Shown: positions 1 through 64,000 of the stretch, one piece after another
Layout of the letters: every line of letters begins with the position of its first letter
Position numbering within the stretch: position 1 is the stretch's first letter
DNA from: Desulfonatronum lacustre DSM 10312
Lineage (GTDB): Bacteria > Desulfobacterota > Desulfovibrionia > Desulfovibrionales > Desulfonatronaceae
Length of the DNA: 64,000 nt
NCBI RefSeq assembly: GCF_000519265.1
Contig: NZ_KI912608.1
Coordinates: 1,545,582 to 1,609,581, forward strand
Direction of reading: 5' to 3'
Made by a program: the position numbers and the translations under genes
Notes under the pieces: generated by a model
Told to the model about the DNA's origin: nothing
What the model saw: the letters and a program-made list of their open reading frames with translations, nothing else
Database searches by the model: none

Positions 1-952
1 CGGCCAGAGCCGCCCCGGTTTCCTGCATCTTGGCTTTGATCAGAGAATGGCCGGTCTGTCCCATAATCGGCTTGCCGCCGTGATCGGCGATGTCCTGAAA
101 CATCAGGTGCGAGCATTTTACCTCGCCGATCACGGTAGCCCCGGGCCGATCCTGGAGCACGTGACGGGCAAAGACGGCCAGGAGACGGTCGCCGTAAATC
201 ATCCGGCCCTGTTCGTCCAAGGCCCCGATCCGGTCCGCGTCACCGTCCAGCCCGATGCCCGCCTGGGCCCCGACTTCCAGAACCTTGGCCCTGAGATCAT
301 CGTTGTTTTCGTCACGGGTCGGGTCCGGATGATGATTCGGAAAATTCCCGTCCGGCTCGCAGTACAATTCCACCACGTCCGCGCCGATCCGGCGCAGCAG
401 TTCGGCGCAAATCTCCCCACCGGCCCCGTTGCCTCCGTCCACGACGACCCGGACCGGGGCTGGGAGTTGGACCTGGGCGGAAAGTTCCTCCAGGTACGCC
501 GGAACCACATCATGCTCGGAAGCGATCCCCTGCCCGGAACTGAACTCGCCGCGAGCCATGATTTCATAAACTTCCCGGACATCCTCGGAATGAATCGTTC
601 CCGCTCCGGACCAGACTTTGAACCCGTTGAATTCAGGCGGATTATGGCTGGCCGTGATCATCACCCCTGCCTGGCGGTTGAACTTCTTTACCGCGTAGTA
701 AAACAGCGGCGTGGGAACCATGTTGATAAACAGCACGTCCACGCCCGTAGACAGGAGTCCTTTAATCATCGCGGTTTGATAACCGGGAGAGCTGTGTCGG
801 CAATCGTGACCGACAACGGCCTGATGCTGGCCTCTCCTGAGGAAAAACGTCCCGCACGCCTTTCCCAACACTTCCACCCACGCCTCGTCGAAATCACGAT
901 CCACGACACCACGGATGTCGTAGGCTCGAAATATTTCCCGTTTGATCAGCAT
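1..952 (-). CDS. Phosphomannomutase/phosphoglucomutase, 3' end beyond the window
   Basis: This is an alpha-D-phosphohexomutase that interconverts the 1- and 6-phosphates of mannose or glucose and so supplies sugar nucleotides for surface polysaccharides. The minus strand reads from an ATG at 952 with GAG/GAGGTG ribosome-binding sequence just upstream, and runs off the left edge after about 317 codons of a family that is usually about 450. The N-terminus reads MLIKREIFRAYDIRGVV. The phosphoserine loop ITASHNPPEFNG and the metal-binding loop GLDGDADRIG are both present. The last domain, which binds the substrate phosphate, lies outside the window. Phosphomannomutase versus phosphoglucomutase preference cannot be told from this part. 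It diverges from hflK across a 177-bp gap. Confidence 0.92.
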   Translation of the reverse strand, partial: MLIKREIFRAYDIRGVVDRDFDEAWVEVLGKACGTFFLRRGQHQAVVGHDCRHSSPGYQTAMIKGLLSTGVDVLFINMVPTPLFYYAVKKFNRQAGVMITASHNPPEFNGFKVWSGAGTIHSEDVREVYEIMARGEFSSGQGIASEHDVVPAYLEELSAQVQLPAPVRVVVDGGNGAGGEICAELLRRIGADVVELYCEPDGNFPNHHPDPTRDENNDDLRAKVLEVGAQAGIGLDGDADRIGALDEQGRMIYGDRLLAVFARHVLQDRPGATVIGEVKCSHLMFQDIADHGGKPIMGQTGHSLIKAKMQETGAALA

Positions 953-1129
953 CACCTCAGCTCCTCGGAAAAGTTCAATGGTTCACGGTTCAACGGATTA
1001 CTGCCGGAGCAAATGACCTTTAGGCGGATTTTCGCTTCAAGCCAAGTCCGGACAGCCTGAGCCTTTGACCACTTGGTCCTCAAAAACCTCGCCTTGACCT
1101 CAAATCAGGGTTGCTTTAGGTTGACAACC

Positions 1130-2275
1130 ATGAACTGGGACTGGGACAAACTCCAAGACAAACGGAAAAGGAACGGGCCTCCCGGGGCCCCGGATCTCGC
1201 GCAACTCAACGAGCAGTTGAACAAGCTGAAGAACATCAAGCTGCCCGGTGGCGGCAAGATCGTCGTGTTAGTGCTTCTTCTGCTGTGGCTTGCCTCGGGG
1301 ATCTACATCGTCAATCCCGACGAAGTGGGTGTCGTCCAACGATTCGGTGCCTATAACCGCATAACCGATCCAGGGCCGCACTTCCGCATCCCCTTCCCCT
1401 TCGAGTCCGTGCAGACTCCCAAGGTGACGCAGGTCCGGCGCTTTGAAATCGGCTACCGCACCATTCAGGCTCCTTCGGCAATGGGCGGGGAGCCTCAGTA
1501 CCGGATCGTCCCGGAAGAGTCGCACATGCTCACCGGTGATGAAAACATCGTGGACGTTCAATTCATCGTCCAATATCAACTCAATGATCCGGTCAAATTC
1601 CTGTTCAATATCCAAATGCCCGACGCATCGGTGAAAAGCGCCGCGGAGGCGGCCATGCGCGAGGTCATCGGCTACAATAAGCTGGATGCTGCCCTGACTG
1701 ACGGCAAACCGGCCATTCAGGACGAAACTCGGGCTTTGATGCAAAATATCATGGACCGCTACGAGTCCGGAATCCAGATATTAGCCGTCCAGCTCCAGGA
1801 CGTCCAACCGCCGGAACCGGTCATCGATTCCTTCCGCGACGTTGTCCGCGCCAGGGAAGACGCCGTCCGCATCCAGAACCAGGCCGAAGCCTACCGCAAC
1901 GACATCGTCCCTCGTGCCCGAGGTGAAGCCGCCGTGATCATCAACCAGGCTGAAGCCCACAAGGAAGCCGTGGTTCGACGGGCGGAAGGTGAGGCCCAAC
2001 GCTTCCTGTCCATGCTCGCGGAATATAATCAAGCCCCGGATGTCACCAGGACCCGACTCTATCTCGAAACCATGGAAGAGGTTTTAAGCAATCCCGAACT
2101 TATGAAGACCTTCATCTCGGACAATGCGCTGAGCCAAGTACTCCCTTACCTACCGCTCGGCGCCATGACCCCCGGGGCGCAACGGCTTGACGCTCCGGAA
2201 GCCGCCTCGCAACAGGCCAGACAACCGGCCCAAGCCGGAACCGCGCCGTCCGTACGAGGAGGTCGAGCACAATGA
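1130..2275 (+). CDS. hflK: HflK, membrane SPFH-domain protease modulator
   Basis: HflK forms, with HflC, the large membrane cage around the FtsH protease and modulates its access to membrane-protein substrates. I chose the ATG at 1130 (MNWDWDKLQ), which is the usual HflK start; an in-frame ATG at 1073 would add 19 atypical residues. The 381-residue protein has a charged, Gly/Pro-rich N-terminus, one membrane segment at about residues 43-62, then the SPFH/band-7 domain beginning IVNPDEVGVVQRFG. A coiled coil rich in EA repeats (QAEAYRNDIVPRARGEA) follows, then a low-complexity Gln/Ala tail. Its end overlaps the start of hflC by the four bases ATGA, so the two are translationally coupled. Confidence 0.96.
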   Translation: MNWDWDKLQDKRKRNGPPGAPDLAQLNEQLNKLKNIKLPGGGKIVVLVLLLLWLASGIYIVNPDEVGVVQRFGAYNRITDPGPHFRIPFPFESVQTPKVTQVRRFEIGYRTIQAPSAMGGEPQYRIVPEESHMLTGDENIVDVQFIVQYQLNDPVKFLFNIQMPDASVKSAAEAAMREVIGYNKLDAALTDGKPAIQDETRALMQNIMDRYESGIQILAVQLQDVQPPEPVIDSFRDVVRAREDAVRIQNQAEAYRNDIVPRARGEAAVIINQAEAHKEAVVRRAEGEAQRFLSMLAEYNQAPDVTRTRLYLETMEEVLSNPELMKTFISDNALSQVLPYLPLGAMTPGAQRLDAPEAASQQARQPAQAGTAPSVRGGRAQ

Positions 2276-3135
2276 AAACTCCCACATTGACCCTTCCGGT
2301 GATTTTGGTCGCCCTGTTCATCGGCTTTCTGGTGGTCACACAAAGTGCTTACATCGTAGACGAAACGGAACGGGCCATCGTGCTCCAGCTTGGAAAGCCC
2401 GTGAGTGAGACCAAGGAACCAGGGCTGCACTTCAAACTGCCCTTTGTCCAAAACGTCCTTTTCTTCGACTCCCGAATCCTGGATTATGATTCCCGCCCGG
2501 CGGAAATCCTGACCAGGGACAAAAAGAACATGATGGTGGACAACTACACCAAGTGGCGGATCATCGATCCCTTGCGATTCTACACCACCCTGCGCACCCT
2601 GCCCATGGGCCAGGCCCGGCTGGATGACGTCGTCTACGCCGAACTGCGTGTCCTGCTCGGTCAGCACACCCTGACCGAGGTGGTCACCACCAAACGTTCT
2701 CAGATCATGGAAGAGCTGACCATCAAGAGCAACGAGTTGATCCAGGAATATGGTATTGAGGTCATTGACGTGCGGATCAAGCGCACGGACCTGCCGGCGG
2801 AAACCCAACGGGCGGTGTTCAACCGAATGATCGCTGAACGCGAACGAGAGGCCAAGACCTACCGCGCCGAGGGCGAGGAAACCGCGGCCAACATCCGCTC
2901 TCTGGCCGACCGGGAGCGGGTCGTCCTTATTGCCCAGGCCAACCGTACTTCCCAGCACCTTCGTGGTGAAGGCGACGCCCAAGCCATCAAGGTTTTCGGG
3001 GAAGCCCTGAATCAGGCCCCTGATTTCTACGAGTACCTGCGCACCCTGGAAGCCTATAAAAAGACCATAGGTGAAAACACCCAGGTCATCCTGACGCCTT
3101 CCAGCCCCTTCTTGCGATTGCTCCAGGAAAACTAA
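2272..3135 (+). CDS. hflC: HflC, partner of HflK
   Basis: HflC is the second subunit of the HflKC complex that encloses FtsH in the cytoplasmic membrane. It is 287 residues long, normal for the family. A single N-terminal membrane segment (about residues 5-24) is followed by the SPFH domain with the family sequence YIVDETERAIVLQLGKP. A helical region with EREREAKTYRAEGEE comes next, and the end is typical of HflC (ILTPSSPFLRLL). The start ATG overlaps the hflK stop. A strong terminator follows 38 bases after the stop, so hflKC is probably a two-gene operon. Confidence 0.96.
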   Translation: MKTPTLTLPVILVALFIGFLVVTQSAYIVDETERAIVLQLGKPVSETKEPGLHFKLPFVQNVLFFDSRILDYDSRPAEILTRDKKNMMVDNYTKWRIIDPLRFYTTLRTLPMGQARLDDVVYAELRVLLGQHTLTEVVTTKRSQIMEELTIKSNELIQEYGIEVIDVRIKRTDLPAETQRAVFNRMIAEREREAKTYRAEGEETAANIRSLADRERVVLIAQANRTSQHLRGEGDAQAIKVFGEALNQAPDFYEYLRTLEAYKKTIGENTQVILTPSSPFLRLLQEN

Positions 3136-3173
3136 AGAATAGCCGCACCGAAAGCGTACGAAGTTGATAAAAG

Positions 3174-3206
3174 AATGCGGGGTGTTTCATCCCCGCATTT
3201 TTTTTT
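3174..3206 (+). terminator. Rho-independent terminator after hflC, probably bidirectional
   Basis: A perfect 9-bp stem, AATGCGGGG (3174-3182) with CCCCGCATT (3191-3199), has an 8-base loop and runs into nine T residues (3198-3206). In the other direction the stem is followed by TCTTTTATC, so it may also end transcription of the converging CNNM gene, whose stop is at 3258. Confidence 0.9.
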
Positions 3207-3257
3207 GCGCCGGAGACCGAACGCTTCCCGCGGTACCGCCCCCTGTACCCGCGTCTT

Positions 3258-4286
3258 TTACCCTTGCACCACCTTCGACTCCTCCCGGACGATTCCCCGC
3301 AGCAGCCGACCGAGAATGTCCGAGCCGGTGATCACGTGCTTTTCCTCGCCCCAATAGAGGATGATGTCGTTGTCGATTACGTCGTCGTCCGTTCGTTCCG
3401 GCAGGACCTTCAGGCGTGGAATCACGGCCCCCAGGCTGGTCATGGGGTCGCGGACGATGATCGGCCGGTGGCAGTGGGCCATGGGGTTGAAATTGTCCGG
3501 ATCGAAAAAGGCCTCCCGCAAAAAGGAGGCCACGTTCACGGCGTAGCGCGGCTCTCCCTCCTGGTCCACGAGGATCACCCAGGTTTTTCCGGAGCTTTGC
3601 ACGAGATTGAGAAACGGGTCCGTGCTGGACGGCCTGATAAGGGGAAAGACGGGCCTGTCCTGCTCGAACTTCATGGTCAGGATGCTTCGCGGGTCCGCGC
3701 TCTCGCCCTCCGCGGCCACGGGCAGGTCGTCCAGGGCCAGGAAGTTCAGGCTGCCCTTGCCCTCCACCTTGTCGATCTCCGTGGAAGGCGACTCCATATG
3801 CATCTTGATCAGTTCCCGCAGGTCCCGTTCCCGAAAGTAACCGATTCCCTCGGGGCCCAGCCATTTGTCCAGAAGCACGGCCGTGGGCTTGGTCACGGGG
3901 TAGAGGACGATCTGGTAAATCCGGATCACCGGGGCCAACAGGGCCCCCATCCGTAGCGCGTTCCGGGAAAAATAGGCCTGGGGCATGATCTCCCCGCAAA
4001 TGGTGATCAGCACGGTGGAAAACAAAAACGCGGCCACTCCGGCGAGCACGGATCCGGACAGCAGGGCCAACAGGACGTTCACTCCCACGTTTGACCAGAG
4101 GATGGTCACCAACAGCAAGTTGGCGTCCCGACGCAGGGTCAGCACCCGCCGGGCATGCACGTTGCCCCGGGAGGACTCCATCTCCAGATGGAGCTTGCTC
4201 ACGGAAAAGTAGGCCAGGTTCAGTCCGGAAAGCATGGCCGACTGAGTCAGACAGATCAGGATTCCGATCCAGATGAAGGTGGTCAT
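3258..4286 (-). CDS. CNNM (DUF21)/CBS-domain membrane protein
   Basis: This is a CorC/HlyC- or CNNM-like integral membrane protein, a family linked to magnesium and cobalt efflux. The start chosen (MTTFIWIGILICLTQ) places the first membrane helix at the N-terminus; an upstream GTG/ATG at 4313 would add nine residues. The DUF21 part spans about residues 1-140 with three to four hydrophobic segments and the polar sequence ITICGEIMPQAYF. Two degenerate CBS-like regions follow in the C-terminal half (for example KTWVILVDQEGEPRYAV). The protein is 342 residues long and lacks the extra C-terminal CorC_HlyC domain. It converges on hflC. The transported ion cannot be deduced from the sequence. Confidence 0.85.
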   Translation of the reverse strand: MTTFIWIGILICLTQSAMLSGLNLAYFSVSKLHLEMESSRGNVHARRVLTLRRDANLLLVTILWSNVGVNVLLALLSGSVLAGVAAFLFSTVLITICGEIMPQAYFSRNALRMGALLAPVIRIYQIVLYPVTKPTAVLLDKWLGPEGIGYFRERDLRELIKMHMESPSTEIDKVEGKGSLNFLALDDLPVAAEGESADPRSILTMKFEQDRPVFPLIRPSSTDPFLNLVQSSGKTWVILVDQEGEPRYAVNVASFLREAFFDPDNFNPMAHCHRPIIVRDPMTSLGAVIPRLKVLPERTDDDVIDNDIILYWGEEKHVITGSDILGRLLRGIVREESKVVQG

Positions 4287-4486
4287 GATGGCGGGGGATG
4301 ATGATGACGGCAAAGTTGCCGATGGCGCAGCCGTTGTCGAAAAACGTGGGCGTCGTTGCCGAGCCTCGATTTTGACTTGCCCGGCCCGCGCCGTTACGCT
4401 CGGATCCGTCTACACGCTTTCACACGGGTCTTCCAGGGCCTGCCACCCCGGCCAAACGCCATTCCCGACAACACACCGGAGCGCAT

Positions 4487-5485
4487 ATGCCTCGACTCAT
4501 CCTGCCCGACCAGACACGCACCCCTGATGGAGAGGTCCGTCGCGTGGGCGTGGAGATGGAAATGGCCGGACTGGAGCTGCCGGTCATGGCCCAGGCGGTC
4601 AAGGACCTGTTCGGCGGCCACATTGATTCCAAAAGTCCTTTTGAAATCCACGTCCTGGAGACGCGCCACGGAACGTTCGCCGTGGAACTGGACGCCAGCC
4701 TGCTCAAGAATCACGAATACCGCCCCTATCTGGCCCAGGTCGGCATCGACCTGGACGCCATGGACGACCAACGGGCCTTCGACGCCATACTGGCTCGCCT
4801 GGCGGCCAACGTCGTGCCCAGCGAAGTGGTGGCCCCGCCGATTCCGATCACGGCTCTGGAGGACATGGACGCCTTGCGGGACAGGCTGCGCCGGGACGGA
4901 GCCAAAGGCACCCGCGCGGCCCTGGTCTACGCCTTCGGGGCCCAGTTCAACGTGGAGGTCGCAGATCTGGACGCGGCTTACCTGCGGGACGTCCTGCGCG
5001 CCTACGTGCTGCTCCACGACCGACTGACCGAGCGAGGCGTCGTGGACGTCTCCCGCAAGATCTCGCCGTACATCCGCGCCTTCCCCGGCGGATACGTCCG
5101 GCTGCTTCTGGACGAGGCGTACACGCCGGACCTCACGGGCCTGATCCGCGACTACCTCCTGCACAACCCCACCCGCAACCGCCCCCTGGACATGCTCCCG
5201 CTGTTCGCGCACCTGGAACGGGATATGGTCATGAGGGCGCCGGTGGAGACCCACCTGATCAAGCCCAGGCCCACGTTCCACTACCGTCTGCCCAACTCCC
5301 AGATCGACGAACCGGACTGGTCCCTGGCCAAGCCGTGGAACGACTGGATCATGGTGGAAAAACTGGCCGCGGACAAGGACCGCTTGCGGGAGCACGCCCG
5401 GGCCTACCTGGAAAAACCCGGAGAAGTCGTGGGCCGGATGGTGGACGAATGGATGGAAATGCTGGGAACGTGGCTGAAGCGATGA
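4487..5485 (+). CDS. Amidoligase-family enzyme (PF12224-like)
   Basis: The 332-residue protein looks like a COOH-NH2 ligase of the glutamine-synthetase/gamma-glutamylcysteine-synthetase fold (Amidoligase_2). The diagnostic Gly-x-Glu-x-Glu metal/ATP motif is GVEMEM at residues 21-26, followed by the family sequence RHGTFAVELDASLL. Such enzymes join a carboxylate to an amine at the cost of ATP. Its stop overlaps the start of the next gene, a class I glutamine amidotransferase or gamma-glutamyl hydrolase, by ATGA. This pairing recurs in described amidoligase operons thought to modify peptides or small metabolites, or to remove gamma-glutamyl tags. The substrate is unknown. The start follows GCATATG with a poor ribosome-binding site, so a slightly different start is possible. 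Confidence 0.8.
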   Translation: MPRLILPDQTRTPDGEVRRVGVEMEMAGLELPVMAQAVKDLFGGHIDSKSPFEIHVLETRHGTFAVELDASLLKNHEYRPYLAQVGIDLDAMDDQRAFDAILARLAANVVPSEVVAPPIPITALEDMDALRDRLRRDGAKGTRAALVYAFGAQFNVEVADLDAAYLRDVLRAYVLLHDRLTERGVVDVSRKISPYIRAFPGGYVRLLLDEAYTPDLTGLIRDYLLHNPTRNRPLDMLPLFAHLERDMVMRAPVETHLIKPRPTFHYRLPNSQIDEPDWSLAKPWNDWIMVEKLAADKDRLREHARAYLEKPGEVVGRMVDEWMEMLGTWLKR

Positions 5486-6285
5486 ATTGGAAAAGGCCGG
5501 TGATCGGCGTCACCGGGCCGGACCACGGCGGCCTGGCCGCCTGGTGGTTCACCCGCTTGGCGGTTTGGCGGGCCGGAGGCCGCGCGGTGCGGATCACGCC
5601 CCAGCGCCCCCGCCACGTTCAGGAACTGGACGGCCTGATCATCGGCGGCGGCGCGGACGTGGCACCGGATTTATATGGCGCGGAGCCGACGAGGCCTCCC
5701 GAAATAATGGCCGAGGAAATCACTCGGGGAGAAACGGGCTGGTTTCGACGCGGCCTGGCCTTGCTGGCCTTTCCCCTGATGCTCCTGATCCGGAGAATCC
5801 TGACCACCCGCAGCCCCGACCGGAACACGGACCGCGACGAACCGGAGCAGAACCTGCTCCGCGCGGCCCTGGAGCGCGACCTGCCCATCCTGGGCATCTG
5901 CCGCGGCGCGCAACTGATCAACGTGACCCTGGGCGGCACCCTGCACCAGCACCTGACCGGCTTTTACCAGGAATCCCCCAACATCCGCAGCCTGCTGCCC
6001 CGCAAGACCATTCATGTTGAGCCGGACTCCCGCCTGGCCGGCATCCTCGGCTGCGCGACCTGCGGCATCAACGCGCTGCACGACCAGGCCGTGGACCAAC
6101 TCGGCCAGACCGTGCGCGTCACGGCCCGGGAGCCCAACGGCGTGATCCAGGCCGTGGAAGCCACGAGCAAAACCTTCGTCCTCGGTGTCCAATGGCACCC
6201 CGAATACCTCCCCCACCACCGCCGCCAACAACGCCTGTTCCGCGCCCTGGTCCAGACTGCTCGAGAACCACGCCGCTCAGTCTGA
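5482..6285 (+). CDS. Class I glutamine amidotransferase / gamma-glutamyl-GABA hydrolase-like (peptidase C26)
   Basis: This 267-residue protein has the class I glutaminase fold of the PuuD/C26 type, which hydrolyses gamma-glutamyl amides. The nucleophile is Cys140 in GICRGAQ, the catalytic dyad partners are His239 and Glu241 in QWHPEY, and the N-terminal RPVIGVTGP strand is typical. The ATG at 5482 overlaps the amidoligase stop, so the two are coupled. An odd feature is a hydrophobic insert at about residues 90-110 (LALLAFPLMLLIRRIL), which could be a membrane anchor or an amphipathic helix and is not usual in PuuD. Together the pair may make and remove a gamma-glutamyl-type amide; the substrate is inferred only from family. 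Confidence 0.85.
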   Translation: MNWKRPVIGVTGPDHGGLAAWWFTRLAVWRAGGRAVRITPQRPRHVQELDGLIIGGGADVAPDLYGAEPTRPPEIMAEEITRGETGWFRRGLALLAFPLMLLIRRILTTRSPDRNTDRDEPEQNLLRAALERDLPILGICRGAQLINVTLGGTLHQHLTGFYQESPNIRSLLPRKTIHVEPDSRLAGILGCATCGINALHDQAVDQLGQTVRVTAREPNGVIQAVEATSKTFVLGVQWHPEYLPHHRRQQRLFRALVQTAREPRRSV

Positions 6286-6584
6286 AAGGCGACGACCGCT
6301 TTCCGAAAAAGAACGTGTCATGTACCAGCAGGGGCACGACTTTCCGCATTTGCAAGAACCGGACAATGGGCTTATTCTGGGAGGACTGGAATCGAAAAGA
6401 GTGAACAAATCAATACATTCACGACTGTTCGGCTTTGGGGTGACGAATCGGCTTCGGCCCGTAACGGCTCGTCTCGGGCCATCCTCTTTCCCCGTCATGC
6501 AACGTGGAAGCCTCTCGTGGCCCGGCTTCAAGAACCGTCGCCATCCATCAGCCATTTTTGACAATCTTCTTCAGGAGCAACACC
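6286..6584 (+). other. Intergenic gap upstream of glgX
   Basis: About 300 bases without a convincing gene. Short open frames here have no family resemblance. I see no strong terminator or clear promoter hexamers. The only supported signal is the ribosome-binding site AGGAG at 6573-6577, seven bases before the glgX ATG. Confidence 0.6.
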
Positions 6585-8765
<2,181 letters not shown>

Positions 8766-8815
8766 GCCATGGAGGAAATGACGCTGTACCAGCCCAAACA
8801 GGACAGGATCACCCC

Positions 8816-11731
8816 ATGAATCCGCTCTACGCCCCCACATCCTTCTACCGGCTGCAATTCCACGCCGGCTTCACCTTTGCCGACGCCCTGGAAATCGTGC
8901 CCTATTTGCGGGACATGGGCGTGAGCCACGTCTATACGTCTCCGGTCCTGGCCGCCCGGCCCGGCTCCACCCACGGCTACGACATCGTGGACCACCAGTC
9001 CCTGAATCCGGAACTCGGCGGACGGAAGGGCTTCGACGCCCTCAGCGCGGCCTTGTTGGAAGCCGAAATGGGGCTGGTCATGGACATCGTGCCCAACCAC
9101 ATGGGCATCGGCCGCAGCGACAACCAGTGGTGGCTGGACGTGCTGGAATGGGGCCGCAGCAGTCGCTTTATCCATTTTTTCGACATTGAATGGTTTCCCC
9201 AGACCCAGGGCATCCACGACCAGGTCCTGCTGCCCGTGCTGGGCGACCTTTACGGCGCGGTCCTGGAGCGCGGCGAACTGCGCCTGCGCTTCGACGCCCA
9301 GGCCGGCTCTTTCAGCGTCTGGTACTACGAGCACCGCTTTCCCGTCTGCCCGTCCACCTATCACCGGATTCTGGCCCCCTGCCTGGAATATGCCGGAGAG
9401 GAAACAGCCGCGCACCCGGAAATCCGCGCCGCGTTCACCGAATCCAAACGCCTGCGGACCACGCCCCGCTCCGGAACACGGCGCAAGGCCCTGCGGACCC
9501 GGGGCGAGACCTTCAAAGGCACTCTGGCCCGACTGACCGCGGATCTGCCGGACCTTCGCCGGACCTTGGAGCATGCCGAGCATCTTTTTTCGCCCGAGAG
9601 CCCTGACGGCCGGGGCTTGGAGCGACTGCACAAGCTGCTGGAACGCCAGCACTATCGCCCGGCGTTCTGGCGGGTTGCCGGACACGAAATCAATTATCGC
9701 CGCTTTTTCCAGATCAACGACCTGGCCGGATTGCGCGTGGAGGAGCCCGAGGTCTTTGCCGCGGCCCACGGCCTGATCCGGGAACTTGTCGCCGCCGGGC
9801 AGGTGCACGGGCTGCGCATCGACCACATCGACGGGCTCTATGATCCCGCCGGATACCTGGACCGGCTGCAAAAGCTGCTCAAGCCCCAGGCCGCAAGTTT
9901 GGGCTTCGTCCCCGGCCGTTTTCCGGTCTATGTGGAAAAAATCCTGGAAGAGCACGAAACCCTGCGCAACCGCTGGCCGGTGCATGGAACCACGGGATAC
10001 GACGCCCTGAGCGAAATCAACGCCGTGCAGATCGATTCCGGAGGTTTGGCCGAGCTGCGCGCCCTGTACGAAATGCGCGAGGGCGCGGGGAGCGCGGACG
10101 CCCATGCCGAGGGCGTGCGGGCCAAACGGCAGATCATGGATCAGGAACTGGCCTCGGAACTGGAAGTGCTGGCCACGGAAACCACCCGCCTGCTCAAGCG
10201 CGATCCGGCGACCCGGGACTTTTCCCGGGGCGAAGTCCGCCAGGCCCTGCGGGAGATCGTGTCCCGTTTTCCGGTCTACCGGACCTATGTCGGCTCCAAA
10301 GGCCCCACCGCGGAGGATGTCCGGGACCTGGACTGGGCCCTGGGCCTGGCCCGGCGAGCACGGGCCGTGAGCCATCCCCGGCTCTTCGACGTGCTGGAAT
10401 CCCTGCTCAAGGCCTCCTGGCAAAAACGCGCCGACGGTCGCCCCCGGGCCGACGTCCTGCGCCTGGCCCGCAAATTCCAGCAGTTTACCGGCCCGGCCAT
10501 GGCCAAGGGCATGGAGGACACCACGTTCTACCGGGTCTTGCCCCTGATCTCCATGAATGAGGTGGGCATGGGGCCGGACCGGCGGATCAGCACGGTGGGG
10601 GATTTTCATCAGCAGATGCAGCGCCGCGCAGCGGACTGGCCCAGATCCATGGTCACCACGGCTACCCACGACACCAAGCGCAGTGAGGACGTCCGGTCCC
10701 GGATCGCGGTGCTTTCGGAACTGCCCAAGGCCTGGGCCGAACGGGTGGAACGCTGGCAGACCCTCAACCGCCGGGCCCGTCGCGAGTCCGCCCTCGGTCC
10801 TCTGCCCTCCAGCCGGGACGAATACCTGTTCTACCAGACCCTGGTCGGTGTCTGGCCTCCGGAAGGACTCGGCCCGGACCTTCCCGGAGCAACGACTCTT
10901 TCCGCGTTGCAGGACCGGCTGCGGGCCTACATGATCAAGGCGGCCCGGGAAGCCAAGATCAGCACGTCCTGGCTGAACCCGGACGAGGAATACGAACAGG
11001 CCCTGACCGACTTCACGGCCCAGGTCCTGGATTCCGGCCCGACGGCCGCGCCGTTTTTGCGCGACGTCCAGGAGTTCGTGACCAAACTGGCCGTACCCGG
11101 CGCGTGCAACGCCCTGACCCAGACGATCCTGAGCCTGACCATGCCCGGAGCGCCGGACACCTACCAGGGCACGGAACTCTGGGACGACTCCCTGGTGGAC
11201 CCGGACAATCGCCGTCCCGTGAACTTCGCGGACAGATGGAATGGGTTACGGGAATTTCAAGCCGCAAAGGCCGAAGACAATCAAAGAGGCTACGTGGCGT
11301 TGCTCAAAAGGACCTGGCACGACGGGCGCATCAAGCAATACGTCCAATGGCGCCTGCTGACGCTGCGCCGCGCCCATCCGGAGCTGTTTCTGAACGGGAA
11401 CTACGTCCCTCTGGAGGTTTCCGGGACCAGAGCGAACAACATCCTCGCCTTTGCCCGTATCCATCGGACCCATGGGCGACAGGCGGTCATCGTAGCCCTG
11501 CCCCGCCTCGTCGCGGACCTTTGCCCACCGGACGGCGGATTTCCCACCGGCGAACCCTGGTCGGCCTCGACCATCGCCCTGAACACAACCCTTCCCAAAG
11601 CCGGCAAGGACGGTCGCTGGCAAGACCGCTTCACCCACCGTTCCATATCGCCGACGGACGGCGTACTCACCGCAGCCGAACTCTTCACCGACCTGCCCTG
11701 GGCAGTGTTGACCTTTACGCGAAAAGGCTGA
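8816..11731 (+). CDS. treY: Maltooligosyl trehalose synthase TreY
   Basis: TreY isomerises the reducing-end alpha-1,4 bond of maltooligosaccharides to an alpha,alpha-1,1 bond, giving maltooligosyl-trehalose. The chosen start (MNPLYAPTSFYRLQFHAGFTF) matches the usual TreY N-terminus; an in-frame start at 8762 would overlap glgX and add 18 residues. The protein is 971 residues, in the upper part of the family range. GH13-type motifs are visible: DIVPNHMG, GLRIDHIDGLYDP, VEKILEEHE and TATHDTKRSEDVRSR. No treZ, the enzyme that releases trehalose, is in the window; it may lie elsewhere. The gene ends 22 bases before the trailer end of the CRISPR array, which is transcribed towards it. Confidence 0.95.
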   Translation: MNPLYAPTSFYRLQFHAGFTFADALEIVPYLRDMGVSHVYTSPVLAARPGSTHGYDIVDHQSLNPELGGRKGFDALSAALLEAEMGLVMDIVPNHMGIGRSDNQWWLDVLEWGRSSRFIHFFDIEWFPQTQGIHDQVLLPVLGDLYGAVLERGELRLRFDAQAGSFSVWYYEHRFPVCPSTYHRILAPCLEYAGEETAAHPEIRAAFTESKRLRTTPRSGTRRKALRTRGETFKGTLARLTADLPDLRRTLEHAEHLFSPESPDGRGLERLHKLLERQHYRPAFWRVAGHEINYRRFFQINDLAGLRVEEPEVFAAAHGLIRELVAAGQVHGLRIDHIDGLYDPAGYLDRLQKLLKPQAASLGFVPGRFPVYVEKILEEHETLRNRWPVHGTTGYDALSEINAVQIDSGGLAELRALYEMREGAGSADAHAEGVRAKRQIMDQELASELEVLATETTRLLKRDPATRDFSRGEVRQALREIVSRFPVYRTYVGSKGPTAEDVRDLDWALGLARRARAVSHPRLFDVLESLLKASWQKRADGRPRADVLRLARKFQQFTGPAMAKGMEDTTFYRVLPLISMNEVGMGPDRRISTVGDFHQQMQRRAADWPRSMVTTATHDTKRSEDVRSRIAVLSELPKAWAERVERWQTLNRRARRESALGPLPSSRDEYLFYQTLVGVWPPEGLGPDLPGATTLSALQDRLRAYMIKAAREAKISTSWLNPDEEYEQALTDFTAQVLDSGPTAAPFLRDVQEFVTKLAVPGACNALTQTILSLTMPGAPDTYQGTELWDDSLVDPDNRRPVNFADRWNGLREFQAAKAEDNQRGYVALLKRTWHDGRIKQYVQWRLLTLRRAHPELFLNGNYVPLEVSGTRANNILAFARIHRTHGRQAVIVALPRLVADLCPPDGGFPTGEPWSASTIALNTTLPKAGKDGRWQDRFTHRSISPTDGVLTAAELFTDLPWAVLTFTRKG

Positions 11732-11753
11732 GAACAAGATCAACCTACGAAGC

Positions 11754-13060
11754 GTTTCAATCCACGCCCCCCGCGCGGGGGGCGACCCCGGTCCCACGCC
11801 AGCCCCCGGTTCGCGGGCCGGTTTCAATCCACGCCCCCCGCGCGGGGGGCGACAACAGCACCTTGACCGGCATTTTCTACTGTAGTTTGTTTCAATCCAC
11901 GCCCCCCGCGCGGGGGGCGACAAGCATCTATAATCCCATTTACTTCTTCATTTATTGTTTCAATCCACGCCCCCCGCGCGGGGGGCGACAAGGTCATCGT
12001 TAACGTCCGGGCCGCATTTTTTGTTTCAATCCACGCCCCCCGCGCGGGGGGCGACCGGAAAATGGTGGAACGTTCAGGAGTGGGACATGTTTCAATCCAC
12101 GCCCCCCGCGCGGGGGGCGACTTTCCGTAACCGTAACCGCAACCTTCAACAGGAGTTTCAATCCACGCCCCCCGCGCGGGGGGCGACAACAATGGGTCAC
12201 CCGCCGCAGCCGCCCGCGCAAGTTTCAATCCACGCCCCCCGCGCGGGGGGCGACTTTTCCTATCATGTAGCGTGCAACCCATGAAACAGTTTCAATCCAC
12301 GCCCCCCGCGCGGGGGGCGACTGAGAGCGTAGCGGATTTTCAAAAAGGAGGTCGTGTTTCAATCCACGCCCCCCGCGCGGGGGGCGACCCGCCGACTTCG
12401 AACAGGGCGTGCAGGCCGATGATGTTTCAATCCACGCCCCCCGCGCGGGGGGCGACAATACACCCAAATCCTGTTACAGCAAGGGATGAGGTTTCAATCC
12501 ACGCCCCCCGCGCGGGGGGCGACTGAATCCAGGACCTGGGCCGTTGAAGAAAGACATGTTTCAATCCACGCCCCCCGCGCGGGGGGCGACGGCGAGGTCG
12601 CATTATTTCCGTGGTAGAAGGTTCGTTTCAATCCACGCCCCCCGCGCGGGGGGCGACCTGTGAGTCTAAGAGCAACCAAGACCCCTGAAAGGTTTCAATC
12701 CACGCCCCCCGCGCGGGGGGCGACTGTATAGGAAATTCCATATTTTCCCCCAAGTAAAGTTTCAATCCACGCCCCCCGCGCGGGGGGCGACTGTGGCGCA
12801 TGGCGGCCATGATCTCCTGGAGCGTGTTTCAATCCACGCCCCCCGCGCGGGGGGCGACTTGGCCGAGGAACAGCGACAGATGCCAACACATTGTTTCAAT
12901 CCACGCCCCCCGCGCGGGGGGCGACCTTGAAAACCTCTCACTCCCGGAAAGGTTAATCGTGTTTCAATCCACGCCCCCCGCGCGGGGGGCGACGATCACA
13001 AGGGTGGGGGGTGGGATCTCTATTAAAGTTTCAATCCACGCCCCCCGCGCGGGGGGCGAC
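11754..13060 (-). CRISPR. Type I-C CRISPR array, 20 repeats and 19 spacers
   Basis: Twenty 33-bp repeats start at 11754, 11821, 11889, 11957, 12023, 12089, 12155, 12222, 12289, 12356, 12424, 12491, 12558, 12625, 12692, 12759, 12826, 12893, 12961 and 13028. On the plus strand each is GTTTCAATCCACG, then C6-GCGC-G6, then CGAC. I saw no base differences between copies, including the terminal one. Spacers are 33-35 bases and all different. Type I-C crRNAs carry the handle ...ATTGAAAC at the 3' end of the repeat, so transcription is on the minus strand. This puts the leader at 13061-13239 next to cas2, and the newest spacers at the high-coordinate end. The repeat hairpin is an uninterrupted GC palindrome, stronger than many of its type. 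I could not search the spacers for targets. Confidence 0.98.
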
Positions 13061-13239
13061 TGTTGGCTTCCATTCCTTTGCCGCCCAAGGATTCAAAGCC
13101 AGATAATCGCGAACCTCCGATTTGCAGCGTGTAAGAAGTGTCAAAAAATCAAGCAGAAATATTTATCGATAAAAATCAAAATGTTGTATTCCGCGCGAAC
13201 CTACCGTCATTTTTACCGCAGCTTCAGGTTCGCGGAGCG
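13061..13239 (-). promoter_or_regulatory. CRISPR leader
   Basis: The 179 bases between the cas2 stop and the first repeat are AT-richer than the surroundings, with no gene. On the minus strand GGTTCGCG occurs near 13108-13117 and again near 13195-13204. An inverted copy lies next to the cas2 stop near 13226-13234, giving an inverted pair CGCGAACCT/AGGTTCGCG about 23 bases apart. A/T runs (about 13140-13190) sit between them. These are candidate sites for Cas1-Cas2 docking or integration-host-factor-like bending. The array promoter must lie here or in cas2, but I cannot name its hexamers with confidence. Confidence 0.75.
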
Positions 13240-13530
13240 CTAAATGACCAGCGGGCCTTCCTGGTCAAAAGGCTCTTTTGCTCCGGCGTGCTCCACCCGT
13301 TTTCGCCAGTTGGAGCCGAGAAAATAGAATCGCAGGCTGTCCTTTTCCGGGTTGATTTCGTCGAGCAGTTGCTGTTTCAGCTTGGTCCACTGGGCAGGAT
13401 CGACAATGCACTCGAACACAGAGAATTGAACACGCTGCCCATGGTTCTTACAAATTTTAGCCACTCGGCGCAGACGTCCCGGACCGCCGGGATCGGATGT
13501 GGACACGTCGTAACTGACAAGGACGAACAT
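13240..13530 (-). CDS. cas2: Cas2, adaptation endonuclease/scaffold
   Basis: Cas2 bridges two Cas1 dimers in the complex that inserts new spacers at the leader end. The 96-residue protein begins MFVLVSYDVSTSD, the ferredoxin-fold strand with the family Asp, and contains RVQFSVFECIVD, typical of type I-C Cas2. It starts nine bases after cas1 ends and is the last gene before the leader. Confidence 0.96.
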   Translation of the reverse strand: MFVLVSYDVSTSDPGGPGRLRRVAKICKNHGQRVQFSVFECIVDPAQWTKLKQQLLDEINPEKDSLRFYFLGSNWRKRVEHAGAKEPFDQEGPLVI

Positions 13531-13539
13531 GGAATTGCA

Positions 13540-14571
13540 TCACCTCCAGATAAACGGCGGGTAGCCGTCCAGGTCTCCGCGAATATGCCGAGCCAAAAGC
13601 AGGGCCTGGATGAACGGCAGAAGGCCGATTTCCACTTTTTCATTCAGGAACGGATGGCTGATCACTTCTTGTTTGCGTTTCTGGTAGGCGACAAGGAACG
13701 CCTTGCGGGTGTCGTCCTTCATCAATACGCCGCCGGTTTCGGCTTGGTTGAATCCGGACTTTTTGATGACCCCGAGGTTGATCTGGGAGAGCACCAGCCG
13801 ATCCGCGACGACGGAGCGAAACTCCTCCATAATGTCCAGGGCGAGACTGGCTCGCCCTGGCCGATCCCGATGCAGAAAACCGACCGCGGGGTCCAAGCCG
13901 ACGGACTCCAAGGCGCTGCGGACATCGTGCATCAGCAGGGTGTAGGCGAATGACAGCAGGCAATTGACGTTGTCCAACGGCGGGCGGCGGCTGCGATCCT
14001 GGAACGAAAACCCCTCTTTTTGCGAGGTGATCAAGAAATTGAATACACTGAAATACGTTCCGGCCGCGTCGCCTTCGATGCCTCGCAAGACATCCAGGGA
14101 GGTGGAAACCTGGAGTTGATCCAGGGAAAAGCGCAACCGTTGCGCGGCGTCCCGCAGGGCCTCAGCGCCGGGTTTGTCGCCGTGATCGCGGAGCGCCCTT
14201 TGGAGCACCGTGCGGCTGTTGCTGATTTTCCCAGCAAGCAGCGCACGAGCTATATTCGCGGACTTTTCCTGATCATCAGCCCACCGATACTGTTCCCGCC
14301 GCAACAGCACATTGCCTGCAACCGGTCCCTGAAGCCGGGCCAAAAAACGACCATACTCGGTCAGAAAACTGACCCCCACGCCCCGCTCGGCGCACAGTCC
14401 CAACAGAAACGGACTGCACGAGACCTGTCCGAAGCAAACGATGCCGGCCAGCGTATGGATGGGGACCTGCAGTCGCGTCTCCTTTTCCACGCGCACCAGC
14501 ACGGTCTCGCCCTCACGGGACAGATACGCGCCCTGGGTCGTCACATAGAGGGTGTTCAAAAGTTTCTTCAT
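13540..14571 (-). CDS. cas1: Cas1, type I-C integrase
   Basis: Cas1 catalyses spacer integration. The true start is the ATG at 14571 (MKKLLNTLYVTTQGAYLSREG), which overlaps the cas4 stop by ATGA; the open frame extends further upstream but only through cas4. At 343 residues it has the usual I-C length. The metal site is seen in the C-terminal domain, with His in GFLHRDRPG and Asp/Glu in LALDIMEEFR, typical of I-C Cas1. It is co-transcribed with cas4 and cas2. Confidence 0.96.
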   Translation of the reverse strand: MKKLLNTLYVTTQGAYLSREGETVLVRVEKETRLQVPIHTLAGIVCFGQVSCSPFLLGLCAERGVGVSFLTEYGRFLARLQGPVAGNVLLRREQYRWADDQEKSANIARALLAGKISNSRTVLQRALRDHGDKPGAEALRDAAQRLRFSLDQLQVSTSLDVLRGIEGDAAGTYFSVFNFLITSQKEGFSFQDRSRRPPLDNVNCLLSFAYTLLMHDVRSALESVGLDPAVGFLHRDRPGRASLALDIMEEFRSVVADRLVLSQINLGVIKKSGFNQAETGGVLMKDDTRKAFLVAYQKRKQEVISHPFLNEKVEIGLLPFIQALLLARHIRGDLDGYPPFIWR

Positions 14572-15203
14572 GTTGTCGGTTCCATAAGCATGCGTGAGAG
14601 GTAGCGCCGAGCGCTTTTCGCTGATCCGGCCACCCTGGGCAGACAAAGTTCAAGCAGCGAACAACTGTCGCACTTTTTTTCGTACCGAGCCGGCGGGGTC
14701 GTTCCGGAACGGATCAACTCGTGCAGCCTGGCAGCCGTATCCATGGTTTCCCGGCGCAGTGCCGCATCAAAAGCCACGTCCTTGCGCCTGCGATTCTGGC
14801 CGTAAAACAGCGCCCCTTCGGGCACATGGCGGCCCAGCATTTCTTCCAGGCACAGGGCCTGGGCGCAGAGCTGCACCTCGTCGCAGTTGTCCTTCTTGGG
14901 GCGACCCCGCTTGTATTCCACGGGAAACGGCACCCAGTCGTTTCCCGTGAAATGGTACTCCACCACGTCGGCCCTTCCCGATAGGCCCAAGTTCAAAGAC
15001 CGTAACGGCACGCCCGTTTCGATCCGCGCCGTGTCCCTGGTCTGCCGCTGCCCTGAATCCACCCGCTCATGCATGATCCGCCCTTCAGCCGTGAAGCGGT
15101 TTTCCGTCCAGACCTGCTCGATGTGGATCAACGCGCACTGCCTGGGGCAGAATATCAGGTGCTGCAACGCGGAAAGAGGGAGGAGGTCGGCTTCCAGGTA
15201 CAT
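14568..15203 (-). CDS. cas4: Cas4, PAM-selecting prespacer exonuclease
   Basis: Type I-C Cas4 works with Cas1-Cas2 to trim prespacers and select those with a TTC PAM. The 211-residue protein starts MYLEADLLPLSALQHLIFCPRQ. The RecB-type nuclease core shows PVEYKRG (the E-x-K motif) and QLCAQALCLEE. Iron-sulfur ligands are the Cys in FCPRQC and the C-terminal CDSCSLLELC. The open frame reads on upstream into the preceding gene in the wrong frame; the start at 15203 fits the family. It lies 52 bases downstream of the HEAT/nuclease gene. Confidence 0.95.
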   Translation of the reverse strand: MYLEADLLPLSALQHLIFCPRQCALIHIEQVWTENRFTAEGRIMHERVDSGQRQTRDTARIETGVPLRSLNLGLSGRADVVEYHFTGNDWVPFPVEYKRGRPKKDNCDEVQLCAQALCLEEMLGRHVPEGALFYGQNRRRKDVAFDAALRRETMDTAARLHELIRSGTTPPARYEKKCDSCSLLELCLPRVAGSAKSARRYLSRMLMEPTT

Positions 15204-15255
15204 ACGACTATCTTCGCTTACGCTGTGCGACGTCGCGACTCGCCAGAAAAGCAAG

Positions 15256-16122
15256 TCAGCGATACTGGCGCAGTTTCTCCAGCAGACGAACGCGCAGGAC
15301 CGGCTTGTCGGCTGGATACAGGGAGATGAGGCGCTTGCCCTGCTGTTGATAGAGCTGTTGTTTCTTGAGCATGCCGATTTTGTAGTCCGCCGTGTCCATG
15401 CCCCAATATTCGATATAGACGTCAAATTCCGGCAGATAAAAATCCGGACGGATGGCGTACCCGTCCAGGATGCGGAATCGTTCGTCGTAACGATAGCGGA
15501 TGCCTTCCGCCTTGAGGGCCTCGCAGATGAGCCGCTCGCCTTCGGATTGCACCCAGGTACCGTCCCTGGCCCGAATATTTTTCTGCAGTTCCACCTTGAT
15601 CTCGTAATTGCGGCGCTCCAGGAACACTTCGTCGAAGCAGTGGTCGCAAAACGGACGCTGGAAGGCCTTGCGGCTGCGGACGTACTCATCCGGAGCCAAG
15701 CGCACGCCGCACCGCTTGCACAGATGAACGACCTGTTCCTCGGCGATGCGCACGGCCTCGGTGATGTACTCAACGGCCAGGGCCGCGTCGCGTTGATTGT
15801 AGTCCTTTTCCACCGGGTTCGCGGCCATGTCGCGGAGGTCCGGCAAGGCCGGCTTGGCTGCGACGCCGTACAGCTTGAGCGCCCGTATGGCATACTGGCG
15901 GACCTGGGGATGCGTGTCGGACAGCAAGGGATGCAGCGCGGCAACGGCCTCATCCGCATCGGCCAACCCGGCCAACTTGCCCATGGCCGACGCGGCCAGA
16001 CGGCGCACATTGGCCACGGGCGAACGAGCCAGTTGCGCAAGTTCCGGCAAGGCGGCCGGATCACCGGAGTTGCCGAGATCCACCGCCCGTTGCCGGAATT
16101 GCTGTTCGAGTTTTTTGTCCAT
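15256..16122 (-). CDS. HEAT-repeat, zinc-ribbon and PD-(D/E)XK-like nuclease protein within the cas operon
   Basis: I do not recognise this as a named Cas protein. The 288 residues fall into three parts. Residues about 12-110 are HEAT-like alpha repeats (VANVRRLAASAMGKLAGLAD and VRQYAIRALKLYG). A zinc-ribbon-like part follows with CKRCG and, about 25 residues on, CDHC. The C-terminal part resembles a restriction-endonuclease-like fold: SEGERLICEALKAEG, DGYAIRPDFYLP and VYIEYWGMD supply the Glu, Asp and Glu, with a downstream KKQQLY. Its ATG directly abuts the cas7 TAG, and cas4 follows 52 bases later, so it is embedded in the operon. It may be an accessory nuclease acting in interference, adaptation or regulation; which is unknown. 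Confidence 0.8.
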   Translation of the reverse strand: MDKKLEQQFRQRAVDLGNSGDPAALPELAQLARSPVANVRRLAASAMGKLAGLADADEAVAALHPLLSDTHPQVRQYAIRALKLYGVAAKPALPDLRDMAANPVEKDYNQRDAALAVEYITEAVRIAEEQVVHLCKRCGVRLAPDEYVRSRKAFQRPFCDHCFDEVFLERRNYEIKVELQKNIRARDGTWVQSEGERLICEALKAEGIRYRYDERFRILDGYAIRPDFYLPEFDVYIEYWGMDTADYKIGMLKKQQLYQQQGKRLISLYPADKPVLRVRLLEKLRQYR

Positions 16123-16983
16123 CTATAGCATTTCCAATAGTTCAACCCCCGCCGGAGGCTGGCCAAGGGTGACCGCATAGTCCTTGAAGGAGCGGGCCGG
16201 GCCGGTGGAGTCGTCCCGGCGCTTCACCTGGACCAGGTCGAAGAGCTTGTGGGCCGGAGCGTTGCCGAGCTTGTTCTGGTGCTTGAAGACAAAGAGCTTG
16301 CGGCTGCTCATCAGGCCGCGCGCGGCCGAGCGGTCGTGCTCGAACATGTTGACCAAAGCATCCCAGAGCAGATCCAAATCCGCCTCGGAAAAGCCGGTTT
16401 TTTCGGCCAGGGGCGCGGAGACAAAACCGTGGGCCACGTACAATCCGTAGGGCACGATATGCTTGCGGCCCATGGTCCGCTCTTTTTCCAGATCCTTTTC
16501 ATTGGTCACGGCCATGCGGGTGATGCTGATCTCCTGGGGCACGATGGGTTCCACGCTTTTGGCGAAGGCCAGTTGCACCGGTCCGCGAACCTGTCCGCAG
16601 TTGATATCCGTGGTCATAACCGCGCCGAAGGTCCGGATGTCATAGAAGTTGGCGCACATCCAACCCGTAACCTTCAGGGCGTCTTCAACTTTTTTTGGCA
16701 GTTTCTTGGCTTCGAACTTGAGGTCATGAGCGATGTAAGCCTGCTCATGCGTCCTGTTCAGCACGGCCTTTTCCTGGATGTATATTTTGAAGCCCTCGGC
16801 CCCTTCCTTGGCCAGAGCCACATGATTGCGGATCTTGCGCTTGATGCAGACGTCCGTGACCAGCCCATGTCCGGTCTCCGGGTCGATGCGGGGCATGTTC
16901 CCGGCGTCCGGATCGCCGTTGGGATTTCCGTTGACCACGTCGAAAAGCAGGACGAATTCATGGCGGTTGGCAATGGCGGTCAT
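16123..16983 (-). CDS. cas7: Cas7 (Csd2), Cascade backbone subunit
   Basis: Cas7 forms the helical filament that coats the crRNA spacer in the type I-C Cascade. The 286-residue protein begins [26 protein letters not shown], the Csd2 signature, with the conserved [13 protein letters not shown] following and [15 protein letters not shown] further on. Its start overlaps the cas8c stop by four bases, and its stop abuts the HEAT/nuclease start. Confidence 0.96.
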
Positions 16984-18731
16984 GACTGAGTCTCCTTATT
17001 TTTCTTGGTGAAAAAATCCTTGCGCTGATGGTAGTAGCCGATCATGAACAGTCCCTGTTCCTCGGAGGACATGGTGGCCGGAAAATCGTCAAAGGCGTCG
17101 ATGATGTCCTGGATCATTTTATCATAGCTGAATGCCAGACCTTTTTTCTCAGGCTCCTTGCGCAGCTTGGCCGTATGATTGGCCGCGTTTTTGAGCAGCA
17201 TGTGGAAGACCTGCCCGGGGTTGGCCGAGACCGAGCCGAGGTAACGGTCCTTGATGGTCGCATTGGTGCCGGGGACCGCCTCTTCCTGGGCTTTTTCCAG
17301 CACCGCGAACAACCTGCCCAACAAGTACGGGCGATCGGTTCGAGCGGGATCGAATGACACGGGAACCTCCCATTGTTTGTTGCGGATCAAAAACGCCTTG
17401 ATCAAGGCGGCCCGGAAATACGTCACCTGATGCTCGGCCCGGATGCGGCCGAGCACGGTGGGCAGCAGACTTTGCGGATACGGCGAGCCCGTCAGCATGG
17501 CTTTGGCTATGCCTCCGGCCAGAACGGGCGGGATATTTTCGCTTTTGCCCAGCGGCGCGGTCTGGCGGAGCAGTCGCCAGAGCGGCGGAAACTCCGGATC
17601 GGAGTCGAATTGCCGGACGATTTCCAGTTGCTGGAAATGTATGCCCACCTTTTGCAACAAGCCGCCCACGGTGTTGGTTTCCCAGAAACGAATGGCCAGC
17701 CGGGACGCATTGGGCGCAAGGGCCAGCAGATAAAAGCGCACGGACTCGTCCAGATCCGGCACGATGTCCACGGCCCGCTTGCCGGAGCGGATAGCCTGGA
17801 GCAGATCGTGAATTTTGAGCGTGGTCTGATAATCAATCTGGATTTGAGGCAATGCGTCCACTGGGGCGGGGTCAATCAGGTCCGCCAGAAAATCCTCCAC
17901 CGGATTGGAACGTTCGGCCCAGAACACGATGGTCATGTCGCCAATGGTGATTTTCTGGCGGCTCCCCCTGGTCAGAAGGGCATTGAGGGCCGTGGTGTAG
18001 GCAAAGGCGGATGTTTCGCCCACATCGGCCTTGTCCCGCCCGTAGGAGACGAACGCCGAAGCATTGAAGGAAACGATGTACCCGCCGGAAGTCTGCCCGC
18101 CTACGACGCCTTTGATAGGCGTATGCACTCGGGCCAACGGGACATCATGTTCGCCGGTTATGAGACACTGGACCTTGAGGGCCTCATCCAGCTTGGCGCA
18201 ATGAGTGCGCCATACATTTTGCAACGGTGGACGGTCGTGAATAAAACCCCTCACTCCGTCCAGCCGAAAGACAAGATTGGCTCCGGCGACTTCTTCCCAA
18301 GGGGAATAGGCATTGATGATTGTCTCAGCCTCGTCCGGCTCCCAACTTTCCATGAAGCCCCGGATCGCAACAAAGCCAGGATCGGCGAGGTCAGCGCCAA
18401 TCTCGTGAAGCAGTTCCTTGAAGGCGGCAAACCGGGGTACGTTGGTATTTGTTTCGTTCTTGTCCGCGCCCAGCACATAGGCGGCCTTGTCCCAGAGGAA
18501 GTTCGCCTTGACCCCCGAAGTCCTGGTCACTGCCGCCGGAACAGCCATTTTGCGGGGAAAGCGTTTTTTGCCGTCCGTTTCTCGCAGATCCTCCACGCCA
18601 CGGAGATTACCTTCCGTGTCCAGGATCAAGGCAAAGGAAATATTTTCAATGCTTGTGCCGTAAGGCGGCATGCCCGAGTCGGGATCGGCGATCATCCTCT
18701 CGTAGTAGCCGTGCAATGCCTGGAGAATCAT
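16980..18731 (-). CDS. cas8c: Cas8c (Csd1), Cascade large subunit
   Basis: Cas8c recognises the PAM and stabilises R-loop formation in type I-C. In this subtype an internal translation start in cas8c also makes the small subunit Cas11c. The 583-residue protein begins [13 protein letters not shown], followed by [17 protein letters not shown], typical of Csd1. An internal Met-rich 3' third could supply Cas11c (for example near [16 protein letters not shown]), but I could not identify a clear internal ribosome-binding site. It overlaps cas5c by four bases upstream and cas7 by four bases downstream. Confidence 0.95.
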
Positions 18732-19393
18732 GCTCGCACCTCCGCTGACCAGGGCGGGGGCGGCTCGATGATGCCGTCCTTCATTTCGGCCTTGAAAAAC
18801 AGCGGCGTCATGCCCTGGGAAAAGTCGATGTCCAGGAGCATGTAGCCCAGTTCCCTGGTCTGGCCGACATAGAAAGACACCGGCACCTCGCCTTCGACCA
18901 GTTCAAAAGAGGCCGGGAACTCCCGGCAGCCCAGGCATGGCTGGTGGAAGAACTGCCCGGCCCTGACCCGGCGGTTGAAAATGTCCAGGTGCTTGCCTTC
19001 GTTGTCCTCTGGTCCGGCCTTGTCCGTGAGCACGAAATGGGCTTCGATGACATAGTCCACATGCCGCAGGAGCGTGGCGGCGCGTTGCTGGCGGTTGTTG
19101 CCGTCGTCCACCAGGAAATACAGCGGTTTCTTGTCCCGCATGGCCGTGACCGGATTGGGTTTGGGAATCTTGGAACTGACCTCGTTGCGACGGACGTTAT
19201 CGAAAATAATGGGCTTGAGCACATGAATCTTGTCCACCACCCAGCGGATGGCCGGTTTCCAGTGGATGGCCTCCAGAATCCCCCGGGCCGCGGACGGGGT
19301 CATCACGTCGTAGGAAACTCTCTCGACCTTCATTTCGGGTCTGGTCCAGCACGCATAGTCGCCCCAGACCCGCAGCTTGATGCCGAATGCCAT
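18728..19393 (-). CDS. cas5: Cas5c (Csd5), crRNA-processing subunit
   Basis: In type I-C, Cas5 replaces Cas6: it cuts the repeat RNA below the hairpin and holds the 5' handle. I chose the ATG at 19393 (MAFGIKLRVWGDYACWTRPEMKVERVSYDV), preceded by AGGAGG eight bases upstream; the open frame extends to 19477 but that segment is the noncoding structured region. The 221-residue length is normal. The sequence MTPSAARGILEAIHWKPAI is the family RAMP signature. The gene is 190 bases downstream of cas3, and this gap holds the crRNA-like element described separately. Confidence 0.95.
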   Translation of the reverse strand: MAFGIKLRVWGDYACWTRPEMKVERVSYDVMTPSAARGILEAIHWKPAIRWVVDKIHVLKPIIFDNVRRNEVSSKIPKPNPVTAMRDKKPLYFLVDDGNNRQQRAATLLRHVDYVIEAHFVLTDKAGPEDNEGKHLDIFNRRVRAGQFFHQPCLGCREFPASFELVEGEVPVSFYVGQTRELGYMLLDIDFSQGMTPLFFKAEMKDGIIEPPPPWSAEVRA

Positions 19394-19410
19394 GGCGTCC
19401 TCCTGAACGT

Positions 19411-19500
19411 TGGCCGCGAGGCATGCGCCTCGCGGCCAGAAAGCTAACAGACACAAACGTTTAAATCCAAGTTTCAATCCACGGACCGATGTTGGCCGAC
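19411..19500 (-). ncRNA. Candidate crRNA-like regulatory RNA (CreR/CreA-like) between cas3 and cas5c
   Basis: On the minus strand 19500-19471 is a degenerate 30-base CRISPR repeat. Its first four bases (GTCG) and last 13 (CGTGGATTGAAAC) equal the array repeat. The middle has diverged but can still pair as CGGCC/GG(T)CCG. A 32-base spacer-like segment follows (19470-19439, beginning TTGGATTTAAACG). Then comes a 12-bp hairpin, TGGCCGCGAGGC-GCAT-GCCTCGCGGCCA (19438-19411), in the place of a second repeat. The first 11 spacer bases exactly match 19572-19582 on the plus strand, preceded by TTC. This is the structure of known Cas-regulating crRNA-like RNAs; expression and function are inferred. Confidence 0.65.
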
Positions 19501-19507
19501 GTCTGTT

Positions 19508-19517
19508 TCACCTCCTT
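19508..19517 (-). promoter_or_regulatory. Strong Shine-Dalgarno without a properly spaced start codon
   Basis: The minus strand reads AAGGAGGTGA, a ten-base match to the anti-Shine-Dalgarno sequence, just upstream of the degenerate repeat. No ATG, GTG or TTG lies 5-10 bases downstream. The only frame it could open starts at a GTG overlapping the motif itself (19511) and ends at 19461 after 16 codons. It may be a relic of a lost start, or part of a small toxin-like RNA. Confidence 0.5.
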
Positions 19518-19568
19518 GTGTTTTTGAATCCCCATATCGCAAGAGTAAATTTCTTGGCAAGAAAAATT

Positions 19569-19605
19569 TTCTTGGATTTAAAAGTTAGATTATCAAAGAC
19601 GACGG
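19569..19605 (+). promoter_or_regulatory. Candidate Cascade target of the crRNA-like RNA (TTC PAM plus partial protospacer)
   Basis: TTC at 19569-19571 is followed by TTGGATTTAAAAGTTAG. Against the spacer-like segment this matches positions 1-11, 13-15 and 17. Position 12, the first mismatch, is one of the every-sixth bases that type I complexes flip out. The matching then breaks down, which would favour binding over cleavage. The site covers the cas3 stop codon and lies upstream of cas5c and of the crRNA-like element itself. An AT-rich palindrome (AAGAAAAATTTTCTT, 19559-19573) overlaps its edge. Confidence 0.55.
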
Positions 19606-21828
19606 CTCCCAAACATCTCCTTCATCCACGCGCAAACCGACGCTCCTGTCGTAGGCCGCCAGGTTGCACAGAACAGGATACTGGTCATGGATCATCTCCA
19701 CGGCTCCGGCCGCGTGCAGCCGAGTCAGATCTTTGGAACGAACTGTCATGGAATACTGTTGCAGCTTGCGCAGTGTGGAGCGAGGAAATTCGGTGTGCCG
19801 CAACTCCCGGATCAACAGTTGGGCTTCTTCGGATTCCTTGAGGTCGAGACCATTCACCTCCGGCATCAAGGGAATGATCACGCCCGTGCCTGCATCCTCA
19901 ATAATGCGGAAATCCTGGGCCACCTCCTTGAACGGAAGAATCAGTTCCTTGTTGAGGGGAGCATTCAGGCGTTTCAGGATCTGTTTACCGTCCAAATCCT
20001 GAACATCGTAGAGTAACTCGAAATACCGACGCATGACTTCAAGCCCCAGCGGATCAGCATCCGGCATGGTGCGCAAGGTCTCGGCTGCACGGGATGCGCA
20101 GCGTTGCAGCCAGGGCATTTTCGGTGGCTGTTCAGGTTCAAAGACAACAACCTGACCGCCGCCCCCCCGTCCAACGGGCAGCCTCCCTTCCCGGTTGCAC
20201 CGCCCGGCGGCCTGGGCAATGGAGTCCAGCCCGGCCATGGCCCGATAGACCACGGGAAAATCGACATCCACGCCTGCCTCGATCAGGGACGTGGAAATCA
20301 CCCTGCACGGCAACCTGTCCTGGAGCCGCCCACGGATCACGGCCAGCACATGCCGCCGGTGGACCGGGGTCATGTTGGTGGAGAGGTGAAACGCGCCATC
20401 CCTGTTGGCCAGTTGTTCAAAGACCGTCTTGGCCTGGGGCTTGGTGCTCGCGATGCACAGCACCTGTTCATGTTCGTCCAATCGCGCGGCCAGTTCCGCG
20501 TTGGACAGCTTGCCGACGAACCGGACCTGGGTGCGCTTGAGTTGTTCATAGAGTTGGTTCGGCTGGACAATGATTTCCCGTACGTCGCGCAAGGCAGTTC
20601 GCAGTTTGGAATCGTCCAAGGCGGGCTGAGTGGCGGTACACAGAACCACGGAGCAGCCGTAACGGTCCACCAGTTCGCGCAAGGCCGCCAGACAGGGTTC
20701 CAAATACTCGGTGGGAATCGCCTGGGCCTCGTCCAGGATGATCACGCTCCGGGCGATGTTGTGCAGCTTGCGGCAGCGCGAAGGCTTGTTGCTGAACAAG
20801 GACTCGAAGAACTGGACGTTGGTGGTGACCACCACCGGAGCGTCCCAATTCTCGGCGGCCAGACCGCGCCGGGTGTCGTATTCCCGGTCCTCCGGAGCAT
20901 CCTTGTCCCGATAGTTGCAATGATGCTCCAGCACGTTGGCCCGTCCGAGAATGTCGCTGAATACCTTGGCGTTCTGCTCAATGATGGACGTGAAGGGGAT
21001 GGCGAAGATGATCCGGCGCAGTCCGTGGGTCACGGCGTGGTCCAAGGCAAAGGCCAGGGAAGACAAGGTCTTGCCGCCGCCCGTGGGCACGGTCAGGGAG
21101 AAGAAACCCGGCGGCGACGCGGCCATGCGACGGCAGTCTTCCAGGACCCCGCGGCGCAGGATGTTCACAGGAGTGGGATCGGCCTTTTGCAGCAGGCGAT
21201 CCAGGTACCTGTTCAGGTTGGTTTGCAATGTCGGGATCTGGTCGGCTTGAGCCTGAATCTTCGTGTACTTCAGCGAGTTGCGCAGTCCGGCCTTTTCCGG
21301 CGAGCAAAAGGCCTCTGTGTCCAGAAAATCCGCGTCCGTGAGGCAGGAAAAGAGCATGCGGGTGAAGAAGGACAAGGTGAAGCCAACCTGGTTGCGGGAC
21401 AAAGTGAACGGCGGTTTCAGGTCGGCTGGACAGGCGACCACGGGCAACACTTCGACGTAATCCGGAAGGCGTTCCTGCTTCAGGCGAAAGTGAAGCTGTC
21501 CTTCCTGCACCCCTCCGTCCGGCAAGCCGCCGTGATGGCCGGCCACGATGTAGGACAGCAAAAGCCCGAGCCGCCCGCATTGCTCCGCGCCCAGGCGGGC
21601 TCCAAAAATGGAGTGGTTGACCCGGATTGGTCGCCCTTCCAATCTCGCGATGAACTCCGCAGTCGCCTTGCCCGCGTCGTGCAGCAAACCGACGGTCCGC
21701 CCCCAGTCGGAAGCGCCGAAAGCCGCGGCGAATTCCGCGGCAAGTCGGGCCACGTTCTCCAGATGGTCTTCAAGAAGCTGCCAGTCCGACTTGTCCGGAT
21801 TGGGCGTCGAATGGGCGTAAAATGGCAT
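19585..21828 (-). CDS. cas3: Cas3, HD nuclease-helicase
   Basis: Cas3 is recruited to the Cascade R-loop and degrades target DNA. The ATG at 21828 (MPFYAHSTPN) has GAGGAA seven bases upstream; a GTG two codons earlier is also possible. The 747-residue protein carries the N-terminal HD nuclease (HLENVARLAAEF, GLLHDAGK, VAGHHGG). A superfamily 2 helicase follows: PTGGGKT (Walker A), LDEAQAIP (motif II), SLIEAGVDVDFP (motif V) and QAAGRCNREG (motif VI). It is the first gene of the cas operon, although the structured 190-base gap after it suggests that cas5c onward may have its own control. Confidence 0.96.
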   Translation of the reverse strand: MPFYAHSTPNPDKSDWQLLEDHLENVARLAAEFAAAFGASDWGRTVGLLHDAGKATAEFIARLEGRPIRVNHSIFGARLGAEQCGRLGLLLSYIVAGHHGGLPDGGVQEGQLHFRLKQERLPDYVEVLPVVACPADLKPPFTLSRNQVGFTLSFFTRMLFSCLTDADFLDTEAFCSPEKAGLRNSLKYTKIQAQADQIPTLQTNLNRYLDRLLQKADPTPVNILRRGVLEDCRRMAASPPGFFSLTVPTGGGKTLSSLAFALDHAVTHGLRRIIFAIPFTSIIEQNAKVFSDILGRANVLEHHCNYRDKDAPEDREYDTRRGLAAENWDAPVVVTTNVQFFESLFSNKPSRCRKLHNIARSVIILDEAQAIPTEYLEPCLAALRELVDRYGCSVVLCTATQPALDDSKLRTALRDVREIIVQPNQLYEQLKRTQVRFVGKLSNAELAARLDEHEQVLCIASTKPQAKTVFEQLANRDGAFHLSTNMTPVHRRHVLAVIRGRLQDRLPCRVISTSLIEAGVDVDFPVVYRAMAGLDSIAQAAGRCNREGRLPVGRGGGGQVVVFEPEQPPKMPWLQRCASRAAETLRTMPDADPLGLEVMRRYFELLYDVQDLDGKQILKRLNAPLNKELILPFKEVAQDFRIIEDAGTGVIIPLMPEVNGLDLKESEEAQLLIRELRHTEFPRSTLRKLQQYSMTVRSKDLTRLHAAGAVEMIHDQYPVLCNLAAYDRSVGLRVDEGDVWEPSSLII

Positions 21829-22240
21829 GGTCACTTCCTCACCTCCATCCTTGACGGTTCAGATTTCTTGGCACCCCTCGAAAGAATAACGGGATACTGC
21901 TCGACCGAGGTTGACCTCTACCATGACCACAGGCTCAAAACCTGACCTTGTCAAAAACAACTTTTCGCAGAGGCAAGGGCCATTTTTCCGAATTGATTCA
22001 GAAAAGTCCGTTGGGAGAAGAGAGGGTCGTTGCCGGAGTTCATCAGCCGTTTGTCCGGCTTGTGGCGCAGGTGTGATGGGAGGGAGAGCGTGGACCGGGG
22101 TTCAGGAGGGGGTGAACCGCTGTTCATGGCCGAGGATTGCGGCGCTCCGGTGGAGGATTATCAGAAATACGCGGCATGGGCGTCCTTCTGGACGCCCATG
22201 CCTTTCTCTGATGGGTCGAGGGGAAAAATGAAGCAACGAA
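21829..22240 (-). other. Intergenic region upstream of cas3
   Basis: About 410 bases with no supported gene. It must hold the cas3 promoter on the minus strand, but no hexamer pair stands out. The cas3 ribosome-binding sequences (GGAGG near 21840 and GAGGAA near 21835) and the hairpin at 22173-22202 are the only clear elements. Short open frames here show no recognisable protein family. Confidence 0.6.
22173..22202 (-). terminator. 13-bp hairpin, possible terminator of the outer-membrane protein operon
   Basis: GGCATGGGCGTCC (22173-22185) and GGACGCCCATGCC (22190-22202) form a perfect 13-bp stem with a four-base loop, 39 bases beyond the stop of the minus-strand gene. There is no T run on the minus-strand side, so a factor-dependent or 3'-end-protecting role is as likely as intrinsic termination. 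Confidence 0.5.
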
Positions 22241-23002
22241 TCAAAAGCTGATCCCGATCTCGGCGAACGGACCGCTGATGTCCACGTCGGCCTTGAGGCC
22301 CTTTTCGTCGATGGACACGGAGTCGTAACGATAGCCTCCGGCAAGAAAGAGATGGTCCAGGGGATCGAAGCGCACCCGGCCGATGAGGCTGTAGAAGTGG
22401 TTTCCGGCGTAGGTCACGCCGCGGGCCTCGGCTTCCAGGGCGAAGAAGTCCACTGGTCGCAGGCTGGCTCCGGCGTAGAGCGTGGGCACGGGCAAAAGCA
22501 TGCTCTCGGACTCGGAAAGCCCGGTCTGCTCCTGACGGACCTCGATATCCACGTCCATCAGCCGCAGGTTCAGCCCCAGATCCACATTGAACATGCCCAT
22601 GGTCGCCATCTTCAGCCCCGGAATGCCGTAGAACAGACTCACGTCGTACTGATTCAGCCGCAGCTTGCCGTCGATGGGCGCATCCGCTGAAAAGGTCTGG
22701 TTCCCGAAGGTAAAGCTCCCTTTGGCCGTCCCCTTGCCCGAAAAGGTCGTCGGCGTGGCCATGAATCCGATATTGGGCAGGATCAGCGGGGTTTCCAGGC
22801 GAGCGCGAAAGAGCAGCCCGGTCTCATCGTCCAGTCCCAGAGTGCTTTCCAGATCAAGCCGATCATGGCCCGTCTGGCCTTTGTAGGACACGTCCCCGGA
22901 CGGGGACTGATGCCAGACGCCCACCGCCGCCTCGAACCCCGTGGCCCCGGCCCATCCGGGAAGAATCAGCATGATGCACGTCGTCAAAACAGTCCAAAAC
23001 AT
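22241..23002 (-). CDS. TIGR04219-type outer-membrane beta-barrel protein
   Basis: The 253-residue protein starts MFWTVLTTCIMLILPGWAGA, a signal peptide with probable cleavage after AGA. The mature part is a beta barrel with alternating strands and ends in an aromatic residue (FAEIGISF), as outer-membrane proteins do. The pattern resembles the TIGR04219 (OMP_w_GlyGly) family. The ATG lies two bases after the stop of the isochorismatase-like gene, so it is the last gene of a three-gene set. Its function is unknown. Confidence 0.75.
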   Translation of the reverse strand: MFWTVLTTCIMLILPGWAGATGFEAAVGVWHQSPSGDVSYKGQTGHDRLDLESTLGLDDETGLLFRARLETPLILPNIGFMATPTTFSGKGTAKGSFTFGNQTFSADAPIDGKLRLNQYDVSLFYGIPGLKMATMGMFNVDLGLNLRLMDVDIEVRQEQTGLSESESMLLPVPTLYAGASLRPVDFFALEAEARGVTYAGNHFYSLIGRVRFDPLDHLFLAGGYRYDSVSIDEKGLKADVDISGPFAEIGISF

Positions 23003-23004
23003 CT

Positions 23005-23595
23005 TCACTGTGGTTTCTCCTCTGAAAGGTTGCTCAACTCCTGGAACGCCATACACGTGATGCCCATATTGCGCATGTCCTCGATATTATTCGCCGCGAC
23101 CCGCTCGGTCTGAGCGGAACAGGCGTCCGAGACCACGATCACCCGGTAGTCCCGGCCCAAAGCGTCCACGGCCGTGGCCCGGATGCAATTGGGATACTGG
23201 GTTCCGGCCACGACCAGCGTCTCGACTCGCAGACGACGCAACAGAAAATCCAGTTCCGTGCCCAAAAACGCGCTGAACCGCTGCTTGGTCAACACGTAGT
23301 CGCCGGAGCGCGGCGTCAGTTCCACCACGATCCGCGCCCCGGGCGTCCCGGCCACGCAGATGCCCGCGCCGTTCTGAAACAGCTCCTGCCGGGTATATTC
23401 CACGTCGCTGCCGTCGGGCCGGTGCTCCCGAACCACGTGGATCACCGGCCAGGATCGCTTCCGGGCATGCTCCGCCAGCGCGGCGATGACCGGAATGGTC
23501 TCCCTGGCCCCGGCCACGGCGGCTGGGGCGTCGGGCAAAACGAAATCGTTTTGCATGTCCACGATCAGCAGAGCGGGACTCAAAAATCCTGACAC
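23005..23595 (-). CDS. Isochorismatase-family cysteine hydrolase
   Basis: This is a cytoplasmic hydrolase of the nicotinamidase/isochorismatase superfamily, 196 residues. The catalytic Asp is Asp13 in LLIVDMQNDF, the Lys lies in YVLTKQRFSAF, and the nucleophilic Cys in GTQYPNCIRATAVDA. A cis-peptide Gly-Thr precedes it, as in the family. Substrates across the family include nicotinamide, isochorismate, ureidoacrylate and others; this one is not specific enough to choose. It sits between a Dabb protein (nine-base gap) and the outer-membrane protein (two-base gap). Confidence 0.88.
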   Translation of the reverse strand: MSGFLSPALLIVDMQNDFVLPDAPAAVAGARETIPVIAALAEHARKRSWPVIHVVREHRPDGSDVEYTRQELFQNGAGICVAGTPGARIVVELTPRSGDYVLTKQRFSAFLGTELDFLLRRLRVETLVVAGTQYPNCIRATAVDALGRDYRVIVVSDACSAQTERVAANNIEDMRNMGITCMAFQELSNLSEEKPQ

Positions 23596-23604
23596 CGCGT
23601 CCTC

Positions 23605-23907
23605 CTATATCTCGTAATCCACCACGCCCCGATCAACCACCACCTTTTTCACGAACTCCACGCAGCGCTGGTGTTCCGGGTGCTGCTGGTAGCCTTGCAG
23701 GGCTTCGCGGGATTCCAGCTCGGAGTAGAGCACCACCTGCCACGTTGGAGAGGCCTGAAAAACATCCAGTCCGACCTCCAGGTGGAGCAGACCGGGAACC
23801 TTGCCGTTCAACGCCTCCAGCATCTGCTTCATCTTCTTCCCGTTCTCCTCAGCGCTCCCCCCTTCGGCCTGGTCCTTCAACGTCCACATCACGATATGCT
23901 TGATCAT
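23605..23907 (-). CDS. Dabb-domain (stress-responsive alpha/beta barrel) protein
   Basis: The 100-residue protein begins MIKHIVMWTLKDQA and contains VGLDVFQASPTWQVVLYSEL and YQQHPEHQRCVEFVKKVV. This is the dimeric ferredoxin-like Dabb fold (PF07876), with the conserved His of the HPEH motif. Its function in bacteria is poorly known. It is the first gene of the set, with GGAGGAAGAC ribosome-binding sequence upstream. Confidence 0.88.
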   Translation of the reverse strand: MIKHIVMWTLKDQAEGGSAEENGKKMKQMLEALNGKVPGLLHLEVGLDVFQASPTWQVVLYSELESREALQGYQQHPEHQRCVEFVKKVVVDRGVVDYEI

Positions 23908-23990
23908 TGTCTTCCTCCTTGGATGTTATGGTTTGTTGCGATGAAAGGTCGGATTGTTCTTACGGAGATCCTCGCGGCGTTGGATTACAG

Positions 23991-24021
23991 TTTCGATTGC
24001 GATTTCGATTTCGATTTCGAG
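23991..24021. repeat. Short hexamer repeat (TTCGAT)
   Basis: The stretch is about five tandem TTCGAT-like hexamers, one of them TGCGAT. The same hexamer makes up the core of the dispersed ~150-bp palindromic family, so this may be a decayed remnant of one arm. No gene lies between 23908 and 24078. Confidence 0.6.
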
Positions 24022-24078
24022 CACCGCATCGCAAAGCACGAAAGATCCTCCTGACTCCTGACTTCTACCCTCCCCCCC

Positions 24079-27000
24079 TCACTCCGCCTTGGGCGGGTTC
24101 TTATCCGCCGGTACGATCATCACGAAACGGGTTTCGGCCTCGGCCATGAGTCGTTCCACGGCCTGGGCTTCCTCCTCCTGGAAGGTGGCCCGCAGCTCGG
24201 CTATGTAGCGGCTGACCAGCTCGCGGATATCCGCGAGGCCCTGTTCGGTGACGTCCCGGACGGCCACGTCCGCGCCGCTGGCCAGACGCCGCCGGATCGC
24301 GGCCTTGTCGAATCCGAATTCCGGGTAGAGGCATGGATAGACCACCCCGCCGGTCATCCCGGAGCAGATCCATGGTCCGGGATCTCCCAGGACCACGACC
24401 CGTCCGCCGGTCATGTACTCGAAGGCAAAGCCCTTCAGGTGGGCGCGCACCGCCAGGTTGCCTTCCTCGTCCCGGACCTTGGACGTAATCCGGGCTCCGA
24501 ACACCGCGTCCGCCCCGGACATCCGGATGCAGGCCCGGGAATCGGCGTAGTTCTGGACCATCAGCATCCCGTTGATGGCTCCGTAGGCAAAGCTCTTGCC
24601 CGTGGAGCCGTCCACCCGGCGGCCCATCAGGTTCGCGCCCTTGAACACGCCGCAGGCCCCGCCGAAGCTGCTCTTGGCCGTACCGTCCTGGGCCCCGCCG
24701 TCCACCATCACTTCAATGCCCGGAATGTTGAAGGCGCACAGACCGTTGCCGGGTACGGAGGAATCCAGACGCAATCTGGCCCGGCGCTCCCCGGAATCAC
24801 CGAACCGGCGGACCACGGCCCCGGCCAGGTAGGTGCCCATGGCCCGGTCCACGCTGCGCACGTGCTGATCCGTGTACCGGACCTCGCGGGTCTGTTCGTC
24901 GGCAAACTCGGCCAGGGAGATGTCCGCCACCAGCTTGGTCAGGACGTTCAGCGGCTTGCGCACCATGCGCAGGGCTCCGGCCGGTCCGGCGGCGCCGTCC
25001 ATGGCCGGGCGGGCCAGAATGTCCGTCAGGGCCACGACGTTGTGATGGGATATCTGGGCCAGAAAATCCGTACGCCCGACCACGTCCCGAACCCGGCTGA
25101 CGCCCAGGTCCGCCAGAATGGCCCGCATTTCCTCGCCGATACAGGTGAACAGCCGCACCAGGTTGCCGGTTTCCGCGGCCGCTTGCAGCGGAGTAAATCC
25201 CTTCACGCCGTGCTTTTCCGCGTCAGCCTTGGTCCGCAGCTGGGTGGAGATGCCCCGGGGGCAGGTGTCCAGGTGGCAGCGCCGGCAACTGATGCAGCCC
25301 ACGCCCATCAGGGCCGCGGTGCCCATGCCTACCCGGTCCGCGCCGAGGAAGATCATCTTCAGGGCATCCGCGCCGCTGCGCAGCCCGCCGTCGGCCCACA
25401 GTTCCACGCCGTCCCGCAGGCCGGACTCCACCAGGGCCCGATGAGCCTGGCTGACCCCGATCTCCGCGGGCAGGCCGACATACTTCTTGCTGTGCTCCCG
25501 TGCCGCGCCCGTGCCGCCGTCGAACCCGGAGACCGCGACGATGTCCGCCCCGGCCTTGGCCACGCCCACGGCAATGGTGCCCACCCCGCTGGTCACCGGG
25601 ATCTTCACCGAAACCCTGGCCATGGGGTTGGCGGTCTTCAGCTCGGTGATGATCTGGGCCAGATCCTCGATGGAATAGATGTCGTGATGATTGGAGGGGG
25701 AGATCAGGGCGATGCCCGGCTTGCAATGCCGGGCCTGGGCCACCATGGCCGTGACCTTCTGGCCGGGCAGGTGGCCGCCCTCACCGGGCTTGGCCCCCTG
25801 GCCGATCTTGATTTCCAGAAAATCCACGGAGTTGAGAAAAGCCATGTGCACGCCGAACCGGCCCGAGGCGATCTGCTGGCCCCGGTTGTGGCGGTATTTG
25901 CCAAGCATGTCCGGAATTTCCCCGCCCTCACCGTTCATGCACACGATGTTCAGGATCCGGGCGGCCTCGGCGTAGCTTCGGAAGGAGTTCTCTCCCTGGG
26001 AGCCGAAGCTCATGGCCGGAATGACCAGGGGCATGGCATGACCGGCAATGGAGATATCCACTTCGCTCATGGCCAGGGGCACGGCCTTGCTGGGCCGCGT
26101 AAAGCCCAGGACGTGCCGCAAGGCCACTGGATTCTCCTGTTCCAAAGCGGCCAGTTCCTGGGCCATCTCCCGGAATCCGGCCACCCCGGTGGCGGCCCGG
26201 CGCATCACCCGCCCGACCTTGGTGTTCCGGGCCGGGGTGCTCCAGAGCTGGGCCGTGGTCTCCCGGACGGCCTTGTCCAGACGACGCCGGGCGATCTCTT
26301 CCAGTCGGGCCAGGGACAGGCCGACATCCGGGGACTGGCAGAAGTTGGCGCACTTGAAGATTTTCGCCAAATCCCCGGCCAAGCCGATGGAGGAAAAAAT
26401 CCGGCCATAACCGCACAGTTCATGGATGCCCATGGTGGACATGACCTTTTCCATGCCCTTCTGAAGCACATCCATGGTGGTCCGGATCACGGTCTCGGCC
26501 GACCGGCTTTCCGTGGCGTGCTCCCGGGCCATGCGCCAGATCATGTACGGATTGATCGCATCCGCGCCCAGTCCGAGCAGAAACATCACATCGTGCAGAT
26601 TGCGCACCGCGGCGCTGCGCACGACCAGTGAACAGCGCCGCCGCAAACGGTGTTCTTCCAGATAATTGCCGATCATGGCCAGGGCCAGGCCTGGATCGAC
26701 ATAGACCAGCCCGTCGGAAAACGTCCGTGAATCGTCCAGAACCAACAGCACGGCACCGGCGTCGATGGCAGCCCGAGCCTCCAGGCACAGTTCGGAAAGG
26801 CGTTGCTCCAGGCAGCCTTGGCCGTTGCCTGGACCACTGTCCGGGCCTTCAGTCCTGGCCTCGAACACCGCATCCAGGACGGCCACCCGGTTCGGGTCCC
26901 GACCCTGACCCGTAAAAAACGAAAGCACGGAGTCCAGGGTCTGGGTGCCGAACTCCGCGGCCAACTGGGACAGGGCCGACCCGCAGACCCGGCCATCCAG

Positions 27001-28707
27001 GCAACCGCCCAGCAGCAGCGGCGTGCGCAGTTCCAGCCCCACGGCCCCGGAGCGCTCCCGGTTGTCGATCTCCGGTCGGTCGCCGAGCATGCAGCGGGTG
27101 GTGAAATGATCGGCCTCCCGCTCCCGGTCAATGGCCGGATTGGTGACCACGGCCACGTTTTCCTTGAAAAACTCGGAGATATTGGGCAACCCTTCCGGGC
27201 TCAGGCAGGCCAGCGGCCCCTGGTAGCCCATGGAGCCGATCAGCGCCCCGCCGACAATGGTCGCTGTTTTCTTGCGCATCTCCACGTCGTACTTGTGCCA
27301 CCCCAGGGCGGCCAGCACGTTTTCCCGCACCATGTCGCCCGGCGACAACCGCGACCGGCCGTCGTCGAGCAGGTTTTCCAAGCCAAATGCTTCCTCCGGC
27401 TGCTCCGGAACAGCTTGATACAACGTGCCGATCCGCTCCCGCAGACCGCTGCGGCCCTGCATCAGCCGGACCAGTTGGCGCTGAAAGGCCCGGTAGTTGA
27501 ACACCACGGCCCGCCGACCGGTCAGAGACAGGATGGCCATTTTCTCCCCGGGAGCCAGAGGCACGGGGTCCGTAGCCGTGTCCTCCAAATCCACCACGCC
27601 CTTTTCCGAAGACAGGTAATAGTTGTAGTCGCTCTCGCCGAACCACAGCGGACGCAGCCCCAGGGCGTCCACGCTGCCGATGCAGACGTCGCCGTGCCGG
27701 GCGATGACCGCGGCCGGTCCCTGGGCCGATGGCGGAAAGAACCAGCGGTAGGTTTGATAAACCTTGCGCAAATCCTCGGGATAGTGCTCCACCTCGCTGT
27801 GCACCGCCGGGAAGACCATGGCAAAGGCTTCGGCGGGTTCCAGTCCGTAACGGTGGATCAATCCTTCGACGGCCCGGTTCAGGTCCTGGGAATCACTGCC
27901 TCCGGGCACGGGCTCAATGCCCAGATTGCGCGACGCCCCGCGCAGCCGTTCGATGGTATTGATCTCGCCGTTGTGGGCCAGGAGGGAAAACGGCTGAGTG
28001 CGCTCCACCGTGGGCAGGGTGTTGGTGGAATAGCGACTGTGGCCCAGACAGATCTTGGACCGGGTGGCCGGGTCGCGCAGCTCCGGATAGACCCGCTGCA
28101 GCAGATCCGGCCCGCCCCGGACCTTGTAGACAACGCTGTGCTGGGACAGGGAGGCGACATGGAGATCCGGCTCCAGATCCTCAAGCTCCACAAGCACCTT
28201 GAACAGGAGCCGGCCGGAGTCAATGCGCACGTCCTGGCGGACCAGCCCGGCCACCTGCCAGAACAGCGGCGTCTCGGCCCGGGCCATGGGCCCCAGCTCG
28301 TCATCGTTGGTCCGGCCTTGCAATTCCAGGACGATGTCCAGCCCCCGCAGGGCAAAGGTCTTGCGGACCGTGTCCAGAACGTCGTCGGCCCGCTCGCGTA
28401 TCCGCCGGGGCAGGAGCAGATGACCCACGAAAAACCCGCTGGATTCGGCCAGATGCGGCGACAAACCGGCTTCCTGGAGCCGACGGCTCCACAGTTCCCG
28501 CGGCACGTCGGTCATGATCCCGCATCCGTCGCCCTCGTCGTTGATGTCCCCGGAGCGATGGGCCATCTTTTTCAGGGCCTCAATGGTCCGGACAATATTG
28601 GCATGGGTCACGCGGCCGCGCTTGTCCACGAAGGCGATAATCGCGCAGGCGTCGCGCTCTTCGCAAATCGGGCCGTCAAAAACTGAATGAGGGGATGGAA
28701 TGGGCAT
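24079..28707 (-). CDS. gltB: Glutamate synthase, large chain
   Basis: The enzyme transfers the amide of glutamine to 2-oxoglutarate to give two glutamates. The chosen start gives MPIPSPHSVFDGPICEERDACAII; Cys21 is the likely N-terminal nucleophile after removal of the first 20 residues. The 1542-residue protein shows a class II amidotransferase domain (about 21-420), a central domain, an FMN barrel (for example GEGGHLPGQKV and SGVGTIAVGVAKAGADIVAVSG) and the C-terminal GXGXG beta-helix. The 3Fe-4S ligands are in GCISCRRCHLDTCPRG. No small subunit (gltD) is in the window, so the electron donor (NADPH via a distant GltD, or ferredoxin) is open. Confidence 0.93.
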   Translation of the reverse strand: MPIPSPHSVFDGPICEERDACAIIAFVDKRGRVTHANIVRTIEALKKMAHRSGDINDEGDGCGIMTDVPRELWSRRLQEAGLSPHLAESSGFFVGHLLLPRRIRERADDVLDTVRKTFALRGLDIVLELQGRTNDDELGPMARAETPLFWQVAGLVRQDVRIDSGRLLFKVLVELEDLEPDLHVASLSQHSVVYKVRGGPDLLQRVYPELRDPATRSKICLGHSRYSTNTLPTVERTQPFSLLAHNGEINTIERLRGASRNLGIEPVPGGSDSQDLNRAVEGLIHRYGLEPAEAFAMVFPAVHSEVEHYPEDLRKVYQTYRWFFPPSAQGPAAVIARHGDVCIGSVDALGLRPLWFGESDYNYYLSSEKGVVDLEDTATDPVPLAPGEKMAILSLTGRRAVVFNYRAFQRQLVRLMQGRSGLRERIGTLYQAVPEQPEEAFGLENLLDDGRSRLSPGDMVRENVLAALGWHKYDVEMRKKTATIVGGALIGSMGYQGPLACLSPEGLPNISEFFKENVAVVTNPAIDREREADHFTTRCMLGDRPEIDNRERSGAVGLELRTPLLLGGCLDGRVCGSALSQLAAEFGTQTLDSVLSFFTGQGRDPNRVAVLDAVFEARTEGPDSGPGNGQGCLEQRLSELCLEARAAIDAGAVLLVLDDSRTFSDGLVYVDPGLALAMIGNYLEEHRLRRRCSLVVRSAAVRNLHDVMFLLGLGADAINPYMIWRMAREHATESRSAETVIRTTMDVLQKGMEKVMSTMGIHELCGYGRIFSSIGLAGDLAKIFKCANFCQSPDVGLSLARLEEIARRRLDKAVRETTAQLWSTPARNTKVGRVMRRAATGVAGFREMAQELAALEQENPVALRHVLGFTRPSKAVPLAMSEVDISIAGHAMPLVIPAMSFGSQGENSFRSYAEAARILNIVCMNGEGGEIPDMLGKYRHNRGQQIASGRFGVHMAFLNSVDFLEIKIGQGAKPGEGGHLPGQKVTAMVAQARHCKPGIALISPSNHHDIYSIEDLAQIITELKTANPMARVSVKIPVTSGVGTIAVGVAKAGADIVAVSGFDGGTGAAREHSKKYVGLPAEIGVSQAHRALVESGLRDGVELWADGGLRSGADALKMIFLGADRVGMGTAALMGVGCISCRRCHLDTCPRGISTQLRTKADAEKHGVKGFTPLQAAAETGNLVRLFTCIGEEMRAILADLGVSRVRDVVGRTDFLAQISHHNVVALTDILARPAMDGAAGPAGALRMVRKPLNVLTKLVADISLAEFADEQTREVRYTDQHVRSVDRAMGTYLAGAVVRRFGDSGERRARLRLDSSVPGNGLCAFNIPGIEVMVDGGAQDGTAKSSFGGACGVFKGANLMGRRVDGSTGKSFAYGAINGMLMVQNYADSRACIRMSGADAVFGARITSKVRDEEGNLAVRAHLKGFAFEYMTGGRVVVLGDPGPWICSGMTGGVVYPCLYPEFGFDKAAIRRRLASGADVAVRDVTEQGLADIRELVSRYIAELRATFQEEEAQAVERLMAEAETRFVMIVPADKNPPKAE

Positions 28708-28848
28708 CGCCAACGGGTCCTCCGTCTTAAAAACTGGAATGATAGATGGGCAAAGAATCGACATCCGTCAACAGGGTGATGGAAGCGTCCTCGCCATCAT
28801 TAGCCGACCCGGAGAGAGAAATCAAAATTTTCAAACGCCATATCAGCC

Positions 28849-28931
28849 GGTTCAACCGTTCTATTCAACCGTTCAGTTAAGCGTTCAGTTAAGGCGTTCA
28901 ATTCAGACGTTCGAATGAGAAGTTCAATTCG
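28849..28931. repeat. Degenerate short repeat of GTTCA units upstream of gltB
   Basis: The sequence holds about eight irregularly spaced copies of GTTCA or TTCAA, spanning the start-proximal part of the gap between gltB and the downstream end of the TIGR03915-like gene. A similar run (GGTTCAA) is seen near 970-1000. No function is apparent. Confidence 0.5.
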
Positions 28932-29676
28932 GGCGCTCCACCAGATGCTTCCAATACCGCCGGGGCATGAACCGGCGCTGCAAGGCCGGATTGCGGCGCT
29001 CGGGCACGGCCAGGGCCTGGACATACTCTCGCCAGAGTTCCTGGAACGTGGTTTCACGTCGGCTGAGCAGGGCGTCCACGTTTTCGGGGACCCCGACCAC
29101 CGGATGCAACTCCTGGCCGTCCCAGGCCAGGGCCAGCCCGCGACGCAGGTCGTGGATCACCCAGTTGTCCTGGGGAAAACGGCGCTGAAAATGGGGGGCC
29201 ACGAGCGGCAACACATTGTGGTCCGGCTCAAAGCGGGCGTACAGGGTTGCGTCCCGCAATTCCATGAAACGCAGCAGGCCGGTACAGCGATGCGCCTCCT
29301 TGCCGACCTTGGCCTTCCAGTCCATCACCCGGCGCACCGCGGCGTTGGTCCTCATCCCCAGGACGCTTGTCCCTGCTTGCAGCGTGAGGCGCGCGAATTC
29401 GTACAGCTCCGGCTCAGCCCCCTGAACTTCGGCCAAAAACACATAAACCAAATGCTGAACAGCCCCTTCCCCGCCTGACCGGCGCAAACGCTCTAAAAAC
29501 CGAGCCGCCGTCTCGGCATGGACCGCTACCCGTGTCGGCGGCCACAACCCGGGCCGCCCCCCACCCTCGACCACAAACCCGCACCGCTCCAGCCCTTCTC
29601 CATCCGCCGCGGCAAAGGCACACAGCAGTCCGTCGAAGCTTCCGTCGTAGGAAAAAATACGCGGTATCTGATCCAT
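28924..29676 (-). CDS. TIGR03915-type protein (DUF4130), partner of a radical-SAM/UDG-linked system
   Basis: The 250-residue protein carries the DUF4130 pattern: RIFSYDGSFDGLLCA near the start, then GKEAHRCTGLLRFMEL, YARFEPDHNVLPLVAPHFQRR and DNWVIHDLRRGLAL, and a C-terminal MPRRYWKHLVE. The family is typically encoded beside a radical-SAM protein of type TIGR03916 and sometimes a uracil-DNA glycosylase-like domain, which suggests nucleic-acid modification or repair. Here the radical-SAM partner is just upstream, separated by the opposite-strand HicB-like gene. The biochemical activity is unknown. Confidence 0.87.
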   Translation of the reverse strand: MDQIPRIFSYDGSFDGLLCAFAAADGEGLERCGFVVEGGGRPGLWPPTRVAVHAETAARFLERLRRSGGEGAVQHLVYVFLAEVQGAEPELYEFARLTLQAGTSVLGMRTNAAVRRVMDWKAKVGKEAHRCTGLLRFMELRDATLYARFEPDHNVLPLVAPHFQRRFPQDNWVIHDLRRGLALAWDGQELHPVVGVPENVDALLSRRETTFQELWREYVQALAVPERRNPALQRRFMPRRYWKHLVERPN

Positions 29677-29723
29677 TGCGAGTACCTCTTGTCAGAGGGT
29701 TTAACGTTCCCTACATTCCTGGC

Positions 29724-29936
29724 ATGAAAACGCTTGCATACGGAAGCTATAGGGCGCGAGTCGATTTCGACGCTCGCGACAACATTCTGGTTGGCCACAT
29801 CATCGATATCAACGACATGGTGAGTTTCCATGCGCCCACCATTGAAGAGCTGTTCGTGGCCTTTGCAGAAGCGGTCGAAGACTATCTTGCGACTTGCACG
29901 GTCATAGACAAGCCTCCTGAGAAAAGCATGTCCTAA
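29724..29936 (+). CDS. Short HicB-like antitoxin domain protein, solitary
   Basis: The ATG at 29724 starts a 70-residue protein, MKTLAYGSYRARVDFDARDN..., with the partial RNase-H-like HicB fold: VGHIIDINDMVSFHAPTIEELFVAFAEAVEDYLATC. In complete HicB proteins of this subtype a ribbon-helix-helix domain follows, usually after a sequence like ..P.K..SGKF. Here the protein stops right at PPEKSMS. No hicA toxin is adjacent: the genes on both sides are the radical-SAM pair on the other strand. It may be a decayed antitoxin or an orphan that neutralises a toxin elsewhere. Confidence 0.7.
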   Translation: MKTLAYGSYRARVDFDARDNILVGHIIDINDMVSFHAPTIEELFVAFAEAVEDYLATCTVIDKPPEKSMS

Positions 29937-29958
29937 TTGCTCCCCCCGACGCTTCGTT

Positions 29959-31311
29959 TCACCAAAGCGACAACTGCTTCATCCTTGGCGCTCTGGTCTT
30001 TTCCAGGCCGCGGAGCACGGTTTCGGCCTGGGCCGGGTTCCAGGCTTCGTTGTTCCAGAACTTGCCGCTGGCCGTGACGAAGAAGCGGGCGCGTTTCATG
30101 ACCACGCCGAGTTTCTTCAGGTCTTCGGGGTGCAGGGGCCCGAAGCGGCGGGCCGCGATGATCCGTCGGGACGAGCGGATCCCGATGCCGGGGATGCGCA
30201 GGAGTTGGTCCAGGGGGGCCCGGTTGACCTCCACGGGAAACAGGTCCGGATGACGCAGTGCCCAGGCGGCCTTGGGGTCGAGCTGCTCGTCCAGCCACTC
30301 GTGTTGGTCATCGAACAGTTCCGCGCTCTGGAAGCCGTAATACCGCAGCAGCCAGTCCGCCTGGTACAGACGATGCTCCCGCAGCAACGGTGGCGCATTC
30401 AGAACCGGCAGGCGGTTGTCCCGGCTGACCGGCACGTAGCCGCTGTAGTAGACCCGCTTCAGCCCGAACCGCCCGTACAGCGCCTCGGCAAGCCGCAGAA
30501 TCTGCCGATCCGGCTCCGGACTGGCCCCCACGATCAACTGCGTGCTCTGTCCCGCCGGGGCGAACACCGGGGCTTTCGCGGTTCGTGCCGGCAGCCCGCG
30601 CCGCCCGTGGGCCGCCTCGCCGATCAGCTCGCTGATCCGGAGCATGGGCAGCAGCACCCCCTCCCGGGTCTTTTGGGGCGCAAGGCTGCGCAGGGAGGCC
30701 TCGGAGGGCAGTTCAATGTTCACGCTCAGCCGGTCCGCGGCCAGACCGGCCCGCTGGATCAGTTCCGGAGCCGAGCCGGGGATGACCTTCAAATGGATGT
30801 AGCCGCCGAAGCCATGGACGCGACGCAGCTCTTCGGCCACCCGGACCATCCGCTCCATGGTCCAATCCGGATTGCGGCAGACCGCGGAACTCAGAAACAG
30901 TCCTTCGATGTAATTGCGCCGATAGAAGTTCAAGGTCAGGTCCACGAGCTGGCCGACCGTGAAGGTGGTCCGGGGCAGGTCGTTGTCGCCGCGATTGACG
31001 CAGTACGCGCAATTATACTCGCAGACGTTGGTATACAAAATCTTAAGCAGGGAAATGCACCGCCCGTCCGCGGCCCAACTGTGACAGATTCCGGAATGAG
31101 CCGGAGCGCCCAACACGGCTCCGGGACGAGCCGCCGTGGAACCGCTGGAGGAGCAGGACACGTCGTAGCGGGCCGACTCGGCCAGAATGGCCACCTTGCG
31201 GACCAGATCCGGCCGACGGATCAGCGCGGGGGTGCCGAGGCGGGGCTCGGTGCCGAAATCAAGGCCCGGGCTTAAAGAGAGAGGCACTTTTGCCACTGAG
31301 TTTAAAACCAT
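29959..31311 (-). CDS. TIGR03916-type radical SAM protein with helix-hairpin-helix end
   Basis: The protein contains the radical-SAM cluster CEYNCAYC and, near the C-terminus, a helix-hairpin-helix DNA-binding region (LDQLLRIPGIGIRSSRRIIAA). This matches the putative DNA modification/repair radical-SAM family. The ATG at 31311 (MVLNSVAK) is seven bases from GAGGA; an ATG at 31317 is too close to it. At 450 residues it is somewhat longer than the common form. It is upstream of the TIGR03915-like partner with the HicB-like gene between, so co-transcription would cross that gene in antisense. Confidence 0.87.
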   Translation of the reverse strand: MVLNSVAKVPLSLSPGLDFGTEPRLGTPALIRRPDLVRKVAILAESARYDVSCSSSGSTAARPGAVLGAPAHSGICHSWAADGRCISLLKILYTNVCEYNCAYCVNRGDNDLPRTTFTVGQLVDLTLNFYRRNYIEGLFLSSAVCRNPDWTMERMVRVAEELRRVHGFGGYIHLKVIPGSAPELIQRAGLAADRLSVNIELPSEASLRSLAPQKTREGVLLPMLRISELIGEAAHGRRGLPARTAKAPVFAPAGQSTQLIVGASPEPDRQILRLAEALYGRFGLKRVYYSGYVPVSRDNRLPVLNAPPLLREHRLYQADWLLRYYGFQSAELFDDQHEWLDEQLDPKAAWALRHPDLFPVEVNRAPLDQLLRIPGIGIRSSRRIIAARRFGPLHPEDLKKLGVVMKRARFFVTASGKFWNNEAWNPAQAETVLRGLEKTRAPRMKQLSLW

Positions 31312-31390
31312 ATCCATTCCTCTTGCCCGGATACTCTTATCGCGGCCGTCCATGCGGGACGTTCCCGCCTACCGACAATCGCATTCTGAC

Positions 31391-31424
31391 CAATCTTGCC
31401 TCGTGAAACAAGATTGATTATATA
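31391..31424 (+). promoter_or_regulatory. Promoter of htpX with overlapping inverted repeat
   Basis: TTGCCT (31396-31401), 17 bases, then TATATA (31419-31424) makes a good sigma-70-type promoter about 70 bases upstream of the htpX ATG. An 8-bp inverted repeat, CAATCTTG (31391-31398) and CAAGATTG (31409-31416), spans the -35 box and spacer, a natural place for a repressor operator. It is not the CIRCE sequence. Confidence 0.7.
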
Positions 31425-31493
31425 CAACTGTTAAGGCATACGGCAGCTTTGCTTGTTGACACATATCTTCTCATTCAGGAGGTCTATCGGAAA

Positions 31494-32384
31494 ATGAAAC
31501 GGATTGGATTGTTTTTACTAACAAACATCGCCATCCTCGTGGTTTTGAGCATCGTCCTTTCCCTGTTGGGCTTCACGGGCATTCTCGATGAAACGGGCAG
31601 GGGTCTGGACTATGGCAGCTTGCTGGTCTTCGCCGCTGTTTTCGGCTTTGGCGGTTCGTTCATCTCCCTGGCCATATCCAAATGGATGGCCAAGCGCCTG
31701 ACCGGGGCCAAAGTCATCACCTCGCCGCGCAACCAGGCCGAGGCTTGGCTCGTGGAAACCGTGAAAAATCAGGCGGCCCGCGCCGGCATCGGCATGCCCG
31801 AGGTGGCCGTCTACGACTCCGACGCCCCCAATGCATTTGCCACGGGAATGAGCAAAAACAACGCCCTGGTGGCGGTGAGCACAGGACTCATGCGCTCCAT
31901 GACCCAGGACGAGGTGGAGGCGGTTCTGGCCCACGAGGTCAGCCACGTGGCCAACGGGGACATGGTCACCCTGACCCTGATCCAGGGCGTGGTGAACACC
32001 TTCGTGATCTTCATCTCCCGGGTGGTGGGCTATTTTGTGGACCGGGTGATCCTCAAGAACGAGGAAGGCCTGGGGCTGGGCTTTTTCATCACCAGCATCG
32101 TGGCCCAGATCGTTTTCGGCATCCTGGCCAGCGTCGTGGTCCTCTACTTCAGCCGTGAACGGGAATACCGGGCCGACGCAGGTGGAGCCAAGCTGGCCGG
32201 ACGGGAAAAGATGGTCGCGGCCCTGGAAAAACTGAAACGAGGCGTTCAGGAGCCCCTTCCGGAGCAGATGTCCGCCTTTGGCATCAACGGCAAGCCCGAA
32301 GGCCACGGCCTGAAGCTGCTGTTCATGACCCACCCGCCGCTGGATGATCGCATCGCCGCCCTGAAACGGCAGAACATCCAGTAG
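31494..32384 (+). CDS. htpX: HtpX membrane zinc metalloprotease
   Basis: HtpX degrades misfolded membrane proteins in the cytoplasmic membrane, backing up FtsH. The ATG at 31494 has AGGAGG ten bases upstream and gives [19 protein letters not shown]. The 296-residue protein has two N-terminal membrane helices, a cytosolic catalytic part with HEVSH in [13 protein letters not shown], two more hydrophobic segments (residues about 160-220) and the zinc ligand Glu in [11 protein letters not shown] strong terminator follows. Confidence 0.96.
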
Positions 32385-32420
32385 ATCCGGCCACGAGAGC
32401 CGAGTCGGAACGTACCAGCA

Positions 32421-32459
32421 AGGCCGTCATTCGCGTAGGAATGACGGCCTTGTTTTGTT
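32421..32459 (+). terminator. Rho-independent terminator after htpX
   Basis: AGGCCGTCATTC (32421-32432) pairs perfectly with GAATGACGGCCT (32439-32450), with a six-base loop, followed by TGTTTTGTT. It lies 36 bases beyond the htpX stop. Confidence 0.88.
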
Positions 32460-32497
32460 CACCCTTGCCCTCCTGTCGCGACACCGCAAAGGCCCAC

Positions 32498-33346
32498 ATG
32501 CTCACCCATTCCTTCTGCCATCTGCCCCGCATCGGCAACGTCACGGAACGAAAAATCTGGGAGGCCGGCATCCCGTCCTGGAAAGAAGCCCGGAACAACG
32601 GAGGACGGTACCCGAAGCTCTTCTCCAAGGCCGCGCTGGAAACCCTGGAAGAATCGGAGGACCGCCTGGACAACGGGGAAGCAGCCTGGTTCGCCGAACA
32701 TCTGCCCCGAAACGAAACCTGGCGGCTCTGCTCTCATTTCGCGGACCGCGCGGCCTTCGTGGACATCGAGACCACCAGCGGACCGGGCCCGGTGCACATC
32801 ACCACCATCGCCCTGTACGACGGCGAACGCCTGCGCACCTACGTCCACGGCCGGAATCTGGAAGCCTTTGGCGACGACATCCGGGAATACTCCCTGCTGG
32901 TGACCTTCAACGGCCGGTGCTTCGACGCCCCGATCATCCAGCGCGAACTCCGGGCCCCGCTCCCCGAGGCCCATGTGGACCTGCGCTTCGTGCTGCGTTC
33001 CCTGGGGATGAAAGGCGGATTGAAGTCGTGTGAAAAGCAGATGGGATTGGGACGGAACGATCTGGAGGGACTGGACGGATACTTTGCCGTGCTGCTCTGG
33101 CACGAATACCAGGCCACCGGTGATGAACGGGCCCTGGAAACCCTGCTGGCCTACAACGCGGCGGACGTGCTCTCCATGCCGGTCCTGCTGGCCCATGCCT
33201 ACGAGGCCAAGCTCCGGGAAACCCCGTTCTTCACCGCCCAGCCTCCTCGCCCGGAAATCCCCGAAAACCCGCACCAAGCCTGCCCGGAAATCATCCACCG
33301 CATCCGCAAACGCTTCGGCCTGCGGTTTCTGCCGAAAATGCGCTAG
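32498..33346 (+). CDS. RNase-H-fold (YprB-like) exonuclease-type protein
   Basis: The 282-residue protein (MLTHSFCHLPRIG) carries a ribonuclease-H-like nuclease domain of the PF13482 type. The acidic metal ligands are seen in FVDIETTSGPG, then VTFNGRCFDAPII, and AYNAADVLSMPVLL. Such domains occur in predicted 3'-5' exonucleases of the YprB group. It starts within the leader after the htpX terminator. Its substrate is unknown. A palindromic repeat lies downstream, between it and metG. Confidence 0.82.
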   Translation: MLTHSFCHLPRIGNVTERKIWEAGIPSWKEARNNGGRYPKLFSKAALETLEESEDRLDNGEAAWFAEHLPRNETWRLCSHFADRAAFVDIETTSGPGPVHITTIALYDGERLRTYVHGRNLEAFGDDIREYSLLVTFNGRCFDAPIIQRELRAPLPEAHVDLRFVLRSLGMKGGLKSCEKQMGLGRNDLEGLDGYFAVLLWHEYQATGDERALETLLAYNAADVLSMPVLLAHAYEAKLRETPFFTAQPPRPEIPENPHQACPEIIHRIRKRFGLRFLPKMR

Positions 33347-33430
33347 CAGGGCTTCCGATTCCGGAGGCCCTTCAGGGGTTGGCGGGTTATCTGCTCAAGG
33401 CACAAGGGTCGCAAAGGAAAAATTTTTGGT

Positions 33431-33608
33431 GTCTACTCAGCACATTTTGTATCCGCCCTTGCTCCGACAATCGGAGTCGGGGTCGCTATCGGAATCGGAA
33501 TCGGAACAGGAAAAATTTGAACGCTTCCCAGCGTTTTCGATCCCGATAGCGAAGCGCCGATCCCGACTCCGACCCCGACAACGGCATTACTCTATGCTGA
33601 ATCGTTAC
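33431..33608. repeat. Dispersed palindromic repeat, family 1, copy A
   Basis: About 178 bp. It begins CTACTCAGCACATTTTG, contains the arm GGGGTCGCTATCGGAATCGG, a central hairpin around GAACGCTTCCCAGCG, then the mirrored arm of GATCCCGA and GACTCCGA units, and ends GCTGAATCGTTAC. The right terminus is decayed compared with copies B, D and E. It is followed directly by the right half of family 2. Confidence 0.85.
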
Positions 33609-33654
33609 GAACTTTTTGCAGTGACGCAGCAATTGGGAGTTTTTCAACGGACTG
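33609..33654. repeat. Family 2 palindromic repeat, right half, abutting the metG stop
   Basis: The plus strand reads GAACTTTTTGCAGTGACGCAG, then CAATTGGGAGTTTTTCAACGG and ACTG, matching the right half of the full copy at 39895-40018. The next three bases (33655-33657) are the metG stop codon on the minus strand. The 84 bases between 33347 and 33430 hold nothing I recognise. Confidence 0.8.
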
Positions 33655-35628
33655 CTACGAAACCTTGCTGCCCGGCGGCACGGTGTCCGACGGCGCCAGC
33701 AGGCGCAGCCCCTCGGGGGCATGGACGGCCAGGACCATGCCCTGAGACAAGGCGCCGCGCAGTTTGCGGGGTTTGAGGTTGGCCACCACCACGACTTGGC
33801 GACCGACAAGGTTGTCCGGGGACCAGTGCTGGGCGATACCGGCCACGATGCTCCGCGGCTCGTCTTCCCCGATATCCACGTGCAAGTGGAGCAGCTTGTC
33901 CGCCCCCTGCACCGGTTCTGCCGAGACAACCGAGCCCACGCGCAGATCCAGGCGCTGAAAATCGGCGAACTCCAACAACTCCGCGGCGTCGCCTTGTTGA
34001 GCTGTTTTCGCGTCTTTTTTTCCGCCGTCGCCCTTTTCAGTTTGCCCTCGTGGAGCAGGCTTGGTCTGCTTGTCTTCATGCTTCTCGGGCTTCGTCATTT
34101 CCAGGCGGGGGAAAAGGCTGGAAGACGCGGCCACCTCGGTTCCAGGCTCCAAACCGCCCCACCGCAAGACCTCGTCGGCCAGATGCGGCCAGCGTTCCGG
34201 GTCGCCATGTTGGCCAAGTTGGCCCAGCATGGTCTCGCTTTGCTCGGGCATCACCGGCCACAGATGCACGGCCACCTTGCGCATGCCTTCCAGCAGGGTG
34301 TACATCACCGTGCCCAACAGATCGGTCTGCTCCTGCTTGAACAGGGCCCAGGGCTGGGACGCGTCCACATACTTGTTCAGCGCCCGGACCAGCACCCACA
34401 AGGATTCCAGACCCATGGAAAACTGGAAGCGGTGAAACTGGGCCTGGAAGTTCTCCAGGCATTCGGAGGCCAGAACGTGCAGATCCTCCTCTTCCGGACG
34501 GATCTTTCCGGGCGCGGGTACCCGGCCCTGGAAATACTTGTGGGTCATGCTCAGGACCCGGCTGAACAGGTTGCCCAGATCGTTGGCCAAGTCCGCGTTG
34601 AAGCGCGTGCGCAACGCATCTTCCGAAACATTGGCGTCCTGGCCGAACTGCATCTCCCGGAGCAGGAAATAGCGAAACGGACCGCGTCCGTACTTTTCCG
34701 CGAAATCCAACGGTTCCACCACGTTGCCCAGGCTCTTGCTCATCTTGGTGTCCTGGACCAGCCAGTAGCCGTGAACGTTCAAATGACGATACAGCGGCAG
34801 GCCAGCGGACAACAGCATGCAGGGCCAGAACACGGCGTGGGGCTTGAGGATGTCCTTGGCCACCAGATGTTGGGCCTGGGGCCAGAAAGTGGCAAACCGC
34901 TCCCCGTCCGGCCATTCCAGGGCCGTAATGTAGTTCAGCAGGGCGTCGAACCAGACGTAGGTCACGTATTCCGGGTCAAAGGGCAGCTCGATGCCCCAGG
35001 ACAGTCGGCTCTTGGGCCGGGAGATGCACAGATCCCCCAGGTCCTCCCGAAGCAGCCCCAAGACTTCGTTGCGGTAGCGTTCCGGCCGGATGAAGTCCGG
35101 ATTGGCTTCGATATGTTCGCGCAGCGGTCCGAGATACTTGGACATCCGAAAAAAATAGTTCTTTTCCTGAATATACTCCGGCGCGGTGAGGTGATCCGGA
35201 CAAAGTCCGTCACGCAGTTCCTTCTCCGTATAGAACCGCTCACAGCCAAAGCAGTAATGCCCGCCGTATTCGCCGTGATAGATGTCTCCCCGGTCGTAAA
35301 TACGCTGCAAAAACCGCTGTACCCGTTCAACATGCCGGGGCTGGGTGGTCCGGATGAAGTCGTCGTAGCCGTAGCCCAGTGCGTCCCACAGTCCCTGAAA
35401 CTGGGCGCTGACCGTGTCCACGTACTCCCGCGGGGACACACCCCGTGCCTCCGCGGCCCGGACGATTTTGTCGCCGTGCTCGTCCGTGCCGGTCAAAAAA
35501 AACGTCCTGCGCCCCATCAATTTCTGGAAACGGATCATGGAGTCGGCCACGGCCGTGGTATAGGCGTGTCCCAGATGCGGCTTGGCGTTGACGTAGTAAA
35601 TGGGCGTGGACAGGAAGAACGATTGCAA
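33655..35628 (-). CDS. metG: Methionyl-tRNA synthetase with C-terminal tRNA-binding domain
   Basis: MetRS charges initiator and elongator tRNA-Met. The start codon is TTG at 35628, with GGAGGT five bases upstream, giving MQSFFLSTPIYYVNAKPHLGHAYTT. The 657-residue protein has the HIGH motif as HLGH, a zinc knuckle region (YCFGCERFYTEKELRDGLCPDH), the KMSKS motif in TKMSKSLGN, and an anticodon-binding helical domain. A linker rich in Lys/Gln/Ala precedes a C-terminal EMAP/Trbp domain (FQRLDLRVGSVVSAEPV). The stop codon directly abuts a family 2 repeat. Confidence 0.96.
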   Translation of the reverse strand: MQSFFLSTPIYYVNAKPHLGHAYTTAVADSMIRFQKLMGRRTFFLTGTDEHGDKIVRAAEARGVSPREYVDTVSAQFQGLWDALGYGYDDFIRTTQPRHVERVQRFLQRIYDRGDIYHGEYGGHYCFGCERFYTEKELRDGLCPDHLTAPEYIQEKNYFFRMSKYLGPLREHIEANPDFIRPERYRNEVLGLLREDLGDLCISRPKSRLSWGIELPFDPEYVTYVWFDALLNYITALEWPDGERFATFWPQAQHLVAKDILKPHAVFWPCMLLSAGLPLYRHLNVHGYWLVQDTKMSKSLGNVVEPLDFAEKYGRGPFRYFLLREMQFGQDANVSEDALRTRFNADLANDLGNLFSRVLSMTHKYFQGRVPAPGKIRPEEEDLHVLASECLENFQAQFHRFQFSMGLESLWVLVRALNKYVDASQPWALFKQEQTDLLGTVMYTLLEGMRKVAVHLWPVMPEQSETMLGQLGQHGDPERWPHLADEVLRWGGLEPGTEVAASSSLFPRLEMTKPEKHEDKQTKPAPRGQTEKGDGGKKDAKTAQQGDAAELLEFADFQRLDLRVGSVVSAEPVQGADKLLHLHVDIGEDEPRSIVAGIAQHWSPDNLVGRQVVVVANLKPRKLRGALSQGMVLAVHAPEGLRLLAPSDTVPPGSKVS

Positions 35629-35650
35629 GGGGGTACCTCCGAGGGCGGAT

Positions 35651-35692
35651 GTCAGGAGTCAGGAGTCAGAATTCAGTATTCAGGAGTCAGAA
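35651..35692. repeat. Short direct repeat of TCAGGAGTCAG
   Basis: TCAGGAGTCAG-type units occur three to four times (35651-35692) between metG and ricT, with two diverged TCAGAATTCAG/TATTCAGG units. A related CTGACTCCTGAC occurs near 24050. It is simple sequence of no known function. Confidence 0.6.
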
Positions 35693-35738
35693 GCGTCTTT
35701 GAAGGGCGCGAGGATTTCTTGCGGTTGACCCGGCGGCC

Positions 35739-37175
35739 TCAGCTTTGTTCCTTGGGAGGGCCGGACTGTTTCTTGGGCTTGCGACGCGACGACCGCGAAC
35801 GACGTTTGGACTTGCCCGGCGTGGCGGGGTCGGGCTTGCCGGATGGAGAACCACTCGAAGAATCACGAGCCGCGCCGGAACCGGTAGCCGGAGGGTTGCC
35901 CTGTTCGGCCTTCGAATCAGCGGAAGGCGCCTTCTCGGGGCGAGGCTTTCCTTTGCGCCCGGAGCGTTTGTTCTTTTTTCGAGACGGGGCCGGGGACGGA
36001 CGATCCGCTTCCGAACTCGCCCGGGGAGCTTCGACTTGGCGACCGGGGGTGTCCGCCGTTACGGACTCAGGAGCCGGTACGGGCCGGGAAACCACTCGCG
36101 GCGGCTCAACGTCGGCCCCCTCCGGCCTTCCGGACCGAGGTCCGGGCTCGCGGCGCTCCGGTTCCCCTCTCTCCCTGGGCGGGGAAACCAGACGTTTCCA
36201 TTCTTCCAGATCCACTTCCTTTTCTCCACCGGGCTCCATGAAAACGGACACGGTGCGGCGGAAATAATTGGCCCGGATCACCTTGGCCGTTCCAAGAGAA
36301 GTGGGGAAACGCTTGCCCACTTTCGGACATTGATTCAAAAATTCATCGTAATTGGGCTGTTCATAGCTCAGGCAGCACAACAGGCGGTTGCAGACCCCGG
36401 AAATCTTGGCCGGGTTCAGAAACAAATTCTGCTCCTTGGCCATTTTGATGGTCGAGGGGGCGAACTGACGCAAGAAGCGTTGGCAACAGACCAACTGCCC
36501 GCAATTGCCCAGGCCGCCGAGCATCTGGGTTTCATGGCGGGCCCCGATCTGGCGCAGCTCAATCCGGGTACGGTAGGAGCGGACCAGATCCTTGACCAGC
36601 TCCCGAAAGTCGATCCGGTTGGGCGCGGTGAAGTAGAAGACCATCTTGCTGCCGTCGAACAGCACTTCCACGTCCACCAACTTCATATCCAGAGCGCGCT
36701 CCGTGATGCACTCCCGGCAGTAGGCAAAGGCGTTCCGAGCCAATTCCCGGTTTTCCCGATCCCGGATCAAATCCTCTTCCGTGGCCGGACGAAAAATGGA
36801 CGGCATGCCGTTGTTCTCGGCGGAACCCGCACCCCGATCGCACTCGGCGTCCTTATCTGAAGCACCGCCCAAAACACTGTCGGCGGCACTGTCAGAAACC
36901 CTTTCCGAGGCACTTTCCACGTCAGCTTCAGACTCGCCGCCCACTTCATCATTTTGGTCGCTCAAATCCTCGCGGGCCTCGACATCCTCCGGTTCGGCCC
37001 ATCGCGTTCCGCCTTCGCACCCGGCCAGAGGCGTGATCCGTTCAACCTTGCCCATATGCAGCTCGCCCTGCACCTGGACCAGGACATGGTCGCCCTGGGA
37101 GACCACGTAGGGCTCGGAGCGGAACTGAAGCAGGCGGTTTCCGGAGGTGACGCGGACGGAAAGAATGTTACTCAT
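35739..37175 (-). CDS. ricT: RicT-like PSP1-domain protein with a long basic tail
   Basis: The PSP1 domain of RicT (YaaT) proteins is clear: an N-terminal SVRVTSGNRLLQFRSEPYVV, then VFYFTAPNRIDFRELVKDLV and the Cys clusters GGLGNCGQLVCCQRF and CNRLLCCLSYEQPNYDEF. In Bacillus the Ric proteins bind iron-sulfur clusters and influence RNA decay; outside Firmicutes the role is unclear. The protein is 478 residues, well above the usual 270-320. The excess is an acidic insert at about residues 75-120 and a C-terminal tail of about 160 Lys/Arg/Ser/Pro-rich residues, likely disordered and able to bind nucleic acid. It follows alaS by 12 bases. Confidence 0.87.
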   Translation of the reverse strand: MSNILSVRVTSGNRLLQFRSEPYVVSQGDHVLVQVQGELHMGKVERITPLAGCEGGTRWAEPEDVEAREDLSDQNDEVGGESEADVESASERVSDSAADSVLGGASDKDAECDRGAGSAENNGMPSIFRPATEEDLIRDRENRELARNAFAYCRECITERALDMKLVDVEVLFDGSKMVFYFTAPNRIDFRELVKDLVRSYRTRIELRQIGARHETQMLGGLGNCGQLVCCQRFLRQFAPSTIKMAKEQNLFLNPAKISGVCNRLLCCLSYEQPNYDEFLNQCPKVGKRFPTSLGTAKVIRANYFRRTVSVFMEPGGEKEVDLEEWKRLVSPPRERGEPERREPGPRSGRPEGADVEPPRVVSRPVPAPESVTADTPGRQVEAPRASSEADRPSPAPSRKKNKRSGRKGKPRPEKAPSADSKAEQGNPPATGSGAARDSSSGSPSGKPDPATPGKSKRRSRSSRRKPKKQSGPPKEQS

Positions 37176-37187
37176 AGGATGTCCAGA

Positions 37188-39827
37188 TCAACCGGCGACC
37201 AAGTGTCGAACTCGTTCTAGAACCAGGGGGATGCCGCTGGGATCACTGCCGCCGGCCTGGGCCATGTCCGGTCGACCGCCTCCGCTGCCGCCCACCAGGG
37301 GCGCCAGTTCCTTGACCAGGCTGGAGGCCGTGAATCGGGAGTGCAGATCCTTGCTCACCGCCACGATGAGCATGGCCTTGCCGTCGGCCTGGGCCGCCAG
37401 GACAATGACCCCGGAAGCGATCTTGGAGCGCAAGTCGTCCATTGTCTCCCGCATGGCCTTAACGTCCTTGACCTCCACGGCCGCGGCCAAAAGCGCGACC
37501 CCGGACACGTCGTCGACCTGGGCCGCCAGGTCCGCGCCCTGACCGGAGCGCAGTTGCCCTTCCAGGGCTTCTTTTTGTTTGACCAACTCCCGGTGTTGGG
37601 CCAGCAGGTTCTGGATCTTTCCGGAGATGTCCGACGGAGCGGCCTTGAGCAGGCCCGCGGCTTCCCGAAGCAGCGCGGATTGGCTGCGCCAGTGCTCCAG
37701 GGCCTTGGTCCCGGCCAGGGCTTCAATCCGGCGCACACCGGCGGCGATCCCGGATTCGGAGAGGATCACGAAGCTGCCGGCCTGACCCGTGGAGCGCAGA
37801 TGGGTTCCGCCGCAGAGTTCCGTGGAGACTCCGGGCACGCTGACCAGCCGGACCTCCTTGCCGTATTTTTCACCGAAAAAGGCCAACGCCCCGCGTTGCT
37901 GGGCTTCCTCCGGCGTGGTCACAACCACGTCCAGAGGGATGTCGCCGAGGATGGCCCGATTCACCTCGTCCTCCACGGCCCGCAATTCCTCGGGGGTCAA
38001 GGCCATGGTATGGGTGAAGTCGAATCGCAGCACTTCTGGGGAAACGTAGGAACCGGCTTGGCGGACATGCTCGCCCAGGACCTTGCGCAGAGCGGCCTGG
38101 AGCAAGTGGGTGCAGGTGTGGTGCCGGGCGGTGTCCAGGCGGGTCGTTTCAGAGACCAGCAAATCCACCTCCTGATCCAGGTAGAGTTCGCCTTCGCGCA
38201 CGGCGATCCGCTGCACGGCCAGATCCTGACCGACCTTGACCACGTCCGTAACCTCGGCCATGCCGCTGGTGGAGCGGACCCGGCCCTGGTCTCCCACCTG
38301 ACCGCCGGAAGCCGCGTAAAAAGGCGTCGCCGCGGCCACCAGCCAACCGTCCTGCCCGGCCGCCAGCTTTTCCACGCTCTCACCGCCGGCGTCGGTCAGG
38401 GCCGTGACCCGACTCCGGGTCGTCACGTCGTCGTAGCCCACGAACCGGGTGGTCAGTCCGGCTTCCAGCAGATGGCCGAACAGCACGGAGGGATCGGCAT
38501 CCCCGCTGCCCTTCCAGGCCTTTTTGGCCCGTTGCTTCTGCTCGGCCATGCACTCCCGGAATCCCGCCTCGTCCACCTCGTAGCCCTGCTTCCCGGCCAC
38601 GTCGTGGACAATGTCCAGGGGAAAACCGAACGTGTCGTACAGCTTGAAAATGGTCTCGCCCAAAACCCGGCGCTCGCCCCGGGCCGTCAGGGCATCCAGC
38701 TCTTCGGCCAGCAGCTTCAGGCCCTTGTCCAGGGTTTGTCCGAACCGTTCTTCTTCCTGCTTCACCACCCGCCCCATGAAGGTCCGGTTCTCCAGAAGTT
38801 CGGGAAAGGTCTCGCCCATCATGACGCAGACGTGGTCGCAGACCTTATGCAGAAACGGTCCCTCCAGACCCAACAGCCGCCCGAAGCGAAAGGCCCGACG
38901 GATCAGGCGGCGCAGGACGTAGCCGCGCCCCTCGTTGGAGGGCACGATGCCGTCGGCAACCAGGAAGGCCACGGACCGGCCATGGTCCGCTATCACGCGC
39001 ATGGCCGTGTCCCCGTCGTCCGTCGCGCCGTAGGCCTGCCCGGACAGCTCGGAAATCTGGGCGATCAGCGGGGTGAACAAGTCGGAATCGAAATTGGAGA
39101 ACACGCCCTGGCAGACCGCGCTGATCCGCTCCAGGCCCATGCCGGTGTCGATGCTCGGCTTGGGCAGGGGGTGCATGGTCCCGGAGGCGTCGCGCTCGTA
39201 CTGCATGAAGACCAGGTTCCAGATCTCCAGATACCGGTCGCAGTCGCACCGCCCGATGCCGCAGTCCGGTCCGCAGGACATGGACTCGCCCTGGTCGATG
39301 AGGATTTCGGAACACGGCCCGCAAGGGCCGGTGTCGCCCATGGACCAGAAGTTGTCCTTTTCATCCAGCCGGAAAATCCGCTCCCCGGGGACTTTGGCCA
39401 CCCGTTTCCATATCTCCTCGGCCTCGTCGTCCTCCCGGAACACCGTGACGTACAGCCGCTCCTTGGGCAGCCTCAGTTCCTCGGTCAAAAACCGCCAGGC
39501 AAAGTCCACGGCTTCGGCCTTGAAGTAGTCGCCGAAGGAAAAATTGCCGAGCATTTCGAAAAACGTATGGTGCCGGGCCGTGCGCCCGACGTTTTCCAGG
39601 TCGTTGTGCTTGCCGCCCACGCGCAGGCATTTCTGGGAACTGACCGCCCGATTGGAATCGCGTTTCTCCTGACCCAGAAAGGCCTTCTTGAACTGGACCA
39701 TGCCCGCGTTGGTGAACAGCAGCGAAGGGTCTTCCCGAGGCACCAGCGAGGAACTGGCCACGACCTCGTGACCGTTGCGGGCGAAAAAGTCCAAAAAACG
39801 TTGACGGATGGATTCAGCGGTGATCAC
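37188..39827 (-). CDS. alaS: Alanyl-tRNA synthetase
   Basis: AlaRS charges tRNA-Ala and edits mischarged Ser and Gly. The 879-residue protein is full length. The class II catalytic core starts [20 protein letters not shown] and includes [11 protein letters not shown] and the GMGLERI motif. The editing domain contains [11 protein letters not shown] and [11 protein letters not shown] with the zinc-binding His and Cys residues. The C-terminal oligomerisation/DHHA1 domain ends [12 protein letters not shown]. It lies downstream of recA and upstream of ricT, an arrangement known in many bacteria. Confidence 0.97.
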
Positions 39828-39894
39828 GTTTGGGTGCTCCTGAGATGGTGATGCCGTGATATGAGATTCTTAGCTTGAAAAAGTCCTTATTCGG

Positions 39895-40018
39895 CAGTCC
39901 GTTCAAAAATCCCAAGTGCAAGGAACAAGAAAAGTTCAAGGTCGAAGCGTATTTATTGATACGTGAGAGTTTGAACTTTTTGCAGTGACGCAGCAATTGG
40001 GAATTTTTCAACGGACTG
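39895..40018. repeat. Family 2 palindromic repeat, full-length copy between recA and alaS
   Basis: The terminal inverted repeats are CAGTCCGTTCAAAAATCCCA (39895-39914) and the mirror ending AATTTTTCAACGGACTG (40018). Inner arms (AAGAAAAGTTCAAGG against TTGAACTTTTTGCAG) lead to a centre of CGTAT-TTATTG-ATACG. The whole can fold into one long imperfect hairpin. The recA stop codon TAA (40019-40021) begins at the very next base. Confidence 0.85.
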
Positions 40019-41089
40019 TTAAGCGGCTTCCGGGGCGTCCTGCTCTGCCGGAATATCCGGCACGTCGGCTCCTTCAGTCATGCCCAGATGACGCAAAAGC
40101 TGGTCTTCAATGGATTGGCGCAAATCCTGATTTTCCTGCAGGAAGGCCCGGACGTTCTCGTAGCCCTGCCCCAGACGCTCCGAGCCGAAGGAGAACCAGG
40201 ACCCGCTCTTGTCCACGATCTTGTGCTCCACGCCCAACTCCAGGATCTCCCCTTCCCGGGAAATGCCCGTGCCGTACATGATGTCGAACACGGCCTCCCG
40301 AAACGGCGGAGCCACCTTGTTCTTGACCACCTTGACCCGGGCCTTGATGCCCACGGACTCGTCCTTGTCCTTGATGGTCTGGATGCGGCGGATGTCCAGG
40401 CGGATCGAGGCGTAAAACTTCAAGGCGTTGCCGCCGGGAGTGGTTTCCGGGCTGCCGTAGCCCACCACCCCGATCTTCATCCGGATCTGGTTGATGAACA
40501 GAACCGAGGTCTTGGACTTGTGGATGGTCGCGGTGAGCTTGCGCAGGGCATGGGACATCAGCCGGGCCTGGGAGCCGACCTGGGTCTCGCCCATGTTGCC
40601 TTCCAGCTCGGACTGAGGAATCAACGCCGCCACGGAGTCGATGACGATCAAATCCACTCCGCCGGAGCGGACCAGCATGTCCGCGATGTCCAGGGCCTGT
40701 TCGCCGTAGTCCGGCTGGGAGATCAGCAGTTCGTCGGTCTTGACCCCCAACCGCCGGGCATAGGTTACGTCCAGGGCGTGCTCCGCGTCGATGAACGCGC
40801 ACACCCCGCCCAGCTTCTGGGCCTCGGCGATCATGTGCAGAGCCAGGGTGGTCTTGCCCGAGGATTCGGGTCCGTAAATTTCAGTCACCCGGCCACGGGG
40901 AATCCCGCCGATGCCCAGAGCCAAATCCAGGCCGATGGAGCCGGAGGGAATGGCCTCAATGGCCTGATGGGCGTCGTCGGACAGACGCATTACCGAGCCC
41001 TGGCCGTATTTGCGTTCTATCGTCGTCAGCGCGGTCTGCAACGCCTCCCGGCGGGCGTCCTGCGGCTCAACAGCGGGTTTGCGGGCCAT
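40019..41089 (-). CDS. recA: RecA recombinase
   Basis: RecA forms filaments on single-stranded DNA, drives strand exchange and triggers the SOS response. The ATG at 41089 ([19 protein letters not shown]) has AAGGAGATGATC upstream. The 356-residue protein shows Walker [14 protein letters not shown], Walker [15 protein letters not shown], loop 2 region ([29 protein letters not shown]) and an acidic C-terminus. No canonical LexA box was seen upstream. No recX is adjacent. A family 2 repeat starts directly at the stop. Confidence 0.98.
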
Positions 41090-41137
41090 GATCATCTCCT
41101 TGACGTGCCGTAAGATTGAACAAACTAAAAGTCGATA

Positions 41138-41166
41138 AGAATAGCAAAAGTCCACCCCATGAGCAA
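41138..41166 (-). promoter_or_regulatory. Candidate recA promoter
   Basis: On the minus strand TTGCTC (41166-41161), 17 bases and TATTCT (41143-41138) form a reasonable sigma-70-type promoter, placing a transcript start about 40 bases before the recA ATG. Confidence 0.55.
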
Positions 41167-41229
41167 CCAAGCGCGCCGCGGCGCATTCGCCCCCCCACCC
41201 AGCTTCTCAGGACCAGCAAGCTCGGTGGG

Positions 41230-42216
41230 TCAAATAAAATTAAGGCCGAACTTCCAACCGCGCAGGCCCTCTCCGTTGATATACGATCCGCTCAGGGATA
41301 TGCGGGAAAACAGATTGCCGAAGTCGCCCACGTCGAGGATAAACCCCAGGCCGAATTCGTAAAAATGGTTCATCTCCATCCCTTCCCTGAAGTCCGCGAA
41401 TAAATCCGTCCGAGCCAGAAACGGTTTGACCGCCAAATCCTTGTCCCAAAGGGTCAGGCCGGTGGGAAGCTCATAATCGAGAGTGGTTCCCAGAAAGCCG
41501 CTGTGGACGGTAAAGTCGGCAAACCTGCTCTTTGACCGCCAGGGCTTGGAGTACGAGTAGGCGTACTGCAGATCAAATCCCAAAATCCCCGGCCCCAGAG
41601 GGTATTCGATTTCGTGGCGAAGACCGGGGCTGACGGAGTACAGATCAACGGTCGTGTTGAAAAGGTCGCGGTCCAGAGAGGGATAATGCGTTACCAGTTC
41701 CCGCATGAAGCGGGTATTGTAGTCGTACTTGTATTCGATGTGACTGTACGCGAAACCGATGGTGGGTTCGATGAAGAAACCCGGCATATATTCCCATTTC
41801 ACGCCCGGAGTCAGACTGATGCTGTGGGTTCGGCTGCGATCACGATCCCTGATGTCCCGGTCTTCAGGATATAAGGACGACGATGGATAGGAGGTGGACG
41901 TTCGCGCGTAGCCGTAGGAGAATTTCAGGAAAGGTCGAGTCCGGCTTTCCGGCGGCGAAAAGTAGTATCGCAGCGGCGCCTTGACCACATCCATCTTGAA
42001 GTCGTCCCCGGCTTCGTCGACAAAGACGAACCCGCCCTGGGTGACGCCGGTTTGCGAAGTGAAAGAGACGAATATCGAGCTGGTGATCTTAAAGTAATCC
42101 TGACTAAAGCCGCGGATATACGCTTCCAGATCCGGAGGAAGCTCTTCAGCCATGCCAACCCTGGGGACCATCAGGAGCAACACCACCAGGGCGGTGAGGG
42201 AAAAAAGGTGTTTCAT
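41230..42216 (-). CDS. Outer-membrane beta-barrel protein of unknown function
   Basis: A signal peptide (MKHLFSLTALVVLLLMVPRVGMA, cleaved before EELPPD) precedes about 305 residues rich in alternating aromatic and polar strands, for example RPFLKFSYGYARTSTSY and GVKWEYMPGFFIEPTIGFAYS. The end WKFGLNFI is a typical barrel C-terminus. An Arg/Asp-rich stretch (EDRDIRDRDRSRTHS) is probably an exposed loop. I do not recognise the family. It is transcribed away from the phoB region and ends 63 bases before the recA promoter. Confidence 0.7.
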   Translation of the reverse strand: MKHLFSLTALVVLLLMVPRVGMAEELPPDLEAYIRGFSQDYFKITSSIFVSFTSQTGVTQGGFVFVDEAGDDFKMDVVKAPLRYYFSPPESRTRPFLKFSYGYARTSTSYPSSSLYPEDRDIRDRDRSRTHSISLTPGVKWEYMPGFFIEPTIGFAYSHIEYKYDYNTRFMRELVTHYPSLDRDLFNTTVDLYSVSPGLRHEIEYPLGPGILGFDLQYAYSYSKPWRSKSRFADFTVHSGFLGTTLDYELPTGLTLWDKDLAVKPFLARTDLFADFREGMEMNHFYEFGLGFILDVGDFGNLFSRISLSGSYINGEGLRGWKFGLNFI

Positions 42217-42247
42217 GAAGCCTCCCCTCCAGTTATGTTCATCGTTA

Positions 42248-42408
42248 GTAACTACTCAGTACATTTAGAGTCCGCTCTTGCTCCGGCAATCGGTATCGGG
42301 GTCGGTATCGGAATCGAAACAGGAAGAATTTAGAACGCTTCCCAGCGTTTTCGATCCCGATTCCGATTCCGACCCCGGCAACAGAATTTCTCTGTGCTGA
42401 GTAGTTGC
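42248..42408. repeat. Dispersed palindromic repeat, family 1, copy B
   Basis: About 161 bp with well-kept ends: GTAACTACTCAG at the left and CTGAGTAGTTGC at the right. The inner arms GGGGTCGGTATCGGAATCG and CGATTCCGACCCC are mirror images around GAACGCTTCCCAGCG. It lies just upstream of the outer-membrane protein gene, in the 510-bp gap before phoB. The remaining part of the gap (42409-42726) has no gene. Confidence 0.88.
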
Positions 42409-42648
42409 CATCGTTATACCGTATGAGCCCGAGCGGGCCCTTTTTCAGATTCGGAGCAGCGGATTTCAAGTAAAAACCCAAGACGACTTGCTGATGCGAC
42501 ACTACCTCCCGGCGGAGCATTTCGCAACAATTTCTCATGCTTTCGCCCTTAGTGACCAAATCACGAATAGGTGGGGCGCGAGTTGACTCCTTTCCCCGAA
42601 CCCGTCAAAAATAAAAAAAGGTCCGGCATGGCTGCATGCTTCACCCAA

Positions 42649-42666
42649 TTGTAACAAAACCTCAAC
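42649..42666 (+). promoter_or_regulatory. Weak candidate Pho box upstream of phoB
   Basis: TTGTAAC-AAAA-CCTCAAC has the 7-4-7 layout of a PhoB site. The left half is close to CTGTCAT and the right half is poor. It lies 60 bases before the phoB ATG, where autoregulation would be expected. The match is not decisive. Confidence 0.35.
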
Positions 42667-42726
42667 ACTCTCGTCACCGAGGTCCGCTAGAATCCCTCAA
42701 TTCACTGTCGCCCGAAGTCAAGGACC

Positions 42727-43419
42727 ATGCACATGAGCCAGGAAAAAATCCTCATTGTCGAAGATGAAGCGGATATCCTCAACCTGTTGGAATACCACCT
42801 TCGGTCCGCGGGATATGACATTTTCTCGACGGCCAGCGGCACGGAGGCTCTGCAAATGGCCCGCCACCACCAGCCGGACCTGGTCTTGCTCGACCTGATG
42901 CTGCCCGGCCTGGACGGTTTCGAGGTCTGCAGGGAACTGAAGCGGGACCGCTCCACCAGCGGGGTGGCCGTGATCATGCTCACGGCCAAGGGCGAGGAAG
43001 TGGACAAAGTCGTGGGGTTGGAACTGGGGGCCGACGATTACGTCACCAAGCCGTTCAGCCCGAGGGAGCTCGTCCTGCGGGTCAAGGCCGTGCTACGGCG
43101 AGGAAGGCACGACGCCGCGCCGAACGGGGGGCTTTGGGAACGCGAAGGGTTGCGCATCGAGGAAGACGGGCACCGCGTTTACGTGGACGGCACGGACACG
43201 GATCTCACCGCCACGGAGTTCAAACTGCTCGCGGAGCTGATCCACAACGAAGGCAAGGTGCTCAACCGCGATCAGCTCCTGAACAATGTCTGGGGCTACC
43301 AGTTCAGCGGCTATTCCAGAACCGTGGACACCCACATCCGCCGACTGCGGCAAAAACTCGGTCCCTACGCCGAGTGGGTGGAAACCATTCGCGGGGTTGG
43401 CTACCGTTTTCAGCGATAA
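42727..43419 (+). CDS. phoB: PhoB-like phosphate response regulator
   Basis: An OmpR-family response regulator. The receiver domain (KILIVEDEADILNLLEYHL, LVLLDLMLPGLDGFE with the phospho-acceptor Asp, MLTAKG, DDYVTKPFSPREL) is followed by a winged-helix domain (LTATEFKLLAEL, RDQLLNNVWGY, RTVDTHIRRLRQKLG, IRGVGYRF). The 230-residue length and the two phoU genes that follow support PhoB. AAGGA lies five bases before the ATG at 42727; an ATG two codons on is an alternative. No phoR kinase lies beside it in this window. Confidence 0.9.
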   Translation: MHMSQEKILIVEDEADILNLLEYHLRSAGYDIFSTASGTEALQMARHHQPDLVLLDLMLPGLDGFEVCRELKRDRSTSGVAVIMLTAKGEEVDKVVGLELGADDYVTKPFSPRELVLRVKAVLRRGRHDAAPNGGLWEREGLRIEEDGHRVYVDGTDTDLTATEFKLLAELIHNEGKVLNRDQLLNNVWGYQFSGYSRTVDTHIRRLRQKLGPYAEWVETIRGVGYRFQR

Positions 43420-43439
43420 ACCGTATTTCGGAGACATTC

Positions 43440-44099
43440 ATGACCAGTTTTTTCCTCAAACGTCTTGATGAACTCAAGACCTCGGCCACGAACATGGCGG
43501 CCCTTTGCGAAAAGGCCCTGGAAAAGGCCCAGCGCGGATATTTCGAACGCGACACCGGCTTGGCCAAGGAAATCATGGCCGGGGACGAGCAGATCAACCT
43601 GCTGGAATTGGAAGTGGATCAGAGCGCCCTGAGGCTGCTGGCCCTGGACCACCCCATGGCCAAAGACCTGCGATACATCGTCGGGACCTTGAACATCGGG
43701 CTCGACCTGGAACGGGTTGGAGACGAATCCTACAACATCGCCAGGCGCTCGCTCTTTTTGAGCAGTCGCCCTCCCCTGCCCTATTTTCCAGCCATGGAAA
43801 ACCTCGGCCGTACGGCCATGGAGATGCTTTCCGGAGCCATTTCCGCCTATCTGAACGACAATCCCGATCTGGCCGTGGAAATCTGCCGGATGGACGAAAA
43901 GGCCTCCACCGACAGCGTCAAAGCCATCAAGGCCCTGATCGACTACATGGTCCACGAAGCCCCGACCATCGAACGCTGCGTCCACTCCATCTTCATCGCC
44001 CGTTCCTTGAAACGCATCGCCGACCTGTCCACGAACATCGCCGAATCCGTCATCTTCATCACCCAAGGCGTCAACATCAAGGCCAGCTGCCAGCGCTGA
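43440..44099 (+). CDS. phoU: PhoU-like protein, first copy
   Basis: PhoU links the Pst phosphate transporter to the PhoR-PhoB system and restrains the Pho response. The 219-residue protein is two three-helix PhoU bundles, each with a metal-binding E/D-x3-D motif (LERVGDESYNIA and LKRIADLSTNIAES). The ATG has GGAG nine bases upstream and is 20 bases after phoB. Confidence 0.92.
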   Translation: MTSFFLKRLDELKTSATNMAALCEKALEKAQRGYFERDTGLAKEIMAGDEQINLLELEVDQSALRLLALDHPMAKDLRYIVGTLNIGLDLERVGDESYNIARRSLFLSSRPPLPYFPAMENLGRTAMEMLSGAISAYLNDNPDLAVEICRMDEKASTDSVKAIKALIDYMVHEAPTIERCVHSIFIARSLKRIADLSTNIAESVIFITQGVNIKASCQR

Positions 44100-44136
44100 A
44101 CCGCGACAGCCCCAGCTATCCCCGGAGACCACAGTT

Positions 44137-44805
44137 ATGCAAACCCGACTCCCTTTCCATCAAGAACTGCAACGAATGCATGATCACATTCTGGTCATGG
44201 CCGCCGCGACCCAGGAAAGCCTGGAAAAGGCCATCCGGGCGCTCACCGATCGTGACATTGTTATTGCCGAGGAAGTGATCGACGAGGACAAGATAATCAA
44301 TCAACTGGAGTGCCAGATCAACGAGATGGCGCTCCAAATGCTCGCTCTTTCCCAGCCCGTGGCCAGGGACCTGCGCTTCATCATCGGCGGCAACTGGATC
44401 GCCAGGAACATCGAACGGGTTGGGGATGAGGCCGTGAACATCGCGGAACGAGCCATTCTCCTGACCAACCGGCCGCCCCTGCCCAGCGCGGACATGCTGG
44501 GGCGCATCGCCGAGGTCAGTCTGGACATGTACAAGAACGCCATCAAGGCCTTTCACGGCCATGATGAAAAAATGGCCCGCTATGTCTGCGTTTCGGATGA
44601 AGAAGTGGACGAACTGGACGTGCTGATCCTGCGTAAACTCATCGACCACATGATCAGCGACACCCCTTCCGCGGAAAGCTCAGTGCACGCCATGCTGGCC
44701 TCCCACTGCTTCGAACGCGTGGCCGACCTGGCCGTGAACATCTCGGAGAACGCCATTTTCATCGATAAGGGCGAGAACATCAAACACAGTTGTCAGAAGC
44801 TCTAA
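44137..44805 (+). CDS. phoU: PhoU-like protein, second copy
   Basis: A second 222-residue PhoU follows the first by 37 bases. The motifs are IERVGDEAVNIAER and FERVADLAVNISENAIF, with the same two-bundle plan. The two copies are clearly divergent from each other, so the duplication is not recent and the two may have different partners. No pst transporter genes are in the window. Confidence 0.92.
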   Translation: MQTRLPFHQELQRMHDHILVMAAATQESLEKAIRALTDRDIVIAEEVIDEDKIINQLECQINEMALQMLALSQPVARDLRFIIGGNWIARNIERVGDEAVNIAERAILLTNRPPLPSADMLGRIAEVSLDMYKNAIKAFHGHDEKMARYVCVSDEEVDELDVLILRKLIDHMISDTPSAESSVHAMLASHCFERVADLAVNISENAIFIDKGENIKHSCQKL

Positions 44806-44868
44806 ACAGCGGAAAGTCGAGTTTCAGCTTTACCGCCCATTCCGGGACGTGGTAGCGGTAACGCGGCC

Positions 44869-46458
44869 ATGTCCCACACAGCTTTCTCCCCCGCTCCCCA
44901 CCCGTCGCTCCATCGCCTCCTGAGCGGCCTGCAACACGCCTCGCTGCCCTTGGACGGAGTATTTCTCGTAGGCGGCGGAGTTCGCGACCTGCTCCTGGGC
45001 CGCCCCCTGAAGGACATGGACCTGGCCTGCCGCGACGCTGAAAACGTCGCTCTCGGGCTGGCAAGGTCTCTGGAGGCCAGCTTTGTTCCTCTGGGTCGGG
45101 GCCACTATCCTCCGAGTTTTCGAGTGGTTCCGCGCGATGCCGACCAGCACGGAACCGAGTCCGGCTCGGTCTTTCTGGATGTCACGGAAATTCACGGTCG
45201 GGACATCCTTGAAGACTTGGCTCGTCGGGACTTTACAGTCAACGCCATGGCTCTGCCTCTCGGCCTGCTTCCGGATGCCCTGGCTTCCCCGATAGGCGAC
45301 GCCCTCAAAAGCAACCACGGAATCCCCCCCGAAAGTCCTGCCTGGCAACGGCAACTGCTTGATCCGCACTCGGGCCGTCTGGATGCTCTCCAAGGCCTGA
45401 TCCGCCGCACGGGGCCGCGCAGCCTGGTCGAAGATCCGCTGCGCATCCTGCGCGGATTCCGGCTGCGCGCGCAACGGGGCTGGATCATCGAACCGGCCAC
45501 CCTGGACGACATGGCGCGACACGCCCACGGCCTAACCAAAATTTCCTGGGAACGGATTCGATCCGAACTGCGGCTGATTCTGGAATGTCCGGAAGGCGGT
45601 CGGCTGTTAGCGGAAATGGACCGGGCCGCAGTGTTGGACGTTCTGTTCCCGGAACTGAGGGAGATGCGCGGCTGCGGCCAGAACCATTTCCACCATCTGG
45701 ACGTGTTCGAGCACTCCCTGGCTGCTGTGGATCAATGTGAAGTCCTGATCGCGGAACTCAACGCCGTATTCGGCGAGCTTGAGGAGCCGATCCTCACCGC
45801 GTTGAAGGGCTGGCGGCTGCCCTGGCTGAAACTGGCCGTCTTGCTGCACGACATCGGCAAGCCCGGAACCAAAGGCCGCCGGACCACGAAAGAGAACACG
45901 GAGCGGATTACCTTTTACGGCCATGACGCCTTGGGCGCGGCCATGGCCGAATCCATTGCCGCCCGGCTGCGGCTGTCATCCGCGGAGAGCAAATATGTCG
46001 TCGGCTTGATCCACAACCACCTGCACGTAGGCGTGCTGCTGCGCCCGGAAGCCAAGCTCAAGGCCCGGCTGCGCTGGATGCGCCGCCTCGGACCGGATAT
46101 GATCCCCGCTGTCCTGCTCTGCCTCGCCGACATCCGCGCCACCCTCGGCCCCGCCAGTTCCCTCTCGGACCATCAAACCCAGGAAACCCGAGGCGTCGCC
46201 CTGATCCGAGAATACTTGGAGCAGACCAGGACCACCTTCAGCGCCCCCCCCCTGATCAACGGCCACGACCTCCAGGCCCTGGGCCTGCCGCCCGGCCCGG
46301 CCCTGGGCCGAACCCTCAAGCAGCTGCAAGAAGCCCAGGACGCGGGAGAGTTCACGACCAAGGAAGAGGCCGTGATGCTGGCAAAGCGTCTTCTTGAGAT
46401 CGAAGCCTCGATGCGCGAAACGACCCACGACTCCAGCAAGACCCGAACAGGTTGTTGA
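44869..46458 (+). CDS. tRNA nucleotidyltransferase/poly(A) polymerase family protein with HD domain
   Basis: The 529-residue protein has a class II nucleotidyltransferase head (VFLVGGGVRDLLLGRPLKDMDLAC), a template region (LEDLARRDFTVNAMALPLG, SLVEDPLRILRGFRLRAQRGW) and then an HD phosphohydrolase domain (LAVLLHDIGKPGTK, FYGHDALGAAMA). It is therefore a CCA-adding enzyme or one of the split CC- or A-adding forms; the sequence alone does not decide between these. A family 2 repeat hairpin starts at its stop codon. Confidence 0.88.
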   Translation: MSHTAFSPAPHPSLHRLLSGLQHASLPLDGVFLVGGGVRDLLLGRPLKDMDLACRDAENVALGLARSLEASFVPLGRGHYPPSFRVVPRDADQHGTESGSVFLDVTEIHGRDILEDLARRDFTVNAMALPLGLLPDALASPIGDALKSNHGIPPESPAWQRQLLDPHSGRLDALQGLIRRTGPRSLVEDPLRILRGFRLRAQRGWIIEPATLDDMARHAHGLTKISWERIRSELRLILECPEGGRLLAEMDRAAVLDVLFPELREMRGCGQNHFHHLDVFEHSLAAVDQCEVLIAELNAVFGELEEPILTALKGWRLPWLKLAVLLHDIGKPGTKGRRTTKENTERITFYGHDALGAAMAESIAARLRLSSAESKYVVGLIHNHLHVGVLLRPEAKLKARLRWMRRLGPDMIPAVLLCLADIRATLGPASSLSDHQTQETRGVALIREYLEQTRTTFSAPPLINGHDLQALGLPPGPALGRTLKQLQEAQDAGEFTTKEEAVMLAKRLLEIEASMRETTHDSSKTRTGC

Positions 46459-46507
46459 AAATCCCCGCTGGCTGCGTTGCTGCAATTGGGAGTTTTTCAA
46501 CGGACTG
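46454..46507. repeat. Family 2 repeat, short hairpin form after the nucleotidyltransferase gene
   Basis: GTTGAAAATCCCCGC (46454-46468) and TTGGGAGTTTTTCAAC (about 46486-46501) are mirror arms, and the right end is the shared CGGACTG. The left arm overlaps the last codons and the stop (TGA) of the tRNA nucleotidyltransferase gene. It may act as a terminator between the converging genes. Confidence 0.75.
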
Positions 46508-46545
46508 CTATGCCTCTCTTCGTCCGCGCACGATCAACACGCAAA

Positions 46546-48108
46546 CTACGTCGAACCGGCCATCAACAAGCCGATGCGCTTCATCCGTTCCTGGTCGTCC
46601 ACCGGGAAGTCGTCCATGATTTTGCCCCTGAAGATCACGGCGATCCGGTCGGCCAGGGTTACGGCTTCGCGCAGGTCTCCGGTGACCAGGAGGATTCCGG
46701 CGTGTTCGCGGGCCTGGAGCAGTTGTTGCCAGACCTCTTCGGTGGAGGAGATGTCCAGGCCCTGGGTGGGCTGTTCGGCCACGATCAGCCGGGAAGCGCG
46801 GAAAAATTCCCGGGCCAAGACCAACTTTTGGAGGTTGCCGCCGGACAGCCGGCCGGCGAGCATGTCCGGACGTCCCGGTTGGACGTTGAATTCCGCGACC
46901 TTTTCGGCCACGGTTTCCCGGGCCAACTTGCGGCGCAGCCAGGGGCCCCGGCAAAAGCCCTGGCGGGTGGTCAGCAAAAAGTTGTCCGTGATGGTCATTT
47001 CCCGGCACACGGCCACTCCCAGACGATCCTCGGGAATGTAGCTCAAGGACTCCTTCCACGAAGGATTGGCGAAAAAGGACTTCCAGTCCGCGCCCAGAAT
47101 CTCCACCCGCCCGGCTCCCGGCGGCCGCAGTCCGGCCACGGTTTCCACCAGTTCCTTCTGGCCGTTGCCGGCCACCCCCACCAGGGCCATGATCTCGCCT
47201 TGGCGGACCACCAGGCTGACGTCGTCCAGGCGCGGGCCGGTGAGATGTTCGACCCGCAGAACGGGTTCTCCGGGCGTGCAGCATGGTTTGTCGATGTCCA
47301 GGGACACCGTGCGCCCGATCATCCGATTGGCCAACTCTTCCTTGGACTGGATTTCCTTCGCGTCCCAGTGCCCCATCAGTTCGCCGCGGCGCAGCACGGC
47401 CACCTCGTCGGCCACGGCGATGACCTCCTCCAGCTTGTGGCTGATGAAGATGATCGACTTGCCCTGCTTGGCCATGTTCCCCAGGGCTTCGAACAAGTGG
47501 GCGATTTCCACCGGGGTCAACACCGCGGTGGGTTCGTCGAAGATCAGGACCTGGCTTTGCCGGTAGAGCAGCTTGAGAATCTCCACCAGCTGCCGCTCGC
47601 CCATGGACAGTTCCCAGATCCCGGCCCCCGGATCAATGGGCAGGTTGAAACGCCGGGTCAGCTCGCCCACTTCGCGCTCCATGGCCTTGGGAGAGATCCA
47701 GAACCGCCTCTCCTGGCCCAGGAGCACGTTCTCGGCCACGGTCATCCGGTTCACCAGCATGAAGTTCTGATAGACCATGCCGATCCCCGCGGCGATGGAA
47801 TCCTTGGACGAATCAAAGCACATCTCTTCGCCGCGCAGAAATATCCGCCCGGCGTCCGGCTTGAGCCGTCCGGCCAGCATGCTCATCAAAGTGCTCTTCC
47901 CGGCCCCGTTTTCGCCCAGCAGGGCCAGAATCCGACCGGGCCGGATCTCGAAGCTGATGTCGTGGTTGGCCCGCACCGGGCCGAAGGACTTGGAAAGCCC
48001 TTCCAGGCGGATCAAGGGGACGTCGGATAAAGGACCGGCCGCCGAATCGGAAGGCGGATCGAGCGCCACGTCGGACAGTGCGCCAAGAGATGAGTCAACC
48101 TGGTTCAT
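46546..48108 (-). CDS. BMP-type ABC importer, double ATP-binding subunit
   Basis: Two ABC domains are fused in 520 residues. The first has LLGENGAGKSTLMSML, signature LSMGERQLVEI and Walker B VLIFDEPTAVLT. The second has a degenerate Walker A (LVGVAGNGQKELVE, no canonical GKS/T), signature LSGGNLQKLVLAREF and AEQPTQGLD. This one-active-site pattern is normal for sugar and nucleoside importers of the YufO/NupO type. The two permeases lie upstream, across a 236-bp gap filled by repeats, so it belongs to the same transport system. The N-terminus has a short Ser/Asp/Pro-rich extension. Confidence 0.92.
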   Translation of the reverse strand: MNQVDSSLGALSDVALDPPSDSAAGPLSDVPLIRLEGLSKSFGPVRANHDISFEIRPGRILALLGENGAGKSTLMSMLAGRLKPDAGRIFLRGEEMCFDSSKDSIAAGIGMVYQNFMLVNRMTVAENVLLGQERRFWISPKAMEREVGELTRRFNLPIDPGAGIWELSMGERQLVEILKLLYRQSQVLIFDEPTAVLTPVEIAHLFEALGNMAKQGKSIIFISHKLEEVIAVADEVAVLRRGELMGHWDAKEIQSKEELANRMIGRTVSLDIDKPCCTPGEPVLRVEHLTGPRLDDVSLVVRQGEIMALVGVAGNGQKELVETVAGLRPPGAGRVEILGADWKSFFANPSWKESLSYIPEDRLGVAVCREMTITDNFLLTTRQGFCRGPWLRRKLARETVAEKVAEFNVQPGRPDMLAGRLSGGNLQKLVLAREFFRASRLIVAEQPTQGLDISSTEEVWQQLLQAREHAGILLVTGDLREAVTLADRIAVIFRGKIMDDFPVDDQERMKRIGLLMAGST

Positions 48109-48142
48109 GCGCTAATCCTGGGATGAAGAAGTCCTTATCCTG

Positions 48143-48344
48143 CAGTTCGTTCAAAAACCCCAAGTGCAAGGAGCAAAAAAAAATCGTATTTGCTCAGCAC
48201 GTTTTGCGACCGCTCTTGTTCCGGCAATCGGGGGTCGGTATCGTTACGGTATCGAAACAGGAAGAGTTGAGAACGCATCCCAGCGTTTTCGATCCCGATC
48301 CCGATCCCGATTCCGATTCCTATTGGGAGTTTTTCAACGGACTG
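48143..48344. repeat. Composite repeat: family 1 nested in family 2
   Basis: The left end of family 2 (CAGTTCGTTCAAAAACCCCA, 48143-48162, then AGTGCAAGG) is followed by a family 1 copy at 48186-48321 (copy C: GCTCAGCACG, GGGGGTCGGTATCG, then GATCCCGATCCCGATTCC, with the right end missing). The right end of family 2 (TTGGGAGTTTTTCAACGGAC, then TG) closes it. The following base begins the stop codon of the permease (48345-48347). It splits the transporter operon. Confidence 0.8.
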
Positions 48345-49265
48345 CTACTCTTCGGGTTCCATGTTCACGCCCAAGGCCGCGGGCGCCTCGCCGCCGCGAC
48401 CGGTCATGGTCGAGGCGATGAGCACCAGGATGGTCAGGGCGTAGGGGAGCATCATCAGAATCGAGGAGGGGATGTCCGTGCCCATGGCCTGCAAGCGGAG
48501 CTGAAAGGCCATCACCCCGCCGAAGAGATAGGCCCCGAACACGGCCCGGCCCGGGCGCCAGAAGGAAAAGATGACCAGGGCCACGGCGATCCAGCCCCGG
48601 CCCGCGGTCAGCCCGTTGGTCCAGAGATGGATATAGGCCAGGGAGAGGTACGCTCCGCCAAGGCCCACCAGAAAGCCGCCCAGGGTCACCCCCAGCCAGC
48701 GCAGGCCGACCACGTTCAGCCCGGCCGTGGCCGCGGCCACGGGGTTCTCCCCCACGGAACGCAGGTGCAGGCCCAGCCGGGTATGCCGGAAAAAGGCCCA
48801 GATCAGCACCGGCAGGCCGAAGGACAGGTAAACCAGCACGTCATGGGAAAACAGGATCGGCCCCAGCACCGGAATGTCCGCCAGCACGGGCAGGGAAACC
48901 TTGGAAAAGCCGATTCCCTGGGTTCCCACCAGCGGCGTGCCCAGGTAGTTGGCCAGACCGACGCCGAAAATGGTCAGAGCCAGCCCGGAAACCACCTGGT
49001 TGCCCTGAAAGCCCAGGCAGACCAGGGCATGCACCGCGGCCAGCATCGAGGCGCAGAGTCCGCCCATCAGGAATCCCAGCCACGGGCTGCCCGTGGTCAG
49101 GCTGATCCAGAACGCGGACAACGCCCCGACCATCATCATCCCTTCCACGCCCAGATTGAGCACCCCGGACCTCTCCGTGATCATCTCGCCCAGGGTGGCG
49201 TAAAGAATCGGGGTCCCGGACTGCACGGCAGCGGCCAGCAGCGGAATGAGCAGTTCAATGGGCAT
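48345..49265 (-). CDS. BMP-type ABC importer, permease (YufQ/NupQ-like)
   Basis: The 306-residue protein is an inner-membrane permease of the BPD_transp_2 type. About eight to nine hydrophobic segments are seen, with the family sequence MITERSGVLNLGVEGMMMVGA near the N-terminus and GAYLSLAYIHLW and GRGWIAVALVIFSFWRPGRA near the C-terminus. It overlaps the other permease by 11 bases. Its stop directly abuts the composite repeat. It forms a heterodimeric channel with the permease upstream. Confidence 0.92.
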   Translation of the reverse strand: MPIELLIPLLAAAVQSGTPILYATLGEMITERSGVLNLGVEGMMMVGALSAFWISLTTGSPWLGFLMGGLCASMLAAVHALVCLGFQGNQVVSGLALTIFGVGLANYLGTPLVGTQGIGFSKVSLPVLADIPVLGPILFSHDVLVYLSFGLPVLIWAFFRHTRLGLHLRSVGENPVAAATAGLNVVGLRWLGVTLGGFLVGLGGAYLSLAYIHLWTNGLTAGRGWIAVALVIFSFWRPGRAVFGAYLFGGVMAFQLRLQAMGTDIPSSILMMLPYALTILVLIASTMTGRGGEAPAALGVNMEPEE

Positions 49266-50355
49266 GACTCCTCCCTCCCTTGCCGACGGCCTCGCCGGGC
49301 AGGTTCAGCCGCAACCGGTAGTGGTGAAAAAACTGCCCGGCCAGCACGGTAAGCAGCACCAAGCCTTCCAGAATGTGACCAAAGGCCGCCGGAACCCTCA
49401 GCTCCAACTGCAAGACTTCCACGCCCACCCGCAGCCCGGCCAGCAGGAACGCGGCCAGGGCCATGGGCCAGATCTTCAGCCGGGCCACCCAGGCCACCAC
49501 GATGGCCGTGTACCCATATCCCACCAGGATGCTGGGCTGCAGGCGGTGGGCCACGGCCGAGGTCTCCACGAACCCGGCCCAGCCGGCCATCATCCCGCAG
49601 ATGCCCATGACCAGGAAGACAAGAAACCCGTAGGGCATGAAGGCGTAGCGGGCCGCGGCCAGGCTCTCGCCGCTGGCCCGGATCTCATAGCCCAGCCGGG
49701 TCTTGTTCAGGAACAGCCAGGCCAGACCGCTGAGCACCACGCAGAGCACCAGGCCCCAGTGCAGCCGCGTCCCGCCGAGCATCCCGAGCTGGGCCGCGGC
49801 CGGGTATTCCATGGTCATGGGAAAGTTTCGGCCCGCCGGATCTTTCCAGGGCCCGTAGACCAGATAGTTCAAAAACAAAATCCCGATGTAATTGAGCATC
49901 AGGGTGGAGATGATCTCGTTGACCCCCAGCCGGACCTTGGTCAGGGCCGGAATCAGGGCCCACAAGGCTCCGGCCGTTCCGGCGCAAAGCATCATCAACG
50001 GCAGCAGCACCGGGGCGGGCAGATGGGGAAAGGTCAGCACGGCCCAGGCCGCCCCGATGGCCCCCAGGGCGAACTGGCCCTCGGCCCCGATGTTCCATAT
50101 CTGCATCCGGAAGGTGAAAGAAACCCCCAGCGCGCACAGGTAGATGGGAATGGCCTTGCGCAGGGAGTCTTCCAGGGACCAGACGCTGCCGAAACCGCCC
50201 TCCCAGAGCAGGGCCAGGGCACGCAGGGGAGCCACGCCCTGGACGGCCAGGGCCGCGCAGGCCAGGGCCAGGGACAACGCCAGGGCCGCGCAAAAAACAA
50301 GGACCGAACCCCATCCCAGGGGTTCGGTCCTTTTAACGACGCGAATCAGACGCAT
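49255..50355 (-). CDS. BMP-type ABC importer, permease (YufP/NupP-like)
   Basis: The 366-residue permease has eight or more membrane segments and the family signature FRMQIWNIGAEGQFALGAIGA, then IISTLMLNYIGIL and IRASGESLAAARYAFMPYG. It begins 60 bases after the substrate-binding protein gene and overlaps the second permease. With the next gene it forms the membrane channel of a nucleobase or nucleoside importer. Confidence 0.92.
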   Translation of the reverse strand: MRLIRVVKRTEPLGWGSVLVFCAALALSLALACAALAVQGVAPLRALALLWEGGFGSVWSLEDSLRKAIPIYLCALGVSFTFRMQIWNIGAEGQFALGAIGAAWAVLTFPHLPAPVLLPLMMLCAGTAGALWALIPALTKVRLGVNEIISTLMLNYIGILFLNYLVYGPWKDPAGRNFPMTMEYPAAAQLGMLGGTRLHWGLVLCVVLSGLAWLFLNKTRLGYEIRASGESLAAARYAFMPYGFLVFLVMGICGMMAGWAGFVETSAVAHRLQPSILVGYGYTAIVVAWVARLKIWPMALAAFLLAGLRVGVEVLQLELRVPAAFGHILEGLVLLTVLAGQFFHHYRLRLNLPGEAVGKGGRSHAH

Positions 50356-50415
50356 GCCGGCAACCAGTGCGTGTGGCGATGCGGATGGCGATACATGAGG
50401 TTCAACCGCGTTGCC

Positions 50416-51489
50416 CTACTGGGTGGAACCCACGACTCCGCGCACAAACCAATCCATGGACAGCATTTCCTCGTCCGTGGCCTGAACGCCTTCGGCGATC
50501 CGGACCTCGCCCTGCTGATCCAGTACCGGACCGACAAAGACATCCGTGGCGCCGGAGCGGATTTCTTCCTTCTTGGCCAGGACCTTGTCCTGAACGTCCT
50601 GGGGCACCATGGGACCGAAGGGCGCCAGGTCCACCAGGCCGTGATCCAATCCCCACCAAATAGACTCGCTGGTCCAGGTTCCGTCCTGGACCTGTTGGAC
50701 AACGGCCTTGTAGACTTCGGCCCAGTTCCAGACCGGGGCGGTCAGATGGGCCTTGGGCGCGAAGACGCTCATATCCGTGTTGTAGCCCACGGAGTAAACA
50801 CCCCGTTCTTCTGCCGCAACCTGAGGACCGGGAGAATCCTGATGCATGGCGATCACGTCCGCGCCCACGTCCAGCAGGCTGTTGGCCGCTTCCTTCTCCA
50901 GAGCCGGATCATACCAGGTGGAACTCCAGACCACGCGAACCTGGACGTCCGGATTCACGGCCTGGGCGCCCAGGGTGAAAGCGTTGATCCCGCGGATGAC
51001 CTCGGGAATGGGGAACGCGGCCACGTATCCCAGAATGTTGGACTTGGTCATGGACCCGGCCACCATGCCGGCGAGATAGCGCGGCTGATACATCCGCCCG
51101 AAGTAGGTGCCCACATTCTCGGCCTGCTTGTATCCGGAACAGTGCATGAACACCACGTCCGGATGCTGGGCCGCGACCTTGATCACGGAATCCATGAACC
51201 CGAAGCTGGTGGCGAAAATCAGGTTGTGCCCCCGTCGGGCCATTTGCGTCAGCACCCGCTCGGAATCCGGACCTTCGGACACGGACTCCACAAAGGTGGT
51301 CTCCACCCCGTCCAGGGCCTCAATGGCCATCCGGCCGTCGTCATGAGCCTTGGACCAGCCCGCGTCACCCACCGGCGAAACATAGATGAACCCGGCCTTG
51401 ATCTCCTTGGCCGCCACGGCACCAGGCCCCACCAGCAGGGCCAGGGCCACCAAAGCCGCCGTCACCATCCCAAACACGCCTCGCTTCAT
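50416..51489 (-). CDS. BMP-family periplasmic substrate-binding protein
   Basis: The ATG at 51489 has GGAGG upstream and starts a signal peptide, MKRGVFGMVTAALVALALLV...AVAA, cleaved by signal peptidase I; there is no lipobox. The mature 330-residue protein has the BMP fold: KAGFIYVSPVGDAGWSKAHDDGR, MARRGHNLIFATSFGFMDS, GYKQAENVGTYFGRMYQPRYLAG and ADVIAMHQDSPGP. The neighbouring xanthine phosphoribosyltransferase suggests that the ligand is a purine nucleobase or nucleoside; this is inference. Confidence 0.92.
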   Translation of the reverse strand: MKRGVFGMVTAALVALALLVGPGAVAAKEIKAGFIYVSPVGDAGWSKAHDDGRMAIEALDGVETTFVESVSEGPDSERVLTQMARRGHNLIFATSFGFMDSVIKVAAQHPDVVFMHCSGYKQAENVGTYFGRMYQPRYLAGMVAGSMTKSNILGYVAAFPIPEVIRGINAFTLGAQAVNPDVQVRVVWSSTWYDPALEKEAANSLLDVGADVIAMHQDSPGPQVAAEERGVYSVGYNTDMSVFAPKAHLTAPVWNWAEVYKAVVQQVQDGTWTSESIWWGLDHGLVDLAPFGPMVPQDVQDKVLAKKEEIRSGATDVFVGPVLDQQGEVRIAEGVQATDEEMLSMDWFVRGVVGSTQ

Positions 51490-51575
51490 ACTCGCATCCT
51501 CCAGACTTTCGGTTAAGGTTTTATGAGGGTTGTCGCGATTTTTCATTGCCGCCAAAGTGCCCGCGACATTTTGGA

Positions 51576-52067
51576 TCATTTCCCCCGCTGATCCGCCAAT
51601 GGCTCCACGAACCGGGCTTCGGAGTCCCAGGGAAAAAGAATCCAGGTATCCTGACTGACCTCGGTGATGAAGGTGTCCACCATGGGCCGCCCGGCCGGCT
51701 TGGCGTAGACCGTGGCGAAATGGGCCTCGGGCAGCATCTCCCGAACGATCTTGGCCGTGCGCCCGGTGTCCACCAGATCGTCGATGATCAGGGTCTTGGC
51801 CGCAACGTCCGGAGCCAGCGGCTGGAAGCGCTTCAGCACGGAGCACTGGCCCTGGTCCTGCCATGCGTAGCTGGACACGCAGACCGTATCGATGACCCGG
51901 ATCTCCAGTTCCCTGGCAATGACCGCCGCGGGCACCAGTCCACCCCGGGTGATGGCCACGATGCCCTGCCACGGACCCAGGTCCAGCAGTCGCCAGGCCA
52001 GGAGTTTGGAATCTCGATGCAATTGGTCCCAGGAAATGGGATGGAGTTTGTTGTATCGGTCTTTCAT
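51576..52067 (-). CDS. gpt: Xanthine (guanine) phosphoribosyltransferase, Gpt-like
   Basis: Gpt converts xanthine or guanine and PRPP to the nucleotide. The 163-residue protein carries [33 protein letters not shown], the PRPP loop [27 protein letters not shown] and DTWILFPWD, all as in enterobacterial Gpt. It lies 86 bases upstream of the BMP transporter genes on the same strand, so uptake and salvage are probably co-regulated. It starts [16 protein letters not shown]. Confidence 0.93.
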
Positions 52068-52113
52068 GATGAAGGGGGTTGAAGGTTTTCGGTGTCCAAA
52101 TGGAAGGATTCCG

Positions 52114-52262
52114 GTATCTACTCAGCACATTTTGTGTCCGCTTTTGCTCCGGCTATCGGGGTCGGTATCGGAATCGAAACAGGAAGAGTTGAGAACGCAT
52201 CCCTTCGTTTTCGATGCCGACCCCGACCCCGGCAGCGACATTACGCTGTGTTGAGTAGTTAC
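52114..52262. repeat. Dispersed palindromic repeat, family 1, copy D
   Basis: About 149 bp from GTATCTACTCAGCAC to GTGTTGAGTAGTTAC, with mirrored inner arms (GGGGTCGGTATCGGAATCG / CGATGCCGACCCCGACCCC) around GAACGCATCCCTTCG. It lies between a small membrane protein gene and gpt. Confidence 0.87.
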
Positions 52263-52279
52263 AAAAAATACGCCGGGGA

Positions 52280-52570
52280 TCATCCCTTCGGCCCGTCCTT
52301 CGGATTATCCAGCCGTCTGATTTCGCAATCATACTCCCGTCGAGCCTGGAATTCCCGGTGTACGCCGGGACCGCCTTTTTCCGCGCCCATTTTATAGCGC
52401 ATCCATTTCCACCGAATCCACATGACCAGACCGGCGGTGATCACGAAGGCGATGAACACCAGGAAAAAAACCGCGCCGAGAAACACGCCCAGCACGGCCA
52501 AGGGGAGCAACAGTATCCAGCCCCACCAGGGAAAACGGGGCGACAGAAAGACAATGCGGCGATGATGCAT
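52280..52570 (-). CDS. Small membrane protein, unknown function
   Basis: The 96-residue product has a long hydrophobic stretch (WWGWILLLPLAVLGVFLGAV, then FFLVFIAFVITAGLVMW), enough for two membrane helices. A basic, soluble tail follows. There is a GGGGGAGG-like sequence upstream, though ribosome-binding spacing is loose. No family is recognised. The small size and the flanking repeats leave some doubt that it is a gene. Confidence 0.5.
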   Translation of the reverse strand: MHHRRIVFLSPRFPWWGWILLLPLAVLGVFLGAVFFLVFIAFVITAGLVMWIRWKWMRYKMGAEKGGPGVHREFQARREYDCEIRRLDNPKDGPKG

Positions 52571-52585
52571 GGGTGGGGGAGGATT

Positions 52586-52647
52586 TGATACGTGAGAGTT
52601 TGAACGCTTTAGGGCGACGCAGAAATTGAAAGTTTTTCAACGGACTG
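52586..52647. repeat. Family 2 repeat, right half, abutting the PilZ gene stop
   Basis: GATACGTGAGAGTTTGAACG and then the CGACGCAG, TTTTTCAACGG and ACTG segments match the centre and right arm of the full copy. The next bases are the TAG stop of the PilZ gene on the minus strand. Confidence 0.75.
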
Positions 52648-53013
52648 CTAAAACTTGCTCCACTCGGGACCGACTGGGACTTCAAGATGCTCTTGCAAGC
52701 GGTCGATTTCCGGCTGCTCCAGTACCAGGGGTTCAGTGAATTCGACGCCCCAACACGAACCTTCCCGGCGAACGATCCGCCCAACGACGCCTTGAAGCGC
52801 AAACCGCAAGCACTCCGGAACGGCCAGAAATTCGACCCGTTCGCCAACGGCTGCCCAATCATGTCGCCCTTCATTCTGGGAAAGATCCACCAGTACACCG
52901 ACCCGGCTGATATCGTAAACAATGGCCATGAACCGTCGCCCATCGGTCATGCGCAGAACGCTGAAATCCGGCTCTACGTCAACCCGGGGCGCATTGCGTT
53001 GCTCATCGTCCAT
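52648..53013 (-). CDS. PilZ-domain protein
   Basis: The 121-residue protein fits a single PilZ domain, the common cyclic-di-GMP receptor. It has Arg residues near the N-terminus (QRNAPRVDV, in place of RxxxR) and the D/N-x-S-x-x-G motif as YDISRVGVLVDL. The Arg spacing is not perfect, so binding is uncertain. It is on the same strand as, and downstream of, the pilus locus, which is headed by a cyclic-di-GMP riboswitch. Confidence 0.72.
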   Translation of the reverse strand: MDDEQRNAPRVDVEPDFSVLRMTDGRRFMAIVYDISRVGVLVDLSQNEGRHDWAAVGERVEFLAVPECLRFALQGVVGRIVRREGSCWGVEFTEPLVLEQPEIDRLQEHLEVPVGPEWSKF

Positions 53014-53236
53014 GGCCTGGTTATCCGGCTTGTAATTGTCTGGAAATCCAAAAAAATAGCGACTGGACGAGGGTAAAACCAGGGATGCCGCGCAAGCTCC
53101 GAAAGCTCCCGCCTGGCCGCCGCACCACTCAAAAGCCCGCCACCAGCCTGACGGCCCCTCGTACCCGGATCAGGTCCGAAAGGCAATGCCGACGCCGGGC
53201 CGCCAAATCAATGTGTTGATACTTCAACAAAGCCAC
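53014..53236. other. Gap with no supported gene between the PilZ gene and the DUF2442 remnant
   Basis: This GC-rich stretch of about 220 bases shows only a 35-codon minus-strand frame starting with GTG (ends LIRVRGAVRLVAGF) with no family I recognise. The base composition changes sharply at about 53220, where it becomes AT-rich towards pilY1. Confidence 0.5.
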
Positions 53237-53464
53237 CTACTTGATCGACACGGACAGCTCATACAATGTTTCAGGATCAATATCATAATTTCCTAGCAGG
53301 GTATTGTTCCGTAACGGACAAAGGCCCGTAAAAAAAATTTACTGGTCCTTGATTCTACTCCACGATTTTTGATCCAAGTACGGACTCATGTCAAAAAGTA
53401 TTTTCTCACCGTTTTCAAAAATCATTAGCATGCTGTACATGATTTGGATGAACACTGGAAACAT
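53237..53464 (-). pseudogene. DUF2442-like gene with an in-frame stop
   Basis: From an ATG at 53464 the minus strand reads MFPVFIQIMYSMLMI, then FENGEKILFDMSPYL, DQKSWSRIKDQ and a TAA at 53341-53339. The same frame continues as IFFTGLCPLRNNTLLG and NYDIDPETLYELSVSIK to a TAG at 53237. Both halves resemble DUF2442 (F.NGE...FD.SPYL and D.DPETLYELS). A single CAA-to-TAA change beside an A/T run would explain it. The family often accompanies DUF4160 in toxin-antitoxin-like pairs, but no partner is seen. It lies 90 bases beyond the pilY1 stop. Confidence 0.65.
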
Positions 53465-53554
53465 CTGAAAGAACCCAAGATTATCCTCATTAAAAAAATC
53501 CTAGCTCATATATCCAATATTCTTATTGATAATTTATTATATCAATAAAAAAAA

Positions 53555-56500
53555 CTATTCAACATCTATCATATGCCAACTTGATCGCCCACTACGTGTT
53601 GAATCAATAGGAAGATTAGGCTGATCAATTGAAATTATTTCACCAGTACTTGTCTGGATAAAAACTGTTGCCCCTTGCTGATCACCAAGATGCAAAGTTG
53701 GTGTAATTGTCATACCAGGTCCAAGGTCTTTTGTGAAATCGACGACATTTTTTTCACCATCACCTTCTCCAACAACAGACGAATTTGATTCACCAAAAAC
53801 ATTTTTAATCCATGGAGTACATGTCAAGTAATGTAAACTATACAACTTACTGCGTCCATCAGATGCACATATATTGTTATCAGGATCAGGGTGGTATGCG
53901 GAAAAATTGAGTAATCCACCTAGCAAAGAAGGCTGACCAATGACACGCTCACCGGCAGGAGAAAGTTCTCTATATGCGCCACTCACGTTTGACTTTGATA
54001 AAATTTCATTTTGCAGCCCATAAAATGTTGTTACACCAGATGGAAGGCAATTCGTAGAGCCGTCTGAACATAAAATCTCACCGTAAGATTCCGCACTGAC
54101 CTGAACATTGCTAACATTCAACAATGAAGATTTTGAAACTTGTGAAAAGTTGTACGCATTGCTTTGGGTCTGCTTCGGTTCCTGGATACAGTAGATGGAT
54201 TCAGTGGATACATCAAACTTGTCGGCCGCAGTCCAGAACTTTCCAGTGCCGAAATAGACCCAGACATTATCATCTTTCCAGCCAATGTTGGGCTCCCCGG
54301 TGACAGGCCTTCCGGCATCAAACATGGACTTGTACTCCCACTTGCTGGGGTCCGCGTCGCCTTCAACCTTCAATCGCTGCAAGCCTCCACCGATAGTCTG
54401 TCCCTGCTTTTCCGTGGTCCCGAAATAGAGAATATCGACGAAAAAGTCGAAGTCATAGTCCACGCTGACCATTCCGGTGGATATGAACGAGTTGTTGTTC
54501 GGAACCTCCTTTCTGCCGCTCTGGGTCGCTGAAGGGGCAAAGTCCGGGATGCGCAGATTGCTCCAATTGGCATGGCTCTGATTACCCAGGTAGTCCTCCA
54601 TGGGAACAACCGCCACCTTAGCCTTCTGTGTACTTTCAACGCTAATTTTGTCGCTGTCCGGGCCGGTACTGAGAACCAAAAACCATTTGACGACGCCGGA
54701 GCTATCTTTCACCGGGACAACCGTAGGGACGGATATTGTATATCCAAAGTTCACACATGGCTTATTCCCAGCGCATGATTGATTCCCCCTCTTGGTCGTT
54801 GTTTCCCCCAAGAGTACCGGGGGCTCGTTCGGCTCTGTGATATCCAACACGAAATATGATGAACTGAATTCGCGGCCCAGAACTGTATCTTCAAAGTACC
54901 CGCCCCCGAAACGCATACCACCGACAAGGATGGTACCCCACCCGCCGGGGTGTTTATCAGAAGGTGGAAAAATTTTTACATCGAAAACTCTGGGACGCAA
55001 GTCAACATAATACTGATGACTGTAGTTTGGCTGAGCCAAACAGCTCAAGTGGGGTAATAAATTGTACGGCACATAGGCCCACATCTCAGCACCCAGCGCT
55101 GGTCCACTATTGGCTAAAAAACCGCTACCTGTCTGATAAAATCCGGCATTTACAGCGTGAAGCATGCCGTCGTTGCCTCCAAAATAGGCCATCAATCTTC
55201 TGTCACGATATTTACGGTAGAATGCGCCGTATGTCGGATCGTTCCACAACAGGTCGTAGTTTTCCGCCGGAGCGCCCACCAATACCGGCGATGAATGGAT
55301 GACGTCACCAAGTCGCCAAGTTTTGTTGTTGAACTGTCGGCTACGCATACCGACCTGATCCTGACCGCGTAGCCATTTGATGGTGTCTTCGTCAAGATAT
55401 GGTATGTCCGCATGGTTTGTATGAATAAAAGGGATGACTTCATTGGCGTCGATCTTGCCATTGTTGTTCGCATCATTCCAGGTGAATATATAACGATACG
55501 CTGAATCAGAAGCATAGCTTCCTCTGTTGACAAGTTCATCCGTGAGATCGTTCACCCAATCTGATACAGCCCAAAGATAGGAAAGGTCGTCCAACTCTTT
55601 GATCGTTCCGCCATCGCACCCACCGTTGCTAGCATCTCCATCCACGCAAGCCTTGGTCCTCTTAGCGTCGGCATCGTAAAGGTAGACGACCTCCTTCCCG
55701 AGCTTGTCCCTTAAGCGGCCCTGAGTATCGACTAGAAGGGCGCGCACGTCGCCTGTCCAGGTGACCTCCTTGTCCGAAGTATCGAATCTGGAAGGCCAGA
55801 ACACGGCCTGCGTAATAATCCCCTCTCCCCTGCGGGAGGATGAAATGACCGATGCGGCGGCACCCGAGGCAATGCGAGTGAGCATTAGTTGAAATGCCCT
55901 GGCCAGTTGCTGCTCCAAGCGCAGAGGGTTGGCCACGTAGAAGTAGTGGTCCGGGACACCATCACCGGCCTGATCCCAGTTCACTGTCCCATCGGCGTTT
56001 GCTTCATAGCCGCCCCATTTGGCCGCATACCAAAGAGGATTTCTCAAAATACCGGAAGGATTCCCGGCAACAGTGAAGACTCTCGACCAAACAAGCCCCA
56101 AATCACTGACCTGTGTTGGCGTATCTCCCCCTACGGTAACGTCCTTGTCTTTTACTACAAGGTATGCTCCATCTTCTGTTGTTCCTGAAATGATAAAGCC
56201 AAGGACCTGATCAATGCCGCCTGCGGCATATTCAGAGGTGACGGTCACCTTGATTTGGTTATCGCCTATGGATTCAACCTCATATAATATGATTGCATCC
56301 ATGTCATGATCAGCGCCCTGCTCTACGTCCTCAAAATTAATTCGAAATTTTGCGTACGTAATCTCGTCGTTTTGATCGTATGTGATGCTATCCACGAAGA
56401 AATTAACTATCTGATTGGTTGGGCAAAACGCATTAGATGCGCAATTTGAAACATGCAATCCATCTGCATCCAGTGACAACGTACATTTTTGAGCGCAATT

Positions 56501-58357
56501 CTGGTTGACGTTCAAATTACCACTGATGGATTTTCCCATGGGAACGACACGTACGCTTGAGTTACCAACTCTGACGTCAATGTCGGGTATCGGCGAAGAA
56601 AGCGCGACAGCAAAGGTGCTAACCTTTTGCTCATCCGTTAAATCCGGTCGCAAGTCCGTATTTCTTGCATAGTTGGCCACGGAAGCGGCATAATAGCTTC
56701 CCTGTTTCGTCGGGTCTTCAGGGCATAACCCACGGACGCCGCCGAGGTTATCGACCGCTTTCGAGGTGCACATAAAATCCGTGCCCTCATCATTTTCGCC
56801 GATAAACCATGGGGCTCCGGCTATGGACTCCTTCGTGCCGATGGCGTCCGCAAGATTTTGGGCATGGAAGTTTCCTGCCCCCAGCGCCTGCTCAGAGCCC
56901 CATCCCGCCGCAGCAAAAGCAGAACCCGGCAGTTTGTCGGAGTCAAATGAGGGATTGATGTCGCTGACGACCAGCATGATCGGCTTGGCACAGTAAAGAT
57001 TCTTGCCGCTTTGCATAAACGGGTCCTGCCATGTCGCCAAAGGCAAGCCAAGCGTCGCATCCTTGCCTCCGCTGTAAAGATAATCTTGTGTTGGCGATTC
57101 GTCGGCAAAGTACCTCGAAGTCTCATACATCATCTCCGCCAGAGGGTTCCCCCAATCCGGGAACTCTCCTTCATTCATGGTGCGACTTGTGACCCATGCG
57201 CCGGACCATCCAGGTTCATAACTGTGATCCGAATACCTGAAGTTGATAATCCTCATCTTGTTGATAGTTTGAATGATTCCGTTGATTGCCGTGAACTGGC
57301 CAGTCTCAAGATCAATTTCATCGCTGATGCTGCCGATGTTTTTTCGAACGACACCCCCAGACATGTTTTTCTCGTAAGATCCGGTCATTAGACCAAAATA
57401 CATGCTGTTCCCTTCGCCGTACTTCTGCAAAAGACCGATGGGTTTGTAAACCGCGCCTGATCCATCTGAGTTCGTTCCAGGATATAGCTTACAATTATCC
57501 TCAGGCATAGACGCATCGCACACTTTGACGCGTACGGCATAATCGGTCAGGTCATATCCGCCATGCGAGCTTCGCAAGCTGCTTATGGTTGGGCCTGACT
57601 CACCATCTTCTAAGCGATTGCCTGCAACTGGCCGTTCAATTGCTGTCCAGTTCCATATACGATATTCTTTTCCTGCATGACCTGCATTCTCTAAAACCCG
57701 AAGAAACGGCGTTCCATTAGCTGTGAGTGTCGTCGAGGCGAAAAAATGGCGACGTCCAGACATAGGCGCTGACAATGGCGTATAATCGACGATGCTATAT
57801 CCATCCACAGATTGACTGGTATACTCCTTACCCCATGAATGGGCATCCTGTGGAACGTATACCCTTTGCAAAACCGTGTCAGTAACGGAGTCCGTGGAAC
57901 GATATCCGCCATAAAGCACCTTGCGTATCGTATCCATGCGGGACATTGTCAGATAATTTAAAAAGTCACCGCTCCATGCATTTGAACATTTTTTATCCGC
58001 AGTGACTGAATTCGGTTCAAATCGACTGTTACTGGAATTGTAAGTATAGCACTTATAAGAATCAAAATAGCCGTAATAGTCAATGGATGGGTTATAACCT
58101 ATGTCCAGAATTCCATCGTCATTCAAGTCAGATGCATCATTATAGGCCGCGTAATACAATTTATGATCCCTGCCCATGACCAGCATGACCAATGGTGGGA
58201 CAGCTTCTGGGAGAAAAGGCGGTCCGCCAAAAGAATATTGACCACATACGTCGGCGCGTACGATAGTTGTGATCGCAACCGACAGAAAGGATGAAACCAT
58301 AAACAAGACAGCGAGACAAACAATAGCACCGCTGGGATACCCCACTTTATATCTCAT
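53555..58357 (-). CDS. PilY1/PilC-like pilus-tip adhesin
   Basis: The 1600-residue protein starts at the ATG at 58357 (signal sequence GAIVCLAVLFMVSSFLSVAI, with cleavage near VRA). The N-terminal half has the conserved PPLVMLVMGRDHKLYYAAYNDASDL and DFLNYLTMSRMDTIRKVLYGG of PilY1, a tip protein of type IV pili. The C-terminal third is a PilC/PilY1 beta-propeller (WRLGDVIHSSPVLVGAP, YFGGNDGMLHAVN) with a calcium-site-like DYDFDFFVDILYFG. The gene is AT-richer than its surroundings and closes the operon. Confidence 0.92.
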   Translation of the reverse strand: MRYKVGYPSGAIVCLAVLFMVSSFLSVAITTIVRADVCGQYSFGGPPFLPEAVPPLVMLVMGRDHKLYYAAYNDASDLNDDGILDIGYNPSIDYYGYFDSYKCYTYNSSNSRFEPNSVTADKKCSNAWSGDFLNYLTMSRMDTIRKVLYGGYRSTDSVTDTVLQRVYVPQDAHSWGKEYTSQSVDGYSIVDYTPLSAPMSGRRHFFASTTLTANGTPFLRVLENAGHAGKEYRIWNWTAIERPVAGNRLEDGESGPTISSLRSSHGGYDLTDYAVRVKVCDASMPEDNCKLYPGTNSDGSGAVYKPIGLLQKYGEGNSMYFGLMTGSYEKNMSGGVVRKNIGSISDEIDLETGQFTAINGIIQTINKMRIINFRYSDHSYEPGWSGAWVTSRTMNEGEFPDWGNPLAEMMYETSRYFADESPTQDYLYSGGKDATLGLPLATWQDPFMQSGKNLYCAKPIMLVVSDINPSFDSDKLPGSAFAAAGWGSEQALGAGNFHAQNLADAIGTKESIAGAPWFIGENDEGTDFMCTSKAVDNLGGVRGLCPEDPTKQGSYYAASVANYARNTDLRPDLTDEQKVSTFAVALSSPIPDIDVRVGNSSVRVVPMGKSISGNLNVNQNCAQKCTLSLDADGLHVSNCASNAFCPTNQIVNFFVDSITYDQNDEITYAKFRINFEDVEQGADHDMDAIILYEVESIGDNQIKVTVTSEYAAGGIDQVLGFIISGTTEDGAYLVVKDKDVTVGGDTPTQVSDLGLVWSRVFTVAGNPSGILRNPLWYAAKWGGYEANADGTVNWDQAGDGVPDHYFYVANPLRLEQQLARAFQLMLTRIASGAAASVISSSRRGEGIITQAVFWPSRFDTSDKEVTWTGDVRALLVDTQGRLRDKLGKEVVYLYDADAKRTKACVDGDASNGGCDGGTIKELDDLSYLWAVSDWVNDLTDELVNRGSYASDSAYRYIFTWNDANNNGKIDANEVIPFIHTNHADIPYLDEDTIKWLRGQDQVGMRSRQFNNKTWRLGDVIHSSPVLVGAPAENYDLLWNDPTYGAFYRKYRDRRLMAYFGGNDGMLHAVNAGFYQTGSGFLANSGPALGAEMWAYVPYNLLPHLSCLAQPNYSHQYYVDLRPRVFDVKIFPPSDKHPGGWGTILVGGMRFGGGYFEDTVLGREFSSSYFVLDITEPNEPPVLLGETTTKRGNQSCAGNKPCVNFGYTISVPTVVPVKDSSGVVKWFLVLSTGPDSDKISVESTQKAKVAVVPMEDYLGNQSHANWSNLRIPDFAPSATQSGRKEVPNNNSFISTGMVSVDYDFDFFVDILYFGTTEKQGQTIGGGLQRLKVEGDADPSKWEYKSMFDAGRPVTGEPNIGWKDDNVWVYFGTGKFWTAADKFDVSTESIYCIQEPKQTQSNAYNFSQVSKSSLLNVSNVQVSAESYGEILCSDGSTNCLPSGVTTFYGLQNEILSKSNVSGAYRELSPAGERVIGQPSLLGGLLNFSAYHPDPDNNICASDGRSKLYSLHYLTCTPWIKNVFGESNSSVVGEGDGEKNVVDFTKDLGPGMTITPTLHLGDQQGATVFIQTSTGEIISIDQPNLPIDSTRSGRSSWHMIDVE

Positions 58358-58367
58358 CCTCGCCCCC

Positions 58368-58976
58368 TTATCTCTGTACATGCCGGTACATGGTTCCCAC
58401 TGCTTGGCGGCTGTTAAGCCGCTCATAGCCACGTCCAATAAGCTGATAATAGCTTGAAAAGCCGCCGGCCCCGGCGACGCCCTTACCGATTCCTTCGTAC
58501 CCAGCGCCAATAATGATAGAACCACCCTCTGCAGGTCGTGCACCTTGGAATTTTACCTTAACACCACCTACTTCGATAAGTGTTCCCGGATTGATCACCT
58601 CGAAAAAACTCACATTGGGCTCTTCATCGGGATCGTTCATGTCTTGACTCATGTACATCAAAGGTCCGTTGGAAATTTGTCCCTGAAAATAGTCCCCTTG
58701 AGCATCTCCCAAGTAAAAAGCAACAGGTTCGTCTCCTCTCGTATCCACAGAATACCCGACCATTTCCTCGACAACATCCACCCCGGACTCGGCCCAGTTA
58801 AGGGCTTGGTTTCGGAGTTGGAGATTGCGAGAAATGTATACATCCATCTCCACGTCTGCAGAAAAACCAATGATCATGATGCTCATAGCAAGAAGAATAA
58901 GAAGCGCCATGACCAGGGCAATTCCTTCTTCACCTCGGCTACGCCGACTCTGGAGACAGTAAATTTGTTTACTCAT
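58368..58976 (-). CDS. PilX-like pilus assembly protein
   Basis: The 202-residue protein has the PilX N-terminal domain: after a basic leader (MSKQIYCLQSRRSRGE) comes EGIALVMALLILLAMSIMIIG, a type IV pilin-like helix, with ISRNLQLRNQALNWAESGVD following. PilX-type proteins are minor pilins needed for assembly with PilY1. It overlaps pilV by four bases at its start and lies 10 bases before pilY1. Confidence 0.88.
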   Translation of the reverse strand: MSKQIYCLQSRRSRGEEGIALVMALLILLAMSIMIIGFSADVEMDVYISRNLQLRNQALNWAESGVDVVEEMVGYSVDTRGDEPVAFYLGDAQGDYFQGQISNGPLMYMSQDMNDPDEEPNVSFFEVINPGTLIEVGGVKVKFQGARPAEGGSIIIGAGYEGIGKGVAGAGGFSSYYQLIGRGYERLNSRQAVGTMYRHVQR

Positions 58977-59401
58977 GACGCTCTCTCCGGGACTAGCCTG
59001 CCGGCAGAGAATGACTTGTTGCCGCGGTACTTCCAGTCCGCCCTGACGAATATCTCCCAGAACGCCCTGGTATCCAAAACGTCACTGCCGTCACTGACTT
59101 CCATTCTCGTCAAATTCCATTCCAAAACGTAATTGAAACCGCCAATAGTCTGTTCCTCTTGGCCTTGACATTCTAAAGCTCCCTGTGGGCAAACCTGGGC
59201 AGGCCGCAAAGACAGTTCTTCGATTTTTGCCTGCACAAGCTCCGTGGCTATGGACATGGTTCGTCCCTGACCTCTGGTCAACACGGCAGCCTGCTGGGTG
59301 CTCATCCATGCCAGAACAGCCACGGCCAGCACAATCACGGCAATGAGCACTTCGAGAAGGGTGAACGCTAAACAGGACTTGGAATATGCATCAGAAGACA
59401 T
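58973..59401 (-). CDS. PilV-like minor pilin
   Basis: The ATG at 59401 gives MSSDAYSKSCLAFTLLEVLIAVIVLAV. The prepilin peptidase site is A|FTLLE with Ala in place of Gly at -1 and Glu at +5, still an accepted type. The 142-residue protein has the QQAAVLTRGQGRTMSIATELVQAKIEELS pattern of PilV/TfpV. Its start is inside the last codons of pilW, and its end overlaps pilX. Confidence 0.87.
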   Translation of the reverse strand: MSSDAYSKSCLAFTLLEVLIAVIVLAVAVLAWMSTQQAAVLTRGQGRTMSIATELVQAKIEELSLRPAQVCPQGALECQGQEEQTIGGFNYVLEWNLTRMEVSDGSDVLDTRAFWEIFVRADWKYRGNKSFSAGRLVPERAS

Positions 59402-60452
59402 TACGCAAAACCACCTCTCCTCGGCTGAGCATCCGGGCATATCCGTCGCTAAAAGGACCGACGCGGTACATGACGCAATGCGAATCACCATCTTCTGTGT
59501 ATTGCTCAATACACATATCCACAGGCTCTCCAATATTTTTAGTCAGGTCAGTCACCTCGAAAACCTGGGATTGTACTCCGGTCTGATTTTCACTGCGCCC
59601 AACAACCCAAAAACGTATTTTGCGGATATCCAGGAGATTCACGGGGTCATCGAGCCACTTCTCTCCGTCCGTTGAATATTGAACCTGAAGGTCTTCGATA
59701 TTCTCCGCGACGATCCAATATTGCGCGGAAGTATAGGCGAAATTTTTCAGATACAGTGTTGGAATTGTAATAGTTTTCCCAATTCTGTTTGTCTTAGCGG
59801 TTTCAACTATCTGAATACGGCTTGGAGAGACCATGTACATTGTTGCTTCTTCAGGGGCATCGACGTTCCTGAGAAACGTCAGCTTCCTACCTCCGTCGGC
59901 AACGTTCGCGCTTGGATCTAAAACAGAGAAAACATTACCCTCATAATTGGGGAAAAAGTAGAAATATCTCTTAAATAGATTGACATCTTGATCAGGTAAT
60001 GGGCTTGGAGCAGGATAACCTGAGCCACTCTTGAGCTGAACGACATTATCCGTTATAGAGTCCACTGTGCCAATCTTCTTAAAACCATAAACAATCACTA
60101 AAGAATCTGGGTCAAGTGTTGTAGAAATCGATTCTCCATTTTCAATATTCGAGACGAACGTATTGATCGTAATGTTACCAGCACCTGGCTCGTTTCCCGT
60201 CATGCTGAATCCATCCTGAAAGGAATCATAACCCCCGAACCCTGCATGGCTGAAAGCATGAGAAAGCCGTTCAGTAGCAACGCGCAAATTCATCTGAAGG
60301 CTGAGCATCTCTTCTTCTGACACAGACATTCTGCTTTGAGAGATAAAAACAAGAACAAGCGCACCAATGAGTACCATCATTGCGAGCATGGCGATAATGA
60401 GCTCAACAATGGTAAAACCATCACCATTCGAGTTCATAATCTTTCGAGCCAT
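59391..60452 (-). CDS. PilW-like minor pilin
   Basis: The 353-residue protein has the prepilin site DG|FTIVELIIAML with Glu at +5, then the pattern SRMSVSEEEMLSLQMNLRVATERLSHAFSHAGFGGYD, typical of PilW. The long C-terminal domain is variable and probably exposed in the assembled pilus tip complex. It overlaps the upstream GspH/FimT-like gene by 19 bases. Confidence 0.88.
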   Translation of the reverse strand: MARKIMNSNGDGFTIVELIIAMLAMMVLIGALVLVFISQSRMSVSEEEMLSLQMNLRVATERLSHAFSHAGFGGYDSFQDGFSMTGNEPGAGNITINTFVSNIENGESISTTLDPDSLVIVYGFKKIGTVDSITDNVVQLKSGSGYPAPSPLPDQDVNLFKRYFYFFPNYEGNVFSVLDPSANVADGGRKLTFLRNVDAPEEATMYMVSPSRIQIVETAKTNRIGKTITIPTLYLKNFAYTSAQYWIVAENIEDLQVQYSTDGEKWLDDPVNLLDIRKIRFWVVGRSENQTGVQSQVFEVTDLTKNIGEPVDMCIEQYTEDGDSHCVMYRVGPFSDGYARMLSRGEVVLRNVF

Positions 60453-60865
60453 ATCCTACCTACAGAGTTCATCTGGATACTAATTTTATCGCCTGCAAGA
60501 TTCGTCAGATGGTAGTTGCTGTTTGCCGTTGTTCCAGATGGAGAAAACGTTACAGTATATCCACCAGTCGGCAAAGCCCCCCCGCCAGAGAATGACAATG
60601 ACAAGCCATTTCCGGATAAATCAATTGAGTTGCCGCGACCGTTATCATATTTATCAGTATAAAATTTCATCGTGACATCTGAGTTAGTCTTTATTGCATC
60701 TATACGTGCGTGAAATAATGCTGAACGGATATTCCTTGCCTCAGACTGAAGTCTAAAGCTGGCAGAATTAATATAAAACAATCCAATTCCCGACATGATC
60801 GAAATAATCGCCACCACCACCAACACCTCGATAATGGTCAGCCCGCCGGTGTTTCGCTTGACCAT
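60434..60865 (-). CDS. GspH/FimT-like pseudopilin
   Basis: The ATG at 60865 gives MVKRNTGGLTIIEVLVVVAIISIMSG, with the prepilin site GG|LTIIE (Glu at +5). The 143-residue protein follows the GspH/FimT plan: FRLQSEARNIRSALFHARIDAIKTNSDVTMKF. It is a priming minor pilin for the pilus and is apparently intact, unlike the FimT-like gene upstream at 61444-61985. Confidence 0.85.
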   Translation of the reverse strand: MVKRNTGGLTIIEVLVVVAIISIMSGIGLFYINSASFRLQSEARNIRSALFHARIDAIKTNSDVTMKFYTDKYDNGRGNSIDLSGNGLSLSFSGGGALPTGGYTVTFSPSGTTANSNYHLTNLAGDKISIQMNSVGRIWLERL

Positions 60866-60918
60866 CACACATGTACGGTCATTATGGGTCATTGCATCGT
60901 TGCTGGGCATTCGACAAT

Positions 60919-61154
60919 CTATTTCCGGTGATCTCGGTTCATTGCGCTCTCTCGAAGAATTCGCTTCGCTTCCTTCCACGGCACAAACTCATCCCTGCCA
61001 GCCGTGACATCCGCTTCACGCGCTCGAAGCACTTCACCATGCCGCTCTGGCGATTCATATTCGGCCTCAGGTCGAGATAAATCCACCCAAAGTTCTTCCA
61101 TGACCCGGTGTTTTCAGCACGGGTCAGTCCGGTGATGTCCAATACTGTATTCAT
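60919..61154 (-). pseudogene. Frameshifted addiction-module antitoxin-like gene
   Basis: The minus strand starts MNTVLDITGLTRAE at 61154 in one frame. It then continues in another frame as KHRVMEELWVDLSRPEAEY, then ESPERHGEVLRAREADV and DEFVPWKEAKRILRES to 60919. The join falls in a run of A residues (GAAAAC near 61112), consistent with loss of one A. The rebuilt 78-residue product matches the putative addiction-module component family (W...EAK.RL ending). No toxin gene follows. The ATG overlaps the stop of the truncated pilin upstream. Confidence 0.65.
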
Positions 61155-61417
61155 GACTCTATTTGCTCCTCGATGCTTCCTTTCTCTCGTCTTATCTTAC
61201 TCTTGAGCACCTGGTCAGATGAAACAATACTTCTCTGAAATCGTTCACTTGTCTCGAAATATTTCAGTGACTCGCAGAAAGACTCGTTGGCCACGGCACT
61301 GGTCCGCGTATTGCCGATGAACACGTTGAACGCCGGGATGGCGATGGTCGTGAGGATGGCGGCGATGGCCACCACGACCAGGACTTCGATGATGGAAGAA
61401 CCTTTTTTTTGTACCAT
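61151..61417 (-). CDS. Short, probably truncated pilin-like gene
   Basis: The 88-residue product starts MVQKKGSSIIEVLVVVAIAAILTTIAIPAF, with a prepilin site G|SSIIE and Glu at +5, then NVFIGNTRTSAVANE, as in FimT/GspH. The remaining 43 residues (SFCESLKYFETSERF... to QIES) do not look like a pilin; normally an F..AL..AR.EA pattern follows. The stop overlaps the antitoxin start. The simplest reading is a pilin gene cut by insertion of the antitoxin with its upstream region. Confidence 0.6.
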   Translation of the reverse strand: MVQKKGSSIIEVLVVVAIAAILTTIAIPAFNVFIGNTRTSAVANESFCESLKYFETSERFQRSIVSSDQVLKSKIRREKGSIEEQIES

Positions 61418-61443
61418 TAATATCCTATCCAAAATCGAATGGA

Positions 61444-61985
61444 TCACTGACAAGTGGCCTTCTCCGTCCGAACCCTCCCGGCCCGGGCCAGGATGAACTT
61501 TACGCCGCGCTCCTGGCGACAGAGGGTCAGGGTGCCGGCCTGGAACGCGCCGCTGACATACTGGGTCGAACCCAGTTGGCGACGTATGACACATAGTTGC
61601 GTACGGGCATGTTCCCGGTCAAGGTCGTCTCGCCGCGCAGCGGACCGCGAACCCTGAGGATATCGTTGGAATCAGCAACTTGAGCCAGATTCCCGGCATC
61701 CACGAACACAATCCATCCCTGCTCCCAACCTCCCTGGGTGGTACACTCCAGGCCGTCCACGCTCTTGCAGACCGTGACCCGCTGATTGCGCTTGATGGCT
61801 TCGCTGCGGGCATAGCTGAGGGTGGACAAAAAATCATGGGCCGTCGTGGACAACCCGGCGCTGCGATACATCCCCGTGAGATACGGTGCACTGACCGCCA
61901 TCAAAACCAAGGCGATGACAATGGCGACCAGAACCTCGACAAAGGTCAGGCCGGAGAAAGTTCGAGGCGAAGAGCGAATGGGCAC
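61444..61985 (-). pseudogene. FimT/GspH-like pseudopilin gene with a frameshift
   Basis: From the ATG at 61985 the frame reads MPIRSSPRTFSGLTFVEVL with prepilin site G|LTFVE and the usual SYARSEAIKRNQRVTVCKS. It runs to NYVSYVAN (about 61576), then drifts into WVRPSMSAARSRPAP and stops at 61527. In another frame the expected ending is present: GSTQYVSGAFQAGTLTLC, then RQERGVKFILARAGRVRTEK and ATCQ with TGA at 61444. One lost or two gained bases near AACTGGGTT (about 61573) would explain it, or a sequencing error. It is the first gene behind the riboswitch. Confidence 0.72.
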
Positions 61986-62132
61986 AGCCGGTTCAAAGAG
62001 ATAAAATGCTGGAGAAGGGTTGCCCGGTGGACAGAAACATCAAAACAAGCGGAGAAGTGGAAACGGAAGAACATTGCCGGTCCGGCGGAAGGGAGCGAGA
62101 GCAGGGAAAAAGCAGGAGGAAAAACCCCTCTT

Positions 62133-62226
62133 CGGTCCGGCGGCCCCGCTACCCTGTTTCGCACAAAACGAAATGTAGGCCGGTGGCTTTGCGTCACACC
62201 CTTTCGGCGTGCTTTGCCCTTGTCAG
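62133..62226 (-). ncRNA. Cyclic-di-GMP-I (GEMM-I) riboswitch upstream of the pilus operon
   Basis: On the minus strand the sequence contains GGGCAAAGCACGCC-GAAA-GGGTGTG, then GACGCAAAGCCACCGGCCTA, a helix ATTTCG...CGAAAC (tetraloop-receptor arm) and finally AGGGTAGCGGGGCCGCC. These are the diagnostic blocks of the GEMM-I aptamer. A sigma-70-like promoter lies just upstream (62241-62269). The pilin genes start about 150 bases downstream. I could not identify the expression platform, so whether it turns genes on or off is unknown. Confidence 0.88.
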
Positions 62227-62240
62227 ACACTTTGGGGTAG

Positions 62241-62269
62241 ACTATATTTTGCTCACAAAAATATGTCCA
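62241..62269 (-). promoter_or_regulatory. Promoter of the riboswitch and pilus operon
   Basis: On the minus strand TGGACA (62269-62264), 17 bases and TATAGT (62246-62241) each differ from consensus by one base. Transcription would start near 62234, just before the riboswitch aptamer. Confidence 0.75.
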
Positions 62270-62311
62270 GTGTTTTTTCCAGATTCGTTGATGGATGCTA
62301 AGATTCTTTGA

Positions 62312-62800
62312 TCAAGTCAGGAGTTTTTCCAGGCCCAGCATGAGCGTCATCTCATCCAAGGGCGATTCCAGAAAGCCGTGACGGATGTAAAACAATCGGG
62401 CCTCTTGGGAAATGGCATGCACCACAAGCGCCCGTATTCCTGCCTGTCTTGAGACGGCCACGGTACGTAGCAAAGCATCTTTGAGAAGTCCCTGGCCAAC
62501 CCCCAGCCCCTGCCACTGAAGGTCAACCGCTAATCTCCCCAGCACCATGACAGGCACCGGCTCAGGCATATTCCGGCGTATTTTTGCGGATGCCCTCACT
62601 CGTTCAACGCTCCCGACGGCTAAAGCATAATAACCAGCAACTTTTTTCTCCTTTCCGACAATGAATGTCCGGGAAGCGCCGGATGCCTCATTTCGCAAAG
62701 CCTGCTTGATCAGCCACGAATTGAGTACAGCCACTCCACAATCAAAATCTTCCAGGCTATAAAGTGGGGAGACTGGGGAGGGAGGAGAAAGCTGGGTCAT
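62312..62800 (-). CDS. tacT: GNAT acetyltransferase toxin (TacT-like)
   Basis: TacT-type toxins acetylate the amino group of charged tRNAs and stop translation. The 162-residue protein has the GNAT fold: the start YSLEDFDCGVAVLNSWLIKQA, then VAGYYALAVGSVER, the acetyl-CoA loop LGRLAVDLQWQGLGVGQGLL, and FYIRHGFLESPLDEMTLML. The ATG at 62800 overlaps the antitoxin stop (ATGA); a GTG two codons earlier is an alternative. Confidence 0.9.
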   Translation of the reverse strand: MTQLSPPSPVSPLYSLEDFDCGVAVLNSWLIKQALRNEASGASRTFIVGKEKKVAGYYALAVGSVERVRASAKIRRNMPEPVPVMVLGRLAVDLQWQGLGVGQGLLKDALLRTVAVSRQAGIRALVVHAISQEARLFYIRHGFLESPLDEMTLMLGLEKLLT

Positions 62801-63066
62801 TCCCACGGTGCTTTTGTTGCAAGGAGTGCTTCAACGGAATCGGAAACGGGAGCCCTCATCAACTCTTCAAATTTCCGATACTCCGCGTCATCCAGAAAAA
62901 AAAGACGTCGATCCAAAAGGACATTCTCGGCTTCCCGACATGCCGCCTCAAGCATAAACTCCGATCGACTTTTCCTCAAAATATCCGCAGCTTTATCGAT
63001 CAAAACCCTTTGTGTCGGCAACGCTCTGATGTTGATGGGAGAACTTCGCGTTTCAAGTTGAGCCAT
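62797..63066 (-). CDS. tacA: DUF1778 antitoxin (TacA-like)
   Basis: The 89-residue protein begins MAQLETRSSPINIRALPTQRVLIDKAADILRKSRSEFML, the ribbon-helix-helix DNA-binding domain of the DUF1778/TacA family. The C-terminal segment (LDDAEYRKFEELMRAPV) is the toxin-neutralising part. GGAGGGGG lies upstream of the ATG. Palindromic repeats in the promoter fit autorepression. The toxin gene overlaps its end. Confidence 0.9.
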   Translation of the reverse strand: MAQLETRSSPINIRALPTQRVLIDKAADILRKSRSEFMLEAACREAENVLLDRRLFFLDDAEYRKFEELMRAPVSDSVEALLATKAPWE

Positions 63067-63075
63067 ACCCCCTCC

Positions 63076-63118
63076 TTTGTATACAAATCTGCTATACAAA
63101 ATCGGCTCTCTTTGTCAA
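63076..63118 (-). promoter_or_regulatory. tacAT promoter with TTTGTATA operator repeats
   Basis: On the minus strand TTGACA (63118-63113), 16 bases and TATAGC (63096-63091) form a promoter. TTTGTATA occurs twice, at 63100-63093 and 63087-63080. The second is part of the perfect 12-bp palindrome TTTGTATACAAA (63076-63087). Both lie over the -10 region and start site, a good place for a ribbon-helix-helix repressor. Confidence 0.75.
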
Positions 63119-63168
63119 CGATCTGCGTGGTCAGAACCGCAAGCGAATGTGGGAAAGGATAAAAAAAG

Positions 63169-63341
63169 GTATCTACTCAGCACATTTTGTATCCGCCCTT
63201 TCTCCGGCAATCGGAGTCGGGGTCGCTATCGGAATCGGAATCGGAACAGGAAAAATTTTGAACGCTTCCCAGCGTTTTCGATCCCGATCCCGATTCCGAT
63301 TCCGACACCGGCAACGGCACTACTCGGTGCTGAGTAGTTAC
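63169..63341. repeat. Dispersed palindromic repeat, family 1, copy E
   Basis: About 173 bp from GTATCTACTCAGCAC to GTGCTGAGTAGTTAC, with both ends intact. The left arm carries TATCGGAATCGGAATCGG and the right arm GATTCCGATTCCGA, around GAACGCTTCCCAGCG. It lies between tacAT and proC and shares long identity with copy A. Confidence 0.88.
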
Positions 63342-63392
63342 AAAAAAAGGGGACCATCGGCCCCCCTTTGCTGTAAGCTCTCAAAGGTCGAC

Positions 63393-64000
63393 CTACCCCT
63401 CCCCCAGCTCCCGACTCCGCTGCTCCGCCTCGTGCACCGCGTCGATGATCGAGCCGCGGACCGCTGTTCTGTCCAGGTGGTTTAACGCGGCGATGGTCGT
63501 TCCCGCGGGGGAGGTGACCATGTGCTGCAGGGTGCTCAGACTGAAGCCGGTTTCCTGGGCCAGCTTGATCGAGCCTTCCAACAGCCCGGCAACCATCTCC
63601 TCGGCCTGGGGCCGCCCCAGGCCGGCGGAGACCCCGGCCTGGACCAGGGCGTCCATGAAGTGAAACACGTAGGCCGGGCCCGAGCCCACCAGAGCGGTGA
63701 AGGCGTGGAAATACCGTTCCGGCAGAACGTGGACCTGACCCAGCAGGCCCAGGAGTTCCATGATCGTTGCTTGCCCGGCTTCGGTCAGCTTCGGGTCTTC
63801 GAAGCAGACCGCGCTGACCCCGGAACGGACCATGGCCGGAGTGTTGGGCATGACCCGGACCACGGCGCAACGCTCTTCCGACCAGGCTCGCAGCTGCTCC
63901 ATCCCGATGCCGGCGGCTATGGATATCAGACATATCTCCGGTCGCAGGGCCGGAAGGGCCTCGGCCAGGACCTTGGACATGATTTGCGGCTTGACCGCCA
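63393..64000 (-). CDS. proC: Pyrroline-5-carboxylate reductase, N-terminus beyond the window
   Basis: ProC reduces pyrroline-5-carboxylate to proline with NAD(P)H. The visible part (about 202 residues) starts within AVKPQIM and contains LISIAAGIGMEQL, VVRVMPNTPAMVRSGVSAVC and the C-terminal helical dimerisation domain with FTALVGSGPAYVFHFMDALVQAGVSAGL and MVTSPAGTTIAAL. The missing part is the N-terminal nucleotide-binding region. The 3' end at 63393 is intact. Confidence 0.95.
   Translation of the reverse strand, partial: AVKPQIMSKVLAEALPALRPEICLISIAAGIGMEQLRAWSEERCAVVRVMPNTPAMVRSGVSAVCFEDPKLTEAGQATIMELLGLLGQVHVLPERYFHAFTALVGSGPAYVFHFMDALVQAGVSAGLGRPQAEEMVAGLLEGSIKLAQETGFSLSTLQHMVTSPAGTTIAALNHLDRTAVRGSIIDAVHEAEQRSRELGEG

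Follow-up and report, generated by a model that had tools for sequence, protein, structure and literature searches.

Homing endonucleases of the PD-(D/E)XK and EDxHD families are on record (PMC3943268), and free-standing homing endonucleases adjoin essential genes and mark boundaries of exchange (PMC10448857). A described system that couples a single gene with short palindromes is REP/RAYT (REPtron), which consists of a Y1 HUH transposase and dispersed REPs. The gene analyzed here, designated HCP (HEAT-CxxC-PD-(D/E)XK gene), lies in a type I-C cas operon of Desulfonatronum lacustre DSM 10312, within a window of 64,000 nt that represents the whole stretch of DNA analyzed. The family itself is not new, since it is already present in PADLOC as HEAT_CxxC_PDDEXK, which the window protein matches end to end (E 2e-179; Table 1). 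The PADLOC-DB entry for the family consists of a name only, and no description of its function, mobility or hairpins was found in the literature searched, the coverage of which did not extend to the probable primary source on CRISPR-linked genes. It is the behaviour of the gene and not its family that appears to be new.

The HCP gene and its type I-C operon

Checking of the ORF and its translation showed that HCP is a real gene encoding 288 residues. As stated in the preliminary description, it is located between cas7 and cas4, and its ATG directly abuts the TAG stop codon of cas7; the strand, absent from that description, is minus. On this strand the gene order is cas3, cas5c, cas8c, cas7c, HCP, cas4, cas1 and cas2, followed by a CRISPR array. 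The type I-C operon around HCP is complete, and every cas gene was verified by Pfam or NCBIfam.

Table 1. Coordinates of HCP, its domains and its neighbours in the window.
Feature	Position	Strand	Basis
HCP, HEAT-CxxC-PD-(D/E)XK gene	15256..16122	-	PADLOC PDLC01150, 593 bits, 1-288/288
HEAT-repeat domain, residues 1-125	15748..16122	-	Pfam HEAT_2/HEAT; AF2 helices; Foldseek
Four-cysteine ribbon, C135-x2-C138 ... C159-x2-C162	15637..15720	-	Conservation
PD-(D/E)XK (I-Bth0305I/Vsr-like) nuclease domain, residues ~183-288; E196, D227, E238, K254	15259..15576	-	Conservation and structure matches
HCP 3' flank from the stop codon, TGACTTGCTTTTCTGGCGAGTCGCGACGTCGC..., predicted hairpin GACTTGCT/GGCGAGTC, GACTYGYT motif	15204..15258	-	Sequence, fold, motif enrichment at HCP-family flanks
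cas7c, upstream neighbour	16123..16983	-	TIGR02589, 1.7e-124
cas4, downstream neighbour, 52 nt past the HCP stop	14568..15203	-	TIGR00372, 2e-40
cas1 and cas2	13240..14646	-	TIGR03640, TIGR01573
cas8c, cas5c and cas3	16980..21834	-	TIGR01863, TIGR01876, TIGR01587
CRISPR array, ~20 repeats of 33 nt, spacing ~67 nt	11754..13060		Repeat detection

The three-part architecture proposed earlier for the protein was confirmed. The N-terminal part matches Pfam HEAT_2 at 6.5e-12, and it was modelled by AF2 as helices with pLDDT of 96-98 over most of the domain, for which Foldseek returned alphaRep HEAT proteins. The four cysteines of the ribbon are conserved at 97% or more in 126 HCP sequences and are invariant in 54. 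The same threshold holds for E196, D227 and E238 in the 126 sequences, and thus the loss of the acidic residues across the family, named in the preliminary description as a refuting outcome, was not observed.

With the whole HCP model, the leading Foldseek matches were all HEAT/ARM-type repeat proteins, and the ribbon and nuclease part was therefore modelled alone; the best 60 entries listed by a PDB sequence search with HCP were likewise all HEAT/ARM-type chains. I-Bth0305I, a phage homing endonuclease, provides the best match of the ribbon-plus-nuclease AlphaFold model with its catalytic domain (3r3p; Z 10.2, 90 residues at an rmsd of 2.7), which is also the top match in Foldseek at a marginal E of 3e-3, followed by Vsr (Z 9.3), Bax1 and TnsA (Z 7.9). 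Accordingly, the restriction-endonuclease-like domain that had been recognized at the C-terminus can be assigned to the PD-(D/E)XK fold by its match to I-Bth0305I and Vsr. The PHROG homing and intron-encoded nuclease families match HCP weakly, one homing-endonuclease family at E 3e-5. A check for the EDxHD motif, based on conservation and not on a residue-level I-Bth0305I alignment, found E196, D213, D227 and E238 conserved and no obvious HD pair past the second acidic residue. Judging from the models and the conservation, HCP has a known homing-endonuclease catalytic fold with a conserved active site.

Distribution and insertion sites of HCP

A scan of genome contigs yielded 80 loci, for the most part from PVC-group bacteria and Desulfobacterota and most at 50-78% identity. 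A phylum-wide search around Pontiella (Verrucomicrobiota-type phylum) revealed HCP in 65 of 388 genomes, several of which carry 2-6 matches, broken copies among them. The gene is rare in Desulfobacterota (5 of 395 genomes). The plasmids searched gave zero matches, and none of the candidate stretches of viral contigs encodes an HCP relative. In one genome, two distantly related copies (L035, 10001-10900 and 15029-15940) lie ~4-5 kb apart and flank an ORF of 1192 residues.

We typed 138 non-redundant loci by the cas homologues in the surroundings of each copy and checked the subtypes by NCBIfam. The loci comprise 32 of I-C/I-B, 12 of I-G, 9 of I-E, five otherwise cas-linked, three with an array only and 77 with none of these, the I-G count being slightly inflated by L082, which sits after polA and was wrongly typed by the automatic census. 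Of the 77 copies in an unbiased sample of the Verrucomicrobiota-type phylum, 24 (31%) are cas-linked and a further 50 (about two thirds) lack any cas signal, whereas all eight copies from the genome search of Desulfobacterota (the window, three relatives and four more) are cas-linked. The preliminary description took HCP as a gene embedded in a cas operon and regarded homologues mostly away from CRISPR loci as an argument against a CRISPR role. The former stands, and the linkage is non-random, with HCP at the cas7-cas4 junction in 28 of the 32 I-C/I-B loci, but the latter is largely the situation outside Desulfobacterota.

The positions occupied in other operons are various: cas8-cse2 or cas6-cas7 in I-E, on either side of cas3 or following csb2 in I-G, and before or after cas4 in I-B-like loci. 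Inside cas operons every HCP is on the sense strand and intergenic, consistent with insertions that leave the operon unbroken. The non-cas copies have random neighbours: the 59 upstream genes contain 117 Pfam families, of which none occurs more than twice, and the upstream neighbour is on the plus strand in 41 cases and on the minus strand in 30. These neighbours are mostly housekeeping genes, with polA, nadA and uvrA/uvrB-domain genes as examples. Few families recur beside solo HCP, and N6_Mtase (type I restriction-modification) is one of them.

Genomes with only solo HCP are not enriched for cas1 (22 of 41, versus 144 of 323; p=0.32), and the idea that solo HCP needs a CRISPR-bearing genome was dropped on this ground. 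Meanwhile, dN/dS is ~0.05-0.15 in solo and cas-linked pairs alike. The purifying selection in solo copies and the lack of cas1 enrichment together indicate that HCP works, or is renewed, without CRISPR. Degenerate copies were found in 8 of 81 solo cases and in none of 53 in cas operons (p=0.02), hinting at an extra constraint in the latter.

Separate history, mobility and flanking hairpins

When sister HCP copies in different contexts are compared, the homology is confined to the ORF and ~0-120 nt of flank, with limits at -1 and stop+6 for L015/L021, -15 and stop+0 for L165/L170, and -83 and stop-28 for L041/L046. Both members of the last pair, L041 in an I-E operon and L046 in an I-C operon, are found in the same genome, and they are sisters in the HCP tree (97*). 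Throughout this tree, solo and cas-linked copies are interleaved, and at least 16 label changes are forced by starred branches, a number inflated slightly by the mistyped L082. Among I-C loci, the pairwise identity correlations between HCP and Cas proteins are 0.11-0.32, compared with 0.73 for Cas5-Cas3 and 0.60 for Cas7-Cas8, both within the effector module, and 0.52 for Cas1-Cas4. In the cas8 tree, L202, L203 and L204 form a clade with the window at 100*, which is rejected by the HCP data (AU p=0.0002); the HCP tree groups the window with L014, L017, L020 and L021, and this grouping is rejected by the cas7 and cas8 data. The conflict means that two distinct HCP lineages occupy one junction in one effector lineage. 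By identity correlations and AU tests, HCP thus does not co-evolve with the I-C effector or adaptation genes, and the role linked to Cascade or adaptation that had been suggested for it, in the sense of a dedicated I-C subunit, is not supported, in view of its different history, the prevalence of solo copies in the Verrucomicrobiota-type phylum and the lack of cas1 enrichment in genomes with only such copies.

Presence and absence at one site can also be seen, since L207 lacks HCP and L208 and L209 of the same genus carry it. In 15 other I-C operons of the order the cas7-cas4 gap is just -10 to 16 nt. The mobility of the HCP gene is strongly supported by these data.

Several further loci deserve mention. 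Two HCP-free I-C operons, L207 and L210, have a strong hairpin in the cas7-cas4 gap (71 and 75 nt, respectively); that of L207 resembles the hairpin found upstream of HCP and is possibly the scar of a lost copy. In L214 and L216 the gap of ~600 nt is filled by a different coding-size insert, which suggests that the cas7-cas4 junction is a general insertion hotspot, and in L232 the gap of 255 nt contains two copies of a CRISPR-like repeat (CCCGCGCGGGGGCGTGGATTGAAA). At L053 (the L243 locus, 6750-8503), HCP lies between a partial 5' copy of cas4 on its upstream side and a complete one downstream, the two being 83% identical over 125 bp; this repeat is possibly a duplication produced at insertion.

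It could be argued that HCP is a true accessory nuclease of type I CRISPR, acting in prespacer trimming, target cleavage or as a fail-safe, which spreads horizontally as a swappable module and has left solo copies as escapees. The marked enrichment in cas operons of four type I subtypes, the constant sense orientation and recurrent I-C/I-B junction, the invariant catalytic residues and the intactness of the copies in cas operons would all be expected of such a nuclease, and, given its uniform cas linkage in Desulfobacterota, HCP may have a CRISPR role there. However, about two thirds of the copies in the Verrucomicrobiota-type phylum are solo and yet under strong purifying selection (dN/dS 0.05-0.08), solo copies show no association with CRISPR-bearing genomes, solo and cas-linked copies are mixed in the tree, and HCP is missing from most I-C operons of the window's order. 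We therefore regard the accessory nuclease as an unlikely alternative; it is likelier that HCP is a passenger than that it is a dedicated part of CRISPR. Nevertheless, HCP is genuinely concentrated in type I cas operons, which may reflect targeting, a benefit to immunity or the hitch-hiking of HCP on mobile operons.

Many HCP copies are preceded by a hairpin with the arms GACTYGYT...ARCRAGTC. The motif, which was derived from these same data, occurs within 150 nt 5' of HCP in 35 of 131 cases, compared with 25 of 1180 for other ORFs at the same loci. When 13 or more of the 16 bases had to pair, motif hairpins were found upstream of 15 of 131 HCP copies and of none of the 1180 other ORFs, in a scan that demanded motif-like arms and so biased positions 1-8 to pairing, the same scan being used for the control. 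Compensatory C-G/T-A exchanges are present in the arms at positions 5 and 7. The motif hairpin is present in just 28-39 of the 131 upstream flanks. Of 24 instances of the long-form motif in 21 genomes, 20 are within ~130 nt of HCP and one more is beside an HCP remnant. Pattern scans covering 25 genomes and 21 genomes ruled out a REP-like genome-wide dispersal of the hairpins, since the palindromes lie beside HCP apart from three or four stray motif matches. The hairpin may serve as a recombination end, a nuclease target or a means of RNA control. At L169, several CCGCGTCAACGCGCGCCGCAAAGTCA-like palindromes flank HCP.

These flanks raise the question of whether HCP could be the transposase of a minimal IS-like element that has the hairpins or inverted repeats as its ends and moves by cut- or copy-and-paste instead of homing. 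Unrelated sites are entered with sharp boundaries, motif-bearing hairpins move along with the gene, the fold is common to TnsA, a Tn7 transposase subunit, and inverted repeats lie to the left and right of HCP at L166, L065, L171, L051 and L066. On the other hand, inverted or direct repeats bounding HCP are overall not enriched relative to control ORFs (inverted, p=0.16), so that no IS claim is made, and the window copy has the motif on its 3' side, starting at the stop codon, and lacks the upstream hairpin. An IS-like element is thus improbable. That HCP is a general defence or DNA-repair nuclease living wherever it lands, with cas operons as mere defence islands, is very improbable, for although PADLOC lists both the family and PDC-S69, a relative of the C-terminal part (1.4e-17), and N6_Mtase genes adjoin HCP in a few loci, the non-cas neighbours are mostly housekeeping and not defence genes.

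The homing-like reading and known systems

In our opinion, HCP is probably a solitary mobile gene, functionally like a homing endonuclease, which has entered type I cas operons on many occasions and frequently other sites too. It is an independent ORF between host genes, present or absent at a given site, with a phylogeny independent of the flanking genes; the multiple copies per genome and the degenerate copies in solo contexts also favour the homing-like reading. From the fold and behaviour, homing-type nuclease action would be the most economical mechanism. The HEAT domain and the zinc ribbon would bind DNA, the I-Bth0305I/Vsr-like nuclease would cut the allele without HCP, and in the course of repair the HCP ORF would be copied into the cut site together with the short flanks that bear the hairpin. 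The window copy would have settled in this way between cas7 and cas4, the boundary of the effector and adaptation modules. Random insertion or simple selfishness does not explain why ~31% of the copies lie in cas operons, which make up well under 1% of the genome, and homing by itself does not explain the entry into unrelated sites.

More tentatively, HCP might represent a novel kind of mobile element in bacteria, consisting of one HEAT-guided gene with an I-Bth0305I/Vsr-like nuclease and hairpin-bearing flanks of its own. Such an element would actively invade the cas operons of several type I subtypes at positions following stop codons, would move between CRISPR operons within genomes, and may aid the exchange of effector and adaptation modules at their junction. 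The homing-like reading would account for the odd distribution of HEAT_CxxC_PDDEXK and makes HCP a candidate for homing-type selfish genes residing in bacterial immunity operons. A gene catalogued as CRISPR-linked by its neighbourhood shows the marks of a mobile gene, which calls for caution in deducing Cas function from operon position.

Among known systems, REP/RAYT resembles HCP in the combination of one gene and short palindromes, but HCP was rejected as a member, because its nuclease is of the PD-(D/E)XK fold and its palindromes lie beside HCP and are not dispersed genome-wide. Cas4, the operon neighbour, belongs to the same PD-(D/E)XK superfamily; however, it falls in other Pfam families and has other accessory domains. 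Free-standing phage homing endonucleases (I-Bth0305I/Vsr-like) are similar to HCP in catalytic fold, solitary location between operon genes, presence or absence at a site and independent history. In contrast to them, HCP is bacterial and chromosomal, has a HEAT domain and zinc ribbon replacing the usual phage modules, carries hairpin-bearing flanks and prefers type I cas operons, its cleavage being putative. The endonuclease gp114 of Gordonia phage Pupper shares the nuclease domain with HCP (hhalign E 1.4e-10) but has an N-terminal helix-turn-helix where HCP has HEAT and ribbon, and it is encoded in a structural operon, where its start and the stop codon of the preceding tail-sheath gene overlap.
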